Shown: positions 1 through 64,000 of the stretch, one piece after another
Position numbering within the stretch: the first letter of the stretch is position 1
Layout: the number at the start of each line of letters is the position of its first letter
Origin: Erythrobacteraceae bacterium
GTDB lineage: Bacteria > Pseudomonadota > Alphaproteobacteria > Sphingomonadales > Sphingomonadaceae
Direction of reading: 5' to 3'
Length of the DNA stretch: 64,000 nt
Assembly: GCA_024642525.1 (NCBI GenBank)
Contig: JAHEAX010000002.1
Span: forward strand, 124,001-188,000
The notes under the pieces: model-generated
Told to the model about the DNA's origin: nothing
The model's input: only the letters and a program-made list of their open reading frames with translations
Database searches by the model: none
Program-made: the position numbers and the translations under genes

Positions 1-359
1 CGGTGCGGTTCGATGGCACTACCGCTGGCGACATTCCGTGGACGTTCAAGCCCGATCAGGTGACCCAGACCCTGCAACTGGGCGAACGCAAGATGGCGTT
101 TTTCACCGCCACCAATGACAGCAGCGAACCGATCACCGGAACCGCGACCTTCAACGTGGAGCCGGAGCAGACCGGACGATATTTCAACAAGATCCAGTGT
201 TTCTGCTTTACCGAGCAGACGCTGGAACCGGGGCAAACCGTTCATATGCCAGTGCTGTATTACGTCGATCCTGCGATCATGCAGGATGACAATGCCAGCA
301 ATGTGGAACAGATCACCCTCAGCTATACATTCCACAAGGCGATAAAGCCGGAATTGTAA
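1..359 (+). CDS. ctaG: Cytochrome c oxidase assembly protein CtaG/Cox11 (C-terminal fragment)
   Basis: Copper chaperone that delivers Cu to the CuB site of cytochrome oxidase subunit I; family members have one membrane anchor and a periplasmic immunoglobulin-like domain. The frame is open from base 3 and enters from outside the window, so only about 118 C-terminal residues are present and the membrane anchor is missing. The fragment contains the paired copper-binding cysteines of the family in a CFCF motif (fragment residues 66 and 68). It sits 92 bases upstream of ctaE on the same strand, the usual alphaproteobacterial order. The identification is strong; the 5' end cannot be judged. Confidence 0.93.
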   Translation, partial: VRFDGTTAGDIPWTFKPDQVTQTLQLGERKMAFFTATNDSSEPITGTATFNVEPEQTGRYFNKIQCFCFTEQTLEPGQTVHMPVLYYVDPAIMQDDNASNVEQITLSYTFHKAIKPEL

Positions 360-451
360 TCGAACACACAACAATGCCTTCCTAGGCACTGGACCTACAT
401 CGCATGGCCCATTAAGGGCAGGCGAAACCGATCTGACAGGACAAGAGATTC

Positions 452-1273
452 ATGGCCGGTAACGTAAATCACGATTATCACATTCTTCCGCCCGACATCT
501 GGCCCTTCCTGGGTTCTGTTTCGGCGCTGACATTCACCAGCGGCATGGTGCTGTTCATGCATGAAATGGCAAATGCCCATCTCGTGCTGGGCCTTGGCAT
601 TGCCGGGCTTATCGCCACCTTCTTCAGCTGGTTTTCCAACATCGTGAAAGAAGCGCAGAGCGGCTATCACACGCCTGTCGTGCAGCTTCACCTGCGTTAC
701 GGAATGATCCTGTTCATCGCTTCGGAAGTGATGTTCTTTGTCGGGTGGTTCTGGAGCTGGTTCGATTTCTCCCTGTTCCCCAGCAGCATTTCGGAAGTTG
801 TCGGCGGCGTCTGGCCGCCCAAGGCAATCGAAGCAGTGATGGATCCGTTCGATCTTCCGCTGCTCAACACGCTGATCCTGCTGTGCTCCGGCACCACGGT
901 TACCTGGGCGCACCATTCGCTGATCCACGGCGATCGTGACGGACTGAAGAAGGGCCTTTGGGCCACGATCATACTCGGCATCGTGTTCAGCGCGGTGCAG
1001 GCGTATGAATATAGCCATGCACCGTTTGCCTTCGGCGGGAACACCTATAGCTCGGCCTTCTACATGGCCACAGGTTTCCACGGTTTCCACGTGCTGGTCG
1101 GCACCATCTTCCTGATCGTCTGCCTCGTACGTACATACAAGGGCCACTTCACCCCACGCCAGCACTTCGGTTTCGAAGCAGCCGCGTGGTACTGGCACTT
1201 TGTTGACGTGGTTTGGCTGTTCCTCTTTGTCGTCGTCTATGTATGGGGCGGCTGGGGCGCTGAAATCCACTAA
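452..1273 (+). CDS. ctaE: Cytochrome c oxidase subunit III (aa3-type)
   Basis: Subunit III of the haem-copper oxidase in the inner membrane; it stabilises the catalytic core and the proton uptake path. The 273-residue product has about seven membrane segments and typical family stretches such as GFHGFHV and the C-terminal WYWHFVDVVW. Length is normal for the aa3 family. The ATG at 452 is preceded by GGAC about ten bases upstream. It lies directly after the ctaG fragment, and its stop overlaps the next start (TAATG), which points to one transcript with the assembly genes that follow. Confidence 0.96.
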   Translation: MAGNVNHDYHILPPDIWPFLGSVSALTFTSGMVLFMHEMANAHLVLGLGIAGLIATFFSWFSNIVKEAQSGYHTPVVQLHLRYGMILFIASEVMFFVGWFWSWFDFSLFPSSISEVVGGVWPPKAIEAVMDPFDLPLLNTLILLCSGTTVTWAHHSLIHGDRDGLKKGLWATIILGIVFSAVQAYEYSHAPFAFGGNTYSSAFYMATGFHGFHVLVGTIFLIVCLVRTYKGHFTPRQHFGFEAAAWYWHFVDVVWLFLFVVVYVWGGWGAEIH

Positions 1274-1659
1274 TGCCATCAGGCAATCCTGATCACCAGA
1301 AGGGGCAGCCCGGCATGGCCGAGGCTGCCCTTTTCGGTCTTTGCCCCAGATGCGGGGCGCGCAGCCTGTTTGGCGGGGTGGCGAAATTTGCGCCGCGCTG
1401 CCGTGTCTGCGGGCTGGATTATACGCAGTTCAATGTAGGTGACGGGCCTGCGGCGTTCCTCATCCTGATTGTCGGCGCACTGGTGGTCGGGCTGGCGGTA
1501 TGGCTGCAAGTCAGCGTAGCCCCGCCCTTCTGGGTTCATGCCTTGCTATGGGTACCTCTTTCCACAGCGCTGGTGATCTTTGGTCTGCGGGCAGCCAAGG
1601 CCGCGCTGATGCTGGCAGAATATCGCAACAAGGCCGGTGAAGCAGGACGTGGCGAATGA
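1273..1659 (+). CDS. DUF983 family membrane protein
   Basis: A small protein of unknown biochemical function that habitually sits in cytochrome oxidase clusters of alphaproteobacteria; an assembly role is inferred from context only. The 128-residue product has two CxxC pairs (residues 24/27 and 43/46) resembling a zinc ribbon, then two membrane segments at about 58-80 and 86-106. The start codon shares a base with the ctaE stop and the stop overlaps the next start by four bases, so translation of ctaE, this gene and SURF1 is probably coupled. Confidence 0.85.
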   Translation: MPSGNPDHQKGQPGMAEAALFGLCPRCGARSLFGGVAKFAPRCRVCGLDYTQFNVGDGPAAFLILIVGALVVGLAVWLQVSVAPPFWVHALLWVPLSTALVIFGLRAAKAALMLAEYRNKAGEAGRGE

Positions 1660-2240
1660 AACTGCGCGATCTCCCCGTATTGTCCACGCTGATCGTGCTG
1701 CTGGCCGTCGTGGCGATGGTTGCGCTGGGTTTCTGGCAGCTGGACAGGCTCGATCAGAAAGAAGCGTTGCTGGCCCGCTATGGCGCTGTTCAGGATGATG
1801 GCACTTCGGTCACCTATCCGCAGGACGATGCGGCGCTCGAAGCCGACCTTTACCGCCGCAGCAGCTTCGATTGCACGCGCGTCAGCGGCATCCGGTCAGT
1901 GTCAGGCACGTCTATCAAGGGTGCCAAGGGCTGGGCGCATATCGCCGCATGCGAAATTTCAGGCGGCGGCACAGGCGAAGTGGCACTGGGCTGGTCGCGG
2001 GATCCGCAGCCACCTGTCTATTCAGGCGGTGCGGTCACAGGAATTATCGCGCCGGGCGGCCGTATCGTCGCTGATCCACCGCTGGCGGGCCTTTCCGGAC
2101 TTGCGAAGCCTGATCCGGCGGATATTCCCAACAACCACCTTGCCTATGCCGGGCAATGGTTCTTTTTCGCGCTGACTGCGCTGATTATCTATTTCCTGGC
2201 GCTGAAACGGCGCGCCCGGAAAACCGGCGCTGCGACCTGA
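1656..2240 (+). CDS. SURF1 family cytochrome oxidase assembly protein
   Basis: SURF1/Shy1-type factor for haem a insertion and oxidase maturation in the inner membrane. The 194-residue product has the family layout: one membrane helix near residues 8-27, a periplasmic domain of about 130 residues, and a second helix near 165-185 followed by basic residues. It is somewhat shorter than many SURF1 proteins (about 230-250). It overlaps the DUF983 gene by four bases (ATGA). The identification relies on architecture, the N-terminal pattern FWQLDRLDQK and location in the oxidase cluster. Confidence 0.88.
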   Translation: MKLRDLPVLSTLIVLLAVVAMVALGFWQLDRLDQKEALLARYGAVQDDGTSVTYPQDDAALEADLYRRSSFDCTRVSGIRSVSGTSIKGAKGWAHIAACEISGGGTGEVALGWSRDPQPPVYSGGAVTGIIAPGGRIVADPPLAGLSGLAKPDPADIPNNHLAYAGQWFFFALTALIIYFLALKRRARKTGAAT

Positions 2241-2306
2241 GCTTTGCGCGCATAAAGCGCCGCTCGCTTGCCCTTGCATCATCCCGCAGCTAACCGCGCA
2301 GATATT

Positions 2307-3707
2307 ATGGAATATGTATCGACCCGCGGCAGTGCGCCCACGCTCACCTTCGAAGGTGCAACACTTGCCGGACTGGCAGATGACGGGGGGCTTTATCTCC
2401 CGCGTGAATGGCCGCGTTTCAGCGAAAGCGAAATCGCCGCAATGGCCGGGCTGCCCTATGCAGAACTGGCCGCGCGGGTCATGCAGCCGTTTGTGGGCGA
2501 CAGCCTTTCAACAGGCGAATTGCGCGATCTTTGCAAGCAGGCCTATGGCCGGTTTTCCCATGCTGCGGTCACTCCGCTGAAGCAGTTTGACGAACAGCAG
2601 TGGCTGCTGGAACTGTTCCATGGGCCAACGCTGGCGTTCAAGGACGTGGCCTTGCAATTGCTGGGGCTGCTGTTTGAAAAATTCCTAACCCGCAGCAAGG
2701 ACCATCTGACCATCGTCGGCGCGACCAGCGGGGACACAGGCTCTGCTGCAATCGATGCCGTTGCCGGACGCGAGCGGATCGACATTTTCATGCTGCACCC
2801 GAGGGGCAGGGTAAGCGATGTGCAGCGCCGCCAGATGACCACCGTGCTGGCGCCAAATGTGCATAATATCGCCATCGAAGGCAGCTTTGACGATGCGCAG
2901 GCCATGGTGAAGCGCATGTTCAACGACAGCGCGATGAACAGCCGGTTCCATATCGGTGCGGTGAATTCCATTAACTGGGCAAGGCTGATGGCGCAGGTTG
3001 TCTATTATTTCGCTGCTGCCATGCAATTGGGTGCGCCTGCCAGGAAGGTGGCATTTTCAGTTCCCACGGGCAATTTCGGTGATGTGTTTGCCGGCTATGT
3101 CGCAGCGCAGATGGGCCTCCCGATCGCGCAGCTGATCGTGGCCACCAACATCAACGATATACTGCACCGCGCCCTGTCTGACGGCGATTATTCGGCCGGC
3201 GTGGTCACGCCCACCGCCGCGCCGTCCATGGATATCCAGGTCAGTTCCAATTTCGAACGCCTGTTATTTGATTGCGGCGGCCGCGATGGCACTGCGCTGG
3301 CTGCGCAAATGCGCGGTTTCGAGGCGGACAAAGCCATGAGGCTGACCAATGCGCAGCGCGAAGGTGCGTCGGCCCTGTTCACCAGCGCACGCGCCGATGC
3401 ATCCGACATGGCGCATGCGATGCGCTGGGCCAGCGAGAATTGCGGAGAGATTATCGACCCGCATACAGCCATCGGCCTGCACGCTTCGCGCTCTGCAGAT
3501 GTGCCGGCAGGCATTCCCGTGGTCACGCTTGCGACTGCGCATCCCGCCAAATTCCCCGACGCAGTGGAACGGGCCACCGGACAGCGGCCGCAATTGCCGG
3601 GCAGGGTGGGCGACCTGTTTGCCCGCGAGGAAGCCTTTGACGAGCTTCCCGGCGATTATGATGCGGTTGCCGCCTATGTCGCCGAACGCGCGACCCCGAG
3701 CGCATAA
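2307..3707 (+). CDS. thrC: Threonine synthase
   Basis: PLP enzyme that converts O-phospho-L-homoserine to threonine. The product starts MEYVSTRG and has the N-terminal threonine synthase domain followed by the PLP lysine in the LAFKD motif (about residue 115). Length from the chosen ATG is 466 residues, normal for this group. An in-frame TTG at 2268 would add 13 residues that do not look conserved, so the ATG at 2307 is preferred. It overlaps the next gene by one base. thrC next to the ctaG-SURF1 block is a recurring arrangement in sphingomonads. Confidence 0.95.
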   Translation: MEYVSTRGSAPTLTFEGATLAGLADDGGLYLPREWPRFSESEIAAMAGLPYAELAARVMQPFVGDSLSTGELRDLCKQAYGRFSHAAVTPLKQFDEQQWLLELFHGPTLAFKDVALQLLGLLFEKFLTRSKDHLTIVGATSGDTGSAAIDAVAGRERIDIFMLHPRGRVSDVQRRQMTTVLAPNVHNIAIEGSFDDAQAMVKRMFNDSAMNSRFHIGAVNSINWARLMAQVVYYFAAAMQLGAPARKVAFSVPTGNFGDVFAGYVAAQMGLPIAQLIVATNINDILHRALSDGDYSAGVVTPTAAPSMDIQVSSNFERLLFDCGGRDGTALAAQMRGFEADKAMRLTNAQREGASALFTSARADASDMAHAMRWASENCGEIIDPHTAIGLHASRSADVPAGIPVVTLATAHPAKFPDAVERATGQRPQLPGRVGDLFAREEAFDELPGDYDAVAAYVAERATPSA

Positions 3708-4594
3708 TGGCACAGCTGATCGAACAGCCGGTCATACTGGAGGGTAAGGCGTGGCATGATTACGGCCTGGTCGACAGTGGTAACGGCCGCAAACTTGAAC
3801 GCTATGGCGGCTACCGTTTCATCCGGCCCGAACCGCAGGCAATGTGGGCACCAAGGCTGGGCAATTGGGAAGCGCATGGCGAATTTGTGCCCGGTTCCGA
3901 CGAAGATGGCGGCGGCCGCTGGAATTATGAAAAGCCCGTGCCGACAGATGGCTGGCCGCTGTCATGGCGCGAAGTGAATTTCACGGCGCAATGCACGCCA
4001 TTCCGCCATCTCGGCTTCTTTCCCGACATGGCCCCTGTGTGGGACTGGATGCGCGAACAGCTTGAAGGCAAGCCCGATGCCCAGACGCTCAACCTGTTTG
4101 GCTATACCGGTGTAGGCAGCCTTGCGCTCAGCGAATGCGGGCCTGTCACCCATGTGGACGCGTCAAAGAAATCTGTCGCGCAGGCACGCGAAAATGCGGA
4201 ACTGGCCGGCATGGCAGACCGGCCGATCCGATGGCTGGTCGATGACGCGGCTAAGTTTACAGCGCGCGAAGTCAGGCGTGAACGGCGATATGACGGCATC
4301 ATCCTCGACCCGCCAAAATTCGGCCGAGGCCCAAAGAACGAAACATGGCGGATCGAGGAAAGCCTTGCCCCGCTGGTGAGCGACTGCCGCTTCCTGCTGG
4401 ATGCAGACAGCCGGTTCCTGTTTCTGACGGTATATGCCGTGCGCATGTCCAGCCTTGCGCTGGGCGGATTGCTGGCGGAACTGTTCGCAGATATGCCGGG
4501 CAGGATCGAACATGGCGATCTTGCCGTGCGCGAAGAAGGCGAGGGCGGCAGGCTGTTGCCCACTGCCATTTTTGCAAGGTGGAAGAATGATTGA
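3707..4594 (+). CDS. Class I SAM-dependent methyltransferase (RlmI-like, probable RNA target)
   Basis: A 295-residue Rossmann-fold methyltransferase. The SAM-binding loop reads LFGYTGVGSLAL near residue 130 and the catalytic-type motif DPPKFGRG is near residue 200; together these resemble the RlmI/RlmK rRNA cytosine/guanine methyltransferase family (PF10672). The N-terminal PUA domain of RlmI is not evident, so the exact substrate is open. Its ATG overlaps the thrC stop by one base and its own stop overlaps the possible TTG start of the next gene, so it belongs to the same run. Confidence 0.85.
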   Translation: MAQLIEQPVILEGKAWHDYGLVDSGNGRKLERYGGYRFIRPEPQAMWAPRLGNWEAHGEFVPGSDEDGGGRWNYEKPVPTDGWPLSWREVNFTAQCTPFRHLGFFPDMAPVWDWMREQLEGKPDAQTLNLFGYTGVGSLALSECGPVTHVDASKKSVAQARENAELAGMADRPIRWLVDDAAKFTAREVRRERRYDGIILDPPKFGRGPKNETWRIEESLAPLVSDCRFLLDADSRFLFLTVYAVRMSSLALGGLLAELFADMPGRIEHGDLAVREEGEGGRLLPTAIFARWKND

Positions 4595-4644
4595 GCGACC
4601 GGCTGCTGCTTGCAATGCAGCGCTTAGGGTGCCAATCGCCTGCC

Positions 4645-5016
4645 ATGGCCGATAGCCTTATCCTTGAAGTTGCCGATTTCGAAGTTGATGTCCTGACGGG
4701 CATCTATTCGGAAGAAACTGGCAAGCCGCAGCCTTTGCGCATCAGCATGAGCGTGAAGCTGAAATGTGCCGACCGCTACAAGCCCGAAACGCCGCTGGAT
4801 GCCAGCAAGAATTACATGGATCTCAAATTCGCGGCGAGCGAAGGTCTGCCTGAAGGTGTGCATTTCAAACTGATCGAATCCGTGGCTGACTATATTTGCG
4901 AAACGCTAATGGTGCAGGATGACCGGATCGAGGTGGTTACGGTCAAGATCGTCAAACTTGCCATTGCCGAAGCCAATGAAAAAATCGGCATTACCCTGAC
5001 GCGCGAGCGACGTTGA
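4645..5016 (+). CDS. folB: FolB-like dihydroneopterin aldolase family protein
   Basis: Predicted tunnelling-fold protein related to dihydroneopterin aldolase, which makes hydroxymethyl-dihydropterin for folate. Family features visible are the GIYSEE stretch, the FKLIES motif with its catalytic-type glutamate, and a C-terminal KIVK/EKIGITL strand. The ATG at 4645 gives 123 residues, the usual family length. A TTG at 4591 with a good upstream AAGGTGGA and overlap with the preceding stop would add 18 residues, so the start is uncertain. Placement beside a Rossmann protein and moaA suggests pterin metabolism; a role in tetrahydromonapterin rather than folate is possible. Confidence 0.82.
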   Translation: MADSLILEVADFEVDVLTGIYSEETGKPQPLRISMSVKLKCADRYKPETPLDASKNYMDLKFAASEGLPEGVHFKLIESVADYICETLMVQDDRIEVVTVKIVKLAIAEANEKIGITLTRERR

Positions 5017-5372
5017 GCGCGCGCCAAGCATCTGGCCAGGCCATTTTGAAGGTCGATACGCTGCCAGGCGGCGAGGTTGATGCTGCTGCCGAATTTTACA
5101 AAGGCTGGTTAGGCCAGGCCATGCACTTGCTGGATGGGCAATGCACTTCGCTGCTGCTGGTCTTGCCAGATGCACCGGCCAGCCACCGCGACTGGCGGCT
5201 CGCCGCTGTGCGCGGCCTTGCCCGTAATGCCGCGCCATGCCGGGTCAACATGATTTCCGGCGCCGACAGTGCGGCTGCTGCGGCAACCGCCCGATATCTT
5301 GAAAATGCAGCCGGTATCACTGGCCATTATCTGGCGCTGGATGGCAGTGGCGCTGGAAATCCGGCGGCCTGA
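5013..5372 (+). CDS. Mini Rossmann-fold (SDR-derived) protein of unknown function
   Basis: A 119-residue protein starting with TTG that overlaps the FolB-like stop (TTGA). Its second half looks like the C-terminal part of a short-chain dehydrogenase/reductase: a helix ending in APCRVNMISGA (compare the SDR IRVN..APG pattern) and a final GHYLALDGSG (compare TGQ.L.VDGG). The SDR cofactor motif GxxxGxG and the YxxxK catalytic pair are absent, so it is unlikely to be a full oxidoreductase. It is two bases upstream of moaA. It could be a structural partner of the FolB-like protein; this is inference. Confidence 0.7.
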   Translation: MSARQASGQAILKVDTLPGGEVDAAAEFYKGWLGQAMHLLDGQCTSLLLVLPDAPASHRDWRLAAVRGLARNAAPCRVNMISGADSAAAAATARYLENAAGITGHYLALDGSGAGNPAA

Positions 5373-5373
5373 A

Positions 5374-6378
5374 ATGACCGGCCGTGCTCCCTTGGTCGAC
5401 GGTTTCCAGCGGCGCATCACCTATTTGCGTCTGTCTGTGACAGACCGGTGCGATTTCCGCTGCAGCTATTGCATGCCCGAAGCGATGAAGTTCCTGCCCC
5501 GAAGCGAGGTTCTGTCGCTGGAAGAACTGCACAAGCTGGCGCTCGCCTTCATCGCGCGCGGTGTGCGCAAGATCAGGCTGACAGGCGGCGAACCGCTGGT
5601 GCGGCGTGACATGGTGGAACTGGTGCAGGCGTTGGGTTCGCGGCTTGGCCATGGCCTCGATGAACTGACGATAACTACCAATGGCACGCAATTGGCGCTG
5701 TTTGCCGACCGCCTGGCATCGGCGGGCGTCAGGCGGGTCAATGTATCGCTCGACACGCTTGATCCGGCCCTGTTCGAAAAGCTCACCCGGCGAGACCGGC
5801 TCGACAAGGTGCTGGAAGGTATCGCTGCAGCCAAGGCAGCGGGGCTGAAGGTAAAGATCAATGCCGTTGCGCTCAAAGGCCTGAACGAGGCTGAATTGCC
5901 CGATCTGATTGAATGGGCCCATGCGCAGGGCCACGACATCACGCTCATCGAAGTCATGCCGCTGGGCGAAGTGGAAGGCGACCGTGTCGATCATTACCTG
6001 CCGCTTTGCGTTGTTCAGGACCGGCTTGAAGAACGCTGGTCACTTAGCCCATCCACCCACAGCTCTGGCGGACCGGCGCGCTATTTCGACATCGCGGCAA
6101 CTGGCGGCAGGCTGGGCCTTATCACACCGCTCACCAATAATTTCTGCGCTGGCTGCAACCGGCTGCGGGTGACAGCGACCGGTCAGCTTTACCCATGCCT
6201 TGGCGGCGGTGAACGGGTGGACCTTCGCGCTGCCATGCGCTCTGACAACCCTGAAGCCATGCTTGATGCGGCGCTGGATGAAGCGATGCAAATCAAGCCG
6301 GAGCGGCATCATTTCAGGATTGATGCGCGCGGAGCTGAACCCTCGCAGCCGCGCCATATGTCGATGACCGGCGGATAG
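5374..6378 (+). CDS. moaA: GTP 3',8-cyclase MoaA (molybdopterin biosynthesis)
   Basis: Radical SAM enzyme for the first step of molybdenum cofactor synthesis. The N-terminal 4Fe-4S motif is CDFRCSYC (C26, C30, C33), the second cluster is formed by CAGC plus a cysteine 14 residues later near residue 260-280, and the protein ends in the functional Gly-Gly tail. The ATG at 5374 gives 334 residues and begins one base after the upstream stop; the frame is open further upstream but that part overlaps the Rossmann gene in another frame. It is followed after two bases by moaD and then moaE. Confidence 0.96.
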   Translation: MTGRAPLVDGFQRRITYLRLSVTDRCDFRCSYCMPEAMKFLPRSEVLSLEELHKLALAFIARGVRKIRLTGGEPLVRRDMVELVQALGSRLGHGLDELTITTNGTQLALFADRLASAGVRRVNVSLDTLDPALFEKLTRRDRLDKVLEGIAAAKAAGLKVKINAVALKGLNEAELPDLIEWAHAQGHDITLIEVMPLGEVEGDRVDHYLPLCVVQDRLEERWSLSPSTHSSGGPARYFDIAATGGRLGLITPLTNNFCAGCNRLRVTATGQLYPCLGGGERVDLRAAMRSDNPEAMLDAALDEAMQIKPERHHFRIDARGAEPSQPRHMSMTGG

Positions 6379-6380
6379 CG

Positions 6381-6641
6381 ATGATCAAGGTCGTCTATCT
6401 GGGCAAGCTGGCAGACATTGCGCGCGAAGCGCAAAGCGATTTTGCGTCAACTTCGGACGGGCTTGGCTGGGCAGGGCTGCTTGATCTGCTCGAAAGCCAT
6501 GGTTCAACCGAACTGGCCGATGCAGTGCGCGCCGATACGGTCAAACTGGCTGTAAACGGGCAGTTGCTGGCCGACAGGGCATTGCTGGATGCACGCGATG
6601 GCGACGAGATTGCCTTGCTACCCCCGGTCAGCGGCGGATAG
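6381..6641 (+). CDS. moaD: Molybdopterin synthase small subunit MoaD
   Basis: Ubiquitin-fold sulfur carrier of molybdopterin synthase. The 86-residue product ends in VSGG; the terminal Gly-Gly is the site that is adenylated and thiocarboxylated. Slightly longer than E. coli MoaD (81). It lies two bases after moaA and three bases before moaE, so the three are one transcription unit. No moaC is seen in the window, so that step is encoded elsewhere. Confidence 0.95.
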   Translation: MIKVVYLGKLADIAREAQSDFASTSDGLGWAGLLDLLESHGSTELADAVRADTVKLAVNGQLLADRALLDARDGDEIALLPPVSGG

Positions 6642-6644
6642 GCC

Positions 6645-7088
6645 ATGCTGGATATTCGGCTGATCGAAGGCATATTTTCACCCGCCGGGGCGCTGCACGC
6701 CTTTACTGCGGCCCATGGCGAGGCAGGCGGGGTCGCTAGCTTTTGCGGGCAAGTGCGCCCTGGCGGAGGGGTCGAGGCGCTTGAACTGACCCATTATGCG
6801 CCGCTGACGCTGGCGGGCATGGAAGACATCGTGCAAAAGGCGCAGGCCCGCTTTGTCCTCGATGGCGCGCTGGCATGGCACCGCGTTGGCACCATGATGC
6901 CAGGCGAGCCCATCGTGCTGCTGGCGGCCGCAGCCACTCACCGGCGCAATGCAATCGACGCGGTGGATTTCGTGATGGACCATCTCAAAAGCGCGGCCTG
7001 GTTCTGGAAGCGCGAGAAACGCAGCGATGGCTGGCACTGGATTTCCCCGCGTGAAGCAGATCATGAGGACATTGCCCGCTGGAGATAA
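6645..7088 (+). CDS. moaE: Molybdopterin synthase catalytic subunit MoaE
   Basis: Large subunit of molybdopterin synthase, which transfers sulfur from MoaD to precursor Z (cyclic pyranopterin monophosphate). The 147-residue product contains the family segments ASFCGQVR near residue 27, LELTHY, HRVGTMMPGEP near 80, and the C-terminal AAWFWKRE catalytic-lysine region near 120. Length is normal. It ends the moa operon; no clear terminator hairpin follows, and an FNR-type box lies 11 bases downstream ahead of the next gene. Confidence 0.95.
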   Translation: MLDIRLIEGIFSPAGALHAFTAAHGEAGGVASFCGQVRPGGGVEALELTHYAPLTLAGMEDIVQKAQARFVLDGALAWHRVGTMMPGEPIVLLAAAATHRRNAIDAVDFVMDHLKSAAWFWKREKRSDGWHWISPREADHEDIARWR

Positions 7089-7098
7089 AGCGGCGCAA

Positions 7099-7114
7099 TT
7101 TGATTCCGGTCAAA
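7099..7114. promoter_or_regulatory. FNR/FixK-type binding box
   Basis: The sequence TTTGATTCCGGTCAAA contains TTGAT-N4-GTCAA, the consensus of FNR/FixK-family regulators in alphaproteobacteria. It lies between moaE and the small membrane protein at 7168, with its centre 61 bases before that start codon. An FNR-type regulator whose recognition helix carries the matching E..SR residues is encoded just downstream (7582-8286). This makes oxygen control of the 7168 gene likely, though binding is not shown. Confidence 0.75.
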
Positions 7115-7167
7115 GATGCTGACTGAAACGCAGTGCAGAAACTCCCTCACATTAGGGAGCTTTCGAT

Positions 7168-7590
7168 ATGTCCAAGCATTACAGCCGCGAACTCATTGCA
7201 GACCATGGTGCCGTTCTTGAAACGCCGCGCCCGCGCACGAAGGTGGACCGCACGTTCGAACTGCCTACCGGCCTCTACATGGCAACTGTCGGCTGCTATC
7301 TTGCGTTTCTGGCCACGCTGGCGACTGCCTTTGCCTCGCCCGGCCTCATCATCCCGATCGCGATTTGTGTCTTGACCATTTTCGCCATTTTTGGCGTTCC
7401 GTCGGCATGGGCGCGCATGGCACCTGAAAGCGCGAAAAAGCCGATGGCTTCCAACCAGTTCAACAGTCGGGGTATTTCGACCCTGACCGGCCATCTGAGC
7501 GCGGGCGAAGCCACGGTGCAGGTCCTTGTCCTGCCAGTGCTGATCGTATTGTGGGGGCTGGCTGTGGTGACAATCGCAGCGTTAGTCTGA
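7168..7590 (+). CDS. Small integral membrane protein, probably under FNR-type control
   Basis: A 140-residue protein I do not recognise. Residues 1-33 are hydrophilic and cytoplasmic-looking, followed by two close membrane helices at about 36-55 and 58-78, a polar linker with a basic patch around 88-92, and a third helix at about 116-139 that ends the protein. A good ribosome site (AGGGAG) lies 7 bases before the ATG. Its 3' end overlaps the 3' end of the convergent FNR-type gene by nine bases, and an FNR-type box sits upstream. A role in adaptation to low oxygen is inferred from context only. Confidence 0.8.
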   Translation: MSKHYSRELIADHGAVLETPRPRTKVDRTFELPTGLYMATVGCYLAFLATLATAFASPGLIIPIAICVLTIFAIFGVPSAWARMAPESAKKPMASNQFNSRGISTLTGHLSAGEATVQVLVLPVLIVLWGLAVVTIAALV

Positions 7591-8286
7591 AACAATCGCA
7601 CCAATGCCGGAAAGCTGAAGGCGCGCGGGGTCCAGCAAGGCGATCCCGCGTGCACCTTCGCGTCTGATGATGCCGCTTTTTTCCAATCGCGAAAGCTGAC
7701 GGCTGACGGTTTCAATCGTCAGGCCAAGCATGTTGGCCATTTCGCCGCGGCTCAGCGGCAATTCGAACTGGGCGGCTGGATGGCACGGCGAATCGCTGGC
7801 AGCCTGCGCCATCGCGAGGATAAGGCTGCCCACTTTCTCGTTGGCGGAATGCTTGCCGGTCAGCTGCAGTAACAAATGCGCACGGTGCAGGTCTTCCTGC
7901 GAACGGCGTAATAGTGCGCGGGCGAGCGAAGGATAACGATCAATCGCGCCGTCCATGTTGGCCCTGCTGAACGTGCACAGCTTGCTGTCGGTCAGCGCAA
8001 CCACGTCATATTGGGCGAATGGCTGGAACAGTTCGCCGATGAAGCCTGAAGGATGCACCAGTGCGAGAATGCGCTCTTCACCGTCAGGGTCGATGCTCGT
8101 CACTTTCATCGCGCCGCTGATAAGGGTGGCGCAGGCGGTCATCTCGTCTCCTGCATGAAACAGGATGTCGCCGCGCGCTATTTCGCGGATACGCCCGGCT
8201 GCGGCCAGTGCCTCGCGCTCGTCATCGTTAAGGACAGAGCAGGCTGCGCGGTCGCGCACGGGGCAACTGGCACAGGCAATGCTCAT
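7582..8286 (-). CDS. Crp/Fnr family oxygen-sensing transcription regulator (FnrN/FixK type)
   Basis: A 234-residue regulator with an N-terminal cysteine cluster C5-x2-C8-x7-C16 plus C104, the arrangement of 4Fe-4S-binding FnrN/FnrP proteins in alphaproteobacteria. A cyclic-nucleotide-binding-like barrel follows (about 25-140), then a winged helix whose recognition helix reads TIETVSRQL; the E..SR residues are those by which FNR reads TTGAT. The start overlaps the stop of an upstream lipoprotein gene by four bases. It is convergent with the membrane protein at 7168, in front of which a matching box lies. Confidence 0.92.
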   Translation of the reverse strand: MSIACASCPVRDRAACSVLNDDEREALAAAGRIREIARGDILFHAGDEMTACATLISGAMKVTSIDPDGEERILALVHPSGFIGELFQPFAQYDVVALTDSKLCTFSRANMDGAIDRYPSLARALLRRSQEDLHRAHLLLQLTGKHSANEKVGSLILAMAQAASDSPCHPAAQFELPLSRGEMANMLGLTIETVSRQLSRLEKSGIIRREGARGIALLDPARLQLSGIGAIVSD

Positions 8287-8798
8287 GCAGGCATCTTCGC
8301 GCGAAGCTGGTTCAGGACCGCGTCCAATTCGGAAACAAGGGCGATAACTTCGGCCCTGGTGTCGGTAATGGCACCGCTGCTTTCGAAGCTGACGGCTGCA
8401 TCGCTGTGCAACAGATCGAGATCGCCCAGCGGGACGGCGGCAAGGCTGCGCATCGAATCGAGATCGGCAAGGGCGACTTGCGCGCTGGCCCAGCTATCAC
8501 TGGCCACAGCAGCGCCGCGTGCGGCATTGACCAGGCTGGTGGCGCGCGGGGCAGCCTGCATGAAATCGTCATGCGCCTTTGTCGCATCGGCGCGCAACCG
8601 GGCCAACCGCTGAACCAGGTCAGCACTGGCGGGAACAGGCACTGCGACAGGTGCAATTGCCGTGTCTGTCTCGAATGTGCCGGTAACGCGTTCAGCATCG
8701 CGAATCGCAAGCGATGGGTATTTATCGCCTGCAGACGCACAGCCAGAAAGAATGGTGGCCAGAACCAGCAAGCACGGGTAGGTAGGGCGTTGTATCAT
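8283..8798 (-). CDS. Predicted lipoprotein upstream of the FNR-type regulator
   Basis: A 171-residue protein with a lipoprotein signal peptide: a hydrophobic stretch ending LSGC with the lipidated cysteine at residue 20. The mature part is rich in Ala, Leu and Asp and is predicted helical, with possible coiled-coil character from about 60 to 165. No known domain was recognised. The ATG at 8798 is preferred over a start 16 codons upstream because it places the signal peptide at the N-terminus. The stop overlaps the regulator's start (ATGA), so the two genes are probably co-translated. Confidence 0.75.
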   Translation of the reverse strand: MIQRPTYPCLLVLATILSGCASAGDKYPSLAIRDAERVTGTFETDTAIAPVAVPVPASADLVQRLARLRADATKAHDDFMQAAPRATSLVNAARGAAVASDSWASAQVALADLDSMRSLAAVPLGDLDLLHSDAAVSFESSGAITDTRAEVIALVSELDAVLNQLRAKMPA

Positions 8799-9009
8799 CG
8801 CTCCGTCTTTAGCACGGCGGGCGCTGCACACCAGAGGTTGAAGCAAAAGCAGCGCCTCTAATGAAAAACCATGCTGTCTGGCGTTGACTTGACGGCTGTC
8901 ATCCCTTAACGGCTCCCATCTTTCCGGGGCCCGCTATTTGGCGGTGTTTCGGTCGCGCCGGTTTCATTGTTGGAATTGGCACAGCATTTAGATTGAAAGT
9001 GAAATCACC

Positions 9010-9516
9010 ATGTTCGCAGTCGTGCGCACAGGCGGCAAACAATACCGGGTTGCTGCCGGAGACAAGATCGCAGTTGAAAAACTCGCTGGCGAAGCCGGCG
9101 ACACGGTAACCCTGGGCGACATCCTGCTCGCCGGCGAAGGCGATTCGATCGCTGATCCGTCGAAGGTTGCTGTTTCGGCAGAAATCATCGCGCAGGCCAA
9201 GAGCGAGAAGGTGATCGTTTTCAAGAAGCGTCGTCGCCACAACTATCGCCGCAAGAACGGCCACCGCCAGCAGCTGACGCTGCTTCGCATCCTTTCGGTC
9301 GGCGATTCGAAGGCACCTGCCAAGAAAGCTGCTCCGAAGGCTGAAGCTGCAACCAAGGCAGAAGAAGCCAAGGCTGCACCGGCCAAGAAGGCCGCTGCTG
9401 AAAAGGCACCTGCTGCAAAGAAGGCCGCGCCGAAGAAGGCTGCAGCCGAGAAGGCACCTGCCAAGAAGCCAGCCGCCAAGAAAACACCTGCTGTCAAGGC
9501 AGCGGACAAGAAGTAA
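9010..9516 (+). CDS. rplU: 50S ribosomal protein L21 with Lys/Ala-rich C-terminal extension
   Basis: Ribosomal protein L21. Residues 1-98 are a complete L21, including the rRNA-binding [17 protein letters not shown]-type basic region near 71-87. Residues 99-168 are a 70-residue tail built from lysine, alanine, proline and glutamate in loose AxxKKAA repeats, similar to histone-H1-like tails. Such tails occur in L21 of many alphaproteobacteria. It is followed after 26 bases by rpmA, the conserved pair. Confidence 0.96.
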
Positions 9517-9542
9517 GTCGCAAGACTTAGGAGTTATACGAG

Positions 9543-9812
9543 ATGGCACATAAAAAAGCAGGCGGTTCATCCCGCAACGGTCGCGACTCAGCAGGTCGGC
9601 GCCTTGGTGTGAAGAAGTTCGGCGGTCAGGAAGTGATCGGCGGCAATATTCTCGTGCGTCAGCGCGGCACCAAGTTCTACCCGGGCACCAATGTTGGCCT
9701 CGGCAAGGATCACACCCTTTTTGCAACCGCAGAAGGCCGCGTGCGATTCCATTCCGGCAAACAAGGCCGCAAATATGTGTCGGTAGACATTATGGCTGAA
9801 GCCGCAGAATAA
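9543..9812 (+). CDS. rpmA: 50S ribosomal protein L27
   Basis: Ribosomal protein L27, whose N-terminal tail reaches the peptidyl-transferase centre. The 89-residue product starts [16 protein letters not shown], the highly conserved family N-terminus, with no sign of the cleaved N-terminal extension found in Firmicutes. It follows rplU in the usual order; the obgE gene that often comes next is absent here and a structured 205-base intergenic region follows. Confidence 0.98.
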
Positions 9813-9814
9813 GC

Positions 9815-9920
9815 GGACGTACCGATAAAGGGGACGTCCAACAGGATGGCCCAGCCGGTTCAGACCGGCACCGTAGAGGGAGATAGGGCCAACCTGTCTC
9901 CCTCTTGTCGTATCTCCCTC
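9815..9920 (+). promoter_or_regulatory. Structured leader/terminator region between rpmA and the GNAT gene
   Basis: Three inverted repeats follow the rpmA stop. The first pairs GGACGT (9815-9820) with ACGTCC (9834-9839). The second is GCCGGT-TCAG-ACCGGC (9854-9869). The third is a 12-bp stem from 9876 to 9904 (GAGGGAGA..AGG with CCT..TCTCCCTC, loop GCCAA). The left arm of the third, extended to GAGGGAGATA (9876-9885), can instead pair perfectly with TATCTCCCTC at 9911-9920, so two exclusive structures are possible. There is no long T-tract. It may end the rplU-rpmA transcript or control read-through into the GNAT gene. Confidence 0.55.
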
Positions 9921-10017
9921 GCAAAAATCTCTCGGGCCGGCGAATTCGTCTTTCGCCGAAACGGGAATGTCACGCAGACCGATTATCGGGGCGCTGCGAG
10001 GCGAGAGGAGGCGGGTT

Positions 10018-10560
10018 ATGTTCCATCGCAGTGAAAGATTGTTCCTGAGGCCGGCCTGGCCAGAGGACTGGGAAGCCCTTCTGGGCGGCATCTCGGACGA
10101 AGGTATCGTCAGGCATCTGGCGACCGCGCCTTGGCCCTATACGGCGCATCACGCGCGCGATTTCCTGTCCTGGCCGCAGGACCCGCGCTTTCCGCGTTTT
10201 CTGCTGACTTTGCCGGCGGGCGATACGTCGCATCTGGTGGGTATGTGCAGCCTGCTCCCGCGCGAGGATGGCGAACTGCATATCGGTTACTGGATTGCGC
10301 GCCCTTATTGGGGGCAGGGCTTTGCCACAGAGGCCGCTCGTGCCGTTGTCGAGGTCGGACGGATGCTGGGGCACAAGCACATTTCGGCTGCCCATCATGT
10401 GGATAACCCGGCGTCCGGCAAGGTTCTGCGCAAGGCGGGTTTTCGGCCCACGGGACGCGTTGCGACGACATATTGCATGGCGCGCGACGCAAATGTGGAA
10501 AGCGTATTCTACGAACGAGATCTTGCCGCAGAAGAAATGCAATCGATGCGGGCGGCCTGA
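10018..10560 (+). CDS. GNAT family N-acetyltransferase (RimJ/RimL type)
   Basis: A 180-residue acetyl-CoA-dependent N-acetyltransferase. The N-terminal RLFLRPAWPEDW stretch and the ARPYWGQGFATEAA acetyl-CoA-binding motif (near 100-113) are typical of the RimJ/RimL-like group; the substrate is unknown. The ATG at 10018 follows a strong GAGAGGAGG ribosome site, so it is preferred over an upstream in-frame start at 9967. Its stop codon lies in the loop of a perfect 12-bp hairpin. A GNAT gene after rpmA is common in sphingomonads. Confidence 0.88.
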   Translation: MFHRSERLFLRPAWPEDWEALLGGISDEGIVRHLATAPWPYTAHHARDFLSWPQDPRFPRFLLTLPAGDTSHLVGMCSLLPREDGELHIGYWIARPYWGQGFATEAARAVVEVGRMLGHKHISAAHHVDNPASGKVLRKAGFRPTGRVATTYCMARDANVESVFYERDLAAEEMQSMRAA

Positions 10561-10574
10561 ACGGCCGCCCGCAT
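10546..10574. terminator. Perfect 12-bp hairpin around the GNAT stop codon (possible bidirectional terminator)
   Basis: ATGCGGGCGGCC at 10546-10557 pairs exactly with GGCCGCCCGCAT at 10563-10574, with the loop TGAAC containing the GNAT stop codon. It lies between convergent genes (the GNAT stop at 10560 and the hydrolase stop at 10581). No T-tract follows on either strand, so intrinsic termination would be weak; it could instead protect the 3' ends. Confidence 0.45.
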
Positions 10575-10580
10575 ATGCAT

Positions 10581-11456
10581 TCAGGCAGCAGGCATTACTG
10601 CGTCTGGAAATTCGCTTTCATATTTCCTGATCAAAGCGCGATCATCGTGGTTCCATGGGTGGAAACCGGGCAGGAAATAGGCTGCCCATTGGCCGGTGAT
10701 CCTGCGCAGAAAGCCCGGCTTCCACAGCAGATATGCGGCAATCTTGCGCTTTGCTTCGCCTGCCGGAATACCATCCTGCGCCAGCAGTTCGACCATGTCG
10801 TCCACGCGGTGCGAGATGAAGTTCTTGGTCACAATCAGCATCATGAGCGATTTGACCTTCCACCGCTTGAAACGCGTCCAATCGCGCGTGGCATGCAGCC
10901 AGGTGTCATAAGCGACGCCTTTATGTTCGACTTCTTCAGCCGAATGCCACCGCCACAGATCGCCAAGGTCGCCATCCGCACCATCAAGATGCGCGGGGTT
11001 GGTCAGCAGTTCCTGGCCGAGCATTGCTGTGAAATGTTCCAGCGCCATGGTGGCTGCAAGATTGAGAATCTGCGGCCGGTCTTTCGTCAAGGCGAGCATT
11101 TCCTCAACGCGCTTGTCGATGAAGGAAATGTCATAACCTGCTGATTCAGCGAGCTTGTTGAAAACGATGTGTTCGCGGGTGTGATTGATTTCCTGTTTCA
11201 CGAATGCCCGGATCTCTGCTTCCAGCTTCGGCGATGCGCCGTCGCGGTGCGCTTTAACGGATTCGATGAAAAATGCTTCGCCGCGAGGGAAGGTCGCTGA
11301 CAGGGCGTTGAACCATGCGGTTGCGACAGGGTCGCCATTCATCCACCAGCGGCGTGACTTGGTGCCGCGACCGAATTTGCGGTTACGCACGACGATATCA
11401 AGATCGTCCGGGCTGCGGCTGGTGGTATCGAGATTGATCTTTGCAGGAGCGTTCAT
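10581..11456 (-). CDS. PF10118-type metal-dependent hydrolase / ferritin-like di-iron protein
   Basis: A 291-residue helical protein of the PF10118 'metal-dependent hydrolase' family. Several Glu/His pairs placed as in di-iron helical bundles are visible: EINHTREH near 90, LEHFTAM near 140 and HSAEEVEH near 170. The physiological substrate is unknown; members are often controlled by TetR regulators. An ATG at 11468 is possible, but the consensus promoter just upstream would leave it about ten bases from the transcription start, so 11456 is preferred. It is divergent from a TetR gene with a double operator between them. Confidence 0.8.
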   Translation of the reverse strand: MNAPAKINLDTTSRSPDDLDIVVRNRKFGRGTKSRRWWMNGDPVATAWFNALSATFPRGEAFFIESVKAHRDGASPKLEAEIRAFVKQEINHTREHIVFNKLAESAGYDISFIDKRVEEMLALTKDRPQILNLAATMALEHFTAMLGQELLTNPAHLDGADGDLGDLWRWHSAEEVEHKGVAYDTWLHATRDWTRFKRWKVKSLMMLIVTKNFISHRVDDMVELLAQDGIPAGEAKRKIAAYLLWKPGFLRRITGQWAAYFLPGFHPWNHDDRALIRKYESEFPDAVMPAA

Positions 11457-11474
11457 TGGTCTATCCATGCTTAC

Positions 11475-11514
11475 TTACATCAGTGTAAATATGCCTTACT
11501 TACATTTGTGTCAA
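11475..11514 (-). promoter_or_regulatory. Consensus promoter covered by two TetR-type operators
   Basis: On the minus strand, TTGACA (11509-11514) and TATTTA (11486-11491) are separated by exactly 17 bases, a near-consensus housekeeping promoter for the hydrolase gene. Two similar inverted repeats overlie it: TTACA-TCAG-TGTAA (11475-11488, perfect) and TTACA-TTTG-TGTCA (11500-11513). The flanks also repeat: CTTACTTACAT occurs at 11470-11480 and 11495-11505, 25 bp apart. This is the layout expected for repression by the divergent TetR protein. Binding is inferred. Confidence 0.78.
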
Positions 11515-11667
11515 TAGTGAGATTTCAGCAAACTTGCGCATGAGAGAGCCTTGTTTCTGCGCGGACGAGAGGTGGTGCCCCGTTTGAGTCTGGCCCTTGT
11601 TTCATGCGGCCCTGCGTTCTAGGCGAGTGGGGACGACAATGAATGGCCCGGCAAGACAAAGGTCCCC

Positions 11668-12276
11668 ATGGCACCCCGCAAACGCCTTTCTCCCGAAGAA
11701 TCTCGATCTGCAGCGCTTCAGGCTGCGCGCGCACTGCTGATTGAATCAGGGCCGCAGTCAGTCACGTTGAAGGCAGTGGCAGGGCGGATTGGACGCACTC
11801 ATGCCAATTTGCTGCATCACTTCGGTTCTGCTTCAGGGCTGCAAAAGGCGTTGGCGGAACATCTGGCCTGGACCGTTTGCGAAACAATCAAGGATGCCGT
11901 CCGCGCCAGCAGGGTGGGGCTGGGCACGCCGCGTGAAGTGGTGGACCTGGCGTTTGACGCATTTGACAAGGAAGGCGCAGGCGCACTTGCCGGCTGGATG
12001 CTGCTGACGGGCAACGAAGATGCGCTGGACCCTATTATCGAAGCAATCCACGCATTGGTTGATGAAATAGCGCCCGAAGAAGCCGAACATGGTCGCCTGG
12101 ACGGAATGCGGGTGCATGAAGATACGCTGACGCTGGTGTTGCTGGCCCTTGGCGACGCGTTGATGGGGCAGGCACTCGCAAAGTCGCTTGGTCTGCCGCG
12201 CCAGACCGCGCGCGACCGTGCCGAACAATTGTTGATGGCTTCAGTGCTGGAACACGCCGCACAAGACGCAGGTTAA
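11668..12276 (+). CDS. TetR family transcription regulator
   Basis: A 202-residue regulator. The N-terminal helix-turn-helix spans about residues 14-60, with the typical VTLKAVAGRIGRTHANLLHHFGS segment (residues about 31-53). The C-terminal ligand-binding part is all-helical and has no feature that names the ligand. It is divergently oriented to the PF10118 hydrolase, 154 bases from a double operator that covers the hydrolase promoter, so it most likely represses that gene. The ligand might be a hydrophobic or fatty-acyl compound, but that is speculative. Confidence 0.9.
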   Translation: MAPRKRLSPEESRSAALQAARALLIESGPQSVTLKAVAGRIGRTHANLLHHFGSASGLQKALAEHLAWTVCETIKDAVRASRVGLGTPREVVDLAFDAFDKEGAGALAGWMLLTGNEDALDPIIEAIHALVDEIAPEEAEHGRLDGMRVHEDTLTLVLLALGDALMGQALAKSLGLPRQTARDRAEQLLMASVLEHAAQDAG

Positions 12277-12284
12277 TCGGCAGG

Positions 12285-13040
12285 TCAGCCCTGTTCAGGC
12301 TTGTCCAGCTGCATCCAATGCGGCGCAAAATCGGGTCCGATATCCTCGACCCTGCGATGGTCCACCGCCAGATCGAGCACGGGATAGGCAATCCTGCGGC
12401 GTTTTTCATCTGACTGGCCGAGAGGGACCACAACGAGACGGCGGTTCACTTTTTGCCGCCAGTTCATCCGTGCGGTGTTTTCCTGCCCGATGTAACAGCC
12501 CTTTTCGAAGGACACGCCGTGCAATTCCACGGCATTGGCTTCCAGCCACAGAATATCGCGCAATTCGGCTGCGCCTTCGGTCACGCCCAGCAATAAGCGG
12601 TGTTTCAGCCATGCCTCATCGGCGGGCTTGTCGTCTTCGCTTACAGGGGCAAGCCATCGCTGGCCCAGATCGCCCAGGCGCGGATCAGCCGCGCCGCCAT
12701 CACCCTGTTCAGCCTGCCAGTGAACGGCCACGCCATCATCACGGGCAATCGTGATTTTCCGGCGCAGCCGGTACAGTGACAAGCGCTTGACGAGATCGTC
12801 GGCTGCGCTTGCCTCGCAATCCAGCAGCAATTGCCCGTTTCCGGCGGGCCAGACGATAAAATCGAACATCGCCTTGCCCTGCGCGCTCAATAGACCTGCC
12901 CATACCGGTAGCATTCCCGCCACGTCATTCGTGACCAGGCCCTGAAGGAAGCCTGCCACGTCGTCGGCAGCATTGCCTTCATCATCATATTGCGGGGACA
13001 GCCGGATAACGGCGCGATCGAACAGGCGGGTGGCGGACAT
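12285..13040 (-). CDS. ygfZ: YgfZ/GcvT-domain folate-binding iron-sulfur assembly protein
   Basis: Folate-binding protein that helps maturation or repair of iron-sulfur enzymes such as MiaB. The 251-residue product carries the diagnostic KGCYIGQE motif at residues 180-187 with its conserved cysteine, and the GcvT-like N-terminal fold. It lies downstream of the ATP-grasp gene on the same strand with a 51-base gap, and converges with the TetR gene. No terminator is evident in the 8-base gap to TetR. Confidence 0.93.
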   Translation of the reverse strand: MSATRLFDRAVIRLSPQYDDEGNAADDVAGFLQGLVTNDVAGMLPVWAGLLSAQGKAMFDFIVWPAGNGQLLLDCEASAADDLVKRLSLYRLRRKITIARDDGVAVHWQAEQGDGGAADPRLGDLGQRWLAPVSEDDKPADEAWLKHRLLLGVTEGAAELRDILWLEANAVELHGVSFEKGCYIGQENTARMNWRQKVNRRLVVVPLGQSDEKRRRIAYPVLDLAVDHRRVEDIGPDFAPHWMQLDKPEQG

Positions 13041-13091
13041 CTTGCCTAGGTGCGCTCCTTTCCGGCATGTTTCAATGGGCCGAGCGCCAGA

Positions 13092-13976
13092 TCAGCCAAT
13101 GCGCCGCCGGATGGCCTCCACCATGCGCGAACCAAGATCCGGGCCTTGCAGCGGATAGAGATAGGGCTCGATCATTTCCGCTTCCATCACGGCCAGTTCG
13201 CCATCTGCATTGCGAACCATGTCGACGCGGGCATACAGCGGGGTCGAAAACGGCAAGGCCGCGACGATGGAACTGGCTGCGGCGCGATCGGCATGTGCAG
13301 GTTTGACCGCCTGTTCCTTGCCGCCATAGATCGACTGGATTCGATAGTCGCCCGATGCGGCGGTTTTCAGCAGGCAATGCGATAATTCGCCATCGATGAA
13401 GATGAAGGAATATTCTCCTTCACCGGTAATAGCGGGAAGGAAGGGCTGGATCATCGCGGGCCGGTCCATTGCCCAGCCTGCAAGAGCGGCGTCGCCGCGC
13501 GTGAAAATGGACTGGCCTTCAGCGCCTGCGCCCACGCGGCGTTTTACTACCACCTTGTCGCAGCCGAATTGGTCAAAGGCATCTTCCACATCCTTTGCGG
13601 TTGGGCTGTCTGGCCACAAGGTCGGGATTGTGCGCGCGCCTGCGTTGCCCAGGTCGCGCAAATAGGATTTGTCGATATTCCACCGGACGATTCCGGCAGA
13701 ATTGCACAGGGTAATGCCCGATTGTTCGAGCATATCCAGTTGAGCGAGGAAATCGTCCTTGCTGTCCTGATAATCCCAAACCGTCCCCAGCAGCACCAGC
13801 GGCAGGCCTGCAAAAGCATCAGCCGTGCTGCGCCAGTCAATTTCCACCAGTTCCATGCCTGCAGGCTGCATGGCGCTGCGCAAGGCAGTTACTTGCTGAT
13901 CATGTTCGAATGCATCTGCGCGCCGCAGGGGCGATCCGGTGAGCGTGCCGGGGCAGGCGAGGAAACCTATTTTCAT
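13092..13976 (-). CDS. ATP-grasp domain protein (RimK/glutathione-synthetase-like)
   Basis: A 294-residue protein with the ATP-grasp layout: an N-terminal Rossmann-like domain (1-100), an ATP-binding lid around DKVVVKRRVGAGAEGQS near residue 140, and a C-terminal part with acidic metal ligands in the ELAVMEAEMIEP segment near 265. It is probably an amide or peptide-bond-forming ligase of unknown substrate. The ATG at 13976 gives an N-terminus MKIGFLACPG typical of the fold; the frame is open for another 63 codons upstream but that stretch lies over pyrC. ygfZ follows on the same strand. Confidence 0.8.
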   Translation of the reverse strand: MKIGFLACPGTLTGSPLRRADAFEHDQQVTALRSAMQPAGMELVEIDWRSTADAFAGLPLVLLGTVWDYQDSKDDFLAQLDMLEQSGITLCNSAGIVRWNIDKSYLRDLGNAGARTIPTLWPDSPTAKDVEDAFDQFGCDKVVVKRRVGAGAEGQSIFTRGDAALAGWAMDRPAMIQPFLPAITGEGEYSFIFIDGELSHCLLKTAASGDYRIQSIYGGKEQAVKPAHADRAAASSIVAALPFSTPLYARVDMVRNADGELAVMEAEMIEPYLYPLQGPDLGSRMVEAIRRRIG

Positions 13977-14072
13977 GGTGCTGCGTGATTCTCCGGCATG
14001 GACACAGACCTGCCCAATAGGCGGGGTGCTGATCTCTGGCCAGAGCGGGGCGCGGTCATTATGGGACATGTC

Positions 14073-15113
14073 ATGTCTGAAACACCGATTCTGACCATCC
14101 GCCGGCCCGATGACTGGCACGTCCACCTTCGCGATGGCGATGTCATGCGCGGCGTTGTGGGCCATACTGCCCGCCAGTTTGCCCGCGCAATCGTGATGCC
14201 CAACCTGTCACCCCCGGTTACAACGGTGGCTGCGGCGGAGGCATATAGGGCACGAATTCTGGATGCGGTGCCTGCCGGTCTGGATTTCCAGCCGCTGATG
14301 ACCAGCTATCTCACCGATTCGAGCGATCCGGAGGAACTGGCCCGCGGTTTTGAAAGCGGCGTATTTACTGCTGCCAAGCTCTACCCGGCCAATGCCACGA
14401 CCAATTCCGCCTTTGGTGTCAGCGATGTTGCCGCGATCCGCCCCGCGCTGGAGCGGATGCAGGAAGTGGGCATGCCTCTGCTTGTCCACGGCGAAGTCAC
14501 CGACACCGATGTGGATATTTTCGACCGCGAGGCCGTGTTTATCGACCGGACAATGGCCGCAATCGTGCGCGATATGCCTGCGCTGAAAGTGGTGTTTGAA
14601 CATATCACTACCGAAGATGCCGTGCAGTTTGTCGATTCAGCAGGGCCAAATGTGGGCGCGACGATCACGCCGCAGCATCTCCATATCAACCGCAATGCCA
14701 TGCTGGTGGGCGGCATCCGTCCCCATGCCTATTGCCTGCCCGTGGCCAAGCGCGAGAAGCACCGGCTGGCACTGCGCAAGGCCGCCACTTCGGGTTCAGT
14801 CAAATATTTCCTCGGCACAGACAGTGCGCCCCATGCCGTCAGCGCCAAGGAAAATGCCTGCGGCTGTGCGGGCATATTCAATGCGCCTTTCGCGCTTGAA
14901 AGTTATGCAGCTGTCTTTGACGAGGAAGGCGCACTGGGCCGGCTGGAAGGCTTCGCGTCCGAAAACGGCCCCCGCTTTTATGGTTTGCCGCTTAACGAAG
15001 GCACCGTGACGCTGGAACGTGCAGATATTGCCGTGCCGGACAGGGTTGATGCCAACGGGACGGACATCGTGCCGTTCCACGCAGGCGAAACATTGAAGTG
15101 GCGGCTTCGCTAG
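14073..15113 (+). CDS. pyrC: Dihydroorotase (class II, PyrC)
   Basis: Zinc amidohydrolase of pyrimidine synthesis that interconverts carbamoyl-aspartate and dihydroorotate. Metal ligands are visible as DWHVHLRDG (H16, H18), the carboxylated lysine K102 in [13 protein letters not shown], and histidines in LLVHGEV and VFEHITT; the DSAPH motif supplies the catalytic aspartate. At 346 residues it matches the E. coli-type class II enzyme. Starts at 14061 or 13998 are possible, but [16 protein letters not shown] is the usual N-terminus. It is divergent from the ATP-grasp gene. Confidence 0.96.
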
Positions 15114-15116
15114 GGC

Positions 15117-16043
15117 CTATACCGGGACATTGCCCTTGGTCCTGGCGTTTCGTTTTGAAAGCAGATCCCAGACAAAGACGGCCAATGCAGTCCAGATCAG
15201 GATGAAGCAGCCGAGCTGAACCGGCTTCAGTTCTTCACCGAACACGAAAATCCCCAGGAAAAAGACAATCGTGGGGGCCAGGAACTGGATGAAGCCGAGG
15301 GTGGAATAATCCATCCGGCGCGCAGCAATGGCAAACATCAGCAGCGGAATGGCGGTAACAAAGCCGCCCAGTATCAGCAGCAGGCTGAGGCCGAGTTCCT
15401 GCCCGAATGACGGGCCTTGCGGGGTGCCGGCATAATACCAGGCAACGGCGGCAGCGGGCAGCAGCAGAATGGCCGATTCAATCGTCAGCCCGGGCAATGC
15501 GCCAACGGCCACCTGCTTGCGGAGCAGGCCATAGGTTCCGAAACTGATCGCAAGCGTCAGGCTGATCCACAAGGTGGTAAGCGCGCCGCCCAGCAGCAGG
15601 GAAACGGCGATGGCCGCAATGATAACGGCAATCCATTGGCGCTTGCTCAGCTTTTCGCCCAGCACCAGCGTGCCCAGCAGCACATTCACCAACGGGTTTA
15701 TGTAATAGCCAAGGCTGGCAGCCAGCACATGGCCATCCTGCACCGCCCAGATGTAAACCAGCCAGTTCACGCCGATCAGCACGGCGCTGGCGGTTAACGT
15801 CAACAGCACCCGCATATTGCCAAGCGCCGCGCGCAGTTCTGGCCCCTGTTTGCGAAACGCCACGATCAAAAGGCAGATCGGCACCGTCCAGATGATGCGC
15901 CAGCCGACAAATTCGACCGGCGGGACCGACTTCACGAAAATGAGGTAGAGCGGCAGGAAACCCCAGATCAGATAAGCACCAAGCGCTGCGGGCAGGCCCG
16001 AACGGCTGGATGAGGTGGCTGGATTGGCGGAGGTTTCTGGCAT
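15117..16043 (-). CDS. rarD: RarD-type EamA/DMT family transporter
   Basis: A 308-residue inner-membrane protein with about ten helices arranged as two EamA repeats. The N-terminal ALGAYLIWGFLPLYL, the segment around WLVYIWAVQDGHVLAASLGYYINPLVNVLLG and the C-terminal half match RarD, a member of the drug/metabolite transporter superfamily whose substrate is not established. It converges with pyrC with a three-base gap and has no obvious operon partner. Confidence 0.92.
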   Translation of the reverse strand: MPETSANPATSSSRSGLPAALGAYLIWGFLPLYLIFVKSVPPVEFVGWRIIWTVPICLLIVAFRKQGPELRAALGNMRVLLTLTASAVLIGVNWLVYIWAVQDGHVLAASLGYYINPLVNVLLGTLVLGEKLSKRQWIAVIIAAIAVSLLLGGALTTLWISLTLAISFGTYGLLRKQVAVGALPGLTIESAILLLPAAAVAWYYAGTPQGPSFGQELGLSLLLILGGFVTAIPLLMFAIAARRMDYSTLGFIQFLAPTIVFFLGIFVFGEELKPVQLGCFILIWTALAVFVWDLLSKRNARTKGNVPV

Positions 16044-16258
16044 CGCCAGCCCTTAGGGCGGCTATATTCGGGCGGCAAGCTGCGTTTCGTCCTGCAAATT
16101 TGCTCGGTTCATCGCAGCTGCCGTTTCCTGCACTTCTTGTTGCATTCTGTTCAGAAAAGCGAGGCTATAAATGAATGGATAGAGCAAGGGATTCGAAAGT
16201 CAGCAGCCGAGGTTGCCCATCGAAACCCAGGTTCTGAAAGATGCGAAGGAATTTTATA

Positions 16259-16747
16259 ATGCAGATTAAGAACACCAACATCGCCGCACTGGCACTGGCA
16301 ATCCCCAGCCTGGCATTGGCAGCGCCTGCAATGGCCGCAGCGCCAACCCATTCTGCGCCAGCCTACGCATCGGCTATGGCTCACGCGCCTGTCTATTCCG
16401 ACACGGTGTTCGAACATGGCAAAAAGCACAAGGATCGCCGTTATCGTGGGCGCGGCCATGATCGTGATTATGAATATCGTGACCGTGATTATCGCAGCAA
16501 CTACGGCCGCGTAAGCTATGGCGAGCCCGTTTACGCCAACACCCGCATCTGGCGCGGAGATAATGGCCGCTATTATTGCCGCCGTGAAAACGGAACCACC
16601 GGTTTGCTTGTCGGTGCAGCGGTTGGTGGCCTGATCGGCAACGAAGTTGCTGGCCGCGGCGACCGCACCCTGGGCGCAATTCTGGGTGCCGCTGGCGGTG
16701 CAATCCTCGGCCGTTCCATTGACCGCAGCAATTCCCGCTGCCGTTGA
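16259..16747 (+). CDS. Secreted glycine-zipper (2TM) protein
   Basis: A 162-residue exported protein. A signal peptide ends near ALAAPAMAAAP (residue 28), followed by a His/Tyr/Arg/Asp-rich stretch (about 55-90) with DRDYEYRDRDYR-like repeats, and a C-terminal glycine zipper (about 112-152) with GxxxG-type spacing of the kind that inserts in or attaches to membranes. The ATG at 16259 follows AAGGA by eight bases and is preferred over the ATG at 16241. Function is unknown; homologues are assigned to envelope stability. Confidence 0.82.
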   Translation: MQIKNTNIAALALAIPSLALAAPAMAAAPTHSAPAYASAMAHAPVYSDTVFEHGKKHKDRRYRGRGHDRDYEYRDRDYRSNYGRVSYGEPVYANTRIWRGDNGRYYCRRENGTTGLLVGAAVGGLIGNEVAGRGDRTLGAILGAAGGAILGRSIDRSNSRCR

Positions 16748-16791
16748 AACAGGCGGACAGGGCACCGAATCCGGTTTTGATCGTTTGATTA

Positions 16792-16920
16792 TCTGAGATG
16801 ACCTTCGGCCACCCCACCGTGGCCGGCGCGCGGTACCCACCGGGCCGTGGAAGGCGTCCTGCATCCCTTGGGGCTGCGGGGCGCCTTTGTCGTTGTAATT
16901 GCGGTTTATGGCATCTCGGA
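16792..16920 (+). ncRNA. Candidate structured RNA with a 6S-like closing stem
   Basis: The 306-base gap between the glycine-zipper gene and the lipoprotein gene holds no credible ORF but strong pairing. TCTGAGATG (16792-16800) pairs with CATCTCGGA (16912-16920), with one G-U pair; both arms match the closing stem I recall for E. coli 6S RNA. Inside are a perfect stem CGGCCAC/GTGGCCG (16806-16825) and an imperfect stem AAGGCG/CGCCTT (16851-16887). Two side hairpins are unlike the single long rod of 6S, and the fau/ygfA neighbour common for 6S is absent. It may be a divergent 6S RNA, another sRNA, or the glycine-zipper 3' end. Confidence 0.35.
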
Positions 16921-17053
16921 ACCATTCGCGGCCAAACCATCCCTTAACGGGACAGCGCGGAAATTAACCATCATTGCAAAGGTTTCGTTAACCTCATCAG
17001 CTTGATTTCGTTGTAAGTGACAAAGGCGATCCTGTGCCTTGGTGGAGTTTACA

Positions 17054-17773
17054 ATGAATTTTCGTCCCGTTCTTGCTGCTGCCATTTTTCCTGCGATGCT
17101 GCTTGCCAGCTGTTCCGATGGTGCTGACGATGCTGGCGCGGACGGCGAAATGGACCCTGCATCGCAGGCCGCGCTGAACGATCCGATCATGGTCGATCCT
17201 GATCTTGCCAGCCAGAATGAAGGCAATGCAGCCCTGACCGGCACGACGGACCGTTCGCTTCCGGCAGAACTGAAGACACCTGCGGCCATCCAGTCTGCGC
17301 GGGAAGAGGCAATGGCGCTGGTCGGCGGGAGCGTGAACCTGAAGCCCGCACCCCAGGCCCGCAAGATTACCGGCAATATACCGGAAACCGCAGCCCTAAC
17401 CGCAGCAGCACGCGCGGCAGTTACGCCGGGCGGTGCCAATTGTGCCGAAGCGGCTGAATATTCCGCCGCATGGGCAGCGCGTCTTCCGCTGGCATTTCCT
17501 GTCTATCCGCGTGGCAGCGCGCAGGAAGCAGCAGGGACAGACAAGGGTGCCTGCGCGCTTCGCGTGGTCAACTTCCTGACGCCTGTGCCGCTGGATGATG
17601 TGATGTCATTCTACCATACGCGGGCAAAGGCGGCGGGCTATTCATCCGAACACCTCATCCACGGCGGCGATAATATCGTCAGCGGAACCAAGGGTTCGGC
17701 ATCCTATGTTGTCTATGCCCGGCGGCAGTCCAACGGGCTGACCGAAGTGGATCTCGTTACCAGCGGCAAATAG
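17054..17773 (+). CDS. Predicted lipoprotein of unknown function
   Basis: A 239-residue protein with a lipoprotein signal ending LLASC (C20). The first part of the mature protein is low-complexity and acidic (about 21-60); the rest contains two further cysteines (GANCAEA near 132 and KGACALR near 170) and a C-terminal region beginning FLTPVPLDDVMSFYHTRA that resembles small alpha-beta domains of secreted proteins. The ATG at 17054 follows a GGAG site; an in-frame TTG at 17039 is less likely. It follows the structured intergenic region and converges with astD. Confidence 0.78.
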   Translation: MNFRPVLAAAIFPAMLLASCSDGADDAGADGEMDPASQAALNDPIMVDPDLASQNEGNAALTGTTDRSLPAELKTPAAIQSAREEAMALVGGSVNLKPAPQARKITGNIPETAALTAAARAAVTPGGANCAEAAEYSAAWAARLPLAFPVYPRGSAQEAAGTDKGACALRVVNFLTPVPLDDVMSFYHTRAKAAGYSSEHLIHGGDNIVSGTKGSASYVVYARRQSNGLTEVDLVTSGK

Positions 17774-17776
17774 GCG

Positions 17777-19189
17777 TCAGGTGCTGAAACCGACACCAAC
17801 GCTGGCGCGCGGCTGGTCCATTTCAGTGCTGGCCACAGGATAGGCGCAATAATCCGCCGCATAATATGCTGCCGGACGGTGGTTTCCTGAAAGGCCGATG
17901 CCGCCAAACGGGGCATTGGAAGATGCACCGTTGGTCGGCCTGTTCCAGTTGACGATACCGGCGCGCACATTTGCCCAGAACCGGTCATAATCCTGCGGCG
18001 TGCCGCCAATCAGCGATGCGGACAGGCCAAACCGTGTCCGGTTCGCCTCGGCAATCGCCTGGTCGAGAGTGTCGACCTTGATGACTTGCAGCAAAGGTCC
18101 GAACAGTTCGACATCCGGCCTTTCGGTCATGCTGGTGGTATCGATGATGGCAGGTGTCAGGAAGGGCAGATTTTCATCGGGCCGCGTCATGTGCTTGATC
18201 GCCTTGCCGCCGTTCGACAGCAGGTAGAGGAAACTGTCCATCAGCTGTTCGGCAGCAATATTGTCGATCACCGGCCCCATGAAGGGAGCTGGGTCGCCAA
18301 AGGGTTCACCCACGATTATCCGCTTCGTCAGGCTGCGCAGTTCCTCGATAATCGGGTCATACATGCTCGACGTAATGATCAGCCGGCGCGCAGCCGTGCA
18401 GCGCTGGCCTGCGCTGGTGAAGGCGGATTGCACAATCAGCATGGCCGCATCGGGTATCTTGGGCGTGTCTGTCACCACGATGGGGTTGTTGCCGCCCATT
18501 TCGAGCGCGACAATCTTGCCCGGATTGTTGGCCAGCTTCTTGTTGATGGCAATGCCCGCCTGGGCAGAGCCGGTGAACAGGACCCCGTCGATGCCGCGAT
18601 GTGCGACCAGCGCCTTACCTTCTTCCGGCCCGCCGGGAAGAAACTGCACCACTTCCGGTGAAAAGCCTGCATTGTGGAAGCAGCGGATCAGCATTTCGCC
18701 AACAGCAGGTGTCTTCTCGCTTGGCTTGAAGATGATTACATTGCCCGCGATCAACGCCGGAACGATGTGCCCGTTGGGAAGGTGCGCGGGGAAGTTATAG
18801 GGGCCAAGCACCACCAGCAGGCCGTGCGGCTTGTGGCGCACAGCGGCAGTGCCCTGAAGCGCGCTATCGAATTTTTTCTGTCCTGTGCGTTCGGCATAGG
18901 CGGTGACGGAAATGTCGACCTTGTTGATGACAGTTTCCACCTCGGTCCGGGCTTCCCACAAGGGTTTGCCCGTTTCGCGAGAAATCAGTTCGGCAAAGGG
19001 TTCTGCCTGCTTGCGCACCTCATTGGCGAAGCGGCGGCACAATTCGATGCGGCTGCCCAGCGGCTGTGCTGCCCATGCAGGCCATGCGCGTCTTGCGCGG
19101 CCAACCGCCTGGTCAACATCGCCAGCTTCGCTGCGCCACAGTTCCAGACCGGTTGCCGGTTCGTAGGAGATGATTTCAGTCTGGGACAC
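17777..19189 (-). CDS. astD: Succinylglutamate-semialdehyde dehydrogenase
   Basis: NAD-dependent aldehyde dehydrogenase acting in the arginine succinyltransferase pathway. The 470-residue product has the catalytic cysteine in SAGQRCTAARR (near 285), the general-base glutamate in ALEMGGNNP (near 250) and the AstD-specific C-terminus GNHRPAAYYAADYCAYPVAS. No astA, astB or astE is adjacent, so either the other genes lie elsewhere or it acts on a related semialdehyde. It converges with the lipoprotein gene; selO lies 96 bases upstream. Confidence 0.9.
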   Translation of the reverse strand: MSQTEIISYEPATGLELWRSEAGDVDQAVGRARRAWPAWAAQPLGSRIELCRRFANEVRKQAEPFAELISRETGKPLWEARTEVETVINKVDISVTAYAERTGQKKFDSALQGTAAVRHKPHGLLVVLGPYNFPAHLPNGHIVPALIAGNVIIFKPSEKTPAVGEMLIRCFHNAGFSPEVVQFLPGGPEEGKALVAHRGIDGVLFTGSAQAGIAINKKLANNPGKIVALEMGGNNPIVVTDTPKIPDAAMLIVQSAFTSAGQRCTAARRLIITSSMYDPIIEELRSLTKRIIVGEPFGDPAPFMGPVIDNIAAEQLMDSFLYLLSNGGKAIKHMTRPDENLPFLTPAIIDTTSMTERPDVELFGPLLQVIKVDTLDQAIAEANRTRFGLSASLIGGTPQDYDRFWANVRAGIVNWNRPTNGASSNAPFGGIGLSGNHRPAAYYAADYCAYPVASTEMDQPRASVGVGFST

Positions 19190-19285
19190 TCGGTAGATGC
19201 TTTCTTCTGATCGGGAAAGGACGTCATGACGTCCCCTGATGGTAAAGGCGGTGTTGATTTTCTTCTAATGCGCCCTGCGGGCCGG

Positions 19286-20698
19286 TCAATTATTGCTTGT
19301 GGATGGCTGGCCTGCCGGGGTTGGCGGGGTGCCGAGTGCCGCGCCCAACTGGCGTATTCCGGCAATCTTTTCCTGCAATGGCCCCCAGTCGTCCCGCTGG
19401 TCAATCGCTGACCAGATCGTTTCCACTCCATCAATCAGAATGCTCTGGACGGGGGCGCGATCCCAATAGGCGGAATCGTCTTCCACCGGCGAATATCCTG
19501 CCAGCGCATCTGCCAGGCCGCCCTTGGCATTTCTGCCGCCGCGATGCCTCAGCCAGAATTCCTCAGGTTCCACATCGCTATGGCGCATAGCTGCTTCGCA
19601 GGTGGCAACAAGCTGTGCATCCTTTTCGCTGCCCTGTGGTTTTACGCCCAGCCGCCACGTCCAGCGCCGCGCAATGGCATCCATGTAAAGCGCCCCGAAC
19701 CGTTCCAGCGCGGCAATCAGCGGAGGGGCTTCGGCCACCTGGCGCAGGGCCACGGCCAATTGCCCGCAATTCCAGTGGAGCGCCTCGGGCTGGCGGCCAA
19801 AAGCATAAAGGCCCTGCTGGTCAAAATAGGCTGCGGTGAAGCTCGCATCCCATTTAGGCAGCCAGCGCCACGGGCCATAATCGAAGCTTTCGCCCGAGAT
19901 ATTCATATTATCGGTATTGAGCACGCCGTGGACAAACCCTGCGACCATCCAGCTGGCGGCAAGGTCTGCCATGCGTTCCACCACTTGGTGCAGCAGGCGA
20001 ACGGCAGGCTCATCAGCGCCCGGCGCACCGGCAGGTGGGGGCGGGCCGGGATAGTTTTGCAGGCAATAATCGACCAGCGCAGCCATATGTTCAGGTTCTT
20101 CAAGCAAAGCCAGCCGCTGGAAAGTGCCGATCCTGATATGACCGTGGCTGAGGCGGACCATCACTGCCGAACGTGTTGGCGAAGGTTCGTCACCGCGCCA
20201 TAATTCCTCGCCCGTTTCCACCACTGACAGGGTCTTGGAGGTATAGACACCCTGTGCTTCGAGCATTTCGGTCGCGAGGATTTCGCGCACAGCCCCCTTC
20301 AGCGTCAGCCGCCCGTCACCTGCGCGGCTGTACGGCGTTGTGCCTGAACCCTTGGTGCCGCAATCCAGCAGGCGGTTGTCGCCATCGCGGATCTGGGCAT
20401 GGAGGAATCCGCGTCCGTCGCCGATTTCAGGATTATACACGCGGAACTGGTGGCCATGATATTTGAGGGCCAGCGGCTGCGGCAGATTGTCCGGCAATGG
20501 CTCGAATCGGCCAAAATGGCTGAGCCATTCCTTGTCATTCAACGCGCTCAGCCCGACTGCGGCAGCCCACCGGTCATTGCGATAGCGCAGGGTATTGGCC
20601 GGAAAATCAGCGGCAGACACGGGTGATGCCAGCCAATCTGCCAATTCCAGAATTACCGGATCAGCACGATAGGCTGCGGGTTGCGGTTCTGCTCGCAT
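19286..20698 (-). CDS. selO: SelO (YdiU) family protein AMPylase, without the C-terminal cysteine
   Basis: Pseudokinase-fold enzyme that transfers AMP to protein hydroxyl groups and links to redox stress. The family signature GDGRGFLHAQI near 92-105, the GVLNTDNMNISGESFDYGPW metal and base region near 250-270, and length 470 support SelO. Typical SelO proteins end with a conserved Cys or Sec that forms a regulatory disulfide; this one ends in a Gly/Pro/Ser/Asn-rich tail with no cysteine. It may therefore lack that control. It precedes astD on the same strand. Confidence 0.9.
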   Translation of the reverse strand: MRAEPQPAAYRADPVILELADWLASPVSAADFPANTLRYRNDRWAAAVGLSALNDKEWLSHFGRFEPLPDNLPQPLALKYHGHQFRVYNPEIGDGRGFLHAQIRDGDNRLLDCGTKGSGTTPYSRAGDGRLTLKGAVREILATEMLEAQGVYTSKTLSVVETGEELWRGDEPSPTRSAVMVRLSHGHIRIGTFQRLALLEEPEHMAALVDYCLQNYPGPPPPAGAPGADEPAVRLLHQVVERMADLAASWMVAGFVHGVLNTDNMNISGESFDYGPWRWLPKWDASFTAAYFDQQGLYAFGRQPEALHWNCGQLAVALRQVAEAPPLIAALERFGALYMDAIARRWTWRLGVKPQGSEKDAQLVATCEAAMRHSDVEPEEFWLRHRGGRNAKGGLADALAGYSPVEDDSAYWDRAPVQSILIDGVETIWSAIDQRDDWGPLQEKIAGIRQLGAALGTPPTPAGQPSTSNN

Positions 20699-20822
20699 AC
20701 AGCGATAGTGGGGATGCGCGGGCAGCTTCGCAATAGCTCATCAGCCGGTCTTTCGATCTGCGGGCATATTGCAGCGGGCCAGCGCATATTGGGCAGACAT
20801 GACAGGGAAGCGCAGCGCGCCG

Positions 20823-21695
20823 ATGGATTCAGCTTTTGATGACCGTTTCTGGCAAAGCCCGGACGGCCTGAGCCTGCATTTTCGTGATTATCCAGCTGGC
20901 GAAAGTGCGCCTTCTGGCCGGCCACCGGTGATGTGCCTGCACGGGCTGACCAGAAATGCGCGGGATTTTGCCCATCTGGCCGACCGGCTGTCAGGCGAAT
21001 GGCGGGTGATCGTGCCTGAAATGCGCGGCCGCGGCGAAAGCGAATATGCCAAGGATTCCATGACATACAATCCGCTGACCTATGTGGCGGATGTGGAGGC
21101 GCTGCTGGCACAGGAAGGCATTGACCGCTTTGTTGCCATCGGCACTTCGCTGGGCGGTTTGATGACCATGCTGCTGGCAGCCAAGGACCCCACGCGGATT
21201 GCAGGGGCGCTGCTCAACGACATCGGGCCTGTAGTAAATCCGGATGGTATCGACCGGATAAGGGAATATGTGGGGCAGGGCCGCAGCTACCCCAGCTGGA
21301 TGCACGCGGCGCGCGCCATGCAGGAAATGCACGGCGGAGCGCACCCCGGCTACGGCATTGAAGATTGGCTCGAAATGGCCAAGCGCTGCCTGGTTCTGCA
21401 GCAGAACGGCCGGATCGGATATGATTACGATATGAATATTGCAGAGCCTTTCCAGCAGGATGAAGGCGCGGCGCCGCCCGACCTGTGGCCTGCATTCGAA
21501 GCCCTGGCCAACGTGCCGCTGACATTGCTGCGAGGCGAATTGTCCGATCTGCTGACAGCAGAAACCCTTGCAGAAATGCAGCGCCGCATTCCGGCGGCAG
21601 ATGCCGTCACTGTGCCGGGCGTGGGCCATGCGCCGATGCTGGACGAACCTGAAGCTGGTGCCGCCATCGACCGGTTGCTGGCCAGAATCGCGTGA
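20823..21695 (+). CDS. Alpha/beta hydrolase
   Basis: A 290-residue alpha/beta hydrolase. It has the oxyanion HG motif (residues 40-41), the nucleophile elbow GTSLGG with S109 and the catalytic histidine in GVGHAPML near 265. The substrate is unknown; it resembles esterases of the same general family as haloalkane dehalogenases and peroxidases but lacks residues that would assign it. Starts at 20769 (TTG) or 20799 (ATG) are possible. It is divergent from selO and is followed 39 bases later by a glycosyltransferase on the same strand. Confidence 0.87.
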   Translation: MDSAFDDRFWQSPDGLSLHFRDYPAGESAPSGRPPVMCLHGLTRNARDFAHLADRLSGEWRVIVPEMRGRGESEYAKDSMTYNPLTYVADVEALLAQEGIDRFVAIGTSLGGLMTMLLAAKDPTRIAGALLNDIGPVVNPDGIDRIREYVGQGRSYPSWMHAARAMQEMHGGAHPGYGIEDWLEMAKRCLVLQQNGRIGYDYDMNIAEPFQQDEGAAPPDLWPAFEALANVPLTLLRGELSDLLTAETLAEMQRRIPAADAVTVPGVGHAPMLDEPEAGAAIDRLLARIA

Positions 21696-21734
21696 GAATC
21701 CGTCAGTGACATCAGGTTTACTGGGGGTGCCCCG

Positions 21735-22886
21735 ATGACCCGCCAAAAGGACGGCGCGCCGCATATATTGCATCTGCATTCGACATTTGCGGCAGGCGGC
21801 AAGGAATTGCGCAGCGTCCGGCTGATCAATGCCTTCGGGCCAGCTGTGCGCCACTCCATCGTTTCGGCAACGCCAGACAGAATGGAAGCAGCGCAGCAGA
21901 TATTACGCCAGATTCCAGTATCATACCCAACTGACTTTCCATCACTTCAAGGGTCGCCAACTCCTGGCCGGTTGCAGAAACTGGCGCGCGCGATGGCACC
22001 TTTTGATCTGGTGCTGACGTATAATTGGGGCGCGATCGACGCGGTCATGGCGCATACGCTGTTTGGCGAAGCAATGAAGCTGCCGCCGCTCATCCATCAT
22101 GAAGACGGTTTTAACGAAGACGAATTCAAGCGCCTGAAAAAGCGTCGGAACTGGTATCGCCGTATTGCACTTGGCAGGTCTTCGGGGCTGGTTGTTCCTT
22201 CGGAGAAACTGGAAGAAATTGCCCTTGTCGCCTGGGAACAGCCGCTCGGCCGGGTCAAGCGCATTGCCAACGGCATCGACACGAAGGCATTTGCCAGGAA
22301 ACCGCGCCCCGATGCCTTGCGCGGGGTGGTGAAGCGCAAGGGTGAATATTGGGTCGGCACGATGGCTGGCCTGCGGACGGTCAAGAATTTGCCCCGTATG
22401 GTGCGCGCCTTTGCTGCCCTGCCCGGAGAATGGCAACTGGTCATCGTAGGCGAAGGGCCGGAAGAAGACGCGATCCGCGCAGAGGCTGACCGGCTTGAAA
22501 TCGGCCACCGCCTGCACATGCCCGGCTTCGTGCCGGACCCTGCGCGCTATGTCGGGCTGTTCGACATTTTTGCGCTGTCGTCCGATAGCGAACAATTCCC
22601 CATTTCCGTGGTGGAAGCGATGGCCGCTGGTTTGCCAGTGGTTGCGCCTGCCGTCGGCGACATTGCCGACATGGTGTCAGAACCCAATCAGCCGCTGATT
22701 ACCCGGCCAGGTGACGAAGGTGGATTGGCCGATTCCCTCATGGCCCTTGCCCGAACACCGGCTTTGAGGGCGGAAACCGGGCAGGCCAACAGGGAAAAGG
22801 CCCGGGCGCAATTCGATGAGAAAAAGATGATTGACACCTATCGCAGGCTGTATTCTTCCGCGATGGGTCGTGACAGGCTGGCATAA
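21735..22886 (+). CDS. GT4-family glycosyltransferase
   Basis: A 383-residue GT-B fold glycosyltransferase. The N-terminal domain contains the sugar-acceptor HSTFAAGGKE loop, and the C-terminal nucleotide-sugar domain has the WVGTMAGLRTVKN and SSDSEQFPISVVEAMAAG segments (near 290-306), the second holding the E..EAMA signature of family 4. Donor and acceptor cannot be assigned. No polysaccharide cluster surrounds it. A second GT4-like gene at 60833-62038 is unrelated by position. Confidence 0.9.
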   Translation: MTRQKDGAPHILHLHSTFAAGGKELRSVRLINAFGPAVRHSIVSATPDRMEAAQQILRQIPVSYPTDFPSLQGSPTPGRLQKLARAMAPFDLVLTYNWGAIDAVMAHTLFGEAMKLPPLIHHEDGFNEDEFKRLKKRRNWYRRIALGRSSGLVVPSEKLEEIALVAWEQPLGRVKRIANGIDTKAFARKPRPDALRGVVKRKGEYWVGTMAGLRTVKNLPRMVRAFAALPGEWQLVIVGEGPEEDAIRAEADRLEIGHRLHMPGFVPDPARYVGLFDIFALSSDSEQFPISVVEAMAAGLPVVAPAVGDIADMVSEPNQPLITRPGDEGGLADSLMALARTPALRAETGQANREKARAQFDEKKMIDTYRRLYSSAMGRDRLA

Positions 22887-23035
22887 AGCGCCAAATTCCG
22901 CTTCACCGCGCGTTCACGCGTCGGGGGACAGGCAGGCAAACACCAATTGCATACTGATGCCCATCGGCTAAAGACCCGAACCTTGATATTTTTCGTAATT
23001 TGCAAAGGCCCTCCGATGGCCGAGAGACTGTAAAA

Positions 23036-23827
23036 GTGGCCCTGAGACCAACAAATCCGAACTCCCCTGCTGCAACCGACAAGAAAGCCGAACGTCAGGC
23101 CGCGTCCGAGGACGTTCTTCTGCGCGAAGTCGACGATGCGGTGCGCCAGGACCAATATGCCAATTTCGCCAGCACCTACGGCAAGCCGCTGATTGGCGCG
23201 CTTGTGCTCGGCCTCGCGGCATTTGGCGGCTATCTCTATTGGGAAAAGCAGAACGAAGCGGACCTCGAAGCGCGTTCTGAAACGCTGGTGGGCGCGCTTG
23301 ACCAAGTCGAAGCGGGTAATCTGGACACAGGTTCCACCACGCTCGACCCGCTGCTTGCCGACAAGGAAGCGGGCATCCGCACCGCAGCGAAGATGCTGAA
23401 GGCCGGCATTGCGATGGAACAGGGCAAGACGCAGCAGGCAGCTGCACTGTTCGCTGCTGTTTCTGCTGATGGCGATGCGCCACAGGTCATGCGCGATCTT
23501 GCCACCATTCGCGAAATTGCCGCCACTTACGACAGCCGCAAGCCGGCAGACGTGATTGCGAAGCTGAAACCATTTGCCGTTCCTGGCCACGCCTTCTTTG
23601 GCAGTGCGGGTGAAATGGTTGCCATGGCATATCTTGAACAGGGCAAGCGTGCAGAAGCTGGCACCTTGTTTGCCGCAATCGCCAAGGATGAAAAAGTACC
23701 CGACGGATTGCGCTCCCGCTCGCGCCAGATGGCTGGTCTGTTGGGTGTCGATGCGATCGAGGATGTCGACAAGGTTCTGGAAGAACTGGCCGTACCTGGC
23801 AATGAAGCTGCAGAAGCAGCGGAATAA
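23036..23827 (+). CDS. yfgM: YfgM-like TPR membrane protein (BamB-associated)
   Basis: A 263-residue inner-membrane protein with a cytoplasmic N-terminus (1-48), one membrane helix (about 50-69) and a periplasmic TPR-like helical domain (80-250), the layout of YfgM, which links the SecYEG translocon to periplasmic chaperones. The GTG at 23036 is chosen because it begins MALRPTNPNS as in related proteins; the frame is open upstream to a TTG at 23000. It lies 21 bases before bamB, as in the E. coli yfgM-bamB pair. Confidence 0.87.
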   Translation: MALRPTNPNSPAATDKKAERQAASEDVLLREVDDAVRQDQYANFASTYGKPLIGALVLGLAAFGGYLYWEKQNEADLEARSETLVGALDQVEAGNLDTGSTTLDPLLADKEAGIRTAAKMLKAGIAMEQGKTQQAAALFAAVSADGDAPQVMRDLATIREIAATYDSRKPADVIAKLKPFAVPGHAFFGSAGEMVAMAYLEQGKRAEAGTLFAAIAKDEKVPDGLRSRSRQMAGLLGVDAIEDVDKVLEELAVPGNEAAEAAE

Positions 23828-23848
23828 ATTTCGAGGATATCTGACCCG

Positions 23849-25198
23849 ATGAACGGCAAATACCTATCGCAAATCGCCCGCACCACGCTGGTCGTGGTCA
23901 TGGCAGCGAGCCTTACTGCATGTGGCGGGGGCCTGTTCGGAAAGAAGGGACCAAAGACCACACCGACAGTGGGTGACCGCGTTCCGGTGCTTTCCCGCAT
24001 CGAAAGCGGCGCGCAGGTCGATCCTGCTCTTGCGGGTGTTTCCGTTGTCCTTCCGCCGACAGTGGCCAATACCGAATGGGCGCAGGCAGGCGGCACCGCC
24101 AGCAAGTCCTATGGTCATCTCGCATTGGGCGACAATCTTTCGCAGGCATGGACCGCGTCGGTGGCAGGCTCCACTAATCGGCGCCGCTTGGCATCCTCGC
24201 CCGTTATTGGCGGCGGCATGGTCATCGCGGTTGGCACAGACGGTGTCGTGAATGCGTTTGACGAACAGAGCGGCGCGCGCCGCTGGACCTACCAGATGAA
24301 GGTCGATGACGATCTGGCCAGTTCCGCATTTGGCGGCGGTGCCAGCTATTCGGCAGGCCGTGTCTATGCCACCAATGGTGTTGGCGAAGTTGCCGCCATC
24401 GATGCAACCACCGGCGCTGAAATCTGGAAAGTTAAGCCTGCAGGCCCGCTGCGCGGTTCGCCAACCATTGCATTCAACGCTGTGTTCGTAATGACGCAGG
24501 ACAACCAGATCCTCTCGCTTTCGACCGCAGACGGTTCCAGCCAGTGGCAGGAATCAGGCTCCAGCGCGCAGGCAGGCGTGTTCGGCGTTGCGGCCCCCGC
24601 AGCAGCGCAGGGCACCGTCATCGCCGGTTACAGCTCGGGCGAACTTTCAGCCTATCGTTATGAAAATGGCAGGACGCTGTGGGCCGACGCACTTTCGCGC
24701 ACGTCGATTTCCACCGAAGTGGGCGCGCTGACTGACATTGATGCCGACCCGATTATTGATCAAGGCCGCGTCTATGCGCTGGGGCAGGGCGGACGCATGG
24801 CTGCCTATGAACTGGTCACCGGCCAGCGCATCTGGGAACTGAACCTTGCCGGTATTTCCACCCCTGCGATTGCCGGTGAATGGATTTTCACGCTAACCGA
24901 CGATGCCCGCCTGCTGGCCATTGCCCGCGCTACGGGCAAGGTGCGCTGGATTACCCAGCTTGAACGGTACCGCGATGAAGAGGACAAGAAGGGCCCGATT
25001 TTCTGGAACGGACCTGTTCTTGCGGGTAACCAGCTGTGGATCACCAACACTGAAGGCAAGATTTACCGTGTCAGCGTTGGCGAAGGCTCTTCCAGCCTTT
25101 ACCGCGATCTGAAGACGGAAATCTCGCTGGCACCCGTGGTGGCCAATAATACGCTGTTCCTGCTGGATGATGATGGCGTTATTCACGCCTATCGCTGA
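23849..25198 (+). CDS. bamB: Outer membrane protein assembly factor BamB
   Basis: Lipoprotein scaffold of the BAM complex that folds outer-membrane proteins. The signal peptide ends SLTAC (C25), and the mature part forms an eight-bladed beta propeller with PQQ-like repeats, seen as recurring WTYQMKV, IWKVKP, WQESG and IWELNL segments. Length is 449 residues, longer than E. coli BamB (392) because of an extra N-terminal linker and loops. It follows yfgM; the der gene that follows in E. coli is not present here. Confidence 0.93.
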   Translation: MNGKYLSQIARTTLVVVMAASLTACGGGLFGKKGPKTTPTVGDRVPVLSRIESGAQVDPALAGVSVVLPPTVANTEWAQAGGTASKSYGHLALGDNLSQAWTASVAGSTNRRRLASSPVIGGGMVIAVGTDGVVNAFDEQSGARRWTYQMKVDDDLASSAFGGGASYSAGRVYATNGVGEVAAIDATTGAEIWKVKPAGPLRGSPTIAFNAVFVMTQDNQILSLSTADGSSQWQESGSSAQAGVFGVAAPAAAQGTVIAGYSSGELSAYRYENGRTLWADALSRTSISTEVGALTDIDADPIIDQGRVYALGQGGRMAAYELVTGQRIWELNLAGISTPAIAGEWIFTLTDDARLLAIARATGKVRWITQLERYRDEEDKKGPIFWNGPVLAGNQLWITNTEGKIYRVSVGEGSSSLYRDLKTEISLAPVVANNTLFLLDDDGVIHAYR

Positions 25199-25208
25199 TT
25201 TTATCCGG

Positions 25209-25221
25209 CAGGCGCTGCCTG
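25209..25221 (+). terminator. Weak terminator-like hairpin after bamB
   Basis: A short inverted repeat CAGGC-GCT-GCCTG at 25209-25221, followed by the T-rich TTCTTTTCTG, lies 11 bases after the bamB stop. The stem is only 5 bp, so it would be a weak terminator at best. Confidence 0.3.
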
Positions 25222-25280
25222 TTCTTTTCTGCATCGCTGCCTTACCGCAGTTTTAACCCTTTTGGGCTAATCGGGCGGGC

Positions 25281-26651
25281 ATGAACGATGCCCGAACTGA
25301 TGCCGGTTATATGCCTGCGCCTGCCGCATTGCCGCAAAGCGATGTTTCGGCAGCCGTGGGCATTGTGGGCGCATTGGGACTGGTGGCGTGGATTGTCTTC
25401 TGCCGCAATTATGCGTCGGTATCGGAGTTTTTCGATTTTTCCGGCCCGAGAGCGCCGATGTCCGGCCCCCATGCAGCATTGGCGGCTGTTCTGTTCAGCG
25501 CTGGCCCGATGGCTGCGTGGTCGTTGCTGGTGGACAAGGTTCATCGCAGGCCATCCACAGGCATTGACTGGCATCAGCCCCGTGAATGGGGCGATGATGC
25601 AGGCACATCGCTGGTCAAGATCTTCGGATTATGGGCGACATGGGCCATGCTGGGCGCGCTTTATTGCCTCGGCAGATGGTATTGGCAGGGGCAATATCTG
25701 TTTGCGATGGATGTGCTGGCATTTGCCGCGGTTCCGCTGGTGATTTTGTCTGTTCCCTACGTTTTCTGGCTCGACCGCGTGCTGGTGGAAAGGCGCGATC
25801 ATGCCTGGCATTTCGGAGCCTTGCTGCTTGGCCGTGGCGGCTGGGATGCCGACGAAATCAAGCGGCACTGGCGGGCATGGATCATCAAGGGCTTTTTCGG
25901 CGCCTTCATGATTTCCATTCTGCCCGGCGGATTTGCCGAAGTGGTGAATGCAGACTTCACCGGCATCACCAGTGATCCGGTGCGGATTGCCTATTTCCTC
26001 ATCGGTTTCCTGTTCGTGGTCGATGTGCAGATCGGCACCGTTGGATATCTGGTGACGATGCGGCCGCTGGATGCGCATATTCGCAGCGGCAACCCGTTTC
26101 TGGCTGGCTGGGTGGCAGCCCTCATCTGCTATCCGCCGATCGTTTTCACTTTCATGGGCGGCGACGGAGTGCTGGCTTATGAAGTCAACACTGCGGGCTG
26201 GGCGCATTGGTTCGAAGGCCAGACTGCGCTGCTGTGGCTGTGGGCCGGGCTGCTGGTCTCGCTGACGGGCATCTATGCCTGGGCAACCATGGCATTCGGC
26301 CTGCGTTTTTCAAACCTCACCTATCGCGGGGTGCTGACCAACGGGCCTTACCGCTATGCCATGCACCCTGCCTATCTGTCGAAGAACCTGTTCTGGTGGC
26401 TTTCCACCATGCCTTTCATCGTCACCAGCGGATCGATCGTGGATGTGGTGCGCAACTCGTTTTTTCTCGGCTGTGTCAGTGCAATCTATTTCTGGCGGGC
26501 CAAGACGGAGGAAGCGCATCTGCTGCGCGAAGACAGCAAATACCGCGAATACTATCACTGGATGCAGGAAAACGGCCTGATCACGGCGCAATTAAGGGCG
26601 TTGAGGCGCAGGCTTTCAGCTTTCCAGCCGGCATTGCAGCCAGCGGAATAA
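25281..26651 (+). CDS. Polytopic membrane protein with C-terminal isoprenylcysteine carboxyl methyltransferase-like domain
   Basis: A 456-residue protein with about nine or ten predicted membrane helices. The C-terminal 150 residues carry the ICMT/PEMT signature: GPYRYAMHPAYLSKN (near 357-371) and the trailing KTEEAHLLREDSKYREY segment, which in that family bind S-adenosylmethionine. The first 300 residues are additional membrane segments not present in ordinary ICMT enzymes. It probably methylates a lipid or hydrophobic substrate in the membrane; the substrate is unknown. It follows bamB after 82 bases. Confidence 0.78.
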   Translation: MNDARTDAGYMPAPAALPQSDVSAAVGIVGALGLVAWIVFCRNYASVSEFFDFSGPRAPMSGPHAALAAVLFSAGPMAAWSLLVDKVHRRPSTGIDWHQPREWGDDAGTSLVKIFGLWATWAMLGALYCLGRWYWQGQYLFAMDVLAFAAVPLVILSVPYVFWLDRVLVERRDHAWHFGALLLGRGGWDADEIKRHWRAWIIKGFFGAFMISILPGGFAEVVNADFTGITSDPVRIAYFLIGFLFVVDVQIGTVGYLVTMRPLDAHIRSGNPFLAGWVAALICYPPIVFTFMGGDGVLAYEVNTAGWAHWFEGQTALLWLWAGLLVSLTGIYAWATMAFGLRFSNLTYRGVLTNGPYRYAMHPAYLSKNLFWWLSTMPFIVTSGSIVDVVRNSFFLGCVSAIYFWRAKTEEAHLLREDSKYREYYHWMQENGLITAQLRALRRRLSAFQPALQPAE

Positions 26652-26653
26652 CA

Positions 26654-26953
26654 TCAGATGGGCTGGCCATCGTCAGTCACATACATTCTGAGCTGACGCG
26701 TGGCTGGCGGGTTGGCTTCCATCGCCTTGCGGAATTCGGCCATATGCGCGCTTTGCGAATGGGCCTGAAGCGCATCATCGTCGCGCCAGCGTTCAAACAG
26801 CACCAGCGTGGCAGGATCAGCCAGATCCTGCGCGAAAGAATAGTCGAGGCATCCATCTTCCTGGCGCGATGCGAGAACCATGGCGACGATGGCATCCTTC
26901 GCATCATCCGTTGCGCCGCCTTGAAGGCGGATTGTGCCATTAATCTGGATCAT
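26654..26953 (-). CDS. Antibiotic biosynthesis monooxygenase (ABM) family protein
   Basis: A 99-residue ferredoxin-like dimeric alpha-beta protein of the ABM/YgiN type, cofactor-free quinol or small-molecule monooxygenases. The family pattern is visible in MVLASRQEDGCLDYSFAQD near 28-46 and LFERWRDDDALQAH near 55-68. The ATG at 26953 follows a good AGGAGAG site, so the longer upstream frame is ignored. It is 13 bases after gshA, in the rsmE-gshA transcript; a role in redox stress is plausible but inferred. Confidence 0.85.
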   Translation of the reverse strand: MIQINGTIRLQGGATDDAKDAIVAMVLASRQEDGCLDYSFAQDLADPATLVLFERWRDDDALQAHSQSAHMAEFRKAMEANPPATRQLRMYVTDDGQPI

Positions 26954-26966
26954 CGCGTCTCTCCTG

Positions 26967-28337
26967 TCAGAAGTGGTGTTTGTACACCTGCTTGATGTCG
27001 CCGTTCCATTCATTGTGGAACTGGTCGAGCAGGCGTTGGGCAGGCACTTTCCCGCTGGCGACAATTTCCTCAAGTGTTTCGAGAAAGCCCGTCTCATTAT
27101 CGCCGCTGGTGTTCATGCGGGCCCGTGCGGTCAGGCCAGCGCGCGCTATCGCCAATGCCTCGCGCCCGATATCGCGCAAGGTTCCGCTGCCCGGAACAGG
27201 CGCATCCAGCGCCATTTTAGGGACAGCATTACGCAGGTTTTCGCGTTCTTCCATGGTCCAGTCCTTGACCAGATCCCATGCGGCATCCAGCGCGCCCTGA
27301 TCGTAAAGCAGGCCGACCCACAAGGCAGGCAGGGCGCAAATGCGTGACCACGGCCCGCCGTCAGCACCGCGCATTTCGAGGAAGCTTTTCAGCCTCACTT
27401 CTGGGAACGCGGTGGAAAGGTGGTCCCACCAGTCGCTCTGCGTGGGTTTTTCACCCGGCAGGGCAGACAGTTCGCCATTCAGGAAATCCCTGAAGCTGAG
27501 GCCGGAGGCATCGATATATTTGCCGTCGCGGAAGACGAAATACATCGGCACGTCGAGCATATAATCGACATAGCGTTCGTAGCCGAAATCTTCGTCGAAA
27601 ACGAACGGCAGCATACCCGTGCGGTGCGGGTCGGTGTCTGACCAGATATGGCTCCTGTAAGACAGGAAACCGTTGGGCTTGCCCTCGGTGAAGGGAGAAT
27701 TGGCAAACAGCGCGGTTGCCAGCGGCTGCAAGGCAAGGCCGGTGCGGAACTTCTTGGCCATGTCCGCTTCTGAAGAATAATCCAGATTGACCTGTATGGT
27801 GCAGGTCCGCAGCATCATGTCGAGGCCGAGATTACCCACCCGCGGCATATGGCGCAGCATGATTTCGTAGCGGCCCTTGGGCATGATCGGCAGTTCTTCG
27901 CGCGTTTTGTCGGGCCACATGCCAAGGCCCAGGAAACCAACGCCGCAGCGTTCGCCAATGGCCTTTACCTGGTCGAGATGACGGCCCGTTTCCGCGCAGG
28001 TCTGGTGCAGGTTTTCAAGCGGTGCGCCCGACAGTTCCAGCTGGCCCGCAGGTTCAAGGCTGACAGTGCCATCATCGCCGCGCATGGCAATGACCTTGCC
28101 GCCTTCTTCCACCGGCTCCCATCCGAATTCGCGCAGGGCCATGAGCATATCGTGGATGCCGCATGGCTCGTCATAGGAAGGGGCGTGAAAATCGTCGCGC
28201 TTATAGACCAGCTTTTCATGCTCTGTGCCGATGCGCCATGCATCCTTCGGCTTTTCGCCAGCCTGCATTGGCGCAACCAGCTGGTCGCGGCTTTCGATTA
28301 TGGGGTCTTCGGACCCGCCAGCTTCACGCGTGCTCAT
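26967..28337 (-). CDS. gshA: Glutamate-cysteine ligase (plant/alphaproteobacterial type)
   Basis: First enzyme of glutathione synthesis, joining glutamate and cysteine with ATP. The product of about 456 residues has the GTEHEKLVYKR active-site segment near residue 38, EPAGQLELSG near 94 and LPIMPKGRYEIMLRHMP near 150, as in the plant-like GshA group. The ATG at 28337 is used; a TTG at 28355 is also possible. It is followed 13 bases later by the ABM gene and preceded by rsmE, a common alphaproteobacterial order. Confidence 0.95.
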   Translation of the reverse strand: MSTREAGGSEDPIIESRDQLVAPMQAGEKPKDAWRIGTEHEKLVYKRDDFHAPSYDEPCGIHDMLMALREFGWEPVEEGGKVIAMRGDDGTVSLEPAGQLELSGAPLENLHQTCAETGRHLDQVKAIGERCGVGFLGLGMWPDKTREELPIMPKGRYEIMLRHMPRVGNLGLDMMLRTCTIQVNLDYSSEADMAKKFRTGLALQPLATALFANSPFTEGKPNGFLSYRSHIWSDTDPHRTGMLPFVFDEDFGYERYVDYMLDVPMYFVFRDGKYIDASGLSFRDFLNGELSALPGEKPTQSDWWDHLSTAFPEVRLKSFLEMRGADGGPWSRICALPALWVGLLYDQGALDAAWDLVKDWTMEERENLRNAVPKMALDAPVPGSGTLRDIGREALAIARAGLTARARMNTSGDNETGFLETLEEIVASGKVPAQRLLDQFHNEWNGDIKQVYKHHF

Positions 28338-28376
28338 GCAGGTTGCGATACGCAACGGGTTGCAAAGAGGGAAGCC

Positions 28377-29126
28377 TTATTCGCTCCAGTCACCTTTTGC
28401 CGCCATCCATAAAGCGGTCGCCGCAATGGCCGCTGTTTCGCCGCGCAAGATGCGCGGGCCAAGGGTGACAGGAACGGAAGAAGGGGCCTTTCGCACCGCG
28501 GCGCGTTCGCCATCGTCGAACCCGCCTTCCGGCCCGATCAGCAATGCAGCAGCCGCGCTGGCAGCGGTAAAGCGCTGGATTGCCGGTTCTCCGCCCGTTT
28601 CATCGGCAAAGAATAATGCACGCTCGGCAGGCCAGCTTGCCAGCAATGCGTCGAGCTTAACCGGTTCTGCAATTTCCGGGAGAGCAGTTCGCGCGCATTG
28701 TTCTGCAGCCTCGGTCACAATCATCCTTGCGCGGTCCAGGTTCAGCTTGTCGGCAACGCAGCGCCTCGTGATGACTGGCAAAATGCGGGCGACACCCAGT
28801 TCGGTCGCTTTTTCCAGCACCATGTCGAAGCGGTCTTTCTTGAGCAGTGCCGCGCACAGCCAGAAATCGGGGACATTTTCGCGCGGCCGCAGTTGCCCGG
28901 CAGGCAACAGGCTGACTTCGCGCTTGCTTACGCCGGTGATGCGGGCCGCCCATTCACCGGTGATATCGTCGCACAATATCGCAACATCGCCTTCCTTCAC
29001 GCGCATCACGCGCGTCAGGTAATGGGCCTGGTTTCCTTCGATGCAGACAGGCATCCCTTCGGCCAATGGGCCGGGGACAAACAGGCGCGGCGCGCTGCGC
29101 GGGGGCCAGGCGGGTGTTGCAGGCAT
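28377..29126 (-). CDS. rsmE: 16S rRNA (uracil-1498-N3)-methyltransferase
   Basis: SPOUT-fold methyltransferase that modifies U1498 of 16S rRNA. The 249-residue product shows the N-terminal PUA-like domain (1-75) and the trefoil-knot SAM site in LLIGPEGGFDDGE near 192-204 and TLGPRILRGETA near 219-230. Length matches the family. It heads the rsmE-gshA-ABM run and is divergent from ubiA. Confidence 0.95.
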   Translation of the reverse strand: MPATPAWPPRSAPRLFVPGPLAEGMPVCIEGNQAHYLTRVMRVKEGDVAILCDDITGEWAARITGVSKREVSLLPAGQLRPRENVPDFWLCAALLKKDRFDMVLEKATELGVARILPVITRRCVADKLNLDRARMIVTEAAEQCARTALPEIAEPVKLDALLASWPAERALFFADETGGEPAIQRFTAASAAAALLIGPEGGFDDGERAAVRKAPSSVPVTLGPRILRGETAAIAATALWMAAKGDWSE

Positions 29127-29164
29127 CTCTTCCCACTAGGCTCCGGCCTCGGTAGGACGCAAGC

Positions 29165-30067
29165 ATGAACGAAACCATCGTCCCCGATACGCAGCACCGC
29201 GGATTTGTCGCACGTCTGCCGCAAGTCCCGCGTGACCTGGCACAGTTGGCCCGTTTTGACCGGCCAATCGGTTGGTGGCTCCTGTTTTGGCCCTGTGCAT
29301 GGGGGGTGTGGCTGGCTGGCGCTGGCTGGCAGGTGGTGCTGCTGGGCTGGTTGCTAATCGGAAGCATTGCCATGCGCGGGGCAGGGTGCGTCTACAACGA
29401 CATTGTGGATGCCGATCTTGACCGAAAGGTTGCCCGGACGGCAGCACGGCCTGTTGCCAGCGGGCGGATCAGCAGGAAACTTGCCTGGGCATGGCTGGCA
29501 TTCCTGTCTCTTATCGGGCTTGCGGTGCTGTTCCAACTGCGACTGGAGGCGCAGGCGGTTGCGCTGGCCAGTCTTGCGCTTGTTGCAGCCTATCCATTCA
29601 TGAAGCGCATAACATGGTGGCCGCAGGCATGGCTGGGGCTGGTCTTCACATGGGGCGCACTGGTGGGTTGGGTCGCCATACGGTCGGACCATGTGGATGC
29701 GCTGGCAGCGCTCTATGCCGGCGCCATCTGCTGGGTCATCGGATATGATACGATCTACGCCTTGCAGGACCGCGAGGACGATGCGCTGGTCGGCATCCGT
29801 TCCAGCGCGCTGCGCATGGGGGCGCAGGTCAAAGCCGGTGTCGGGGCGTTTTATGCTGCTGCGGTGGCATTCTGGATGCTGTCATTCTGGCTGCTGCGCG
29901 GCGATCCGTTCGCTCTGCTCGCGTTGGCTCCTGCGGCTGTTCACCTTGCTTGGCAAGTTGTCACGCTCGACGCTGAAGACGCGGACAATCCGCTTGCGCG
30001 CTTCCGGTCGAACAGGCTGGCAGGGGCATTGGTGGCGGCTGCATGTTTCGTGGTAGGTAATGCCTGA
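29165..30067 (+). CDS. ubiA: 4-hydroxybenzoate polyprenyltransferase
   Basis: Inner-membrane prenyltransferase of ubiquinone synthesis. The 300-residue product has about eight membrane helices and both aspartate-rich motifs: NDIVDADLD (near 78-86) and DTIYALQDREDD (near 196-207), which bind the Mg-diphosphate of the prenyl donor. Length is normal. The stop overlaps the next start by one base. Confidence 0.95.
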   Translation: MNETIVPDTQHRGFVARLPQVPRDLAQLARFDRPIGWWLLFWPCAWGVWLAGAGWQVVLLGWLLIGSIAMRGAGCVYNDIVDADLDRKVARTAARPVASGRISRKLAWAWLAFLSLIGLAVLFQLRLEAQAVALASLALVAAYPFMKRITWWPQAWLGLVFTWGALVGWVAIRSDHVDALAALYAGAICWVIGYDTIYALQDREDDALVGIRSSALRMGAQVKAGVGAFYAAAVAFWMLSFWLLRGDPFALLALAPAAVHLAWQVVTLDAEDADNPLARFRSNRLAGALVAAACFVVGNA

Positions 30068-30672
30068 TGTGCAATCTCTACCGCATGACCAGAAACGTTG
30101 ACGAAGTTGCCAGGTTATTTGGCGCGGTAAACGAAGCAACGGGGCGCAATCTGGGCGCTGAAGTCTATCCCGGCTATCCGGGCATGGTAGTGGAAAACGG
30201 CAGGCTTGCCGTGATGAACTGGGGATTTCCGCTGCCACGAAAGGGTGCAAAGGGCCAGCCGCTCAAACCCAAGCCGGTCAATAATGCGCGGACAGACAAA
30301 TTATCGGGTTTCTTCTGGAAAAGCTCATTCGAAAAGCGCCGCTGCCTCATCCCGCTCACCGGCTGGGCAGAGGCAGAAGGGCCAAAAGGTGCAATGACCC
30401 GCAGCTGGATGAGCATGCCGGATAACAGCGTGTTTGCCGTGGCCGGCATCTGGCGCGGGTCTGACGAATGGGGCGATGTTTATTCCATGATCATGACCGA
30501 CGCGGCAGGTGCAGCGGCAGAGTTGCACAGCCGGATGCCGGTTGTGCTTCGCCCGGAAGACTATCAGACTTTCGTTGAAGGAGAGCCCCCCGAGGCATTC
30601 AGCCTGTGCAAGCCATGGGAGGGCGATCTGGCAATCGAACGCACCGACCAAAGCTGGTCAGGCCGCAGCTGA
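30067..30672 (+). CDS. SOS response-associated peptidase (SRAP/YedK-HMCES family)
   Basis: A 201-residue SRAP domain protein. In this family, Cys2 forms a covalent crosslink with abasic sites in single-stranded DNA and protects them. Cys2 is present right after the initiator (MCNLYRM), along with NARTD near 73-77, WAEAEG near 98-103 in the position of the usual catalytic glutamate, and LHSRMPVVL near 154-162 with the conserved histidine. It is translationally coupled to ubiA by a one-base overlap. Confidence 0.93.
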   Translation: MCNLYRMTRNVDEVARLFGAVNEATGRNLGAEVYPGYPGMVVENGRLAVMNWGFPLPRKGAKGQPLKPKPVNNARTDKLSGFFWKSSFEKRRCLIPLTGWAEAEGPKGAMTRSWMSMPDNSVFAVAGIWRGSDEWGDVYSMIMTDAAGAAAELHSRMPVVLRPEDYQTFVEGEPPEAFSLCKPWEGDLAIERTDQSWSGRS

Positions 30673-30686
30673 GACCAAGCTGCCCG

Positions 30687-30875
30687 TCAGCTGATGACCC
30701 TGCGATAACGTTTGGCTGCTGCCTTGGCTTTATCCGTGTCTTCATCCTCGCAATCACTCTCGGCGATTTCTTCGAGCTTGTCTGCGGCATCGCCCAGCAT
30801 ATTTTCAAGCGCTGCTTTTTCTGCCTGCAAATTGCGAAGCTCATGCTCCAGCTTCTGCTTGCCCCCGTCAGTCAC
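30687..30875 (-). CDS. Small coiled-coil protein of unknown function
   Basis: A 62-residue protein with a GTG start preceded by a very strong site (GGAGGAGGGAAG), which supports real translation. Residues 8-40 form a likely coiled coil with regular Leu/Ala positions, followed by an acidic linker (ESDCEDEDTDKA) and a basic C-terminus. No known domain. It overlaps no neighbour and lies between the SRAP gene and the VOC gene, antisense to SRAP. It may be a small regulator or partner; there is no direct evidence. Confidence 0.6.
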   Translation of the reverse strand: MTDGGKQKLEHELRNLQAEKAALENMLGDAADKLEEIAESDCEDEDTDKAKAAAKRYRRVIS

Positions 30876-30972
30876 CTTGCTTCCCTCCTCCGGAAATTGC
30901 TGCAGGAATAACTATCGGGCGGGCGAGAGTTTTTCAATATGCAGCGCCATCAGAAATTGGCTGATTTTGCAG

Positions 30973-31344
30973 TCAGGAATAACTGACAATTTCGAACTCT
31001 ATGCCGTCCCAGTCGAAGAAATAGAACCGTTTGCCCGGTTCATAATCATCATGGCCAGTTGGCTTCAGTCCCAAGTTGACGACGGTGGCCTCTGCGGTAT
31101 CGAGATCATCCACCAGGATGCCGACATGGTTGAGCGGTGTTCCCTTGGCCAGGGCGGCTACCGCATTTTCGTTGGTGTAGAGCGCGAGGTAATTCCGGTC
31201 GTCGCCGACGTGGATTGTCTGTCCCCCCATTTTTGACGGGCCTTGCCAGCGGATGTGCCAACCGCACAAATCTCTGAAAAGTGCGGCCGTGCGCGCAGGG
31301 TCGGTGACGGTCAGGTTCACGTGTTCAAGCGTGGCGGTTGGCAT
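30973..31344 (-). CDS. VOC (glyoxalase/bleomycin resistance) family protein, SoxR-linked
   Basis: A 123-residue protein with two beta-alpha-beta-beta-beta modules of the vicinal oxygen chelate fold. Likely metal ligands are histidines in LEHVNLTV (near 7), LNHVGILV (near 72) and the glutamate in FEIVSYS at the end. It may be a lactoylglutathione lyase or a detoxifying enzyme; the substrate is unknown. It is divergent from soxR, and a canonical SoxR-type promoter with a 19-base spacer points toward it, so induction by redox-active compounds is likely. Confidence 0.85.
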   Translation of the reverse strand: MPTATLEHVNLTVTDPARTAALFRDLCGWHIRWQGPSKMGGQTIHVGDDRNYLALYTNENAVAALAKGTPLNHVGILVDDLDTAEATVVNLGLKPTGHDDYEPGKRFYFFDWDGIEFEIVSYS

Positions 31345-31458
31345 AATTTCATTCCATCTGTTCTGAAGCGTTCACCCCGATTTCGGGGGCTGCTTTGCGG
31401 TTTTGTTCATGAAGCGATGATTGTCGGTTTTCGTTGCTGCGAATCATCGCATTTGCCA

Positions 31459-31489
31459 ATCATGCAACCTCAAGTTAAGTTGAGGTCAA
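31459..31489 (-). promoter_or_regulatory. SoxR-dependent promoter with soxbox (toward the VOC gene)
   Basis: The palindrome CCTCAAGTTAAGTTGAGG (31468-31485) differs by one base from the soxbox of the E. coli soxS promoter. On the minus strand it lies between TTGACC (-35, 31484-31489) and CATGAT (-10, 31459-31464), separated by 19 bases. This over-long spacer is the hallmark of MerR-type SoxR promoters that are silent until SoxR is oxidised. It faces the VOC gene; soxR is read in the other direction from the same gap. Confidence 0.85.
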
Positions 31490-31509
31490 GGATTAAATCA
31501 GAAAGCAAG

Positions 31510-31965
31510 ATGGTGGCTACGAAACTCGACCGGAATGATCTTTTGCCCATTGGCGATCTGGCGCGGCGCACGGGTCTGTCTGTGTCAGCCATCCGGTTCT
31601 ACGAGGAGAAAGGCCTGGTCCAGTCCCTGCGGACCAGCGGCAACCAGCGCCGGTTCCTCAGATCGGACATTCGCCGGTTAAGCTTTATCCTCATCGCCCA
31701 GCAACTGGGCCTTGCCCTGTCTGAAATAGAAGGCGAACTGGCCAAATTGCCGCAGGGAAGGACGCCCAATGCGCGTGACTGGCGGGCGATCAGCGCGTCC
31801 ATCCGGGAACAACTCGACCGCAAGATCAGGCAGCTTGAATTGACCCGCAATAAGCTGGACGGCTGCATTGGCTGCGGCTGCCTCAGCCTGTCACGATGCC
31901 AGCTGTACAACCCGCAGGATGATGCAGCCCAGAGCGGGTCTGGCCCGCGTTTCGTGCTGGGATAG
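31510..31965 (+). CDS. soxR: Redox-sensitive transcriptional activator SoxR
   Basis: MerR-family activator with a 2Fe-2S cluster that senses redox-cycling drugs. The 151-residue product has the MerR helix-turn-helix (LPIGDLARRTGLSVSAIRFYEE) at about 12-33, a dimerisation helix, and the cluster-binding cysteines C119-x2-C122-x-C124-x5-C130, the same spacing and positions as E. coli SoxR. The ATG at 31510 gives the usual length; upstream extension is not supported. It lies next to its soxbox and a divergent VOC gene; there is no soxS in the window. Confidence 0.95.
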   Translation: MVATKLDRNDLLPIGDLARRTGLSVSAIRFYEEKGLVQSLRTSGNQRRFLRSDIRRLSFILIAQQLGLALSEIEGELAKLPQGRTPNARDWRAISASIREQLDRKIRQLELTRNKLDGCIGCGCLSLSRCQLYNPQDDAAQSGSGPRFVLG

Positions 31966-31974
31966 GCTGCCGCC

Positions 31975-33240
31975 TCAGTCGACGGCAACGCCACCTTTCA
32001 TCACGAAATCGACATCGGCCAGTTCGCCCACATCGGCCAGCGGGTCGCCATTGAGGGCAATTAGGTCTGCCCACGCGCCCGCTTTCAGAATGCCCACTTC
32101 GCCCGACTGGCCAAGTGCGTCTGCCGCATTGATCGTGGCAGCGCGAATGGCCTCGATCGGTGTCATTCCATATTCGACCATCACGCGGAACTGCCCGCCC
32201 ACATCTTCATGTGGCATGACGCCTGCGTCAGAGCCGAAGACCATCTTTGCGCCAGCCTTGTGGGCCTTGCGGAAATTGTCGCGCTGCACCTGGCTGAGAG
32301 CGCGTTCCTTGGCGAGGTTTTCTTCCAGCACACCGTTTTCAGCGCCTTTTGACAGGGTGTATTCTGTGTTGAACACATCCATGCTGAGGAAAGTGCCGCG
32401 CTGCCTGGCAAGCGCAATGCCTTCGTCATCGATGTAGCTGGCGTGCTCGATAGTATCGAAGCCAGCGCGAATGGCAGCCTTGATACCTGCTGCGCCATGC
32501 GCGTGGGCCGCGGCTTTCAGGCCCCAAAAATGGGCTTCTTCGGCAATGGCGGTCAGTTCTTCCAGCGTCAGTTGCTGGACGCCCGGTGCGGTATTGCGTG
32601 AAAATACCCCGCCGGTGGCGCAGGCCTTGATCACTTCGGCGCCATATTTGCGCTGTTCGCGCACGCGCTTGCGCAATTCTGCAGGGCCGTCACCCACGGC
32701 AGGGCTTTTGGAATCGAAGCTTGGCGGCAGGAATGTGCTGTCGCAATGGCCACCTGTCGCACCAAGCGCGTGGGCCGCGTTGACGATGCGTGGACCTTGC
32801 AGCCAACCTTCCTCGATTGCCTGATCAATGCCGACCACGTTGTAATCATCCGCTCCAAGATTGCGCACTGAAGTAAAGCCCGCCTTCAGCATTTTGCCCG
32901 CGTTGACGACGCCAAGCACGGTCCAGAACCGGTCGGTAAACTGCAGGCCGCTATAGCCGCCATATTCGGGCCTGCCATCCAGATGGACATGCATGTCAAT
33001 CAGGCCGGGCAGGATGGTCATTCCGGCAAGGTCCCGCACATTTGCACCTGCAGGGGCAGTGCCGCCGCTTTCCACCGCCGCGATCTTGCCATCGATAATA
33101 GTGATGAGAGGATTTTGCACGTAGCGGCCGCTTTCCACGTCCAGCATCCTGCCTGCCGTGACATAGGATGTTTCGGCCAGTGCAGGCGTGGCGCCCAGCG
33201 CAAGCGCGGTGGCGGCCAAAAGGCGTGGTGCAAATTTCAT
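31975..33240 (-). CDS. Exported amidohydrolase (prolidase/Xaa-Pro dipeptidase-like)
   Basis: A 421-residue metal-dependent hydrolase of the PF01979 superfamily with a signal peptide ending near ALAETS (residue 23), so it acts in the periplasm or outside. The first metal site is DMHVHLDG, the bridging position is an ATGG/KACATGG-type segment near 190, and further histidines lie in AAAHAHGAAG and TIEHASY; the catalytic aspartate is in FGSDAGVMPHED. Family members cleave dipeptides or lactam-like amides; the substrate is uncertain. The upstream frame that could lengthen it is not part of the protein. Confidence 0.88.
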   Translation of the reverse strand: MKFAPRLLAATALALGATPALAETSYVTAGRMLDVESGRYVQNPLITIIDGKIAAVESGGTAPAGANVRDLAGMTILPGLIDMHVHLDGRPEYGGYSGLQFTDRFWTVLGVVNAGKMLKAGFTSVRNLGADDYNVVGIDQAIEEGWLQGPRIVNAAHALGATGGHCDSTFLPPSFDSKSPAVGDGPAELRKRVREQRKYGAEVIKACATGGVFSRNTAPGVQQLTLEELTAIAEEAHFWGLKAAAHAHGAAGIKAAIRAGFDTIEHASYIDDEGIALARQRGTFLSMDVFNTEYTLSKGAENGVLEENLAKERALSQVQRDNFRKAHKAGAKMVFGSDAGVMPHEDVGGQFRVMVEYGMTPIEAIRAATINAADALGQSGEVGILKAGAWADLIALNGDPLADVGELADVDFVMKGGVAVD

Positions 33241-33262
33241 GGTGTGCGTCCCCCGGATATGA

Positions 33263-33790
33263 TCAGAATTCAGGCCCCAGCGTCGGGTCAAGATCGCGCG
33301 GGCGGGTGAATTGCACCAGCCTGCCGCAATCATCATCAAGCTCTGCCCAATCGTCGATGTCGAGTTCGAACAGGGCGAATGTGGCAGTCGGATATTTGCT
33401 CGCAGCCTGGTCGAACAGGGCATCTTCCGATGCCGGTGGCACCAGCGCGAACAACAGTTCCTGCAGGCCGGGATTATGGCCTGCGATCAACACTGCAGCG
33501 GCATCACCGCCCTTTTCGCGCAGGACATCCATCAGCGTGTCAGAGCCTGCCAGATACAGGCGCTGGTCGAATTGCGGTGCAAGTTCGGGCAGGGCTGCTT
33601 CCAGCGTGCGCTGCACCCGCTCTGCCGGGCTGGCCAGCAGCAGATCGAAATCCAGGCCCTGACGTGTGATATGTTTGCCGATCAGACTGGCACCCTTGCG
33701 CCCGCGATCATTCAACCCGCGATCGAAATCGCGTTTCGCCATATCGTCCCAGTCGGACTTGGCGTGGCGCAGCAGGCCGAGCTTCTTCAC
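33263..33790 (-). CDS. SixA-type histidine phosphatase
   Basis: A 175-residue histidine-phosphatase-fold protein with the LRHAKS motif at residues 7-12 (H9 is the phospho-acceptor) and the second histidine in IAGHNPGLQE (near 103). The SixA group removes phosphate from phosphohistidine in phosphorelay domains; that target is inferred. Length is typical. It sits between the amidohydrolase gene and the DinG-like helicase gene, all on the minus strand. Confidence 0.9.
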   Translation of the reverse strand: MKKLGLLRHAKSDWDDMAKRDFDRGLNDRGRKGASLIGKHITRQGLDFDLLLASPAERVQRTLEAALPELAPQFDQRLYLAGSDTLMDVLREKGGDAAAVLIAGHNPGLQELLFALVPPASEDALFDQAASKYPTATFALFELDIDDWAELDDDCGRLVQFTRPRDLDPTLGPEF

Positions 33791-33820
33791 AGGCGTTTCA
33801 TCACGAGGTGCAGGCTACCT

Positions 33821-36541
33821 TCAATCTGTGGGTGCGGATGTATCGGCGATCAGCACTTCTTCGCAAACACTTTTGCCGACGCGTTGTAAAGCTTCCTCCA
33901 ATGTCACTCTCGTGACAGGGGTGCCAGCGGGAAAGGCATCGAGCAAGCGGCTGGGGAAGGCAGCGCTCAACACGATAAAGTGGCCGGTATCATCCTTGCT
34001 CCTGATCAGCCGTCCGAATGCCTGCGCCAACTTGGCGCGGATCAGCCGGTCATCATAGGCGCTGCCGCCGTTTGCCGCCCGCCGTGCACGGTGCAGAATG
34101 GTTGGGCGGGGCCAAGGCACCTGTTCCATCACCACGCAGCGCAAGCTTTCGCCCGGCACATCTACCCCGTCGCGCAGGGCATCAGTGCCAAGCAGCGTTG
34201 CCCGCGGATCATCACGGAAAATATCCACCAGCGTGCCAGTGTCGATCGGATCTACGTGCTGTGCGTAAAGCGGCAAGCCAGCGCGGGCGAGGCGGTCTGC
34301 AATCCGCCCGTGAACTGCGCGCATCCGCCTGATTGCGGTGAACAGGCCAAGCACGCCGCCGCCCGCTGCCTCAATCAGCCTGGCATATGCCCCTGCCAGC
34401 GCGGGAATGTCGCCGCGCTTGATATCGGTCACAATCAGCACTTCTGCCTGCTTCGAATAATCGAACGGGCTTTCGGCTGTGGTCAGATGGGGATTGGCGT
34501 CGATATGCGGCGCGCCGGAACGGGCGATGGCAGCGTCCCAGTCTTCCCCGTCGCGCAGGGTAGCGGATGTCAGCATCACGCCATGCGCCGGTTCCAGCAC
34601 AACCTTGGCAAAGGGCTTCATCGGGTCCAGCCAGCGGCGGTGGATGGCGATGTCGAACTCGCGGGCGTCGGAACGGTCCACGGCCAGCCAGTCGACGAAT
34701 TTTGGGTCAGCCGGGCCGCCCAGCCGATTGAGAAGCGATTCCCACGCCACCAGCAGATCCACCCGCCATGCCAGCGAATGACGCGCGCCTTCGATCCGCG
34801 CGCGGCCCTGGCTGTCCAGCCAGTCGGGCGCATCTTCCAGCACGGCTTCCAGCCGCCCGCCCAGCGTCACCAGCGGATGGCGTATTGCCGACAGTGCAGA
34901 TTGCGCCTGGCCTGCCAGCTGCACGAAATTGCCGTCCAGCCCTGCCGCCTCGGTCTCGATGCCATAACCTGCTTCTTGCCCGCCGCTTTCATCGCGGGCG
35001 TAGGTGACAGCGCGAACACCTGCAAAAAGCTGTTCCAGCGGCCCGCAGGCATCGCCATCGTTCAGGCGTTGCAGCCAGCCTTCAGAAGGCAGGGCCTGCG
35101 CTGCATTGATGGCATCTTCGACTGCTTTTCCGCCCGCTTCGTCATAGCTGGCAACATCGGCCAGCCGTGCCGCAAGGCCGCGCCGCCTGCCGCGCGATTT
35201 CTTTTCCGGCCCGATAATCCAGCGCCGCAATTCGATGGCTTCCTGTCCGGTGAGGGCAGCGGCAAAGGTGGAATCGGCCGCTTCAAAGACATGGTGGCCT
35301 TCGTCGAAGATGATGCGGCTGGGGCGCTGCGCCGGATCGCGCCCGCGCGCGGCATTGATCATTACCAGCGCATGGTTGGCGATAACCAGATCTGCCTGCG
35401 CGCTGGCCCTTGCCGCGCGTTCGATGAAGCATTTGCGGTAATGCGGACAGCCGGCATAGACGCATTCGCCGCGCTGGTCTGTCAGCGCCGCAATGCCGCG
35501 CTTGGCAAACAAGGTGCCCAGCCAGCCGGGGAGATCGCCGCCAATCATGTCCCCATCGCGCGAATATGCAGCCCATCGGCCAACAAGTTGCGCCAGAATG
35601 GCCGCGCGCCCGCCAAAGCCGCCCTGCAAGGCATCTTCGAGGTTTAGCAGGCAAAGATAGTTTTCGCGGCCCTTGCGCACCACGACGGGCTGCGTGCCGT
35701 CACTGCGCCGTTCGGGCCATGCGCGCCTGCTTTCCGCGCGCAATTGGCGCTGCAGGTTTTTGGTGAAGGTTGAAACCCAAACCGTGCCCTGTGCCGCGCT
35801 GGCCCAGAGAGAGGCAGGCGCGAGGTATCCCAGCGTCTTGCCGATGCCGGTGCCAGCCTGTGCCAGCAGCATATGCGGCAAATCCTGCCGGGAACGGGGC
35901 GCGAAAATCTTTGCCACTTCGCGTGAATATAGGCGCTGGCCTTCACGCCGTTCTGCGCCATCGCCGGTCAGATATTCAAGTTGTGCTTCGACGGCATCTT
36001 CTGCCAACTTCACTTGCCCCGGCTGGGGCCGGTCAGGCGCTTCTTCCCATTCGGGCAATTTTGCGAAAAGCCATTTTTCAGCCCGTTCAGGACGGTGAAT
36101 GCGGGGCGCGCAAACCTGCGCCCACGGCCAGCGCATCTTGATAAGCGATTGCAGCGTTGACCATGCACCGTCACGTTCTGTCCAATCGCCACTTTCGCAG
36201 GTTTCCAGCAATGCTCCTGCCGCCAGCTGCAGCAGGGCAGGCACTTCATCGTCGCTTTCAGGTTCAGGCAGGCCAAGCGCGTGGGCCAGCCCCTTGGGCG
36301 TCGGCACCATGAAACGCGCCGGATGGATGAAGGCGAACAGTTCCAGCAGGTCGAGGCCGGACAGGTCGGGATAGCCGAGGCGCGATGCGACAAGCGGGGC
36401 ATTCAGCATCAACAGCGGCGTATCAGCCGCAGCCATGATCGCCTCACCCTTGGAAACGCCCCGTGTCGCACCATTGGCATCGCGCAGCCACGTCCCTGCA
36501 TGGCTGGCGTGCAGTGCGGGGAGGGGGAGAGGCTGCGCCAT
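33821..36541 (-). CDS. ATP-dependent DNA helicase of the DinG/XPD family
   Basis: A superfamily 2 helicase of 906 residues. Motif I is QAGTGIGKTLGY (near 260), the Walker B box is DEGHH (near 418), and cysteines CVYAGCPHYRKC (near 365-376), with an additional upstream cysteine, form the iron-sulfur domain of DinG/XPD. The N-terminal 170 residues are a separate domain without a clear name. The frame is open for 181 more codons upstream, but that stretch lies over the divergent lysK gene, so the ATG at 36541 (MAQPLPLPA) is used. It probably unwinds forked DNA or R-loops. Confidence 0.92.
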   Translation of the reverse strand: MAQPLPLPALHASHAGTWLRDANGATRGVSKGEAIMAAADTPLLMLNAPLVASRLGYPDLSGLDLLELFAFIHPARFMVPTPKGLAHALGLPEPESDDEVPALLQLAAGALLETCESGDWTERDGAWSTLQSLIKMRWPWAQVCAPRIHRPERAEKWLFAKLPEWEEAPDRPQPGQVKLAEDAVEAQLEYLTGDGAERREGQRLYSREVAKIFAPRSRQDLPHMLLAQAGTGIGKTLGYLAPASLWASAAQGTVWVSTFTKNLQRQLRAESRRAWPERRSDGTQPVVVRKGRENYLCLLNLEDALQGGFGGRAAILAQLVGRWAAYSRDGDMIGGDLPGWLGTLFAKRGIAALTDQRGECVYAGCPHYRKCFIERAARASAQADLVIANHALVMINAARGRDPAQRPSRIIFDEGHHVFEAADSTFAAALTGQEAIELRRWIIGPEKKSRGRRRGLAARLADVASYDEAGGKAVEDAINAAQALPSEGWLQRLNDGDACGPLEQLFAGVRAVTYARDESGGQEAGYGIETEAAGLDGNFVQLAGQAQSALSAIRHPLVTLGGRLEAVLEDAPDWLDSQGRARIEGARHSLAWRVDLLVAWESLLNRLGGPADPKFVDWLAVDRSDAREFDIAIHRRWLDPMKPFAKVVLEPAHGVMLTSATLRDGEDWDAAIARSGAPHIDANPHLTTAESPFDYSKQAEVLIVTDIKRGDIPALAGAYARLIEAAGGGVLGLFTAIRRMRAVHGRIADRLARAGLPLYAQHVDPIDTGTLVDIFRDDPRATLLGTDALRDGVDVPGESLRCVVMEQVPWPRPTILHRARRAANGGSAYDDRLIRAKLAQAFGRLIRSKDDTGHFIVLSAAFPSRLLDAFPAGTPVTRVTLEEALQRVGKSVCEEVLIADTSAPTD

Positions 36542-36709
36542 GCCCCGTCGATAGAACGAAAAGGCAACCTGTGTGAAGCCGCGAGCGCAAAAATGCTTTG
36601 GATAGCAAGCTGTCGCCGCGATTGAACGCCATTGCGAACAGCCAGACCTTCGGCGTGTAAAGCGTTTCGCACTTGCACAATTCGCAACAACCCGCAAAAG
36701 CCTGTCGCC

Positions 36710-38323
36710 ATGACTGACACCACACTCCGCGAAGCTGCAGCGCAATCCAAGGCATGGCCATTTCAGGAAGCGCAGCGGCTGCTGAAACGTCATCCGCAGG
36801 GGAAGCCGGGCGGCAGCCCGATGCTGTTCGAGACAGGCTATGGCCCATCGGGCCTGCCGCATATCGGCACATTTCAGGAAGTGTTGCGGACAACTTTCGT
36901 GCGCCGCGCCTATGAAGCGCTGACAGGCGAGGAAACGCGGCTGGTTGCCTTCAGTGACGATATGGACGGCCTGCGCAAAGTGCCGGACAATGTCCCCAAC
37001 CAGGCCATGCTGACCGAACATCTTGGCAAGCCGCTCAGCCGCATTCCCGACCCGTTCGAGAAGTATGAAAGCTTTGCTGCGCATAATAACGCCAAGCTGC
37101 GCGAATTTCTCGACCGGTTCGGTTTCGAATATGAATTCGTGTCATCGTCTGACCGGTATAATTCGGGCGAATTCGATGATGCGCTGCGCAATGTGCTGCG
37201 CCATAACCAGGCCATTCTGGATATCATGCTGCCGACCTTGCGGGCAGAACGTGCAGCGTCCTATTCGCCGGTGCTGCCCGTTTCACCAACCACGGGAAGC
37301 GTGCTTCAGGTTCCGGTTGAAATTGTCGATGCCGATGCAGGAATGATCCGCTTTACCGATGAAAACGGCGAAACGGTCGAACAATCGGCATTTGGCGGCC
37401 AGTCCAAGCTGCAATGGAAGGTCGACTGGGCCATGCGCTGGGTGGCGCTGGGCGTCGATTATGAAATGTATGGCAAGGATCTGACCGACAGCGGAGTTCA
37501 GTCGGGCAAGATTGCCAAGTTGCTGGGTGGGCGCAAGCCGGAAGGTCTGATCTACGAATTGTTCCTCGACCAGAATGGCGAGAAGATTTCCAAGTCGAAA
37601 GGCAACGGCCTGACGATCGAGGAATGGCTCGACTATGGCAGCGAAGAATCTCTGGGGTTCTATATCTTCCCCAATCCCAAGAGCGCCAAGCAATTGCACG
37701 TGGGCGTCATTCCGCGCGCGGTGGACGAATATTGGCAGTTCAGGGGTAGCCTTGCCGAACAGCCGCTGGACAAGCAACTGGGCAATCCGGTGTGGCATCT
37801 TGCCCGCGCCAATGGTGGATGCACCGGCAGCGAAGCACCGGGCGCAGGCGATACATTGCCTGTTACGTATGGCCTGCTGCTGAACCTGGTGGGCGTGCTG
37901 GGGGCAGATGCGACGCGCGAACAGGTGTGGTCATACCTGTCCAATTACGTGGCAGATGCCGATCCGGCCAACCATCCCGATCTTGATGTGCTGGTCACTT
38001 GCGCATTGGCCTATAACCGCGATTTCGTGGCCCCGACCATGCAGAAGCGTGCGCCCACTGCAAATGAAGCAGAAGCGCTGAAGGCGCTGGATGCCGAACT
38101 CGCCGGGCTGGGTGATGATGTTCCGGCAGAAGATCTGCAGACGAAAGTCTATGAAATCGGCAAGGACGAGAAATTCGGCTTCGAGAACCTGCGTGACTGG
38201 TTCCGGGCGCTGTACGAAACACTGCTGGGTAGTTCGCAAGGCCCGCGTATGGGCAGCTTCATTGTCCTTTATGGCATTGAAAACACGCGTAAACTGATTG
38301 CCGAGGCTATCGCCAGGGCATGA
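36710..38323 (+). CDS. lysK: Class I lysyl-tRNA synthetase
   Basis: Class I aminoacyl-tRNA synthetase for lysine, the archaeal-type enzyme common in alphaproteobacteria instead of the class II LysS. It has the HIGH-type motif GPSGLPHIGTF (near 43-53) and the KMSKS-type motif KISKSKG (near 292-298), plus the C-terminal helical cage. Length is 537 residues. The ATG at 36710 follows the divergent helicase after 168 bases; an upstream in-frame start at 36632 is less plausible. It ends four bases from the convergent 2-oxoglutarate oxygenase. Confidence 0.97.
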   Translation: MTDTTLREAAAQSKAWPFQEAQRLLKRHPQGKPGGSPMLFETGYGPSGLPHIGTFQEVLRTTFVRRAYEALTGEETRLVAFSDDMDGLRKVPDNVPNQAMLTEHLGKPLSRIPDPFEKYESFAAHNNAKLREFLDRFGFEYEFVSSSDRYNSGEFDDALRNVLRHNQAILDIMLPTLRAERAASYSPVLPVSPTTGSVLQVPVEIVDADAGMIRFTDENGETVEQSAFGGQSKLQWKVDWAMRWVALGVDYEMYGKDLTDSGVQSGKIAKLLGGRKPEGLIYELFLDQNGEKISKSKGNGLTIEEWLDYGSEESLGFYIFPNPKSAKQLHVGVIPRAVDEYWQFRGSLAEQPLDKQLGNPVWHLARANGGCTGSEAPGAGDTLPVTYGLLLNLVGVLGADATREQVWSYLSNYVADADPANHPDLDVLVTCALAYNRDFVAPTMQKRAPTANEAEALKALDAELAGLGDDVPAEDLQTKVYEIGKDEKFGFENLRDWFRALYETLLGSSQGPRMGSFIVLYGIENTRKLIAEAIARA

Positions 38324-38326
38324 CCT

Positions 38327-38995
38327 TCAGCTCCAGCGGCGCGTCCTGTACCATTTGGTGACGACATATTTGACGCCTTCTTCCACCGGCATGCCTGCAT
38401 GCAATGTGTCGGGGTTGGGGGTGCCATCTGGCAGGGCATTGTTCCACACCAGCAGCACGCCGGGCTGCGGGTCGATATTGATGCCGATTTCTGTGAACTG
38501 CGTCTGGCCGCCCTTGTCCACCGGATTGAGGAAGGCCATCGTGGTCCAACTGCGCTGGCCACCGCGCTTGCGTTCCTGCTTCCAGTAATCCTGATCGGTG
38601 TAGAACCAGTCATTATGCGGCTTGAACTGCTGGCCAGGGAGATAACGCTGGCCCTGGATTGTCTCACCGCATTCGGGCTTCATGCCGAGCAGATCGTCAA
38701 TCCGGCGCGAAATGCCCTTGATGAACGGGTCGCGCCCGTCGACATTGCCTGAATAGGACGTCCTGAAACCCTTGGAATAATCCATGTCGAACAGCTTGCT
38801 TGGCTGCGCGACCACGTCGATCATCCGCAGCAGGCGAGTGCATTCCGCGCCGGTCAGAAATTTGCCGATCGCGTAAATCTCGGCCCTGTCGGTGGGGACT
38901 TTATAGACCTTGGGGTCCGCTTCCAGCCGTTTGCGAACAGCAGCGCCGACACGGGCAAGGGCATCTTTGTCAGGGATAATCGCGGTCTTGGTCAT
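38327..38995 (-). CDS. Prolyl 4-hydroxylase-like 2-oxoglutarate/Fe(II) dioxygenase
   Basis: A 222-residue protein of the 2OG-Fe(II) oxygenase superfamily. The iron-binding HxD lies in FKPHNDWF near 130-137, the distal histidine in DTLHAGMPV near 199-207 and the 2-oxoglutarate-binding lysine in the following VTKWYR. The arrangement fits the prolyl 4-hydroxylase alpha-subunit branch; the protein substrate is unknown. It converges with lysK and has no operon partner. Confidence 0.88.
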   Translation of the reverse strand: MTKTAIIPDKDALARVGAAVRKRLEADPKVYKVPTDRAEIYAIGKFLTGAECTRLLRMIDVVAQPSKLFDMDYSKGFRTSYSGNVDGRDPFIKGISRRIDDLLGMKPECGETIQGQRYLPGQQFKPHNDWFYTDQDYWKQERKRGGQRSWTTMAFLNPVDKGGQTQFTEIGINIDPQPGVLLVWNNALPDGTPNPDTLHAGMPVEEGVKYVVTKWYRTRRWS

Positions 38996-39097
38996 GGCAA
39001 ATTTCTAGCAGCCCGCAAGACATCTGCAAGCAGGTGCTTGCCGGTTTTTACAGGCATGATAGAAATCGCACCGGGATTGATACCGAAAGGGACGCTT

Positions 39098-39652
39098 ATG
39101 ACTGCGATTGGGCAAAACCGTTATTCTTCCGTTGCCATGATTTTTCACTGGCTGATTGCGATTGCGGTAATCGCCAACTGGCGCATCGCGGAAGCCGCGC
39201 ACCATGCATCAAAGGCAGACGAAGCGTTCTGGATGGGGCAGCACAAGGCACTTGGCATTACCATCCTCGTGCTCAGCGTGCTGCGGTTGTTGTGGCGTTT
39301 TGCAAATCCTGTTCCGGCCATGCCAAACACCTATGCCAAGTGGGAAAAGGCGCTTGCCCGCACGGTTCATGTCATTTTCTATGTTTTGCTGATCGGGCTG
39401 CCGATTGGCGGCTGGCTTGGCGTTTCGATGCTGGGCGGCAGCATCGACATGTGGGGCATGTTCACCCTGCCAGGCCTGCCTGTGGGTGAGGCAAAGGATA
39501 CCGGAAAAGCCATCATCGGCCTGCACAAGACCGGCGGCGAGATCATGATTTATCTCATCGCGCTGCATATCCTTGGCGCGCTGAAGCACACGTTCTGGGA
39601 CAAGGACGGCACGCTTTACAAGATGCTTCCGTTCGGCACTGTGAAGCGCTGA
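39098..39652 (+). CDS. Cytochrome b561 family protein
   Basis: A 184-residue inner-membrane di-haem b protein with four or five helices. Haem-ligand histidines are in FHWLIA (near 16), MGQHKAL (near 49), ARTVHVIF (near 90) and the C-terminal LHKTGG/LHILGAL segments (near 144 and 158). It likely oxidises quinol or moves electrons across the membrane. The ATG at 39098 follows AAAGGGA and gives MTAIGQNRYS; a longer start at 39038 is less likely. A strong terminator follows it. Confidence 0.9.
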   Translation: MTAIGQNRYSSVAMIFHWLIAIAVIANWRIAEAAHHASKADEAFWMGQHKALGITILVLSVLRLLWRFANPVPAMPNTYAKWEKALARTVHVIFYVLLIGLPIGGWLGVSMLGGSIDMWGMFTLPGLPVGEAKDTGKAIIGLHKTGGEIMIYLIALHILGALKHTFWDKDGTLYKMLPFGTVKR

Positions 39653-39678
39653 TTTTTCAATTCATCACTGACAAATGA

Positions 39679-39709
39679 AAACCCCCGCCAGTTTGACTGG
39701 CGGGGGTTT
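39679..39709. terminator. Bidirectional rho-independent terminator
   Basis: A perfect 13-bp stem AAACCCCCGCCAG / CTGGCGGGGGTTT with loop TTTGA, between the cytochrome b561 gene (ending 39652, plus) and the RcnB-like gene (ending 39765, minus). A run of T follows on both strands, so it can end both transcripts. Confidence 0.93.
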
Positions 39710-39764
39710 CTGATGGCGACAGGCACTGATCAACCTGCCGCCTGCATCTGGCATGCAAGGGGAC

Positions 39765-40694
39765 TTACCAGAAGAAGTCGTACACCACATCGACCACTTC
39801 ACCGGTGTAGATATTCACCAGCAGTACGTCGTCGTAATAGCGGACCCAGCGATAGGGGCCGTAAACTTCCGGCAAGCGATACTGCCACGGATCGTTGATC
39901 CAGTACCGATTGGTGTAGAACAGCGAACCTAGCTGGAAGCCGATGTTGATGCGGTTGTAGCGATAGTTACGATAGGGCGAATAATAGCGGCCAAGGCGGT
40001 ACAGGCTGCGATTGCTCGACCGGTAGTTATACCAGTTGTAGCGATTGTTATCGCGCCACCGCTTCCGGTCCCAGCGGCGCTGGTCGCGGCTGCTGTCGCG
40101 GTAATTGTTCCGGCTGTCGCGATAACCGTCGCGGCGCCCGTCACGGTAAGCGTCCCGGTTGTCCCGATATCCGTCGCGGCGGCCATCACGATAGGCATCG
40201 CGGGTGCGAACTGCATCGCGGGTGTCGCGGCGATCCGGCGTGTAGGACGTATTGCGGCTGCGATCGGTGTAAGACCGGTTGCGCTGCGTTTCTGCAGTCC
40301 TGCGATCCTGGGAAGTAACGCCGGCCGTCGAACGCTCGGTCGCACGGTCAGCACGGCGTTCGCTCTGGTTCCAGTCCCGGCCGCGGCGATCGCTACGGTT
40401 CCATTCCTGGCCGCTGCGTTCCTGTGCCCGGGCAGCTGGCTGCGCCTGCGCGCTGCGTTCCTGACGGACCTGTGCGCGCTGTTCCTGACGCGGCTGCTGG
40501 CGCTGGCTTGCTTCTCGTGCTTCGCGCCTTTCCTGGCGTCGTTCGGCCACGGCTTCGGCGCGATCACCTTGCTGGGCGCGCTGTTCGCGGTCACCGCGGT
40601 TCTGGGCGGCAGCTTCGGTCGGCAGAGCCGTGATTGCCATTGCAACGGCAAGTGCGGAAATTCCGCTGGTTTTGAATAAGTCACTAAAAGTCAT
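39765..40694 (-). CDS. RcnB-like exported protein with Arg/Asp/Tyr repeat region
   Basis: A 309-residue protein with a signal peptide cleaved near EAAAQN (residue 31). A long low-complexity region rich in Arg, Glu, Gln, Asp and Ser (40-165) is followed by tandem DAYRDGRRDGYRD units (about 166-200), a Trp/Arg/Tyr-rich stretch and a C-terminal domain with the pattern PYRWVRYYDDVLLVNIYTGEVVDVVYDFFW seen in RcnB-like periplasmic proteins. RcnB is linked to nickel/cobalt homeostasis in E. coli; here that role is only a family guess. A downstream terminator serves it. Confidence 0.8.
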   Translation of the reverse strand: MTFSDLFKTSGISALAVAMAITALPTEAAAQNRGDREQRAQQGDRAEAVAERRQERREAREASQRQQPRQEQRAQVRQERSAQAQPAARAQERSGQEWNRSDRRGRDWNQSERRADRATERSTAGVTSQDRRTAETQRNRSYTDRSRNTSYTPDRRDTRDAVRTRDAYRDGRRDGYRDNRDAYRDGRRDGYRDSRNNYRDSSRDQRRWDRKRWRDNNRYNWYNYRSSNRSLYRLGRYYSPYRNYRYNRINIGFQLGSLFYTNRYWINDPWQYRLPEVYGPYRWVRYYDDVLLVNIYTGEVVDVVYDFFW

Positions 40695-40808
40695 ACCGAC
40701 TCTCCATCCTCAGGCCGCCGAATAGTGGTAGCAGCCCCTCTATGAGAATGGTTTTAGTTCAGTAAACCTGACACAAAACTGAACGGATCACGATGCCTGC
40801 CGTTCATC

Positions 40809-40823
40809 TTTAGACGCTCTAAA
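40809..40823. promoter_or_regulatory. Inverted repeat TTTAGA-CGC-TCTAAA, possible operator
   Basis: A perfect 6-bp inverted repeat with a three-base centre lies 115 bases upstream of the RcnB-like start and 97 bases downstream of the response-regulator stop, in a 225-base gap. It could be an operator for the RcnB-like gene; no regulator can be assigned. Confidence 0.3.
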
Positions 40824-40919
40824 ATGAATACGATGAAGGGCTGGCGCTCTACATTTGTACGCCGATCCTGGGCGAAATCCGGGCAAAATCCAATTGATCC
40901 CAAAACAGACTTTCGCCTG

Positions 40920-41432
40920 TCAGGCTGCGCCGATCTTGATCAGCTTGTCGAGCAGGCTCGCCTCGTTGAACGGCTTGGTGACATATTCGTCTGCGCCAAC
41001 GTCGATGCCTTTGTGAATATCGAATGCGCCTGACTTGGTGGTGCAGAAAACCACCTTTGGGCGCTTGGCGCCCTGTGTGGCGCGAAGGGCCGCAAGAAAT
41101 TCGATGCCGGTCATCACCGGCATATCCCAATCGAGCAGAATCAGGTCGGGCATGGCGATCTTGCACTTGGCCAGTGCTTCCTCGCCGTTTTCCGCTTCAT
41201 TCACCTGATAACCGACGCTTTCGATAATGCGGCGGGCGACTTTCCGAATCATCCGCGAATCGTCCACCAGCAAGCACTGCGGCGGGCCGTTGGCGGCAGC
41301 GGGCCTGCGCCCCTGAACCTGCGGTTCGGGCTGATGGGTACGCACGTCCTCTGTTTGCACAGGTTCAGGCCTGCTGGCGGCCGGTTCGTCCTGCGGGGGC
41401 ACCATGCGCTGCTGCGGCGCATCTTGGCCCAT
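40920..41432 (-). CDS. CheY-like response regulator with disordered N-terminal extension
   Basis: A 170-residue protein. Residues 1-50 are Gln/Pro/Glu-rich and probably disordered, and residues 51-168 form a receiver domain: acidic pair D57-D58 in LLVDDSR, phospho-acceptor D101 in LLDWDMP, T131/T132 and K153 in YVTKPF. There is no output domain, so it acts on a partner as CheY does. It is coupled to the gene at 41441 with an eight-base gap. The long N-terminal tail is unusual for a CheY protein. A phosphodonor kinase is not adjacent. Confidence 0.9.
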   Translation of the reverse strand: MGQDAPQQRMVPPQDEPAASRPEPVQTEDVRTHQPEPQVQGRRPAAANGPPQCLLVDDSRMIRKVARRIIESVGYQVNEAENGEEALAKCKIAMPDLILLDWDMPVMTGIEFLAALRATQGAKRPKVVFCTTKSGAFDIHKGIDVGADEYVTKPFNEASLLDKLIKIGAA

Positions 41433-41440
41433 GCGTTTGA

Positions 41441-41713
41441 TCAGATCGCGAATGGCAACGACTCCCCGGAATCGTGAAGCACATCGGCATCGGTGGCCAG
41501 ATCATGTTCTGAAGGCGTGCGGCGGACATGAAGATAAGGCACCCAGATGTCGCCGTAATCCGCTTTTTGATACCACAGGTCCAGAATGTCGTAAGACGCC
41601 CAGAAGCCATTGGGCTCCTGCAACCTGATCCCTTCGCCAATGCGGGGCATCACGGCCATCTTGATCCGTTCATGAGACTGATGGGTCTCGTTCTGAATTT
41701 CTATGTCAATCAA
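41441..41713 (-). CDS. Small protein of unknown function coupled to a CheY-like regulator
   Basis: A protein of 90 residues if a TTG at 41713 is used, or 72 residues from an ATG at 41659 (MAVMPRIGEG). It is mainly beta-like, with a WASYDILDLWYQKADYG core and an acidic, histidine-containing end. No known domain was recognised. Its stop lies eight bases before the start of the response-regulator gene, so the two are likely co-transcribed and co-translated, suggesting a shared pathway. The gene looks real from its spacing, but this is only moderate evidence. Confidence 0.55.
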   Translation of the reverse strand: MIDIEIQNETHQSHERIKMAVMPRIGEGIRLQEPNGFWASYDILDLWYQKADYGDIWVPYLHVRRTPSEHDLATDADVLHDSGESLPFAI

Positions 41714-41822
41714 GGTAAGACCATTCCGTGGCGACTACACGATGTGTTGTAAGTGCAAATCCTTGCCGAAATGCGAACAGAGCATGCTAAATATGCCCGT
41801 CTTGCCATGCTCCTGATGTAAA

Positions 41823-41857
41823 AAGGCCCCGCAGAAGCTGTGCTCCTGCGGGGCCTT
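41823..41857 (-). terminator. Rho-independent terminator after ettA
   Basis: Stem AAGGCCCCGCAG / CTGCGGGGCCTT (12 bp) with an 11-base loop. Read on the minus strand it is followed by TTTTT, so it ends the ettA transcript, whose stop is at 41895. Confidence 0.92.
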
Positions 41858-41894
41858 GTGCAGTTACGCGGCGCTGTGCACGCGTTGCCTGTCT

Positions 41895-43574
41895 TTATCG
41901 GGTCAGCTTTTTGTAAGCCAGACGCGTGGGACGGTCGGCCGCATCGCCAAGGCGGCGGCGCTTGTCTTCTTCGTAAGCTTCGAAGTTGCCTTCGAACCAT
42001 TCGACGTGGCTATCGCCTTCGAATGCCAGGATATGCGTCGCCAGACGGTCAAGGAAGAAGCGGTCATGCGAAATGACAACGGCGCAACCCGCGAAATTCT
42101 CGACCGCATCTTCCAATGCGCGCAGCGTTTCCACGTCGAGATCGTTGGTCGGTTCGTCGAGCAGCAAAACGTTGCCGCCTTCTTTCAGCATCTTGGCCAT
42201 ATGCACGCGGTTGCGTTCACCGCCGGACAATTTGCCGACGACCTTCTGCTGGTCTGCACCCTTGAAGTTGAACGCGCCGACATAGGCACGCGTGCTCATG
42301 TCGTGGCCATTGACCTTCATGTAGTCCAGCTCGTCCGAAATTTCCTGCCAGACGTTCTTTTTCGGGTCGAGATCGTCACGGCTCTGGTCGACATAGCCCA
42401 GATGGACAGTCTCACCGATGGCGATGGTGCCCGAATCAGGTTGTTCCTGACCGGTGATGAGCTTGAACAGGGTCGACTTGCCGGCACCGTTCGGGCCGAT
42501 CACCCCGACAATACCGCCGGGCGGCAGGGTGAAGCTCAAATCTTCAAACAACAGCTTGTCGCCATAGGCCTTGGAGATGTTGTGCGCTTCGATGACCTTG
42601 CTGCCCAGACGTTCAGGCACCTGGATAACGATCTGCGCCTTGCCCGGCTTGCGGTCGCTTTGGGCGTCCTGCAGCTGTTCAAATTTGCGCAGGCGGGCCT
42701 TGGATTTGGTCTGGCGACCCTTGGGTGTCTGACGAATCCATTCCAGTTCTTCTGACAATGCCTTCTGCCGGCCGGAATCCTCGCGGTCTTCCTGCGCCAT
42801 GCGCTTGGCCTTCTTCTCCAGATAGGTCGAGTAATTGCCTTCATACGGATAGTACGAACCGCGATCGAGCTCGAGAATCCATTCCACCACATTGTCGAGG
42901 AAGTAGCGGTCATGGGTGATCATCAGCACCGCACCGGCATATTCCTTGAGGTGGTTTTCCAGCCATTCGACGCTTTCGGCATCAAGGTGGTTGGTCGGTT
43001 CGTCCAGCAGGAGGATCGACGGCTTCTGGATAAGCAGCCGCGTCAGCGCGACGCGGCGCTTTTCACCGCCGGAAAGGTTTTGAACAGGCGCATCGGATGG
43101 TGGGCAGCGCAGGGCTTCCATCGCAATTTCGAGCTGGTTGTCGAGCGTCCAGCCGTCAACCGCGTCGATCTTTTCCTGCAACACGCCCATTTCTTCCATC
43201 AGCGCGTCAAAATCGGTGTCGTCCTGCGGGTCGCCCATTTCGGCGGAAATGGCATTGAACCGGTCAACCATGTCGGCCGTTTCGCGCGCCCCATCCTTGA
43301 CGTTTTCCAGCACGGACTTGTTCTCGTCCAGCTGTGGTTCCTGCGCCAGATAGCCAACTGTAATGTTTTCGCCCGGCCATGCTTCGCCCGTGAAATCGGT
43401 ATCGATTCCGGCCATGATCTTGATCAGGGTGGACTTGCCCGCGCCATTGGGGCCAACGATGCCGATCTTGGCACCTTGGTAAAACTGGATGTTGATATTC
43501 TCCAGCACCGGCTTTTTCGCGCCGGGGAAAGTCTTGGTCATGTTCTTCATGACGTATGCGTATTGAGCGGCCAT
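41895..43574 (-). CDS. ettA: Energy-dependent translational throttle protein EttA
   Basis: ABC-F family protein that binds the ribosomal E site and gates the first elongation step by ADP/ATP ratio. The 559-residue product has two ATP-binding cassettes with Walker A motifs GPNGAGKST (near 39 and 357), signature LSGGE (near 160 and 464), Walker B LLDEPTNHLD and LLDEPTNDLD, and the inter-domain arm with the QTPKGRQTKSKARL segment. The ATG at 43574 (MAAQYAYV) is the EttA N-terminus. It is divergent from the M28 peptidase. Confidence 0.96.
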   Translation of the reverse strand: MAAQYAYVMKNMTKTFPGAKKPVLENINIQFYQGAKIGIVGPNGAGKSTLIKIMAGIDTDFTGEAWPGENITVGYLAQEPQLDENKSVLENVKDGARETADMVDRFNAISAEMGDPQDDTDFDALMEEMGVLQEKIDAVDGWTLDNQLEIAMEALRCPPSDAPVQNLSGGEKRRVALTRLLIQKPSILLLDEPTNHLDAESVEWLENHLKEYAGAVLMITHDRYFLDNVVEWILELDRGSYYPYEGNYSTYLEKKAKRMAQEDREDSGRQKALSEELEWIRQTPKGRQTKSKARLRKFEQLQDAQSDRKPGKAQIVIQVPERLGSKVIEAHNISKAYGDKLLFEDLSFTLPPGGIVGVIGPNGAGKSTLFKLITGQEQPDSGTIAIGETVHLGYVDQSRDDLDPKKNVWQEISDELDYMKVNGHDMSTRAYVGAFNFKGADQQKVVGKLSGGERNRVHMAKMLKEGGNVLLLDEPTNDLDVETLRALEDAVENFAGCAVVISHDRFFLDRLATHILAFEGDSHVEWFEGNFEAYEEDKRRRLGDAADRPTRLAYKKLTR

Positions 43575-43703
43575 TGCCCGTCCTTCGGATGCGTATCTGA
43601 TGATGATTTCGGAACTGTCGTCCGCGATTTGAGTGTCAAATAGGGTGTCATGCCGTGCGGGGCAAGCTGGACTTGGAATGAAACCGCCGATAGCAAGCCC
43701 GCC

Positions 43704-45083
43704 ATGCACAAATATGCCTCTGCGCTGGTCGCGCTCTCGCTCTCGGTTTCAACAACTGCTGTCATGGCGCAATCGGCAAATCATGCCGATATCGCGTTGA
43801 AAACCGATACAATTGCCTGGGATTTCGTCGAAGGCATCACCACCGAAGTCGGGCCGCGTCAGGCCGGGACGGAGGCAGAGGCGCGGGGGCGCGCATGGGC
43901 CATGCGCTGGCTGGGCGCGAACGGCTTTGCCAATGTCGCTGACGAACCATTCACGATGGATACCTGGGTGCGCGGTACGGAAACCGCAGAGATCGTTTCG
44001 CCTTTCCCTCAGCCCTTCCACATCACTGCTCTTGGCAGCAGCGCCGCTACGCCTGCAGGCGGGATCACCGCCGAAGTTGTTGAATTCAGGACTGTCGATG
44101 ATCTGCGTGCTGCGCCTGAAGGATCACTCAAGGGCAAGATCGCCTATATCAGCCATTCCATGACGCAGACGCAGAACGGTTCGCAATATGGCTTTGCCGG
44201 CCCTGCACGCTGGGTGGGTGCCAGCCTTGCCGCCAGCAAGGGCGCTGTCGCCAGCGTAATCAAATCCGTTGGCACGGATATGCACCGCAACCCTCATACA
44301 GGCGGGACGACTTTTGCCGAGGGCGTATCGCCAATTCCCGCAGGGGCAATTTCCCTGCCCGATGCCGCTAACCTTGAACGCATGTTCGATCGCGCAAATG
44401 GTGCTCCGGTGAAGATGAAGCTGACCCTGACCCCGCGTAATCTGGGCCAGACCCGTTCGGGCAATGTGGTGGGCGAAATCGTCGGCCGCGACCCTTCATT
44501 GCCGCCTGTCCTGCTGGCTTGCCACATTGACAGTTGGGACCTGGGAACGGGCGCGATGGATGATGGCGCAGGTTGTGCGATCATTTCTGCCGCCGCACGC
44601 CATGCTTCAATGGCCAGCCAGCCGCTGCGCACCATTCGTGTGTTGTTTGCAGGTGCTGAAGAAACCGGCCTGTGGGGCAGCAAGGCCTATGCCGCAGCCC
44701 ATGCGAATGAAAAGATCGGTGTCGGTCTGGAAAGCGATTTCGGGGCTGACCGTATCTGGCAGATCGAAACCAACTTTGCAGGCAGCAACCCGGCACTGGT
44801 GAAGAAGCTGGCAGCCGCGGTCGCCCGTTTCGGAGTGGCAAGTTCAACCGCAATTGCCACTGGCGGTGCCGACATCAACATCAGCCGCGAACAGGGCGGG
44901 GCGATCATCGACCTGCAGCAGGACGGCACCCGCTATTTCGACCTGCATCACACGCCGGATGATACGCTGGACAAGATTGACCCTGTGCAACTGCGCCAGA
45001 ATGTCGCTGTGTGGACCGCGGTAGTGCAAGTGCTGGCCAATGAACCTGCCCCCATCATGGGCACGCCTCAGCCAGCACCATGA
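43704..45083 (+). CDS. Exported M28-family metallopeptidase
   Basis: A 459-residue zinc aminopeptidase-like enzyme with a signal peptide ending near TTAVMAQS (residue 23). A PA insert domain occupies about 120-240. The catalytic zinc residues are in LACHIDSWDLGTGAMDDGAG (near 273-292; H and D ligands), FAGAEETGLWGS (near 318) and the C-terminal LHHTPDDTLDK. It acts outside the cytoplasm on peptides of unknown identity. The first 18 codons of the longer open frame are skipped. The stop overlaps DUF421 by four bases. Confidence 0.92.
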   Translation: MHKYASALVALSLSVSTTAVMAQSANHADIALKTDTIAWDFVEGITTEVGPRQAGTEAEARGRAWAMRWLGANGFANVADEPFTMDTWVRGTETAEIVSPFPQPFHITALGSSAATPAGGITAEVVEFRTVDDLRAAPEGSLKGKIAYISHSMTQTQNGSQYGFAGPARWVGASLAASKGAVASVIKSVGTDMHRNPHTGGTTFAEGVSPIPAGAISLPDAANLERMFDRANGAPVKMKLTLTPRNLGQTRSGNVVGEIVGRDPSLPPVLLACHIDSWDLGTGAMDDGAGCAIISAAARHASMASQPLRTIRVLFAGAEETGLWGSKAYAAAHANEKIGVGLESDFGADRIWQIETNFAGSNPALVKKLAAAVARFGVASSTAIATGGADINISREQGGAIIDLQQDGTRYFDLHHTPDDTLDKIDPVQLRQNVAVWTAVVQVLANEPAPIMGTPQPAP

Positions 45084-45598
45084 TTTTCAGCGCTGTTGCA
45101 GCAGATGTGACTGCGCGCGGGATTTTGCTTTCGTGCGCCGCGCTGGTGTGGGTCATCGTGTTGGTGCGGATTGTGGGACTGCGGTCACTTTCCAAGATGA
45201 CACCGTTCGATTTTGTGATGACCGTTGCGCTGGGTTCTCTGGTCGCCGCCGCTTCCCAGGCCGATGACTGGGTGAAGTTCAGCCAGCCATTGGTTGCCAT
45301 GGCCGGACTGTTCGCCATCCAGTGGCTGGCAGCACGGCTGCGAAAAAGCGCGAGCGGTTTTGAAGGGCTGGTGCAGAACCAGCCGCTGTTGCTGATGCGC
45401 AATGGCAAGATCCTACACGAAGCGCTGAGGCAATCGCGGGTGACTGAAACGGACCTGATTGCCAAGCTGCGCGAAGCCAATGTGCTGGATTTCAGCGAAG
45501 TGAGGGCAGTGGTGCTGGAAGCGACAGGGGATGTTTCTGTCCTGCATGGCGAGAAGTTGAATGACCAACTGATTGAAGGCGTCAGAACTGCCAGTTAG
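45080..45598 (+). CDS. DUF421 (YetF-like) membrane protein
   Basis: A 172-residue inner-membrane protein with three helices (about 8-28, 45-62 and 70-86) and a cytoplasmic C-terminal domain (100-170), the layout of the YetF/YrbG DUF421 family, of unknown biochemical function. It has the family LGSLVAAA segment and a GLVQNQPLLLMRNGKIL stretch. It overlaps the M28 gene by ATGA. Its last 20 residues are followed by a terminator. Confidence 0.88.
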   Translation: MIFSAVAADVTARGILLSCAALVWVIVLVRIVGLRSLSKMTPFDFVMTVALGSLVAAASQADDWVKFSQPLVAMAGLFAIQWLAARLRKSASGFEGLVQNQPLLLMRNGKILHEALRQSRVTETDLIAKLREANVLDFSEVRAVVLEATGDVSVLHGEKLNDQLIEGVRTAS

Positions 45599-45641
45599 GC
45601 ATTTGGGGCGGCGTGGGCCATCCGATGCCCAAACCATATAG

Positions 45642-45673
45642 AAAGGCCGGCAGATCGCTCTGCCGGCCTTTTT
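45642..45673. terminator. Rho-independent terminator, probably bidirectional
   Basis: Stem AAAGGCCGGCAGA / TCTGCCGGCCTTT, loop TCGC. It lies between DUF421 (ending 45598, plus) and the TonB-receptor stop (45697, minus), with TTTTT on the plus strand. Confidence 0.92.
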
Positions 45674-45696
45674 GACGTCTTTTCTAATCGATCAGA

Positions 45697-48645
45697 TCAA
45701 TATTTCACTTTCAGGCCGAGCGAAAAGTTCCGTCCGATAGCGTTGCCGATATAGGGGTTGTAGCCCAGCGGCAGATAAGCCTGGGAAGGTGCTCGGTCGA
45801 AAATATTGCGCACTGCGGCAGTCAGGTTCACGTCTGCGAAGGTAACCGGCAGGGTATAGTTCGCAACCAGATCCTGCTGTACGTAGGAACCGCTGTTTAC
45901 GCCGTAATTGCTGCTGCCACCTGCGAATACGAAGCAGGGGTCCCTGTTTTCGCAACGTTCGTCAAACACGCTCGAGATATAGTTGACTGAATAGCGCAGG
46001 TTAAGCCCGCCAGTATTCAGGTTCACATATCCGTTGGCGCGCCATTCCGGCAGAGTGCCAGGGTCGCGGGCATAGTTGCCAAAGCCCACTGCATCGAAAC
46101 CTGGCGTTACCAGCACGCCGTTCACGATGAAGTCGGAGATCTTGTAATTCATGTTGTAGGTTGCGTTACCGCCAACGGAAATTACGCCAAATCCAGCCTC
46201 GATGTCATAGTTCAGCGCCAGATCGATGCCGCTGACCTTGACCTTCGGCCCGTTGACGAAGTCCGTGCGGACACGGGCAATGTCGAGGCCAAGCGTGGTC
46301 CCCTGAATACACTGGTTTCCGGTAAAGGTTATCAGACCTGCCAGGGGGCTGGCGCAATTGACTGCGACACCGCCACTTGTCTGACCATTGGCAACAAGGC
46401 TGGCGATTGCATCGGCAGGCGTTGTCGTGATCTGGTCATCGAAGTTGTAGGTCCAGTAGTCTGCGCTGAAGGTAAGCCCACCGGTGTTTACAACAAAGCC
46501 GATGTTATAAGTCAGGGCAGTTTCCGGCTTGAGAGCAGGATTACCAAACACGTCGACTGACTTGTAGTTGCCGCCCGTCGCGGTGAGGCCTTGCAGCGTC
46601 GTAACGCCGTTCGGGCTCACGTTGCTCGCCAACGGCCCACGGAAGGTTGTGCCGATGGAACCGCGAAGGGTGAGGAAGTCGGTCGCTTCGAAACGGAAGG
46701 AACCCTTCGGATTGATCGTCGATCCAATGGGGCTTCCGTAGTCTTCATAGCGGACGGCAGCAGAAACCTCGAGAGTGTCGAGAACTGGCAGCTGAACTTC
46801 CGCAAAGACTGCGTAGACTTCCTGCGAAAGACTGGATGGCCGCGTGCCGCCCAAGAAGATGAAGGGGCCAACGCCATCGGTGACAGTCCCGATACAGCTC
46901 CGGTCGCCTTCCTTGAAGCACGGATTGATGTCGAGATTAGAGGTATCGCTTAACGGACGACTGATGAAGTTGTTTTTCCGGAACTGTCCACCGATTGCGA
47001 ATGCCACTTCGCCCCCGGGCAGCTCGAAGCCGGTTCCGCCGGAAATCACAGCATCGATGACGAATTGTTCTTCGCGCTGGAATGTACCGTTTGGAATCTG
47101 GATAAAGCTGATCAGATCGCTCTTGTTTTCGTTCCCGGGTACGTAAAACGGATTGGCAATCCCGAGGGTGGGATTTTCTGGTCCGGCATTTACGAACGGG
47201 TTGAAATATTGACATCCATTGGCGCCAGGCGTTGTGCCGGTGCAGTTCGGCCCACCAAGGCCGTTCAGCGCATTTTGCAGGCGGGAGCCAACAATGCCGG
47301 GCGCATATGCGTCACGAGAAGAACGCCAGTAAGTGCCATCGATATTAGCGACCAGATTTGAACCGATGTCGAACTCGAGGCCCGTGTTTACGCGCCATGC
47401 ACTGTTTTTCGCAAGGCCCGTACCCGCGCCGCGTCCTGGGTCATTGGGGTTGCCCAGGAAGCCGAAGGGGCGGTAGTAAACATTTGTTACCGCTACGATT
47501 GTGCCGTTGGCGCCGCCTGATTGCGGCAGCCCGACCTGGTTAAGGAAGGCAGGCAGACCCGGGTTGGTGGGCGATGTCGAGAAAGCGCTGACAAAGCCCG
47601 AACCCTTGGGGCCCTGCGTGGGCGGGAAGGCCGGTGAATAATTGAGGCTTTCAAGATCCGTCTTGGCAAAAAGCCCGCTGGCGTGCCAACGGACCGTATC
47701 ACTCAGGTCCGCGGTTGCCTGCGCATAGACCTGGTAGCGGTCTTCTTCTTCAGTGATGTTGTCGAAGGGGATATAAGTGAAGCGGCACACAGGGCTGGTC
47801 ACGAAACCGCCCAGTTCGGTGCAGCCGACGTCCGGCCGGAGCTGGGTATTGAGCCCGGTTGCGCCCAAATATGTCACCGCAAAAAGCCCCGGCGTTGCAA
47901 GCGCGGAATAGCCAGAGGCATTTTCGGTATAGGCTTGCTGCGTATAGCTGCGCGCGGTGGTGGCCAGTTCCGAACGGTGCTGCCAGCCGGCACCGACCAG
48001 CACGTTCAGATCGCCGAAATTGGCACCTGCAATTGCGCTGACATTGTAATTGCCATCCGACCCATCAATGAAGGTCCAGTCACCGCTGACTTCCACTCCG
48101 GTGAAATTGGTCTTGGTGATAAAGTTTGCCACACCGGCAATCGCATCAGAACCATAGGTCGCAGCAGCGCCATCCTTCAGGATTTCGACGCGTTCCAACG
48201 CGAACAGCGGGATGAGGTTGGTATCTGCAAAACCGTCACCCGGTGCCTGTATCGTGCGCTTGCCATTCAGCAGCACCAGCGTGCGGGTAAAACCAAGGCC
48301 GCGAAGGTTGATGGAGCCGTTGCCCTGGAAGCCCTGGGATGTCGTGGCGAACTGGTTTGTATCGCCAAGCACCGAGCCGACAGATGGCAGTTCCTTGATG
48401 AAATCGAGTGGAGAATTGATACCCTTCAGCGTCAATTCTTCTGATGAAACAACGTCAACGGGTAAGGCGGCATCTTCGGGGGTGCCACGAATGAGACTGC
48501 CAGTAACGACGATTTCGCGCGCCGCGATCGCTTCCTGGTCATCGCCTGTATCCGGGGTCGCTTGTGCAGAAGCTGCTGTGGCTCCAAGCAGTCCGGTCGT
48601 AAGTGCAAAAAACGCGCACGTGTGGCGTAAAATCGACTTGTTCAT
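45697..48645 (-). CDS. TonB-dependent outer-membrane receptor
   Basis: A 982-residue TonB-dependent receptor. The signal peptide ends near ASAQA (residue 28), a TonB-box-like EIVVTG follows near 45, the plug domain spans about 50-170 and includes LNGKR and DGAAATYGSDAIAGVANFIT, and the 22-strand barrel runs to the C-terminal aromatic Y in GLKVKY. Start ATG 48645 follows GGGGAGG. Sphingomonads carry many such receptors for oligosaccharides, aromatics, metals or peptides; the ligand cannot be assigned here, as no transport or catabolic genes are adjacent. Confidence 0.94.
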   Translation of the reverse strand: MNKSILRHTCAFFALTTGLLGATAASAQATPDTGDDQEAIAAREIVVTGSLIRGTPEDAALPVDVVSSEELTLKGINSPLDFIKELPSVGSVLGDTNQFATTSQGFQGNGSINLRGLGFTRTLVLLNGKRTIQAPGDGFADTNLIPLFALERVEILKDGAAATYGSDAIAGVANFITKTNFTGVEVSGDWTFIDGSDGNYNVSAIAGANFGDLNVLVGAGWQHRSELATTARSYTQQAYTENASGYSALATPGLFAVTYLGATGLNTQLRPDVGCTELGGFVTSPVCRFTYIPFDNITEEEDRYQVYAQATADLSDTVRWHASGLFAKTDLESLNYSPAFPPTQGPKGSGFVSAFSTSPTNPGLPAFLNQVGLPQSGGANGTIVAVTNVYYRPFGFLGNPNDPGRGAGTGLAKNSAWRVNTGLEFDIGSNLVANIDGTYWRSSRDAYAPGIVGSRLQNALNGLGGPNCTGTTPGANGCQYFNPFVNAGPENPTLGIANPFYVPGNENKSDLISFIQIPNGTFQREEQFVIDAVISGGTGFELPGGEVAFAIGGQFRKNNFISRPLSDTSNLDINPCFKEGDRSCIGTVTDGVGPFIFLGGTRPSSLSQEVYAVFAEVQLPVLDTLEVSAAVRYEDYGSPIGSTINPKGSFRFEATDFLTLRGSIGTTFRGPLASNVSPNGVTTLQGLTATGGNYKSVDVFGNPALKPETALTYNIGFVVNTGGLTFSADYWTYNFDDQITTTPADAIASLVANGQTSGGVAVNCASPLAGLITFTGNQCIQGTTLGLDIARVRTDFVNGPKVKVSGIDLALNYDIEAGFGVISVGGNATYNMNYKISDFIVNGVLVTPGFDAVGFGNYARDPGTLPEWRANGYVNLNTGGLNLRYSVNYISSVFDERCENRDPCFVFAGGSSNYGVNSGSYVQQDLVANYTLPVTFADVNLTAAVRNIFDRAPSQAYLPLGYNPYIGNAIGRNFSLGLKVKY

Positions 48646-48882
48646 AACATGCCTCCCCAAGCGAAACGGTGCTTATTGGTCCATTTTTGGATGCCCGTTT
48701 GGGTGAATTCAACGCTGAGACGCCTGTCATGTCAAGGCATAAGGCAGCGGCAGCCGGTGAAGGCAGCGCTCCACCTAACTGGGCGAGACAGTTGAAATTG
48801 GGGGCGAACAGGTCTGCGCGGCAGCGCGCTTGCCCTGGTCAGATCGTCCCGCCCCAAGGGCGAGGACTAGGTAAAAACTCGA

Positions 48883-48962
<80 letters not shown>

Positions 48963-49014
48963 ACACTTTTCTCGAGCTTCAGGCAATCTTGCCAGAAAGA
49001 CTGGCTAGAAACCC

Positions 49015-49091
49015 TGGTGGGCCCGGAGGGACTCGAACCCCCGACCTAGCCGTTATGAGCGGCCAGCTCTAACCAACTGAGCTACAGGCCC
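49015..49091 (-). tRNA. tRNA-Ile2 (anticodon CAT, lysidine-type)
   Basis: A 77-base cloverleaf on the minus strand with acceptor GGGCCTG/CGGGCCC, anticodon loop CTCATAA and encoded CCA. A CAT anticodon could be Met, but the C4:G69 and C5:G68 pairs and A37-A38 match the TilS determinants for the lysidine-modified isoleucine tRNA that reads AUA. It is 52 bases from the tRNA-Pro gene. Confidence 0.85.
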
Positions 49092-49198
49092 CCGAAAGGA
49101 CATACCCGATGCCGATCAGCGGGGCCGCGACTAGCTTGGCTTGAGGCAGGTGGCAAGCGCCAAGATGCAGCAAATCCGACATTAGGCAAAAAAGCCGG

Positions 49199-50197
49199 TC
49201 AATTTTCTACAGATTTGATGATTTCACCCACTGTTGTGGGCCTAACTCCACGTTTTTGAAGGTAAGCGTAAATTTTGCGCCACCAGTCATACAGTCGGTC
49301 CAGATCATCTTCCGTGCGCACATAGGGCGTATTGCCCGGCTCCAGCGAAGGGCTGTGGAACGACAGCACCAGCAGCGGCAATCCGTCATCCAGCGCGATA
49401 TCTATGCCGCGCAAGGCTTCTTCGGCCGACACGCCTTCGGGGGTGAGGGGGATTCGTTCCAGCAAGGCCAGGCGGGAAAGGATGCCTAGCGCAAGCGGGT
49501 GACGGCGAAGCAACGGATAGAGCAAGTCCCCCTGCTTGCGCAGCATGCCCCAGAATACCGTCGTCAGCGGAAGTTCCAGCACGCCGCGCGGTTCATCCAG
49601 CCAATATGGCACAAGGGGGTGATGACTGAAATCCGGCCCGTGACCGTCACGATAATCAAACTTGCTGCGCACGGAACTGTCGATCGCAATACCTGCATCG
49701 CGTAATATTTCTGCGGAATTCGGACCCAGCCCATAACGGCCCGCCCGATAAATCATGGGTGCAGTGCCGAAGTTCTCCTCGATCACATCGCGCAACCGGT
49801 TGAATTTCTCTCTCTCCAGTTCTTGCGGCAGATTGCCTGCATAGGAATTGTGTGGATTGATTTCCTCGTCATGCGGCGGATTGACCCAGGGGTGCAACTG
49901 GATGCCGATTTCGGCCTTGCCGGATTTCAGCGCTGCACCCAGCACTTCGATGGCCAGCGGAGAGGTGGCGACGGGCCAGTCGACCAGATAGACGGGCGTT
50001 ACGCCAATCCCTTCGCAAAACTGCTGGAATTTCCCGAGTCTTGAAACATGGTCAAGCCCATGGCCGGTTTGCCGGAAGGGGCCGGACCAGTCGAATTCTT
50101 CTTCGGTGTCCACCGTCAGGAGAGATCGCTGGCCGAAACCGGAAATGAAGCGCGCCGCACGACCTTCACGCGCCGGATCGCCGAATGGCCGGTTCAT
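49199..50197 (-). CDS. WalW-type polysaccharide deacetylase family protein
   Basis: A 332-residue CE4/NodB-like protein of the WalW subgroup. It carries metal-binding residues in LTVDTEEEFDW (D near 29), GIQLHPWVNPP (H near 102) and VLSFHSPSLEPG (H near 282), plus the RAGRYGLG segment near 150. The enzyme may deacetylate an N-acetyl sugar of the envelope; the target is inferred. The ATG at 50197 follows GGGAGG; an upstream ATG at 50215 is less likely. It lies 43 bases after the histidine-kinase gene on the same strand, so the pair is probably one operon. Confidence 0.85.
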   Translation of the reverse strand: MNRPFGDPAREGRAARFISGFGQRSLLTVDTEEEFDWSGPFRQTGHGLDHVSRLGKFQQFCEGIGVTPVYLVDWPVATSPLAIEVLGAALKSGKAEIGIQLHPWVNPPHDEEINPHNSYAGNLPQELEREKFNRLRDVIEENFGTAPMIYRAGRYGLGPNSAEILRDAGIAIDSSVRSKFDYRDGHGPDFSHHPLVPYWLDEPRGVLELPLTTVFWGMLRKQGDLLYPLLRRHPLALGILSRLALLERIPLTPEGVSAEEALRGIDIALDDGLPLLVLSFHSPSLEPGNTPYVRTEDDLDRLYDWWRKIYAYLQKRGVRPTTVGEIIKSVEN

Positions 50198-50240
50198 GGT
50201 GACTTTGCCTCCCATCTTCCGGCTTGCCGCGCAGAAATTG

Positions 50241-52040
50241 CTAGCCCCCGGCAGGCCTGTCCTTCGGGCCCGATACGTTCATCTCGCTAGGATTCGCCTC
50301 GGCGCTGGTCAAGAGCGGCAGGCTCAGCACAAGCCAGCCATCGACGGGTTTCAGATCGCCGCCGGCGGCCCGTGCTTCTGCACGCGCCAGTCGCAAGGCG
50401 AAACCAGTACCGAACATTCCGGCGCTCAGCGCGCCATTGGCGGGCCGCGCGCTTGCCGCGAAGACATCATCCAGCCCCGCCAGCGCCGATGGCAATTCGC
50501 AGCGCAGGACTGCCTTGCCAGCATCCTGCTGCAGGCTGATCTGAACGGTTTCACCTGCTCCAACCGCGCTGGCCAAAGTCGCCATCAAACGCCAGCCGAG
50601 CGCGTCACATTCACCCTGTGCAAGCGGAACTGTGCAATCACTGGCACCGATACTGACTGCGAACGATGCATCGCGCGGGCGCATGACATATTGCAGCTGG
50701 GAAATTGTCCGCTCGATCATACCGCGCAAGGCCGATGCGCCTTCTTCCAGCTCCATCGCGCCGCTTTCCAGCCGGGCAAGGCGGTCGAGCTCGTCAAACC
50801 CGGCTAGTATTCGCGCGCTATCGCCAGCAATTGTGGCGGCAAGGGCGCGGTATTCATGCGGTGTCGGGCCAAACAGCTGCTGCTGGATGATCTCGGAAAA
50901 ACCCTGAATGGCATTCACCGGCGTTCGCAATTCGTGCAGTAGCTGGCGGATGCGGTCTGCCTCGCTGTCAGTCTTTTTGGTCGTAGCACCCTTGGGCATG
51001 GCGGCGGGGCGACGGAATTTGCCAGCATAGCCGTAAAAACGACCGTCAGGTCGGGTGAAGCGCGGCGCTGCGTCGACAATCCATTCGCCCGTAATCAGCG
51101 GCGCACCATCGAGCGCAACAGCGAGAGCCACGAGCGGCTGATGGCGTGCCATAACCTGGGCTGGAATAGCCCCTTCATCGGTCAGGCGCTTGCCCACCAC
51201 CATTGGCGCAACAGACAGTTCTGCCCAGTCGATCTTGCCTTCAGAATCGCAAGTGAAGCCAAATCCGGCGAGTTTCGGCTGGATCTGTTCTGCCTGCCTG
51301 TCGTTAAGCGGGAGGCGCGGCGCGTCAGCAGTTGCAGGCGTGCCGATACGGGCCTGCCGAAACGCTTCGATGCGTTTGACCAATGCGCCGATTTCGCTGT
51401 CTTCCGCCTCGGATAGTTCAAGATCGGCAATGTCTGGAGTGGTCGTTTCGACGATCGGTCTTGCAACAGGCGCGGCATCATTCGCCGCGACCGGCGTCGG
51501 TATCATCTTGTCCGGTGCGGAGGGTGCCTGATCTGGGCGGCGCGGGGCAGGGCGCGTCGGCACGTCTGCTGCCTCGGGGAAATATTCTGCGCTCACGTCA
51601 GGCAATGGCAGCCCGCGATCATGGATGCCCAGCTTCTCCAGCAGCCGCGTCGCGCCTTCGGGCATGTCGCGACGTAAACGCAGGAAGCCGCGCGCGCGGA
51701 TCGGCAGCCGCGGAATGAGGGCCTGCCATTCCGAATCGGCAAGATCGGCGCGTGCCAGTGCTGCTGCTGCGACCTGCGGTTCATCTTCCGCCAGATGCGC
51801 AGCCAGCTCGGCATTGCGAAAACGCATCCCCGGGTCGCGGATCATCGCGGCGCGGTCATCGGCAGGGATCTGTTCGCCCAACGCGCCCAGCCGGAGCCAT
51901 GCAGAGGCCATGAGGTTGGAATCGCGCGTGCCGGACCTGCTGCCCAGAAGATCGAGCAGCTGCCTGAACTGCGTTCGCGCCGCACGCTCGCCAGCAGCGC
52001 GGTGGCGCAGCACAGTGGCAAGGCGGTCATCGAAATGCAT
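50241..52040 (-). CDS. Sensor histidine kinase-like protein with atypical ATPase domain
   Basis: A 599-residue protein without membrane helices. Residues 1-145 are an all-helical repeat-like domain, 150-240 is a Pro/Ala-rich linker, about 250-345 is a sensor-like region, and 362-430 is a HisKA domain with H369 in LLHELRTPVNAIQG. The C-terminal ATPase region keeps the G2-type GTGFALRLARAEARAAGG but lacks the N-box Asn (it reads LMATLASAVG) and a clear DxGxG. It may be a degraded or non-catalytic kinase, or use unusual chemistry. It precedes the WalW-type gene. Confidence 0.85.
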   Translation of the reverse strand: MHFDDRLATVLRHRAAGERAARTQFRQLLDLLGSRSGTRDSNLMASAWLRLGALGEQIPADDRAAMIRDPGMRFRNAELAAHLAEDEPQVAAAALARADLADSEWQALIPRLPIRARGFLRLRRDMPEGATRLLEKLGIHDRGLPLPDVSAEYFPEAADVPTRPAPRRPDQAPSAPDKMIPTPVAANDAAPVARPIVETTTPDIADLELSEAEDSEIGALVKRIEAFRQARIGTPATADAPRLPLNDRQAEQIQPKLAGFGFTCDSEGKIDWAELSVAPMVVGKRLTDEGAIPAQVMARHQPLVALAVALDGAPLITGEWIVDAAPRFTRPDGRFYGYAGKFRRPAAMPKGATTKKTDSEADRIRQLLHELRTPVNAIQGFSEIIQQQLFGPTPHEYRALAATIAGDSARILAGFDELDRLARLESGAMELEEGASALRGMIERTISQLQYVMRPRDASFAVSIGASDCTVPLAQGECDALGWRLMATLASAVGAGETVQISLQQDAGKAVLRCELPSALAGLDDVFAASARPANGALSAGMFGTGFALRLARAEARAAGGDLKPVDGWLVLSLPLLTSAEANPSEMNVSGPKDRPAGG

Positions 52041-52289
52041 TGGTTCTCCGGCATTGAAGATCGTGGTTGCAGTCAGACGCTGCAAGGGCAGGCGCCAGCA
52101 CCGGACAGATTCCGGCACAATTGCTTCCTACCAGTTTCAAACCCTTGCGATACGCCTTGCAGACCGTGCGTTGCAAAGCGGGACAATTGCTGGCAAGAAT
52201 AATAATATTAGCCGCCAGCCTGTTAGGAAGCGGCTTTCGTTACGGCCGCACGGTATATTCAGTGCGTCAGACTGCAGGGGAAGCAAGCT

Positions 52290-52757
52290 TTGGCCAATCT
52301 TGATGAAATCGATCGTAAGTTGCTTGCCGAATTGCAGGATGAAGGGCGCGTCACCAATGTGGAACTTGCGCAACGCGTTGGCCTGACAGCGCCTCCTTGC
52401 CTGCGCCGTGTCCGCGCTCTTGAAGAACAAGGGGTTATCCGCGGCTACCATGCAGATTTGGACGCATCGCAGCTCGGCTTCGCGATTACCGTCTTCGCCA
52501 TGGTCAGCCTCAAGAGCCAGGCCGAAAGCGCCTTGCGCGAATTTGAAGAGCATATGGCCGAACTTCCCGAAGTGCGCGAATGTCATATGCTGAATGGCGA
52601 AATCGACTTCATCCTCAAGATCGTCAGCCATGATTTGCAGAGTTTTCAGGAATTCCTGACCAGTAAGCTCACTCCTGCGCCCAATGTGGCCAGTGTGAAG
52701 ACTTCTCTGACAATCCGCACCGCCAAGCACGAACCTGGCGTTCCCCTGCCGAAATAG
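52290..52757 (+). CDS. Lrp/AsnC family transcription regulator
   Basis: A 155-residue feast/famine regulator. The N-terminal helix-turn-helix includes DEIDRKLLAELQDEGRVTN and LTAPPCLRRVRALEE (to about residue 48), and the C-terminal RAM domain (65-145) binds an amino acid or similar effector. It starts with TTG at 52290, preceded by AGGGGAAG. No target gene is adjacent that could be named. Confidence 0.9.
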   Translation: MANLDEIDRKLLAELQDEGRVTNVELAQRVGLTAPPCLRRVRALEEQGVIRGYHADLDASQLGFAITVFAMVSLKSQAESALREFEEHMAELPEVRECHMLNGEIDFILKIVSHDLQSFQEFLTSKLTPAPNVASVKTSLTIRTAKHEPGVPLPK

Positions 52758-52808
52758 AAGCAAGTGGGCGGGCTGACTGGCCTGCAATACGGCTGTTTTA
52801 TCTGGTGT

Positions 52809-53054
52809 CTATTCCGGCTGGTCCTGAGCAATCGGGGCTTCTGGCTTTTCATCCACGCGCTTCGACTTCAGAATGGCGTGAGCTTCGCGCGCCTGTTCGT
52901 GCGCTTCGGGCGTGTCTTTGAACGGCGGGATGGTGGGAACCTGTTCAAGCTGACCCTCCTTAGGGGCAGATTGCCGAACATTCCGATCCCGCGGGGCTTC
53001 CTGCGCAGGTGCGGCTGCCGCCGCCGCGGCGACGACCATCAGGCTTGCGAACAT
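52809..53054 (-). CDS. Small exported protein of unknown function
   Basis: An 81-residue protein with a short N-terminal hydrophobic segment rich in alanine (MFASLMVVAAAAAAAP; cleavage near AQEAP) and a charged Glu/Lys/Gln/Pro-rich mature part. No domain recognised. The ATG at 53054 follows GAGGGGAA. It is divergent from the haem-containing lipoprotein gene and probably lies in the periplasm. Confidence 0.65.
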   Translation of the reverse strand: MFASLMVVAAAAAAAPAQEAPRDRNVRQSAPKEGQLEQVPTIPPFKDTPEAHEQAREAHAILKSKRVDEKPEAPIAQDQPE

Positions 53055-53150
53055 CGAATTCCCCTCTTTTCTGGAGTTGGGTTGCATCTTCCTGACAGGT
53101 TGAATGCCGTCTGAATTGCCGCCTCTGAGTTCAGGTGATATCAGGCAGCC

Positions 53151-53534
53151 ATGTTCAGAAAACCCGCGATCGCCGCCTGCGCCCTTGCTCTTGCTGCCTG
53201 CCAGTCGGCAGGCGACGACAAGCCCGTTCCTGCAGCGCCTTCGGCATTTGTCGCATCAGGCCCTGCGAAGGCCGGTTATGATCTATCACAGGCGCTGTGT
53301 TCGGGATGCCATGCGATTTCTGCCGGGCAGATTTCGCCCAATCCGCTGTCGCCGACATTCGCGATGATCGCCAACACGCAAGGCCTGACCGAAGTCACGC
53401 TGCGCGATTTTCTGCGCGATTCGCATAACTTCCCCGAAACGATGAATTTCGAAGTGGTGGAAGTGGATGTCGACGTGCTGGCCGCCTACATCATCACGCT
53501 GCGCACTGAGGATTTCAAACCGCCAATCCAGTAA
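53151..53534 (+). CDS. Mono-haem c-type cytochrome lipoprotein
   Basis: A 127-residue protein with a lipoprotein signal ending ALAAC (C17) and one c-type haem motif CSGCH (near 50-54), with a possible distal methionine in the SPTFAMIA or PETMNFEV segments. It is probably a membrane-anchored electron carrier in the periplasm. It lies in an intergenic area between a small secreted protein (divergent) and accC (convergent). Confidence 0.88.
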   Translation: MFRKPAIAACALALAACQSAGDDKPVPAAPSAFVASGPAKAGYDLSQALCSGCHAISAGQISPNPLSPTFAMIANTQGLTEVTLRDFLRDSHNFPETMNFEVVEVDVDVLAAYIITLRTEDFKPPIQ

Positions 53535-53555
53535 CGGTTTCGGGATGGCCGATCG

Positions 53556-54905
53556 TCAGCTTTCCCGTGTCGCCAGCCATTCTTCCAGCCATTTGATGGA
53601 ATAATCGCCACTCAGCACATCATCCTGCTTAAGCAATTCCTGATGCAGCGGGATGGATGTCTTGACGCCTTCGACCACCATTTCTTCCAACGCACGGCGC
53701 AGGCGCATGATGCATTTTTCACGGTTCCGGCCATAGACAATCAGCTTGGCAATCATGGAATCGTAATAGGGCGGAATGCGGTATCCGGCATATAGGCCGC
53801 TATCCACACGCACATGCATGCCGCCCGCTGCGTGATAGGCAGTCACCTGGCCCGGCGAAGGCGCAAAGGTGAACGGGTCTTCTGCGTTGATCCGGCATTC
53901 GATGGCGTGGCCCTTGAATTCCACCTCGTCCTGGGTGACGGACAATGGCTTGCCATCGGCAATGCGGATCTGTTCACGAACAAGGTCGATGCCGGTGATC
54001 ATTTCGGTCACCGGGTGTTCGACCTGAAGGCGGGTGTTCATTTCGATGAAGTAGAACTCGCCATCTTCCCACAGGAATTCGATCGTGCCCGCACCGCGGT
54101 AGCCCATATCGGCCATCGCCTTGGCGCAGGTTTCGCCCATCCGTGTGCGGTCTTCGTCAGAAATGACGGGCGAGGGCGCTTCTTCCAGCACCTTCTGGTG
54201 GCGGCGCTGCAGTGAACAGTCCCGTTCGCCAAGGTGGATGGCATTGCCATTGCCATCACCAAAGACCTGAAATTCGATGTGGCGCGGATTGCCGAGGTAT
54301 TTTTCGAGATAGACGGTCGCATCGCCAAAAGCGGCCTTTGCTTCCGAACCGGCCTGTTTCATCAGGGTTTCAAGTTCGTCAGGGCGGTTGCAGACCTTCA
54401 TTCCGCGGCCACCGCCGCCTGATGCCGCCTTGATGATAACGGGGTAGCCGATTTCGTCCGCAATTTTTGCAGCTTCGGCCACATCTTCGATGGCGCCGTC
54501 TGAACCGGGCACCAGCGGAAGGCCCAGCGCGCCAGCCGTACGCTTGGCCTGAACCTTGTCGCCCATGGTGACGATATGTTCAGGCTTGGGGCCAATCCAC
54601 TTGATATCATGCGCTTCGACGATCTCGGCGAATTTCGCATTTTCGGACAGGAAGCCATAACCGGGGTGAATCGCATCGCAATGTGCGATTTCGGCCGCAG
54701 AAATGATGGCCGCAACATTGAGGTAGCTATCGCTCGCAGCAGGTGGACCGATGCAGACGGCGTGGTCTGCCAGCCTGACATGCATTGCATCGGCATCGGC
54801 AGTGGAATGGACAGCAACAGTCTCGATGCCCATTTCATGCGCCGCGCGGTGGATGCGCAAAGCGATTTCGCCTCGGTTGGCGATAAGTATCCGGCTGATT
54901 CCCAT
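53556..54905 (-). CDS. accC: Acetyl-CoA carboxylase biotin carboxylase subunit
   Basis: ATP-grasp enzyme that carboxylates biotin on AccB. The 449-residue product has [18 protein letters not shown] at the N-terminus, the glycine-rich ATP loop [11 protein letters not shown] near 162-171, and the catalytic [14 protein letters not shown] near 287-300. Length and order are normal for the family. It follows accB after 11 bases and converges with the cytochrome gene. Confidence 0.97.
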
Positions 54906-54916
54906 GTCTTTTCGCC

Positions 54917-55405
54917 TTACGCGATCAAGACCAGCGGCTGGTCGAATTCGACCGGCTGCGCATTGTCGACAAGAATATCGGAAACAGTGCCGGCCCGGTC
55001 AGACGTGATCGGGTTCATCACCTTCATTGCTTCGATTATCAGCAACGTGTCGCCAGCTTTCACCTTGTCGCCCACTTTTACAAAGTTGGCAGCGCCAGGT
55101 TCTGCGGCAAGATAAACCGTCCCGACCATTGGCGATTTGAGCGCGTTGGAATGGTCTGGTGCGGCGCTTTCTGCAGGGGCGGGGGCTGTCGCGGCAGGCG
55201 CTGCCGGCGCAGGTGCAGCCAGGGCAGGGGCAGCATAGGCAGGGGCAGCAACGCCGCCACGGGCAACGCGGATCTTGCGCTCGCCATCTTCGACTTCGAT
55301 CTCGGTCAGGCCGGTTTCGGCCAGCATTTCCGCGAGGTCGCGCACGAGATTTGTATCAACACTCATACCGGATTTGCTACCGGTCGTGGCTTTGGTTTCG
55401 GCCAT
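54917..55405 (-). CDS. accB: Biotin carboxyl carrier protein of acetyl-CoA carboxylase
   Basis: Carrier of biotin between AccC and the carboxyltransferase. The biotinylated lysine is K128 in EAMKVMNPI, in the C-terminal biotinyl domain (about 85-162). An Ala/Pro-rich linker occupies residues about 54-85. At 162 residues it is typical. It lies between aroQ and accC on the same strand, the widespread aroQ-accB-accC order. Confidence 0.97.
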
Positions 55406-55492
55406 GAAATGCCTCTTGTTATGTCTAAGCGCCCGCCTATGCGTTGCTGGACGCTGGCTGGCAAGAGGGGAGGCCAGTCTTTAATCGCCTGT

Positions 55493-55927
55493 TTACAGCA
55501 ATGCCGCAGCGTCAAGCGCGACAATATAGCTTTGCGCGCCAAGCCCTTCCACGGTTTGTACCGCTGCCATGCCGACATAGGAAAGATGGCGAAATTCCTC
55601 GCGCGTCTTGGGATCGGATAGATGCACTTCGATGACCGGCACCTTTATGGCGCGGATCGCATCAAGCAGCGCAATCGACGTGTGCGTATAGGCCGCCGCA
55701 TTGAGCAGGACTGCCTTAGCCCCTTCGGCCTGCGCTTCGTGCAGCCAGTCGATCAGGTGGCCTTCGTGATTAGTCTGGCGAACATCCACTTCCACGCCCA
55801 GTTCGCGTGCGCGGTCTTCCAGCATTCCTGCAATATCGTCGAGAGTTGCCGAACCGTAGATTTCCGGTTCGCGCAAACCCAGCAGGTTAAGATTGGGGCC
55901 GTTTAGAACGTAGATCGTGTCTGTCAT
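55493..55927 (-). CDS. aroQ: 3-dehydroquinate dehydratase, type II
   Basis: Dodecameric dehydratase of the shikimate pathway. The 144-residue product has the N-terminal YVLNGPNLNLLGLREPEIYG with the catalytic tyrosine, the active-site loop near 20-30, and EVHLSDPKTREEFRH near 99-113. The ATG at 55927 is the family start; the frame is open much further upstream over unrelated sequence. It precedes accB with an 87-base gap. Confidence 0.96.
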   Translation of the reverse strand: MTDTIYVLNGPNLNLLGLREPEIYGSATLDDIAGMLEDRARELGVEVDVRQTNHEGHLIDWLHEAQAEGAKAVLLNAAAYTHTSIALLDAIRAIKVPVIEVHLSDPKTREEFRHLSYVGMAAVQTVEGLGAQSYIVALDAAALL

Positions 55928-56004
55928 GGCGCCATGATTAGCGGGGAGTTGAGAGCCCGTATAGAAGTGATCTTGCTTTGAACGGGGCGGGAGGGTCGCA
56001 GTGT

Positions 56005-56418
56005 CTACTTTTCCACGCCCTTGATTTTGCCCCATTGGCGCGCGGCGGTGTAGCCAAGGTAGCCTGTGCCAAACAACGCATAGAGTTCTTCGGGAAGGCC
56101 GCGCAGATATGCAGTCATTCCGGTGCCGATATTTCGTGCAGCGCCCGGGTCGAATGCGGCAAGAATGCCCATGGGCAATGCCCACAGGATCATGACATAC
56201 ATCACATACAGGAAACTGGGGCGCGCCCTGCTGGTCCACGGGTCTTGCGAATGTGCTTCTGCGACTATTGCTGACAGGCGCGCTTCTATTGTCGCCAGTT
56301 CGTGTGAGCCTTCCAGCTTCAACAATTCCAGCTTGGCGTGGGCGCGGGCTTCCTTGTCCGGGATAATCTTGTCGAGGATTGATGTGATCGGTCCGACTAG
56401 CGATTCGACGAAAGGCAT
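56005..56418 (-). CDS. GTA-type holin (PF11351-like), solitary
   Basis: A 137-residue protein with a short amphipathic N-terminal part, a helical charged stretch (about 20-62) and two or three membrane helices (about 66-88 and 92-120). It matches the 'holin of 3TMs' family that provides pores for release of gene transfer agents in alphaproteobacteria, based on the MPFVESLVGPITSILDKIIPDKE-type N-terminus and layout. The ATG at 56418 follows TAGGAG. No GTA structural genes are in the window, so it may be remote from its cluster or used otherwise. Confidence 0.72.
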   Translation of the reverse strand: MPFVESLVGPITSILDKIIPDKEARAHAKLELLKLEGSHELATIEARLSAIVAEAHSQDPWTSRARPSFLYVMYVMILWALPMGILAAFDPGAARNIGTGMTAYLRGLPEELYALFGTGYLGYTAARQWGKIKGVEK

Positions 56419-56489
56419 TGGCGCGCTCCTATAATTTGGATGTGCGAGCAAATAACCGTATTGGTTCGTGTAGGAAAGTCGATCCTTGC

Positions 56490-57380
56490 TTATTCGCCAG
56501 CGCCGCTGGCAAGCAGTGCCAGTGCCAGAACCAGATGCGGCCGGTCAATCATCGCGCCGTCAAGGCCTACGGTCCCCGCGCCAGGATTGGCGGAAAACAG
56601 GTCCACTATCGCCTGTGCCTGTGCCAATTCCTCTGCTGTAGGGGTGAAGGCCTCATTGATGATATCAAGTTGCGCAGGATGAATCGCAAGCATCCCGCGA
56701 TAGCCCGACTTGCGAACCCTTATGGCACGTTTTTTCAAGCCCTCCAGATCGCGAAAATCAGCCTGGATTGTCTCGATCGGTATGACTTCGGCTGCCACAG
56801 CGCCAAGCAGGCACAAGCTTCGCGCCAGTTCGAACACGGGTGCATATTGGCCATCAGGACCGAACTGCTCGCTCGCACCCAGAGCAGAGGAAAGGTCTTC
56901 TGCGCCCCAACTCATGGCGACAAGCCTGGGCGATCCTGCGTAATCACCCGTTTTGAACATGGCGGCGGCTGTCTCCGTCACCAGTGCTGCGACCTTTATG
57001 CTGCCCGCCTCAATGCCGGCAGTAATTTCGAGCCGCGTAATCGCTTCATCCAGTGCTTCCACGTCGGCGCGGCCACACGCCTTCGGCAGCATGATGCCGC
57101 CCGGGCCTGCGCCAATCACGGCATCGAGATCGCGTTTGGCTTCATCGGAATGGATGGGGTTGATGCGCACCCAAAGCCGGTGCCTGTCGGGCCGGGACCG
57201 GAGGAATTGGGCAACCAACAGGCGCGCGGCAGGCTTGGTTTCGGGCGCGACCGAATCTTCAAGATCAAGCAGCACGATATCGGCGGCGCCATCGGCAGCC
57301 TTCGTCATCTTTTTCTCGCTGTCGCCGGGGGCAAACAGCCATGACCTTGCCTTGAATGCAGTGCGCGCTTTGTCAGTCAC
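56490..57380 (-). CDS. CoA ester lyase (CitE/HpcH-HpaI aldolase family)
   Basis: A 296-residue TIM-barrel lyase resembling CitE and malyl-CoA or citramalyl-CoA lyases. The segments RSWLFAPGDSEKK, DIVLLDLEDSVAPETKPAAR, VTETAAAMF and the WGAEDLSSALG metal and substrate region (near 173-183) are present. It cleaves a CoA thioester; the physiological substrate is not fixed. The GTG at 57380 follows AGGAGA. It lies 71 bases after the holin gene on the same strand, with no clear functional link. Confidence 0.88.
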   Translation of the reverse strand: MTDKARTAFKARSWLFAPGDSEKKMTKAADGAADIVLLDLEDSVAPETKPAARLLVAQFLRSRPDRHRLWVRINPIHSDEAKRDLDAVIGAGPGGIMLPKACGRADVEALDEAITRLEITAGIEAGSIKVAALVTETAAAMFKTGDYAGSPRLVAMSWGAEDLSSALGASEQFGPDGQYAPVFELARSLCLLGAVAAEVIPIETIQADFRDLEGLKKRAIRVRKSGYRGMLAIHPAQLDIINEAFTPTAEELAQAQAIVDLFSANPGAGTVGLDGAMIDRPHLVLALALLASGAGE

Positions 57381-57557
57381 TCGTGCGTCTCCTTGACGCT
57401 TGGCCTAGAATGGGAGGGGCGCAGGTGCAATGGTTGAGCAGCGGCCGGAATGGTATTTGCGCGCGGCCAAGCTGCTGGCGCACGAAGGCTTTTCCCCGTT
57501 GCCGCTCAGCAGCGGCAGCGTATCGCGGCAAATTTCTGGATTTGAATGATTTTCCAC

Positions 57558-57634
57558 TGGTCGGGACGAGAGGATTCGAACCTCCGACCCCCACACCCCC
57601 AGTGTGATGCGCTACCAGGCTGCGCTACGTCCCG
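57558..57634 (-). tRNA. tRNA-Pro (anticodon GGG)
   Basis: A 77-base cloverleaf on the minus strand: acceptor CGGGACG/CGTCCCG, T-arm with TTCGAAT, anticodon loop CTGGGGG with GGG in the anticodon, and encoded CCA. It decodes CCC and CCU proline codons. Confidence 0.96.
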
Positions 57635-57871
57635 AACCGGTGGAGGGCGCGCCTATAGGGCGGCCTTCAAAGTGTGGCAAGCCTAATACCGGTGAATTGG
57701 GCCTGGTCATCGCTTCTTCTTGCAAAATCGGTTGCCCGTCCTTCGTTGCCCTTGTCAAACGAAGGTGCTAGGCGCGCGCTTCTATCGCCGGGAGGTGCAA
57801 ATGTGCGCAGGTGACTTGCGTTTCGGACTGCTCTCCCCACCTTGATTTTTTGCAGTTCACAGGTTCTCCCG

Positions 57872-58192
57872 ATGATCGATTTTCTTGCCGCCGCCGCCAG
57901 TGCGGAAGCTCCGCCAGCCTGGCTCCAGTTTGCCCCCCTGGTGGGCATGGGCCTTATATTCTGGTTCCTCATCATCCGCCCTCAGATGCGCCGGCAGAAG
58001 GAACATCAGGCCAAGATTGGCGGCCTCAAGAAGGGTGATCAAGTTATCACCGCAGGTGGCCTTATTGGTAAGGTCGTTCGGGTTGATGATGTCTATGCCG
58101 ATCTCGAACTGGCGCAGGGCGTTCGCGTGAAAGCTGTTAAAAGCACTATTGGCGACATCGTCCCGCCCGCTGGCTCAGCGGCAAACGACTAA
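57872..58192 (+). CDS. yajC: Preprotein translocase accessory subunit YajC
   Basis: A 106-residue inner-membrane protein of the SecDF-YajC complex, with one helix at about residues 18-40 (PPAWLQFAPLVGMGLIFWFLIIRPQ), then a cytoplasmic domain with QRRKEHQ-type basic start and the conserved GDQVITAGGLIGKVVRV (near 59-75). The ATG at 57872 is the usual start. It is followed after 14 bases by secD. Confidence 0.95.
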   Translation: MIDFLAAAASAEAPPAWLQFAPLVGMGLIFWFLIIRPQMRRQKEHQAKIGGLKKGDQVITAGGLIGKVVRVDDVYADLELAQGVRVKAVKSTIGDIVPPAGSAAND

Positions 58193-58206
58193 GCGAAAGC
58201 ACAAAA

Positions 58207-59805
58207 ATGCTCGAATTTCCGCGCTGGAAAAAGATCTGGCTCTGGGCGATCACCTTGCTGGCGATCCTCGCCGCATTGCCGTCGCTTCTTTCCATGACAA
58301 GTGTTCGCTGGCCTGACGCACTGCCGGACCCGATGATAAACCTCGGGCTCGACCTTGCTGGCGGTAGCCACATCCTGCTCGAAGCCAATCCTTCGCAGGT
58401 TGCGGACCAGCGGCTTGAAAACATGGAAGAATCGGTCCGCTCAGTCATGCGGCAGGCTAGCCCTCGCATCCGCATTGGCGATGTTTCCACCAGCGGCAAT
58501 CAGCTCAGCTTCATGGTGGATAGCGCTGCTGACGTTGACCGTGCGCGCGAATTGTTGCTGCCGCTCGTGAATGGCACCGGCCTCACGCGTGAGTGGGATT
58601 TGCGGGTTGTCGATGAAACGCGCTTTTCGCTTTCTCCTACTGCCAGCGGCATCGAAAATGCTGTTACCCAGGCAATGGACAGCGCGACCGAAGTCGTCCG
58701 CAAGCGTATCGACTCGCTCGGAACGCGTGAACCGACAATCATTCGCCAGGGCGATACGCGAATCGTGGTGCAGGTCCCCGGTCTGCAAGATCCGGAGCAG
58801 CTGAAAAGCCTGCTGGGCCAGACCGCCAAGCTGGAATTCAAGCTGGTTGACCAGAATGCACTGCCTGCTGATGTGGAACAAGGCATTGCCCCTCCAGGCA
58901 GCCAGATTTTCCCCTATGCTGCGGGCACGCCATTCGAAGGGTCTTCGGTTGCGGTGCGCCGGCTGGGCGGCATCAAGGGCGATCAGCTGACCAATGCGCA
59001 GCAGAGCTTTGATCCGCAGACCAACGAACCCAACGTTACCATCCAGTTTGACCAGCAGGGCGGCGCAAAATTCGCCAAGCTGACATCTGAAAACGTCAAC
59101 AAGCCATTTGCGATCATCCTTGATGGCAAGGTGCTGTCTGCACCCAACATCAACGAACCGATCCGCGGAGGCAGCGCGTCCATTTCGGGCAGCTTCACGG
59201 TGGATACGGCAAACCAACTGGCCATTTCGCTGCGTTCCGGCGCATTGCCGGTCGATCTGACAGTAGTGGAAGAACGCACCGTCGGGCCTGACCTTGGTGC
59301 CGACTCGATCCGTAAGGGCCTGCTCGCCATGGGCATCGGTTCGCTGCTGGTTATCGCGCTGATGATTTTCACCTATGGCCGGTTTGGCATTTACGCCACG
59401 GCGGCGCTGGTGCTGAACGTGATGATGTTGCTCGGCATCATGGCGGTTCTCAACACCACGCTGACATTGCCCGGTATTGCTGGCTTCGTGCTGACGATTG
59501 GCGCGGCAGTGGATGCCAACGTTCTGATCAACGAACGCATACGCGAAGAACGCAAGCGAGGGCGGCGCGTGGTTGCAGCGGTGGAAAATGGCTACAAGGA
59601 AGCCAGCCGCGCGATTTATGATGCCAACGTCACCAACTTCATCGCCGGTGTGCTGCTGTTCATTTTCGGCTCTGGCCCGATCCGCGGTTTTGCCGTCGTG
59701 CTTATCATTGGCCTGTTCACCAGCGTATTCACCGCCGTGACCCTGACCCGGATGTGGGTCGCAAGCTGGCTGCGTAAAGCGCGGCCACAAGAACTGCACG
59801 TCTGA
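58207..59805 (+). CDS. secD: Protein translocase subunit SecD
   Basis: Proton-motive-force-linked translocation enhancer of the Sec pathway. The 532-residue product has an N-terminal helix (about 12-32), a large periplasmic domain with the P1 fold, and five C-terminal helices (about 370-520) including TLPGIAGFVLTIGAAVDANVLINERIREE. Length is normal. The gene lies between yajC and secF with 14- and 13-base gaps, so the three form one operon. Confidence 0.97.
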   Translation: MLEFPRWKKIWLWAITLLAILAALPSLLSMTSVRWPDALPDPMINLGLDLAGGSHILLEANPSQVADQRLENMEESVRSVMRQASPRIRIGDVSTSGNQLSFMVDSAADVDRARELLLPLVNGTGLTREWDLRVVDETRFSLSPTASGIENAVTQAMDSATEVVRKRIDSLGTREPTIIRQGDTRIVVQVPGLQDPEQLKSLLGQTAKLEFKLVDQNALPADVEQGIAPPGSQIFPYAAGTPFEGSSVAVRRLGGIKGDQLTNAQQSFDPQTNEPNVTIQFDQQGGAKFAKLTSENVNKPFAIILDGKVLSAPNINEPIRGGSASISGSFTVDTANQLAISLRSGALPVDLTVVEERTVGPDLGADSIRKGLLAMGIGSLLVIALMIFTYGRFGIYATAALVLNVMMLLGIMAVLNTTLTLPGIAGFVLTIGAAVDANVLINERIREERKRGRRVVAAVENGYKEASRAIYDANVTNFIAGVLLFIFGSGPIRGFAVVLIIGLFTSVFTAVTLTRMWVASWLRKARPQELHV

Positions 59806-59818
59806 GGGGACCTGAAAA

Positions 59819-60799
59819 ATGCGACTTCTGAAACTCGTCCCCGACGATACGAATATCAAGTTCCTGAAATGGCGTGTGCCGTTCTACGTCGTCAGCCTGT
59901 TGCTGATGGCAGCCAGTTGGGCGCTCGTTTTTACGCAGGGGCTTAATTACGGCGTAGACTTCGCCGGTGGCCAGGAAATCCGCGCGACCTTTACCAAGCA
60001 GGCCGAAGCACCGATCCCGCAACTGCGCGATACGGTCGCGGGTCTGGACAATGTGGGTGACCCTGTCATCCAGCGTTTCGGCGCTGCGAATGAAGTGTCG
60101 ATCCGCGTCAAGCTTCCCCCTGAAGCTGAAGGCGACCCCGCCTATGCTGACGCGATGACGCGCACGATCACAACGGCCTTGCAGGCAGAATATGCCGACA
60201 TTCGTATCGACGGCGTCGATTCTGTTTCAGGCAAGGTCTCTGGCGAATTCCGCGAGATGGCCATTTATGCCTTGCTGGCCGCCATGCTGGCGATTGCGCT
60301 CTATATCTGGGTGCGTTTTGAATGGCAGTTTGGCGTCGGGGCCTTGTTTGCGCTGGTGCACGACGTTTCGCTGACACTTGGTATGTTTGCCTTGTTCCAG
60401 ATGGAATTCAGCCTGCAAATTATCGCGGCCATCCTCGCGATCATCGGTTATTCGCTCAACGATACGATTGTGGTCTATGACCGTATTCGCGAAAACCTGA
60501 AGAAATATCGCAAGATGCAGCTGCCGGAATTGCTCGATCTTTCGGTCAATGAAACGCTTGCGCGTACGGTGATGACTTCATTGACGCTGCTGGTCGCTCT
60601 GGTGCCGTTGCTGTTGTTTGGCCCTGCCAGCCTGTTTGGTCTGACTGCCGCAATTACCCTTGGTATTTTCGTCGGGACTTACAGCTCGATCTACATGGCA
60701 GCGCCAATCCTGATCTGGCTGGGCGTGGATTCGCACAGCTTCGTTCCGGAAGAAAGCGTGGCAGAGCGCCAGGAAAAGGTCGCTCGCGGCGAGATGTAA
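59819..60799 (+). CDS. secF: Protein translocase subunit SecF
   Basis: Partner of SecD, with the same fold and a shorter periplasmic domain. The 326-residue product has an N-terminal helix (about 22-42), the periplasmic loop with GLNYGVDFAGGQEIR, and five C-terminal helices that include IGYSLNDTIVVYDRIRENL (near 213-231) typical of SecF. Its end is 34 bases from the convergent glycosyltransferase and no clear terminator is seen. Confidence 0.97.
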   Translation: MRLLKLVPDDTNIKFLKWRVPFYVVSLLLMAASWALVFTQGLNYGVDFAGGQEIRATFTKQAEAPIPQLRDTVAGLDNVGDPVIQRFGAANEVSIRVKLPPEAEGDPAYADAMTRTITTALQAEYADIRIDGVDSVSGKVSGEFREMAIYALLAAMLAIALYIWVRFEWQFGVGALFALVHDVSLTLGMFALFQMEFSLQIIAAILAIIGYSLNDTIVVYDRIRENLKKYRKMQLPELLDLSVNETLARTVMTSLTLLVALVPLLLFGPASLFGLTAAITLGIFVGTYSSIYMAAPILIWLGVDSHSFVPEESVAERQEKVARGEM

Positions 60800-60832
60800 T
60801 CTGCTCGCCGGGCATCACGCTGCACCGGGGCA

Positions 60833-62038
60833 TTATCCCCGAACCAGACTTTCATAATAATCGGCCAGCTGGGCTGCATTAGCAGCCCAGCTGAACCGTT
60901 CCGCCATCGCGGTTACGGCTTCGGTTGGAATCGGGTTGGCCAGTATCTGCCGGATGCCGCCGGTCACACCGTCCACGCTGCGATCGACGATAAGGCCTGC
61001 ATCAGGACCAGTGACAAGTTCGCGCGCGCCGCCTGCATCGCAGATGACCAGCGGCGTACCGCAGGCGAGGGCTTCGACCCACGCATTGGCAAGCCCTTCA
61101 TTCGAAGAAGGCAGGACCATTGCATCTGCTGCCGAAAGGATGATCGGCAGCACATCATGATCGACTGAGCCAAGGAAGTGGACGCGTCCTGCCACGCCCA
61201 AATTGCGGGCAAGGTTTTCCAGCCTATTTCGGTCTTCCCCCTTACCCACCACCAGCAGACGCGCTTCGGGCAGATTTGGCAGGCTAGAGATGACCAAATC
61301 CTGGCCCTTGCGCGGGGTCAGCGCGCCAACGGTTACGAGTAATGGCTCCAACCCGCCCAGCGGCAGACCAAGTTCATCCGCCAGCCGTTTGCGAATTGTC
61401 GGATGGTCGAGAGGGCGGAACCGGTCCCGGTCGAGGCCGGTATAGTTCACGGTGATTTTTTCGCACTCCATGCCAAGCGCCGCCATGTCTCCGGCAAGGG
61501 CTCTCGATACCGCGACGAGGCCGCGGGCAGCGCGCGCCGCTTCGAGCATTTGCCTGGCCGCGAAACCGACGCCTCCCCAATAGGAAATGTCCGAGCCGCG
61601 CGCCTTGATTGAAAGTGGAAGCCCGAGTTCAGCCGCGACAATCGCTGCCGCGGGGCCATCAGGGTAGAAGAACTGCGCATCGACCAGATCGAATGGCTGC
61701 TGCTGGTGCAGTTTTTTTGCCAGTTTCAGAATGGCGCGCGCGATAAGCTGCGGATTATGGCGCGCGCCAAAGCGCGGTATCAGCGGGAAAGTGGGGCGAT
61801 GGACTTCGACGCCCTTTTCCATTTCCGCACCGCTATTTGCCTTGTTCCCTTCGGAAGCCACTTCGGCAAGTTTGCGATATTTGCCAAAAGCGATAGGCGG
61901 AATGCCCAGCGGATTGATCAGCGTTACGTGCCAATCCCCCCGCGCGGCCAGCGCTTCCATAGATCGGGCAACAAATGTGCCGAACCGTGGGGCGCTGGAA
62001 TTGGGGTAGAGTGTAGAGATCGCGAGAAGGCGCCTCAT
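60833..62038 (-). CDS. GT4-family glycosyltransferase coupled to an XRE regulator
   Basis: A 401-residue GT-B glycosyltransferase. The C-terminal donor-sugar domain has VTVGALTPRKGQDLV near 238 and SNEGLANAWVEALACGTPLV (near 315-334), holding the E..EA.A signature. The acceptor is unknown. The ATG at 62038 overlaps the upstream regulator's stop by four bases (ATGA), so the two are coupled; no polysaccharide cluster is close. A longer start 12 codons upstream lies inside the regulator and is not used. Confidence 0.88.
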   Translation of the reverse strand: MRRLLAISTLYPNSSAPRFGTFVARSMEALAARGDWHVTLINPLGIPPIAFGKYRKLAEVASEGNKANSGAEMEKGVEVHRPTFPLIPRFGARHNPQLIARAILKLAKKLHQQQPFDLVDAQFFYPDGPAAAIVAAELGLPLSIKARGSDISYWGGVGFAARQMLEAARAARGLVAVSRALAGDMAALGMECEKITVNYTGLDRDRFRPLDHPTIRKRLADELGLPLGGLEPLLVTVGALTPRKGQDLVISSLPNLPEARLLVVGKGEDRNRLENLARNLGVAGRVHFLGSVDHDVLPIILSAADAMVLPSSNEGLANAWVEALACGTPLVICDAGGARELVTGPDAGLIVDRSVDGVTGGIRQILANPIPTEAVTAMAERFSWAANAAQLADYYESLVRG

Positions 62039-62607
62039 AATTTGCGGACCAGCATTTCTGCCACTGCCAGCCACGCGGGGTCATCGACCACTTGCTGTTT
62101 TTGCCCCGCGCCCGGCGGCAAAACGCCAACCATTGAACCTTGCCGGTCAATCAGCCTGCCAAAGGAAAACCTGCCGCCCTTGCGCGGCACCAGTACATCG
62201 CGGTTGATCGCACGCTGGAAATCAGCAGGGTCAATCTGGCGGAGCCACAATTGGTCACCCGGGCGATATTCTCCGACGCTGGCTTCAATGGACAGCACCA
62301 TCAGCGGCAAATCGCCGCCAAGGTCGGTCGCCAATATGGCATCGCGCGGCTTGCCGAGCGCTTCCGGGCCGTTTTCCATCAGCTTCGCCACCACTTGCGG
62401 ATGGGTGGCTGCATCGGAACGCACAAGCATTTCAGGGTCAATTCCAAGCGCGCCTCCAATCCGGTCCATCCAGTTGATGGACAGGTTGCGCATGCCCGTT
62501 TCCAGCCTGCCGATGGTCTGGGCTGTGGTCGGCGGGTCACATGCTTCTGCCAGATCGGCCAGAGTCATGCCCTTTTCCTTACGGATATCGCGGATGCGAT
62601 TGATCAT
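62035..62607 (-). CDS. XRE-type regulator with LexA/S24-like C-terminal domain lacking a clear catalytic lysine
   Basis: A 190-residue protein. The N-terminal helix-turn-helix reads IRDIRKEKGMTLADLAEACD (about 4-23). The C-terminal region (about 85-190) resembles the S24 peptidase fold of LexA/CI: a SVGEYRPGDQLWL segment in the place of the usual GDSM...PGD loop, and SFGRLIDR in the place of the lysine segment. A clear lysine of the Ser-Lys dyad is not visible, so it is probably non-cleaving and senses by ligand or partner. It is translated together with the glycosyltransferase. Confidence 0.78.
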   Translation of the reverse strand: MINRIRDIRKEKGMTLADLAEACDPPTTAQTIGRLETGMRNLSINWMDRIGGALGIDPEMLVRSDAATHPQVVAKLMENGPEALGKPRDAILATDLGGDLPLMVLSIEASVGEYRPGDQLWLRQIDPADFQRAINRDVLVPRKGGRFSFGRLIDRQGSMVGVLPPGAGQKQQVVDDPAWLAVAEMLVRKL

Positions 62608-62699
62608 CGTATTTACCTGACTAACCAAATGGGTTTTTAACTTTCCTACAAGCGGTTCGTTTTGGCAAGTGCTGATTTTAGAGCAATATGGGGATTTTT

Positions 62700-63176
62700 A
62701 TGCGCCGACATCTGGTGGAACGTGAACTTACTGCCGAAGGCGCGCGCCGAGGCGACGGTGCCCATGGTTCCCGGACGCGCTCTGTCACGGTGAACGTTGC
62801 TGAATCGCCGTTGACCTGGCTTCACGCTCGCGGACATCTCGATGATCGCCTGTTCGATGCAGGGGAGCGCCTTCGCGCTGATTACGAACGAGCCTCGCTT
62901 GGGCCTTCGGTAACCATGAGCTGGGACCCGGTGAGGTTAAAGGGCAGTGGTGATCGCGGACTGACTGCTACAGAACGGCAGATCGCGGCCAAGTCCCGCT
63001 TCGATGGCGCTATGGCTGCTGCAGGTAGCGGATTATCCGATATTCTGTGGCGCGTCGCCTGCGGCTGCGAATCCCTGCCAGATGCAGAAAAGGTGCTTTC
63101 ATGGCCCGCAAGGAGCGGGAAACTGGTTCTGAAACTGGCGCTGGAACGCGTTGCGGATTATTACCGCATTAATTGA
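62700..63176 (+). CDS. DUF6456 domain protein
   Basis: A 158-residue soluble protein of the DUF6456 type, found in alphaproteobacteria and of unknown function. The recognisable segment is ERLRADYERASLGPSVTMSWD near 55-75, followed by RFDGAMAAAG and a C-terminal helical region ending RVADYYRIN that looks HTH-like. Some DUF6456 proteins resemble DNA-binding factors; that is a guess here. ATG 62700 is chosen with GGGGA upstream; 62688 is another in-frame ATG. It is divergent from the XRE gene. Confidence 0.65.
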   Translation: MRRHLVERELTAEGARRGDGAHGSRTRSVTVNVAESPLTWLHARGHLDDRLFDAGERLRADYERASLGPSVTMSWDPVRLKGSGDRGLTATERQIAAKSRFDGAMAAAGSGLSDILWRVACGCESLPDAEKVLSWPARSGKLVLKLALERVADYYRIN

Positions 63177-63206
63177 CGGAGCAATGTGTGTGACAGGCGT
63201 GTTCGC

Positions 63207-64000
63207 CTATCCTTCGACCATTTCTGCAAGTTCCAACCACCGTTCTTCGGCTGTTTCTTTCTCTGCCCGGGCATTTTCGATACCCTTGGAAATATTGGCA
63301 AATTTTTGCGGATCGTTGGTGAAAAGATCGGGGTCAGACAGGATTGCTTCGCCCTTGGTGATGGCGTTTTCCAATTCCTCGATGCGCGTCGGGAGAAGTT
63401 CGTAATCCCGCTGGTCCTTGTAGCTCAGCTTGGTGCTTCTGGCAGCCGGCGAGGGCGGCGAGACGGGCTTTTCTGCCTTGGCCGCCTTGGGCTTTCCGGA
63501 AACGGCCTGCCGCGTTCGCTTGGCTTCCCAGTCTTCATAGCCGCCTGCAACGATATCGACAGTGCCGCTGCCGTCGAGGCCAAGCGTGATGGTTACCGTG
63601 CGGTCGAGAAAGTCGCGGTCATGGCTGACGATCAGCACAGTGCCGTCGTAATCCGCGATGACTTCCTGCAAGAGATCGAGGGTTTCAAGATCTAGATCGT
63701 TGGTCGGTTCGTCGAGCACGAGCAGGTTGGATTTCCGCGCGAATTCGCGGGCAAGCAGCAGACGCGATCGTTCGCCGCCCGACAATGTGCCGACCCTGGT
63801 ATCGACCAGTCCCGGGTCAAACAGGAACTCTTTCAGATAGCCCTGCACATGCTTGCGAACACCGCGCACATCAATCCAGTCTCCACCCTCGGCCAGCACA
63901 TCGCGCACCGATTTTTCAGGCTTCATCAGGCTGCGCTGCTGGTCGATCATCACCCCGTTCAGCGATTTTGCGACATTGATAGTGCCGCTGTCAGGTGCAA
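63207..64000 (-). CDS. uup: ABC-F family ATPase Uup-like (C-terminal part; gene runs off the window)
   Basis: The C-terminal portion of an ABC-F ATPase. The frame stays open to the right edge of the window, so the N-terminal cassette lies outside. Visible are signature LSGGERSR, Walker B LLVLDEPTNDLD (the second cassette), the H-switch region VSHDRDFLD and a C-terminal helical extension after a linker rich in Lys, Pro and Ala. The order is typical of Uup, which acts on ribosomes and DNA integrity. It converges with the DUF6456 gene 30 bases away. Confidence 0.88.
   Translation of the reverse strand, partial: APDSGTINVAKSLNGVMIDQQRSLMKPEKSVRDVLAEGGDWIDVRGVRKHVQGYLKEFLFDPGLVDTRVGTLSGGERSRLLLAREFARKSNLLVLDEPTNDLDLETLDLLQEVIADYDGTVLIVSHDRDFLDRTVTITLGLDGSGTVDIVAGGYEDWEAKRTRQAVSGKPKAAKAEKPVSPPSPAARSTKLSYKDQRDYELLPTRIEELENAITKGEAILSDPDLFTNDPQKFANISKGIENARAEKETAEERWLELAEMVEG

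Follow-up and report, generated by a model that had tools for sequence, protein, structure and literature searches.

A TetR-family regulator divergent from a PF10118 gene as the probable repressor of a dispersed long-chain fatty-acid and hydrocarbon oxidation regulon

The window, i.e., the whole stretch of 64,000 nucleotides that was analysed, carries a TetR-family regulator gene divergent from a gene of the PF10118 family. Comparison of the DNA between them with related genomes indicates that this regulator probably represses a dispersed regulon for the oxidation of long-chain fatty acids and/or hydrocarbons and senses a fatty acyl compound. In the proposed mechanism, TetR would bind a palindrome (core approximately TTGACAYnnRTGTMA) over the -35 element of the PF10118 promoter, and in the source lineage a second operator copy would lie over the -10 and start region; the bound regulator would block RNA polymerase. 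Similar sites would put a CYP153 P450, a CYP120-like P450, a Coq4-like gene and an acyl-CoA synthetase under TetR control, and in fewer genomes the regulon would extend to a flavin monooxygenase that is AlmA-like and to a thioesterase of FadM/YbgC type. A long-chain fatty acid or an acyl-CoA would be the likeliest candidate for the inducer, and the PF10118 protein would probably be an O2-using di-iron enzyme in the same oxidation pathway. The sites with their positions and conservation, their co-occurrence with TetR, and the predicted fold and ligand pattern of the PF10118 protein were computed here.

The regulator (202 aa; 11668..12276, plus strand) is recognized by the TetR_N profile at 28.8 bits (cut-off 24, E 1e-6), and its neighbours are the PF10118 gene and a YgfZ-like gene. 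The PF10118 gene lies on the minus strand (10581..11456) and encodes 291 aa from its MNAP start. Translation probably begins at the ATG of 11454-11456 (MNAP...), preferred because most relatives begin with MNAP and the nearest one (L007) has no ATG further upstream. This gene is preceded by two direct repeats of 22 nt each, CTTACTTACATCAGTGTAAATA (11470-11491) and CTTACTTACATTTGTGTCAATA (11495-11516), which start 25 bp apart, are 86% identical and together span its -35 and presumed -10 elements. Read on the minus strand, repeat 1 (11495..11516) is TATTGACACAAATGTAAGTAAG, contains the -35 hexamer and scores 35.6 bits; repeat 2 (11470..11491) is TATTTACACTGATGTAAGTAAG, has the presumed -10 as its first six bases and scores 32.4 bits. 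The sequence-only reading had described repeats 25 bp apart over the -35/-10 region with a divergent TetR gene adjoining, and this arrangement was confirmed at the positions it gave. Its statement that both arms of the repeats read TTACA is exact for 11475-11488, while the other site reads TTACA...TGTCA.

The promoter, which had been called a textbook one, does contain TTGACA, a 17-nt spacer and TATTTA. The -35 hexamer (11509..11514, minus strand) is perfect and nearly invariant in the profile of the relatives, but the presumed -10 (11486..11491, minus strand) has only three of the six bases of TATAAT and is absent from the output of the promoter scan; relatives, too, most often have T and A as the first two bases of this hexamer. 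Both repeats open with TATTKACA, and TTGACA begins two bases into the first, TATTTA at the first base of the second. Because the -35 element lies in repeat 1 and the -10 in repeat 2, with a 17-nt spacer between them, the repeats are offset by 25 bp (6 + 17 + 2), and promoter geometry alone explains their spacing. Cooperative binding of two TetR dimers, which the sequence-only reading had derived from this spacing, is possible at the twin repeats, but the spacing does not require it, and 43 of 80 relatives (the best 80 of 331) have no second site of at least 8 bits.

A test restricted to the window is weak, as a pattern derived from the sites and allowed up to three mismatches returned both sites and the reverse read of one of them, against 0.96 matches expected. 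With the profile of the relatives, no match of at least 8 bits was found across the window beyond the two repeats. Related loci were then compared, by scanning one genome each from 84,980 species and keeping the best 80 of 331 relatives; judged by their titles, these 80 are sphingomonads or unplaced proteobacterial bins. At all of them (best 80 of 331) a TetR ortholog is found on the strand opposite to PF10118, and all of them have, ahead of PF10118, a sequence that agrees in at least 15 of 19 positions with a consensus built from the two window sites only, while none of 400 shuffled upstream regions reached 14 of 19. This contrast, 80/80 loci versus 0/400 shuffles, makes site conservation a strong test that the repeats exceed chance. 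The comparison across relatives supports the view that the neighbouring TetR uses these repeats as its operators.

A second site of at least 8 bits is present in 37 of the 80 loci (best 80 of 331), at a spacing of 25 bp in 34 of them and of 24 bp in three; 26 of the 43 single-site loci in this best 80 of 331 are titled Novosphingobium. Because the second site occurs in 37 loci only and the single site is shared by all, the single site over the -35 element is read as the common element and the twin as a lineage feature. In 36 of the 80 loci (best 80 of 331), the operator encloses the start codon of tetR as positioned by alignment, always with one and the same offset, which points to autoregulation of TetR. 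The distance between TetR and PF10118 exceeds 500 bp in 11 of the best 80 of 331 loci, and in ten of these 11 (L011, L029, L039, L043, L053, L054, L055, L060, L061 and L079) the space between PF10118 and TetR is taken up by a further PF10118 copy (45-53% identical), which suggests a local duplication in ten of the 80 (best 80 of 331). In the gap at L080, the remaining such locus, no second PF10118 copy was found. A comparison of 30 TetR loci bears on causality: where PF10118 is present in the retrieved stretch (21 loci), a site of at least 15 bits is always found, whereas three of the nine loci that have no PF10118 there carry a site, at 14-20 bits.

The same pattern occurs elsewhere in the source genome. 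With up to three mismatches allowed, it has five matches in 2.53 Mb, two of them at the PF10118 promoter from which it originates, and the reversed-pattern control gave no match in the same 2.53-Mb genome. The other three, with 2, 2 and 3 mismatches, are found immediately ahead of a P450 gene that follows hemH, a CYP153-like P450 gene and a Coq4-like gene, and sites before these three genes were found by local tblastn in all six congeners, the source included. The CYP153 protein matches PDB 6hqw, a P450, at 7e-212 and CYP153D17 (5h1z) at 1e-165, and the P450 after hemH is nearest to CYP120 (2ve3, 1e-53). A degenerate pattern fitted to the five source-genome matches gave 7-15 matches per genome in six congeneric genomes, against 1-5 for the reversed control, with both strands searched and palindromes counted twice.

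Three more genes with sites were found among the congeners. A site precedes an acyl-CoA synthetase gene in G000, G002, G003 and G004; the protein belongs to PF00501, and its best NCBIfam models, all below their cut-offs, are long-chain fatty-acid CoA ligases. Another precedes the gene of a flavin monooxygenase, which is divergent from a TonB receptor gene in three congeners; this protein is FMO-like (PF00743), its nearest solved structures are mostly Baeyer-Villiger monooxygenases, and we call it AlmA-like on a presumed likeness. The third site lies before a thioesterase gene divergent from leuC in G000, G002, G003 and G005, the product of which is of the 4HBT family and below the cut-offs of the YbgC/FadM models. 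The start codon is inside the operator at the thioesterase (L190 1513-1534), at the acyl-CoA synthetase (L172 1492-1513) and, as noted above, at tetR in 36 of the best 80 of 331 loci; operators that enclose start codons would fit leaderless transcripts. A good match was also observed in G000 (L175 1547-1570; G000:C10:196748) between the gene of a protein without Pfam match and that of a beta-barrel protein, and no such site was found at genes of this type in the congeners.

The counts across genomes used a site profile built exclusively from sites at PF10118, with 55 unique sequences taken from the best 80 of 331 loci. A site was scored when it had at least 13 bits within -250..+30 of the best match, and TetR was taken as present at 100 bits or more; G038 and G050, with TetR matches of 74-76 bits, were counted as genomes without it. 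As the genomes are related and the profile comes from PF10118 sites, the following tallies are not independent, and Fisher values overstate them: sites are present at CYP153 in 15 of 21 genomes with TetR and in none of four others (25 of 30 loci scored, L142-L166), at the acyl-CoA synthetase in 16 of 22 and none of eight (30 of 30 loci scored, with L231, cut by a contig end, entered as a miss), and at the AlmA-like gene in seven of 22 and none of four (26 of 30 loci scored, L192-L217, with L218-L221 excluded as remote). A site (L188) also precedes the flavin monooxygenase gene of G002, which is likewise truncated at the end of a contig and stands outside the tally. The Coq4-like gene has a site of at least 18 bits in 20 of the 27 matches listed, all of which were scored, and these include all 14 best matches. 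For the P450 after hemH, 27 of 28 matches were scored (L328 was excluded because it is only the latter half of a gene that is split), and a site of at least 16 bits is present in 17 of the 27, which are all 17 with at least 62% identity. Of the TetR-bearing genomes, six of 21 have no site at CYP153 and 15 of 22 have none at the AlmA-like gene, and the genomes with a diverged TetR, G010 and G017, have no site at the P450 or at CYP153. The start codon is overlapped by the site at the acyl-CoA synthetase in 13 of 16 cases and is clear of it in three; because the sites at the synthetase, the thioesterase and tetR (36 loci) overlap start codons, coding constraint may add to their conservation.

Outside the target zones, the profile had no match in 321,653 b, and the reversed profile had none in 446,193 b. 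The exact 17-base motif TKACAYNNRTGTMAGYA is present in 15 of 21 genomes of the same family and in none of 14 from other families, or, divided by the presence of TetR, in 15 of 19 genomes with it and in none of 16 without it; its reversed control had no match in these 35 genomes. Among these 15 genomes there are three, G013 (L264), G016 (L265) and G017 (L272), in which the sole match to the exact motif is at a place without a recognised target. A strong site also lies upstream of the gene of a 101-aa protein without Pfam match (L269 1181-1555), adjoined by a gene that by eye resembles that of an M16 peptidase; a site beside a gene similar to that of L269 was seen at L260 and L266, and L271 has an identical site.

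These distant sites would be due to chance if TetR were a purely local switch that controls only itself and PF10118, with the PF10118 substrate as its ligand. This is unlikely, although TetR does adjoin PF10118 at 80 of 80 loci (best 80 of 331), and the best of the five matches in the source genome, as well as the only twin, are at the PF10118 promoter. The three next-best matches all precede oxidation-type genes and are kept in six of six congeners, over a background of no match in 322 kb. Furthermore, six genomes of the family (G010, G013, G019, G024, G028 and G030) have TetR at 100 bits or more and no PF10118 above its cut-off, and two of them, G024 and G028, retain sites at CYP153, the P450 and Coq4. 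PF10118 without TetR was found in two genomes of the family, G008 and G025. The suggestion that the TetR ligand is the substrate of PF10118 is hence too narrow: TetR occurs without PF10118 in six genomes, and sites stand before other oxidation genes. With sites at several oxidation genes, one ligand common to the regulon, for example a fatty acid or an acyl-CoA, is likelier.

The second result that bears on causality comes from three genomes of another family (G038, G050 and G055). Their distant TetR, at 30-35% identity, and a Coq4-like gene are transcribed divergently, and a site of 20-21 bits lies in between; the Coq4-like gene, which lies on another contig in the source genome, is thus a direct neighbour of the TetR relative there. 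A TetR match in a congener, L088 (G003:C1:652731-653333), is listed with one internal TAA.

Binding of the sites by some other protein, e.g., the Crp/Fnr-type regulator encoded at 7582-8286 of the window or an unlinked factor, is quite unlikely. The gene of that regulator is 3 kb away, and an operator of the form TTGAC...GTCAA is loosely Fnr-like, but the half-sites of Fnr are spaced 2 bp closer than those of the present operator. Close orthologs of the regulator (more than 300 bits) are present in only six of 35 genomes, and the motif occurs without one in G004, G006, G009, G011 and G014; on this distribution of gene versus motif, the Crp/Fnr neighbour was rejected as the binder. The site instead tracks the TetR gene and covers the tetR start codon in 36 of the best 80 of 331 loci.

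A repressor role of the neighbouring TetR is suggested because the operators lie over -35, -10 and start codons. That TetR is an activator or mixed regulator like FasR is very unlikely: mycobacterial FasR, which NCBIfam names an activator, is among the fold matches of TetR (Z 12.6 to 12.9), but these site positions are those of a repressor, and the FasR model scores TetR at 20.9 bits versus a cut-off of 330. The TetR model (pLDDT 85) has the all-helical TetR fold, with 2g3b as best match (Z 13.8, rmsd 3.7, 178 residues aligned), and the fold matches listed are TetR-type regulators or unnamed structural-genomics entries. The fold was discarded as a guide to the ligand, with AlkX, DesT (oleoyl-CoA), FasR (C20-CoA), EthR, RutR and the original TetR, from which the family has its name, all within about 2 Z units. 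We infer the binding and repression by TetR, its ligand and the enzymatic activity of PF10118 from the comparisons given here.

The PF10118 (Metal_hydrol) profile covers the protein at positions 2-247 of 247, with 255 bits versus a cut-off of 33.2 (Pfam E-value 1e-75), and a di-iron ferritin-like fold is predicted. Alignments were made of 28 and 26 chosen proteins from the best 80 of 331, and in the 28 aligned proteins E64, E93xxH96, E144 and E179xxH182 are invariant (numbered from the ATG at 11468). In the model (pLDDT 82, pTM 0.80), four helices, 47-72, 80-109, 133-156 and 168-193, the last with a break at 182, bear this E, ExxH, E, ExxH pattern. The best structural matches are CmlI (Z 13.7, rmsd 4.3, 236 residues aligned), AurF (13.3) and soluble methane monooxygenase hydroxylase (13.1), with R2 proteins close behind, at a Z of about 13 that is near the chance level attainable by helical bundles. 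The top Foldseek matches include R2lox, stearoyl-ACP desaturase and aldehyde-deformylating oxygenase, none of them at E 0.001, and a sequence search for solved PF10118 relatives gave six matches at E 0.09 to 0.6, none convincing. The invariant ligand pattern together with the fold matches favours a di-iron oxidase or oxygenase rather than a hydrolase, although likeness in fold between helical bundles counts for little as evidence. No function of PF10118 was found in the open-licence literature, where COG3687 had no match either; PF10118 appears there in lanthipeptide work only, and a metal-dependent hydrolase together with alkane and AlmA only in work that is apparently unrelated.

A wider model can be offered tentatively, and is rather doubtful: as a master regulator, TetR might govern the oxidation of long-chain aliphatic compounds in Erythrobacteraceae and related sphingomonads. 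The regulon would then define a pathway in which two proteins act on products of the CYP153 and CYP120-like P450s, namely PF10118, as a di-iron oxygenase of a new class, and the Coq4-like protein, as an oxidative enzyme that works outside the synthesis of ubiquinone. An operator shared with CYP153, the acyl-CoA synthetase, the second P450 and the Coq4-like gene would allow a concrete guess at the chemistry of PF10118. TetR would offer a handle for testing PF10118 function and a candidate biosensor part, and sphingomonads would gain a fatty-acid/hydrocarbon regulator of their own. In the open-licence papers covered by the literature search, no report of the present regulon or of a role for PF10118 was found.

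TetR regulators of fatty-acid and alkane oxidation are already known, among them AlkX, PsrA and FadP. According to the accessible part of PMC8784404, AlkX of Dietzia is a TetR repressor of the alkane hydroxylase gene alkW1, its DNA binding is hindered by C10-C24 fatty acids, and its long operator is thought to hold a dimer or a pair of dimers. By analogy with this response to fatty acids, a fatty acid or an acyl-CoA is the likeliest inducer of the present TetR. Both systems would tie a TetR-type regulator to alkane hydroxylases, a link proposed here from operator sites. The AlkX structure (5ydp) and the present TetR model share 15% identity over 173 residues (Z 12.1, rmsd 3.6), a match tied with those of other TetRs, and AlkX is absent from the five PDB sequences that match the present TetR at E 0.01. 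The gene arrangement differs as well, as alkX is described in the same part of PMC8784404 as lying just downstream of the rubredoxin gene in an alkB-type cluster, whereas the present TetR adjoins PF10118. The hydroxylases at the present sites are P450s at scattered loci, unlike the alkB-type cluster of AlkX.

The targets of PsrA, FadP and FadR include acyl-CoA synthetase and thioesterase genes. In the accessible part of PMC5343134, these three proteobacterial regulators are said to control numerous genes of fatty-acid degradation; two of them, PsrA and FadP, are TetR proteins, and FadP is given as unique to Betaproteobacteria. The proposed regulon is set apart from theirs, by description, by its P450s, Coq4-like protein, flavin monooxygenase and PF10118.

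AlmA is a flavin enzyme. In the AlmA/AlmR system of Alcanivorax, according to PMC11784139, this long-chain alkane monooxygenase is repressed; AlmR is listed without a family and said to have an Ig-like domain in the available parts of PMC11784139 and PMC8784404. In comparison, the present operator is found at the AlmA-like gene in only seven of 22 TetR-bearing genomes. As to the enzyme itself, CmlI, AurF, R2lox, the aldehyde-deformylating oxygenase and soluble methane monooxygenase are among the fold matches of the PF10118 model, which has the E, ExxH, E, ExxH pattern on four helices; sequence identity is about 10-16%. One R2lox is reported, in the accessible part of PMC10867098, to be an alkane monooxygenase.
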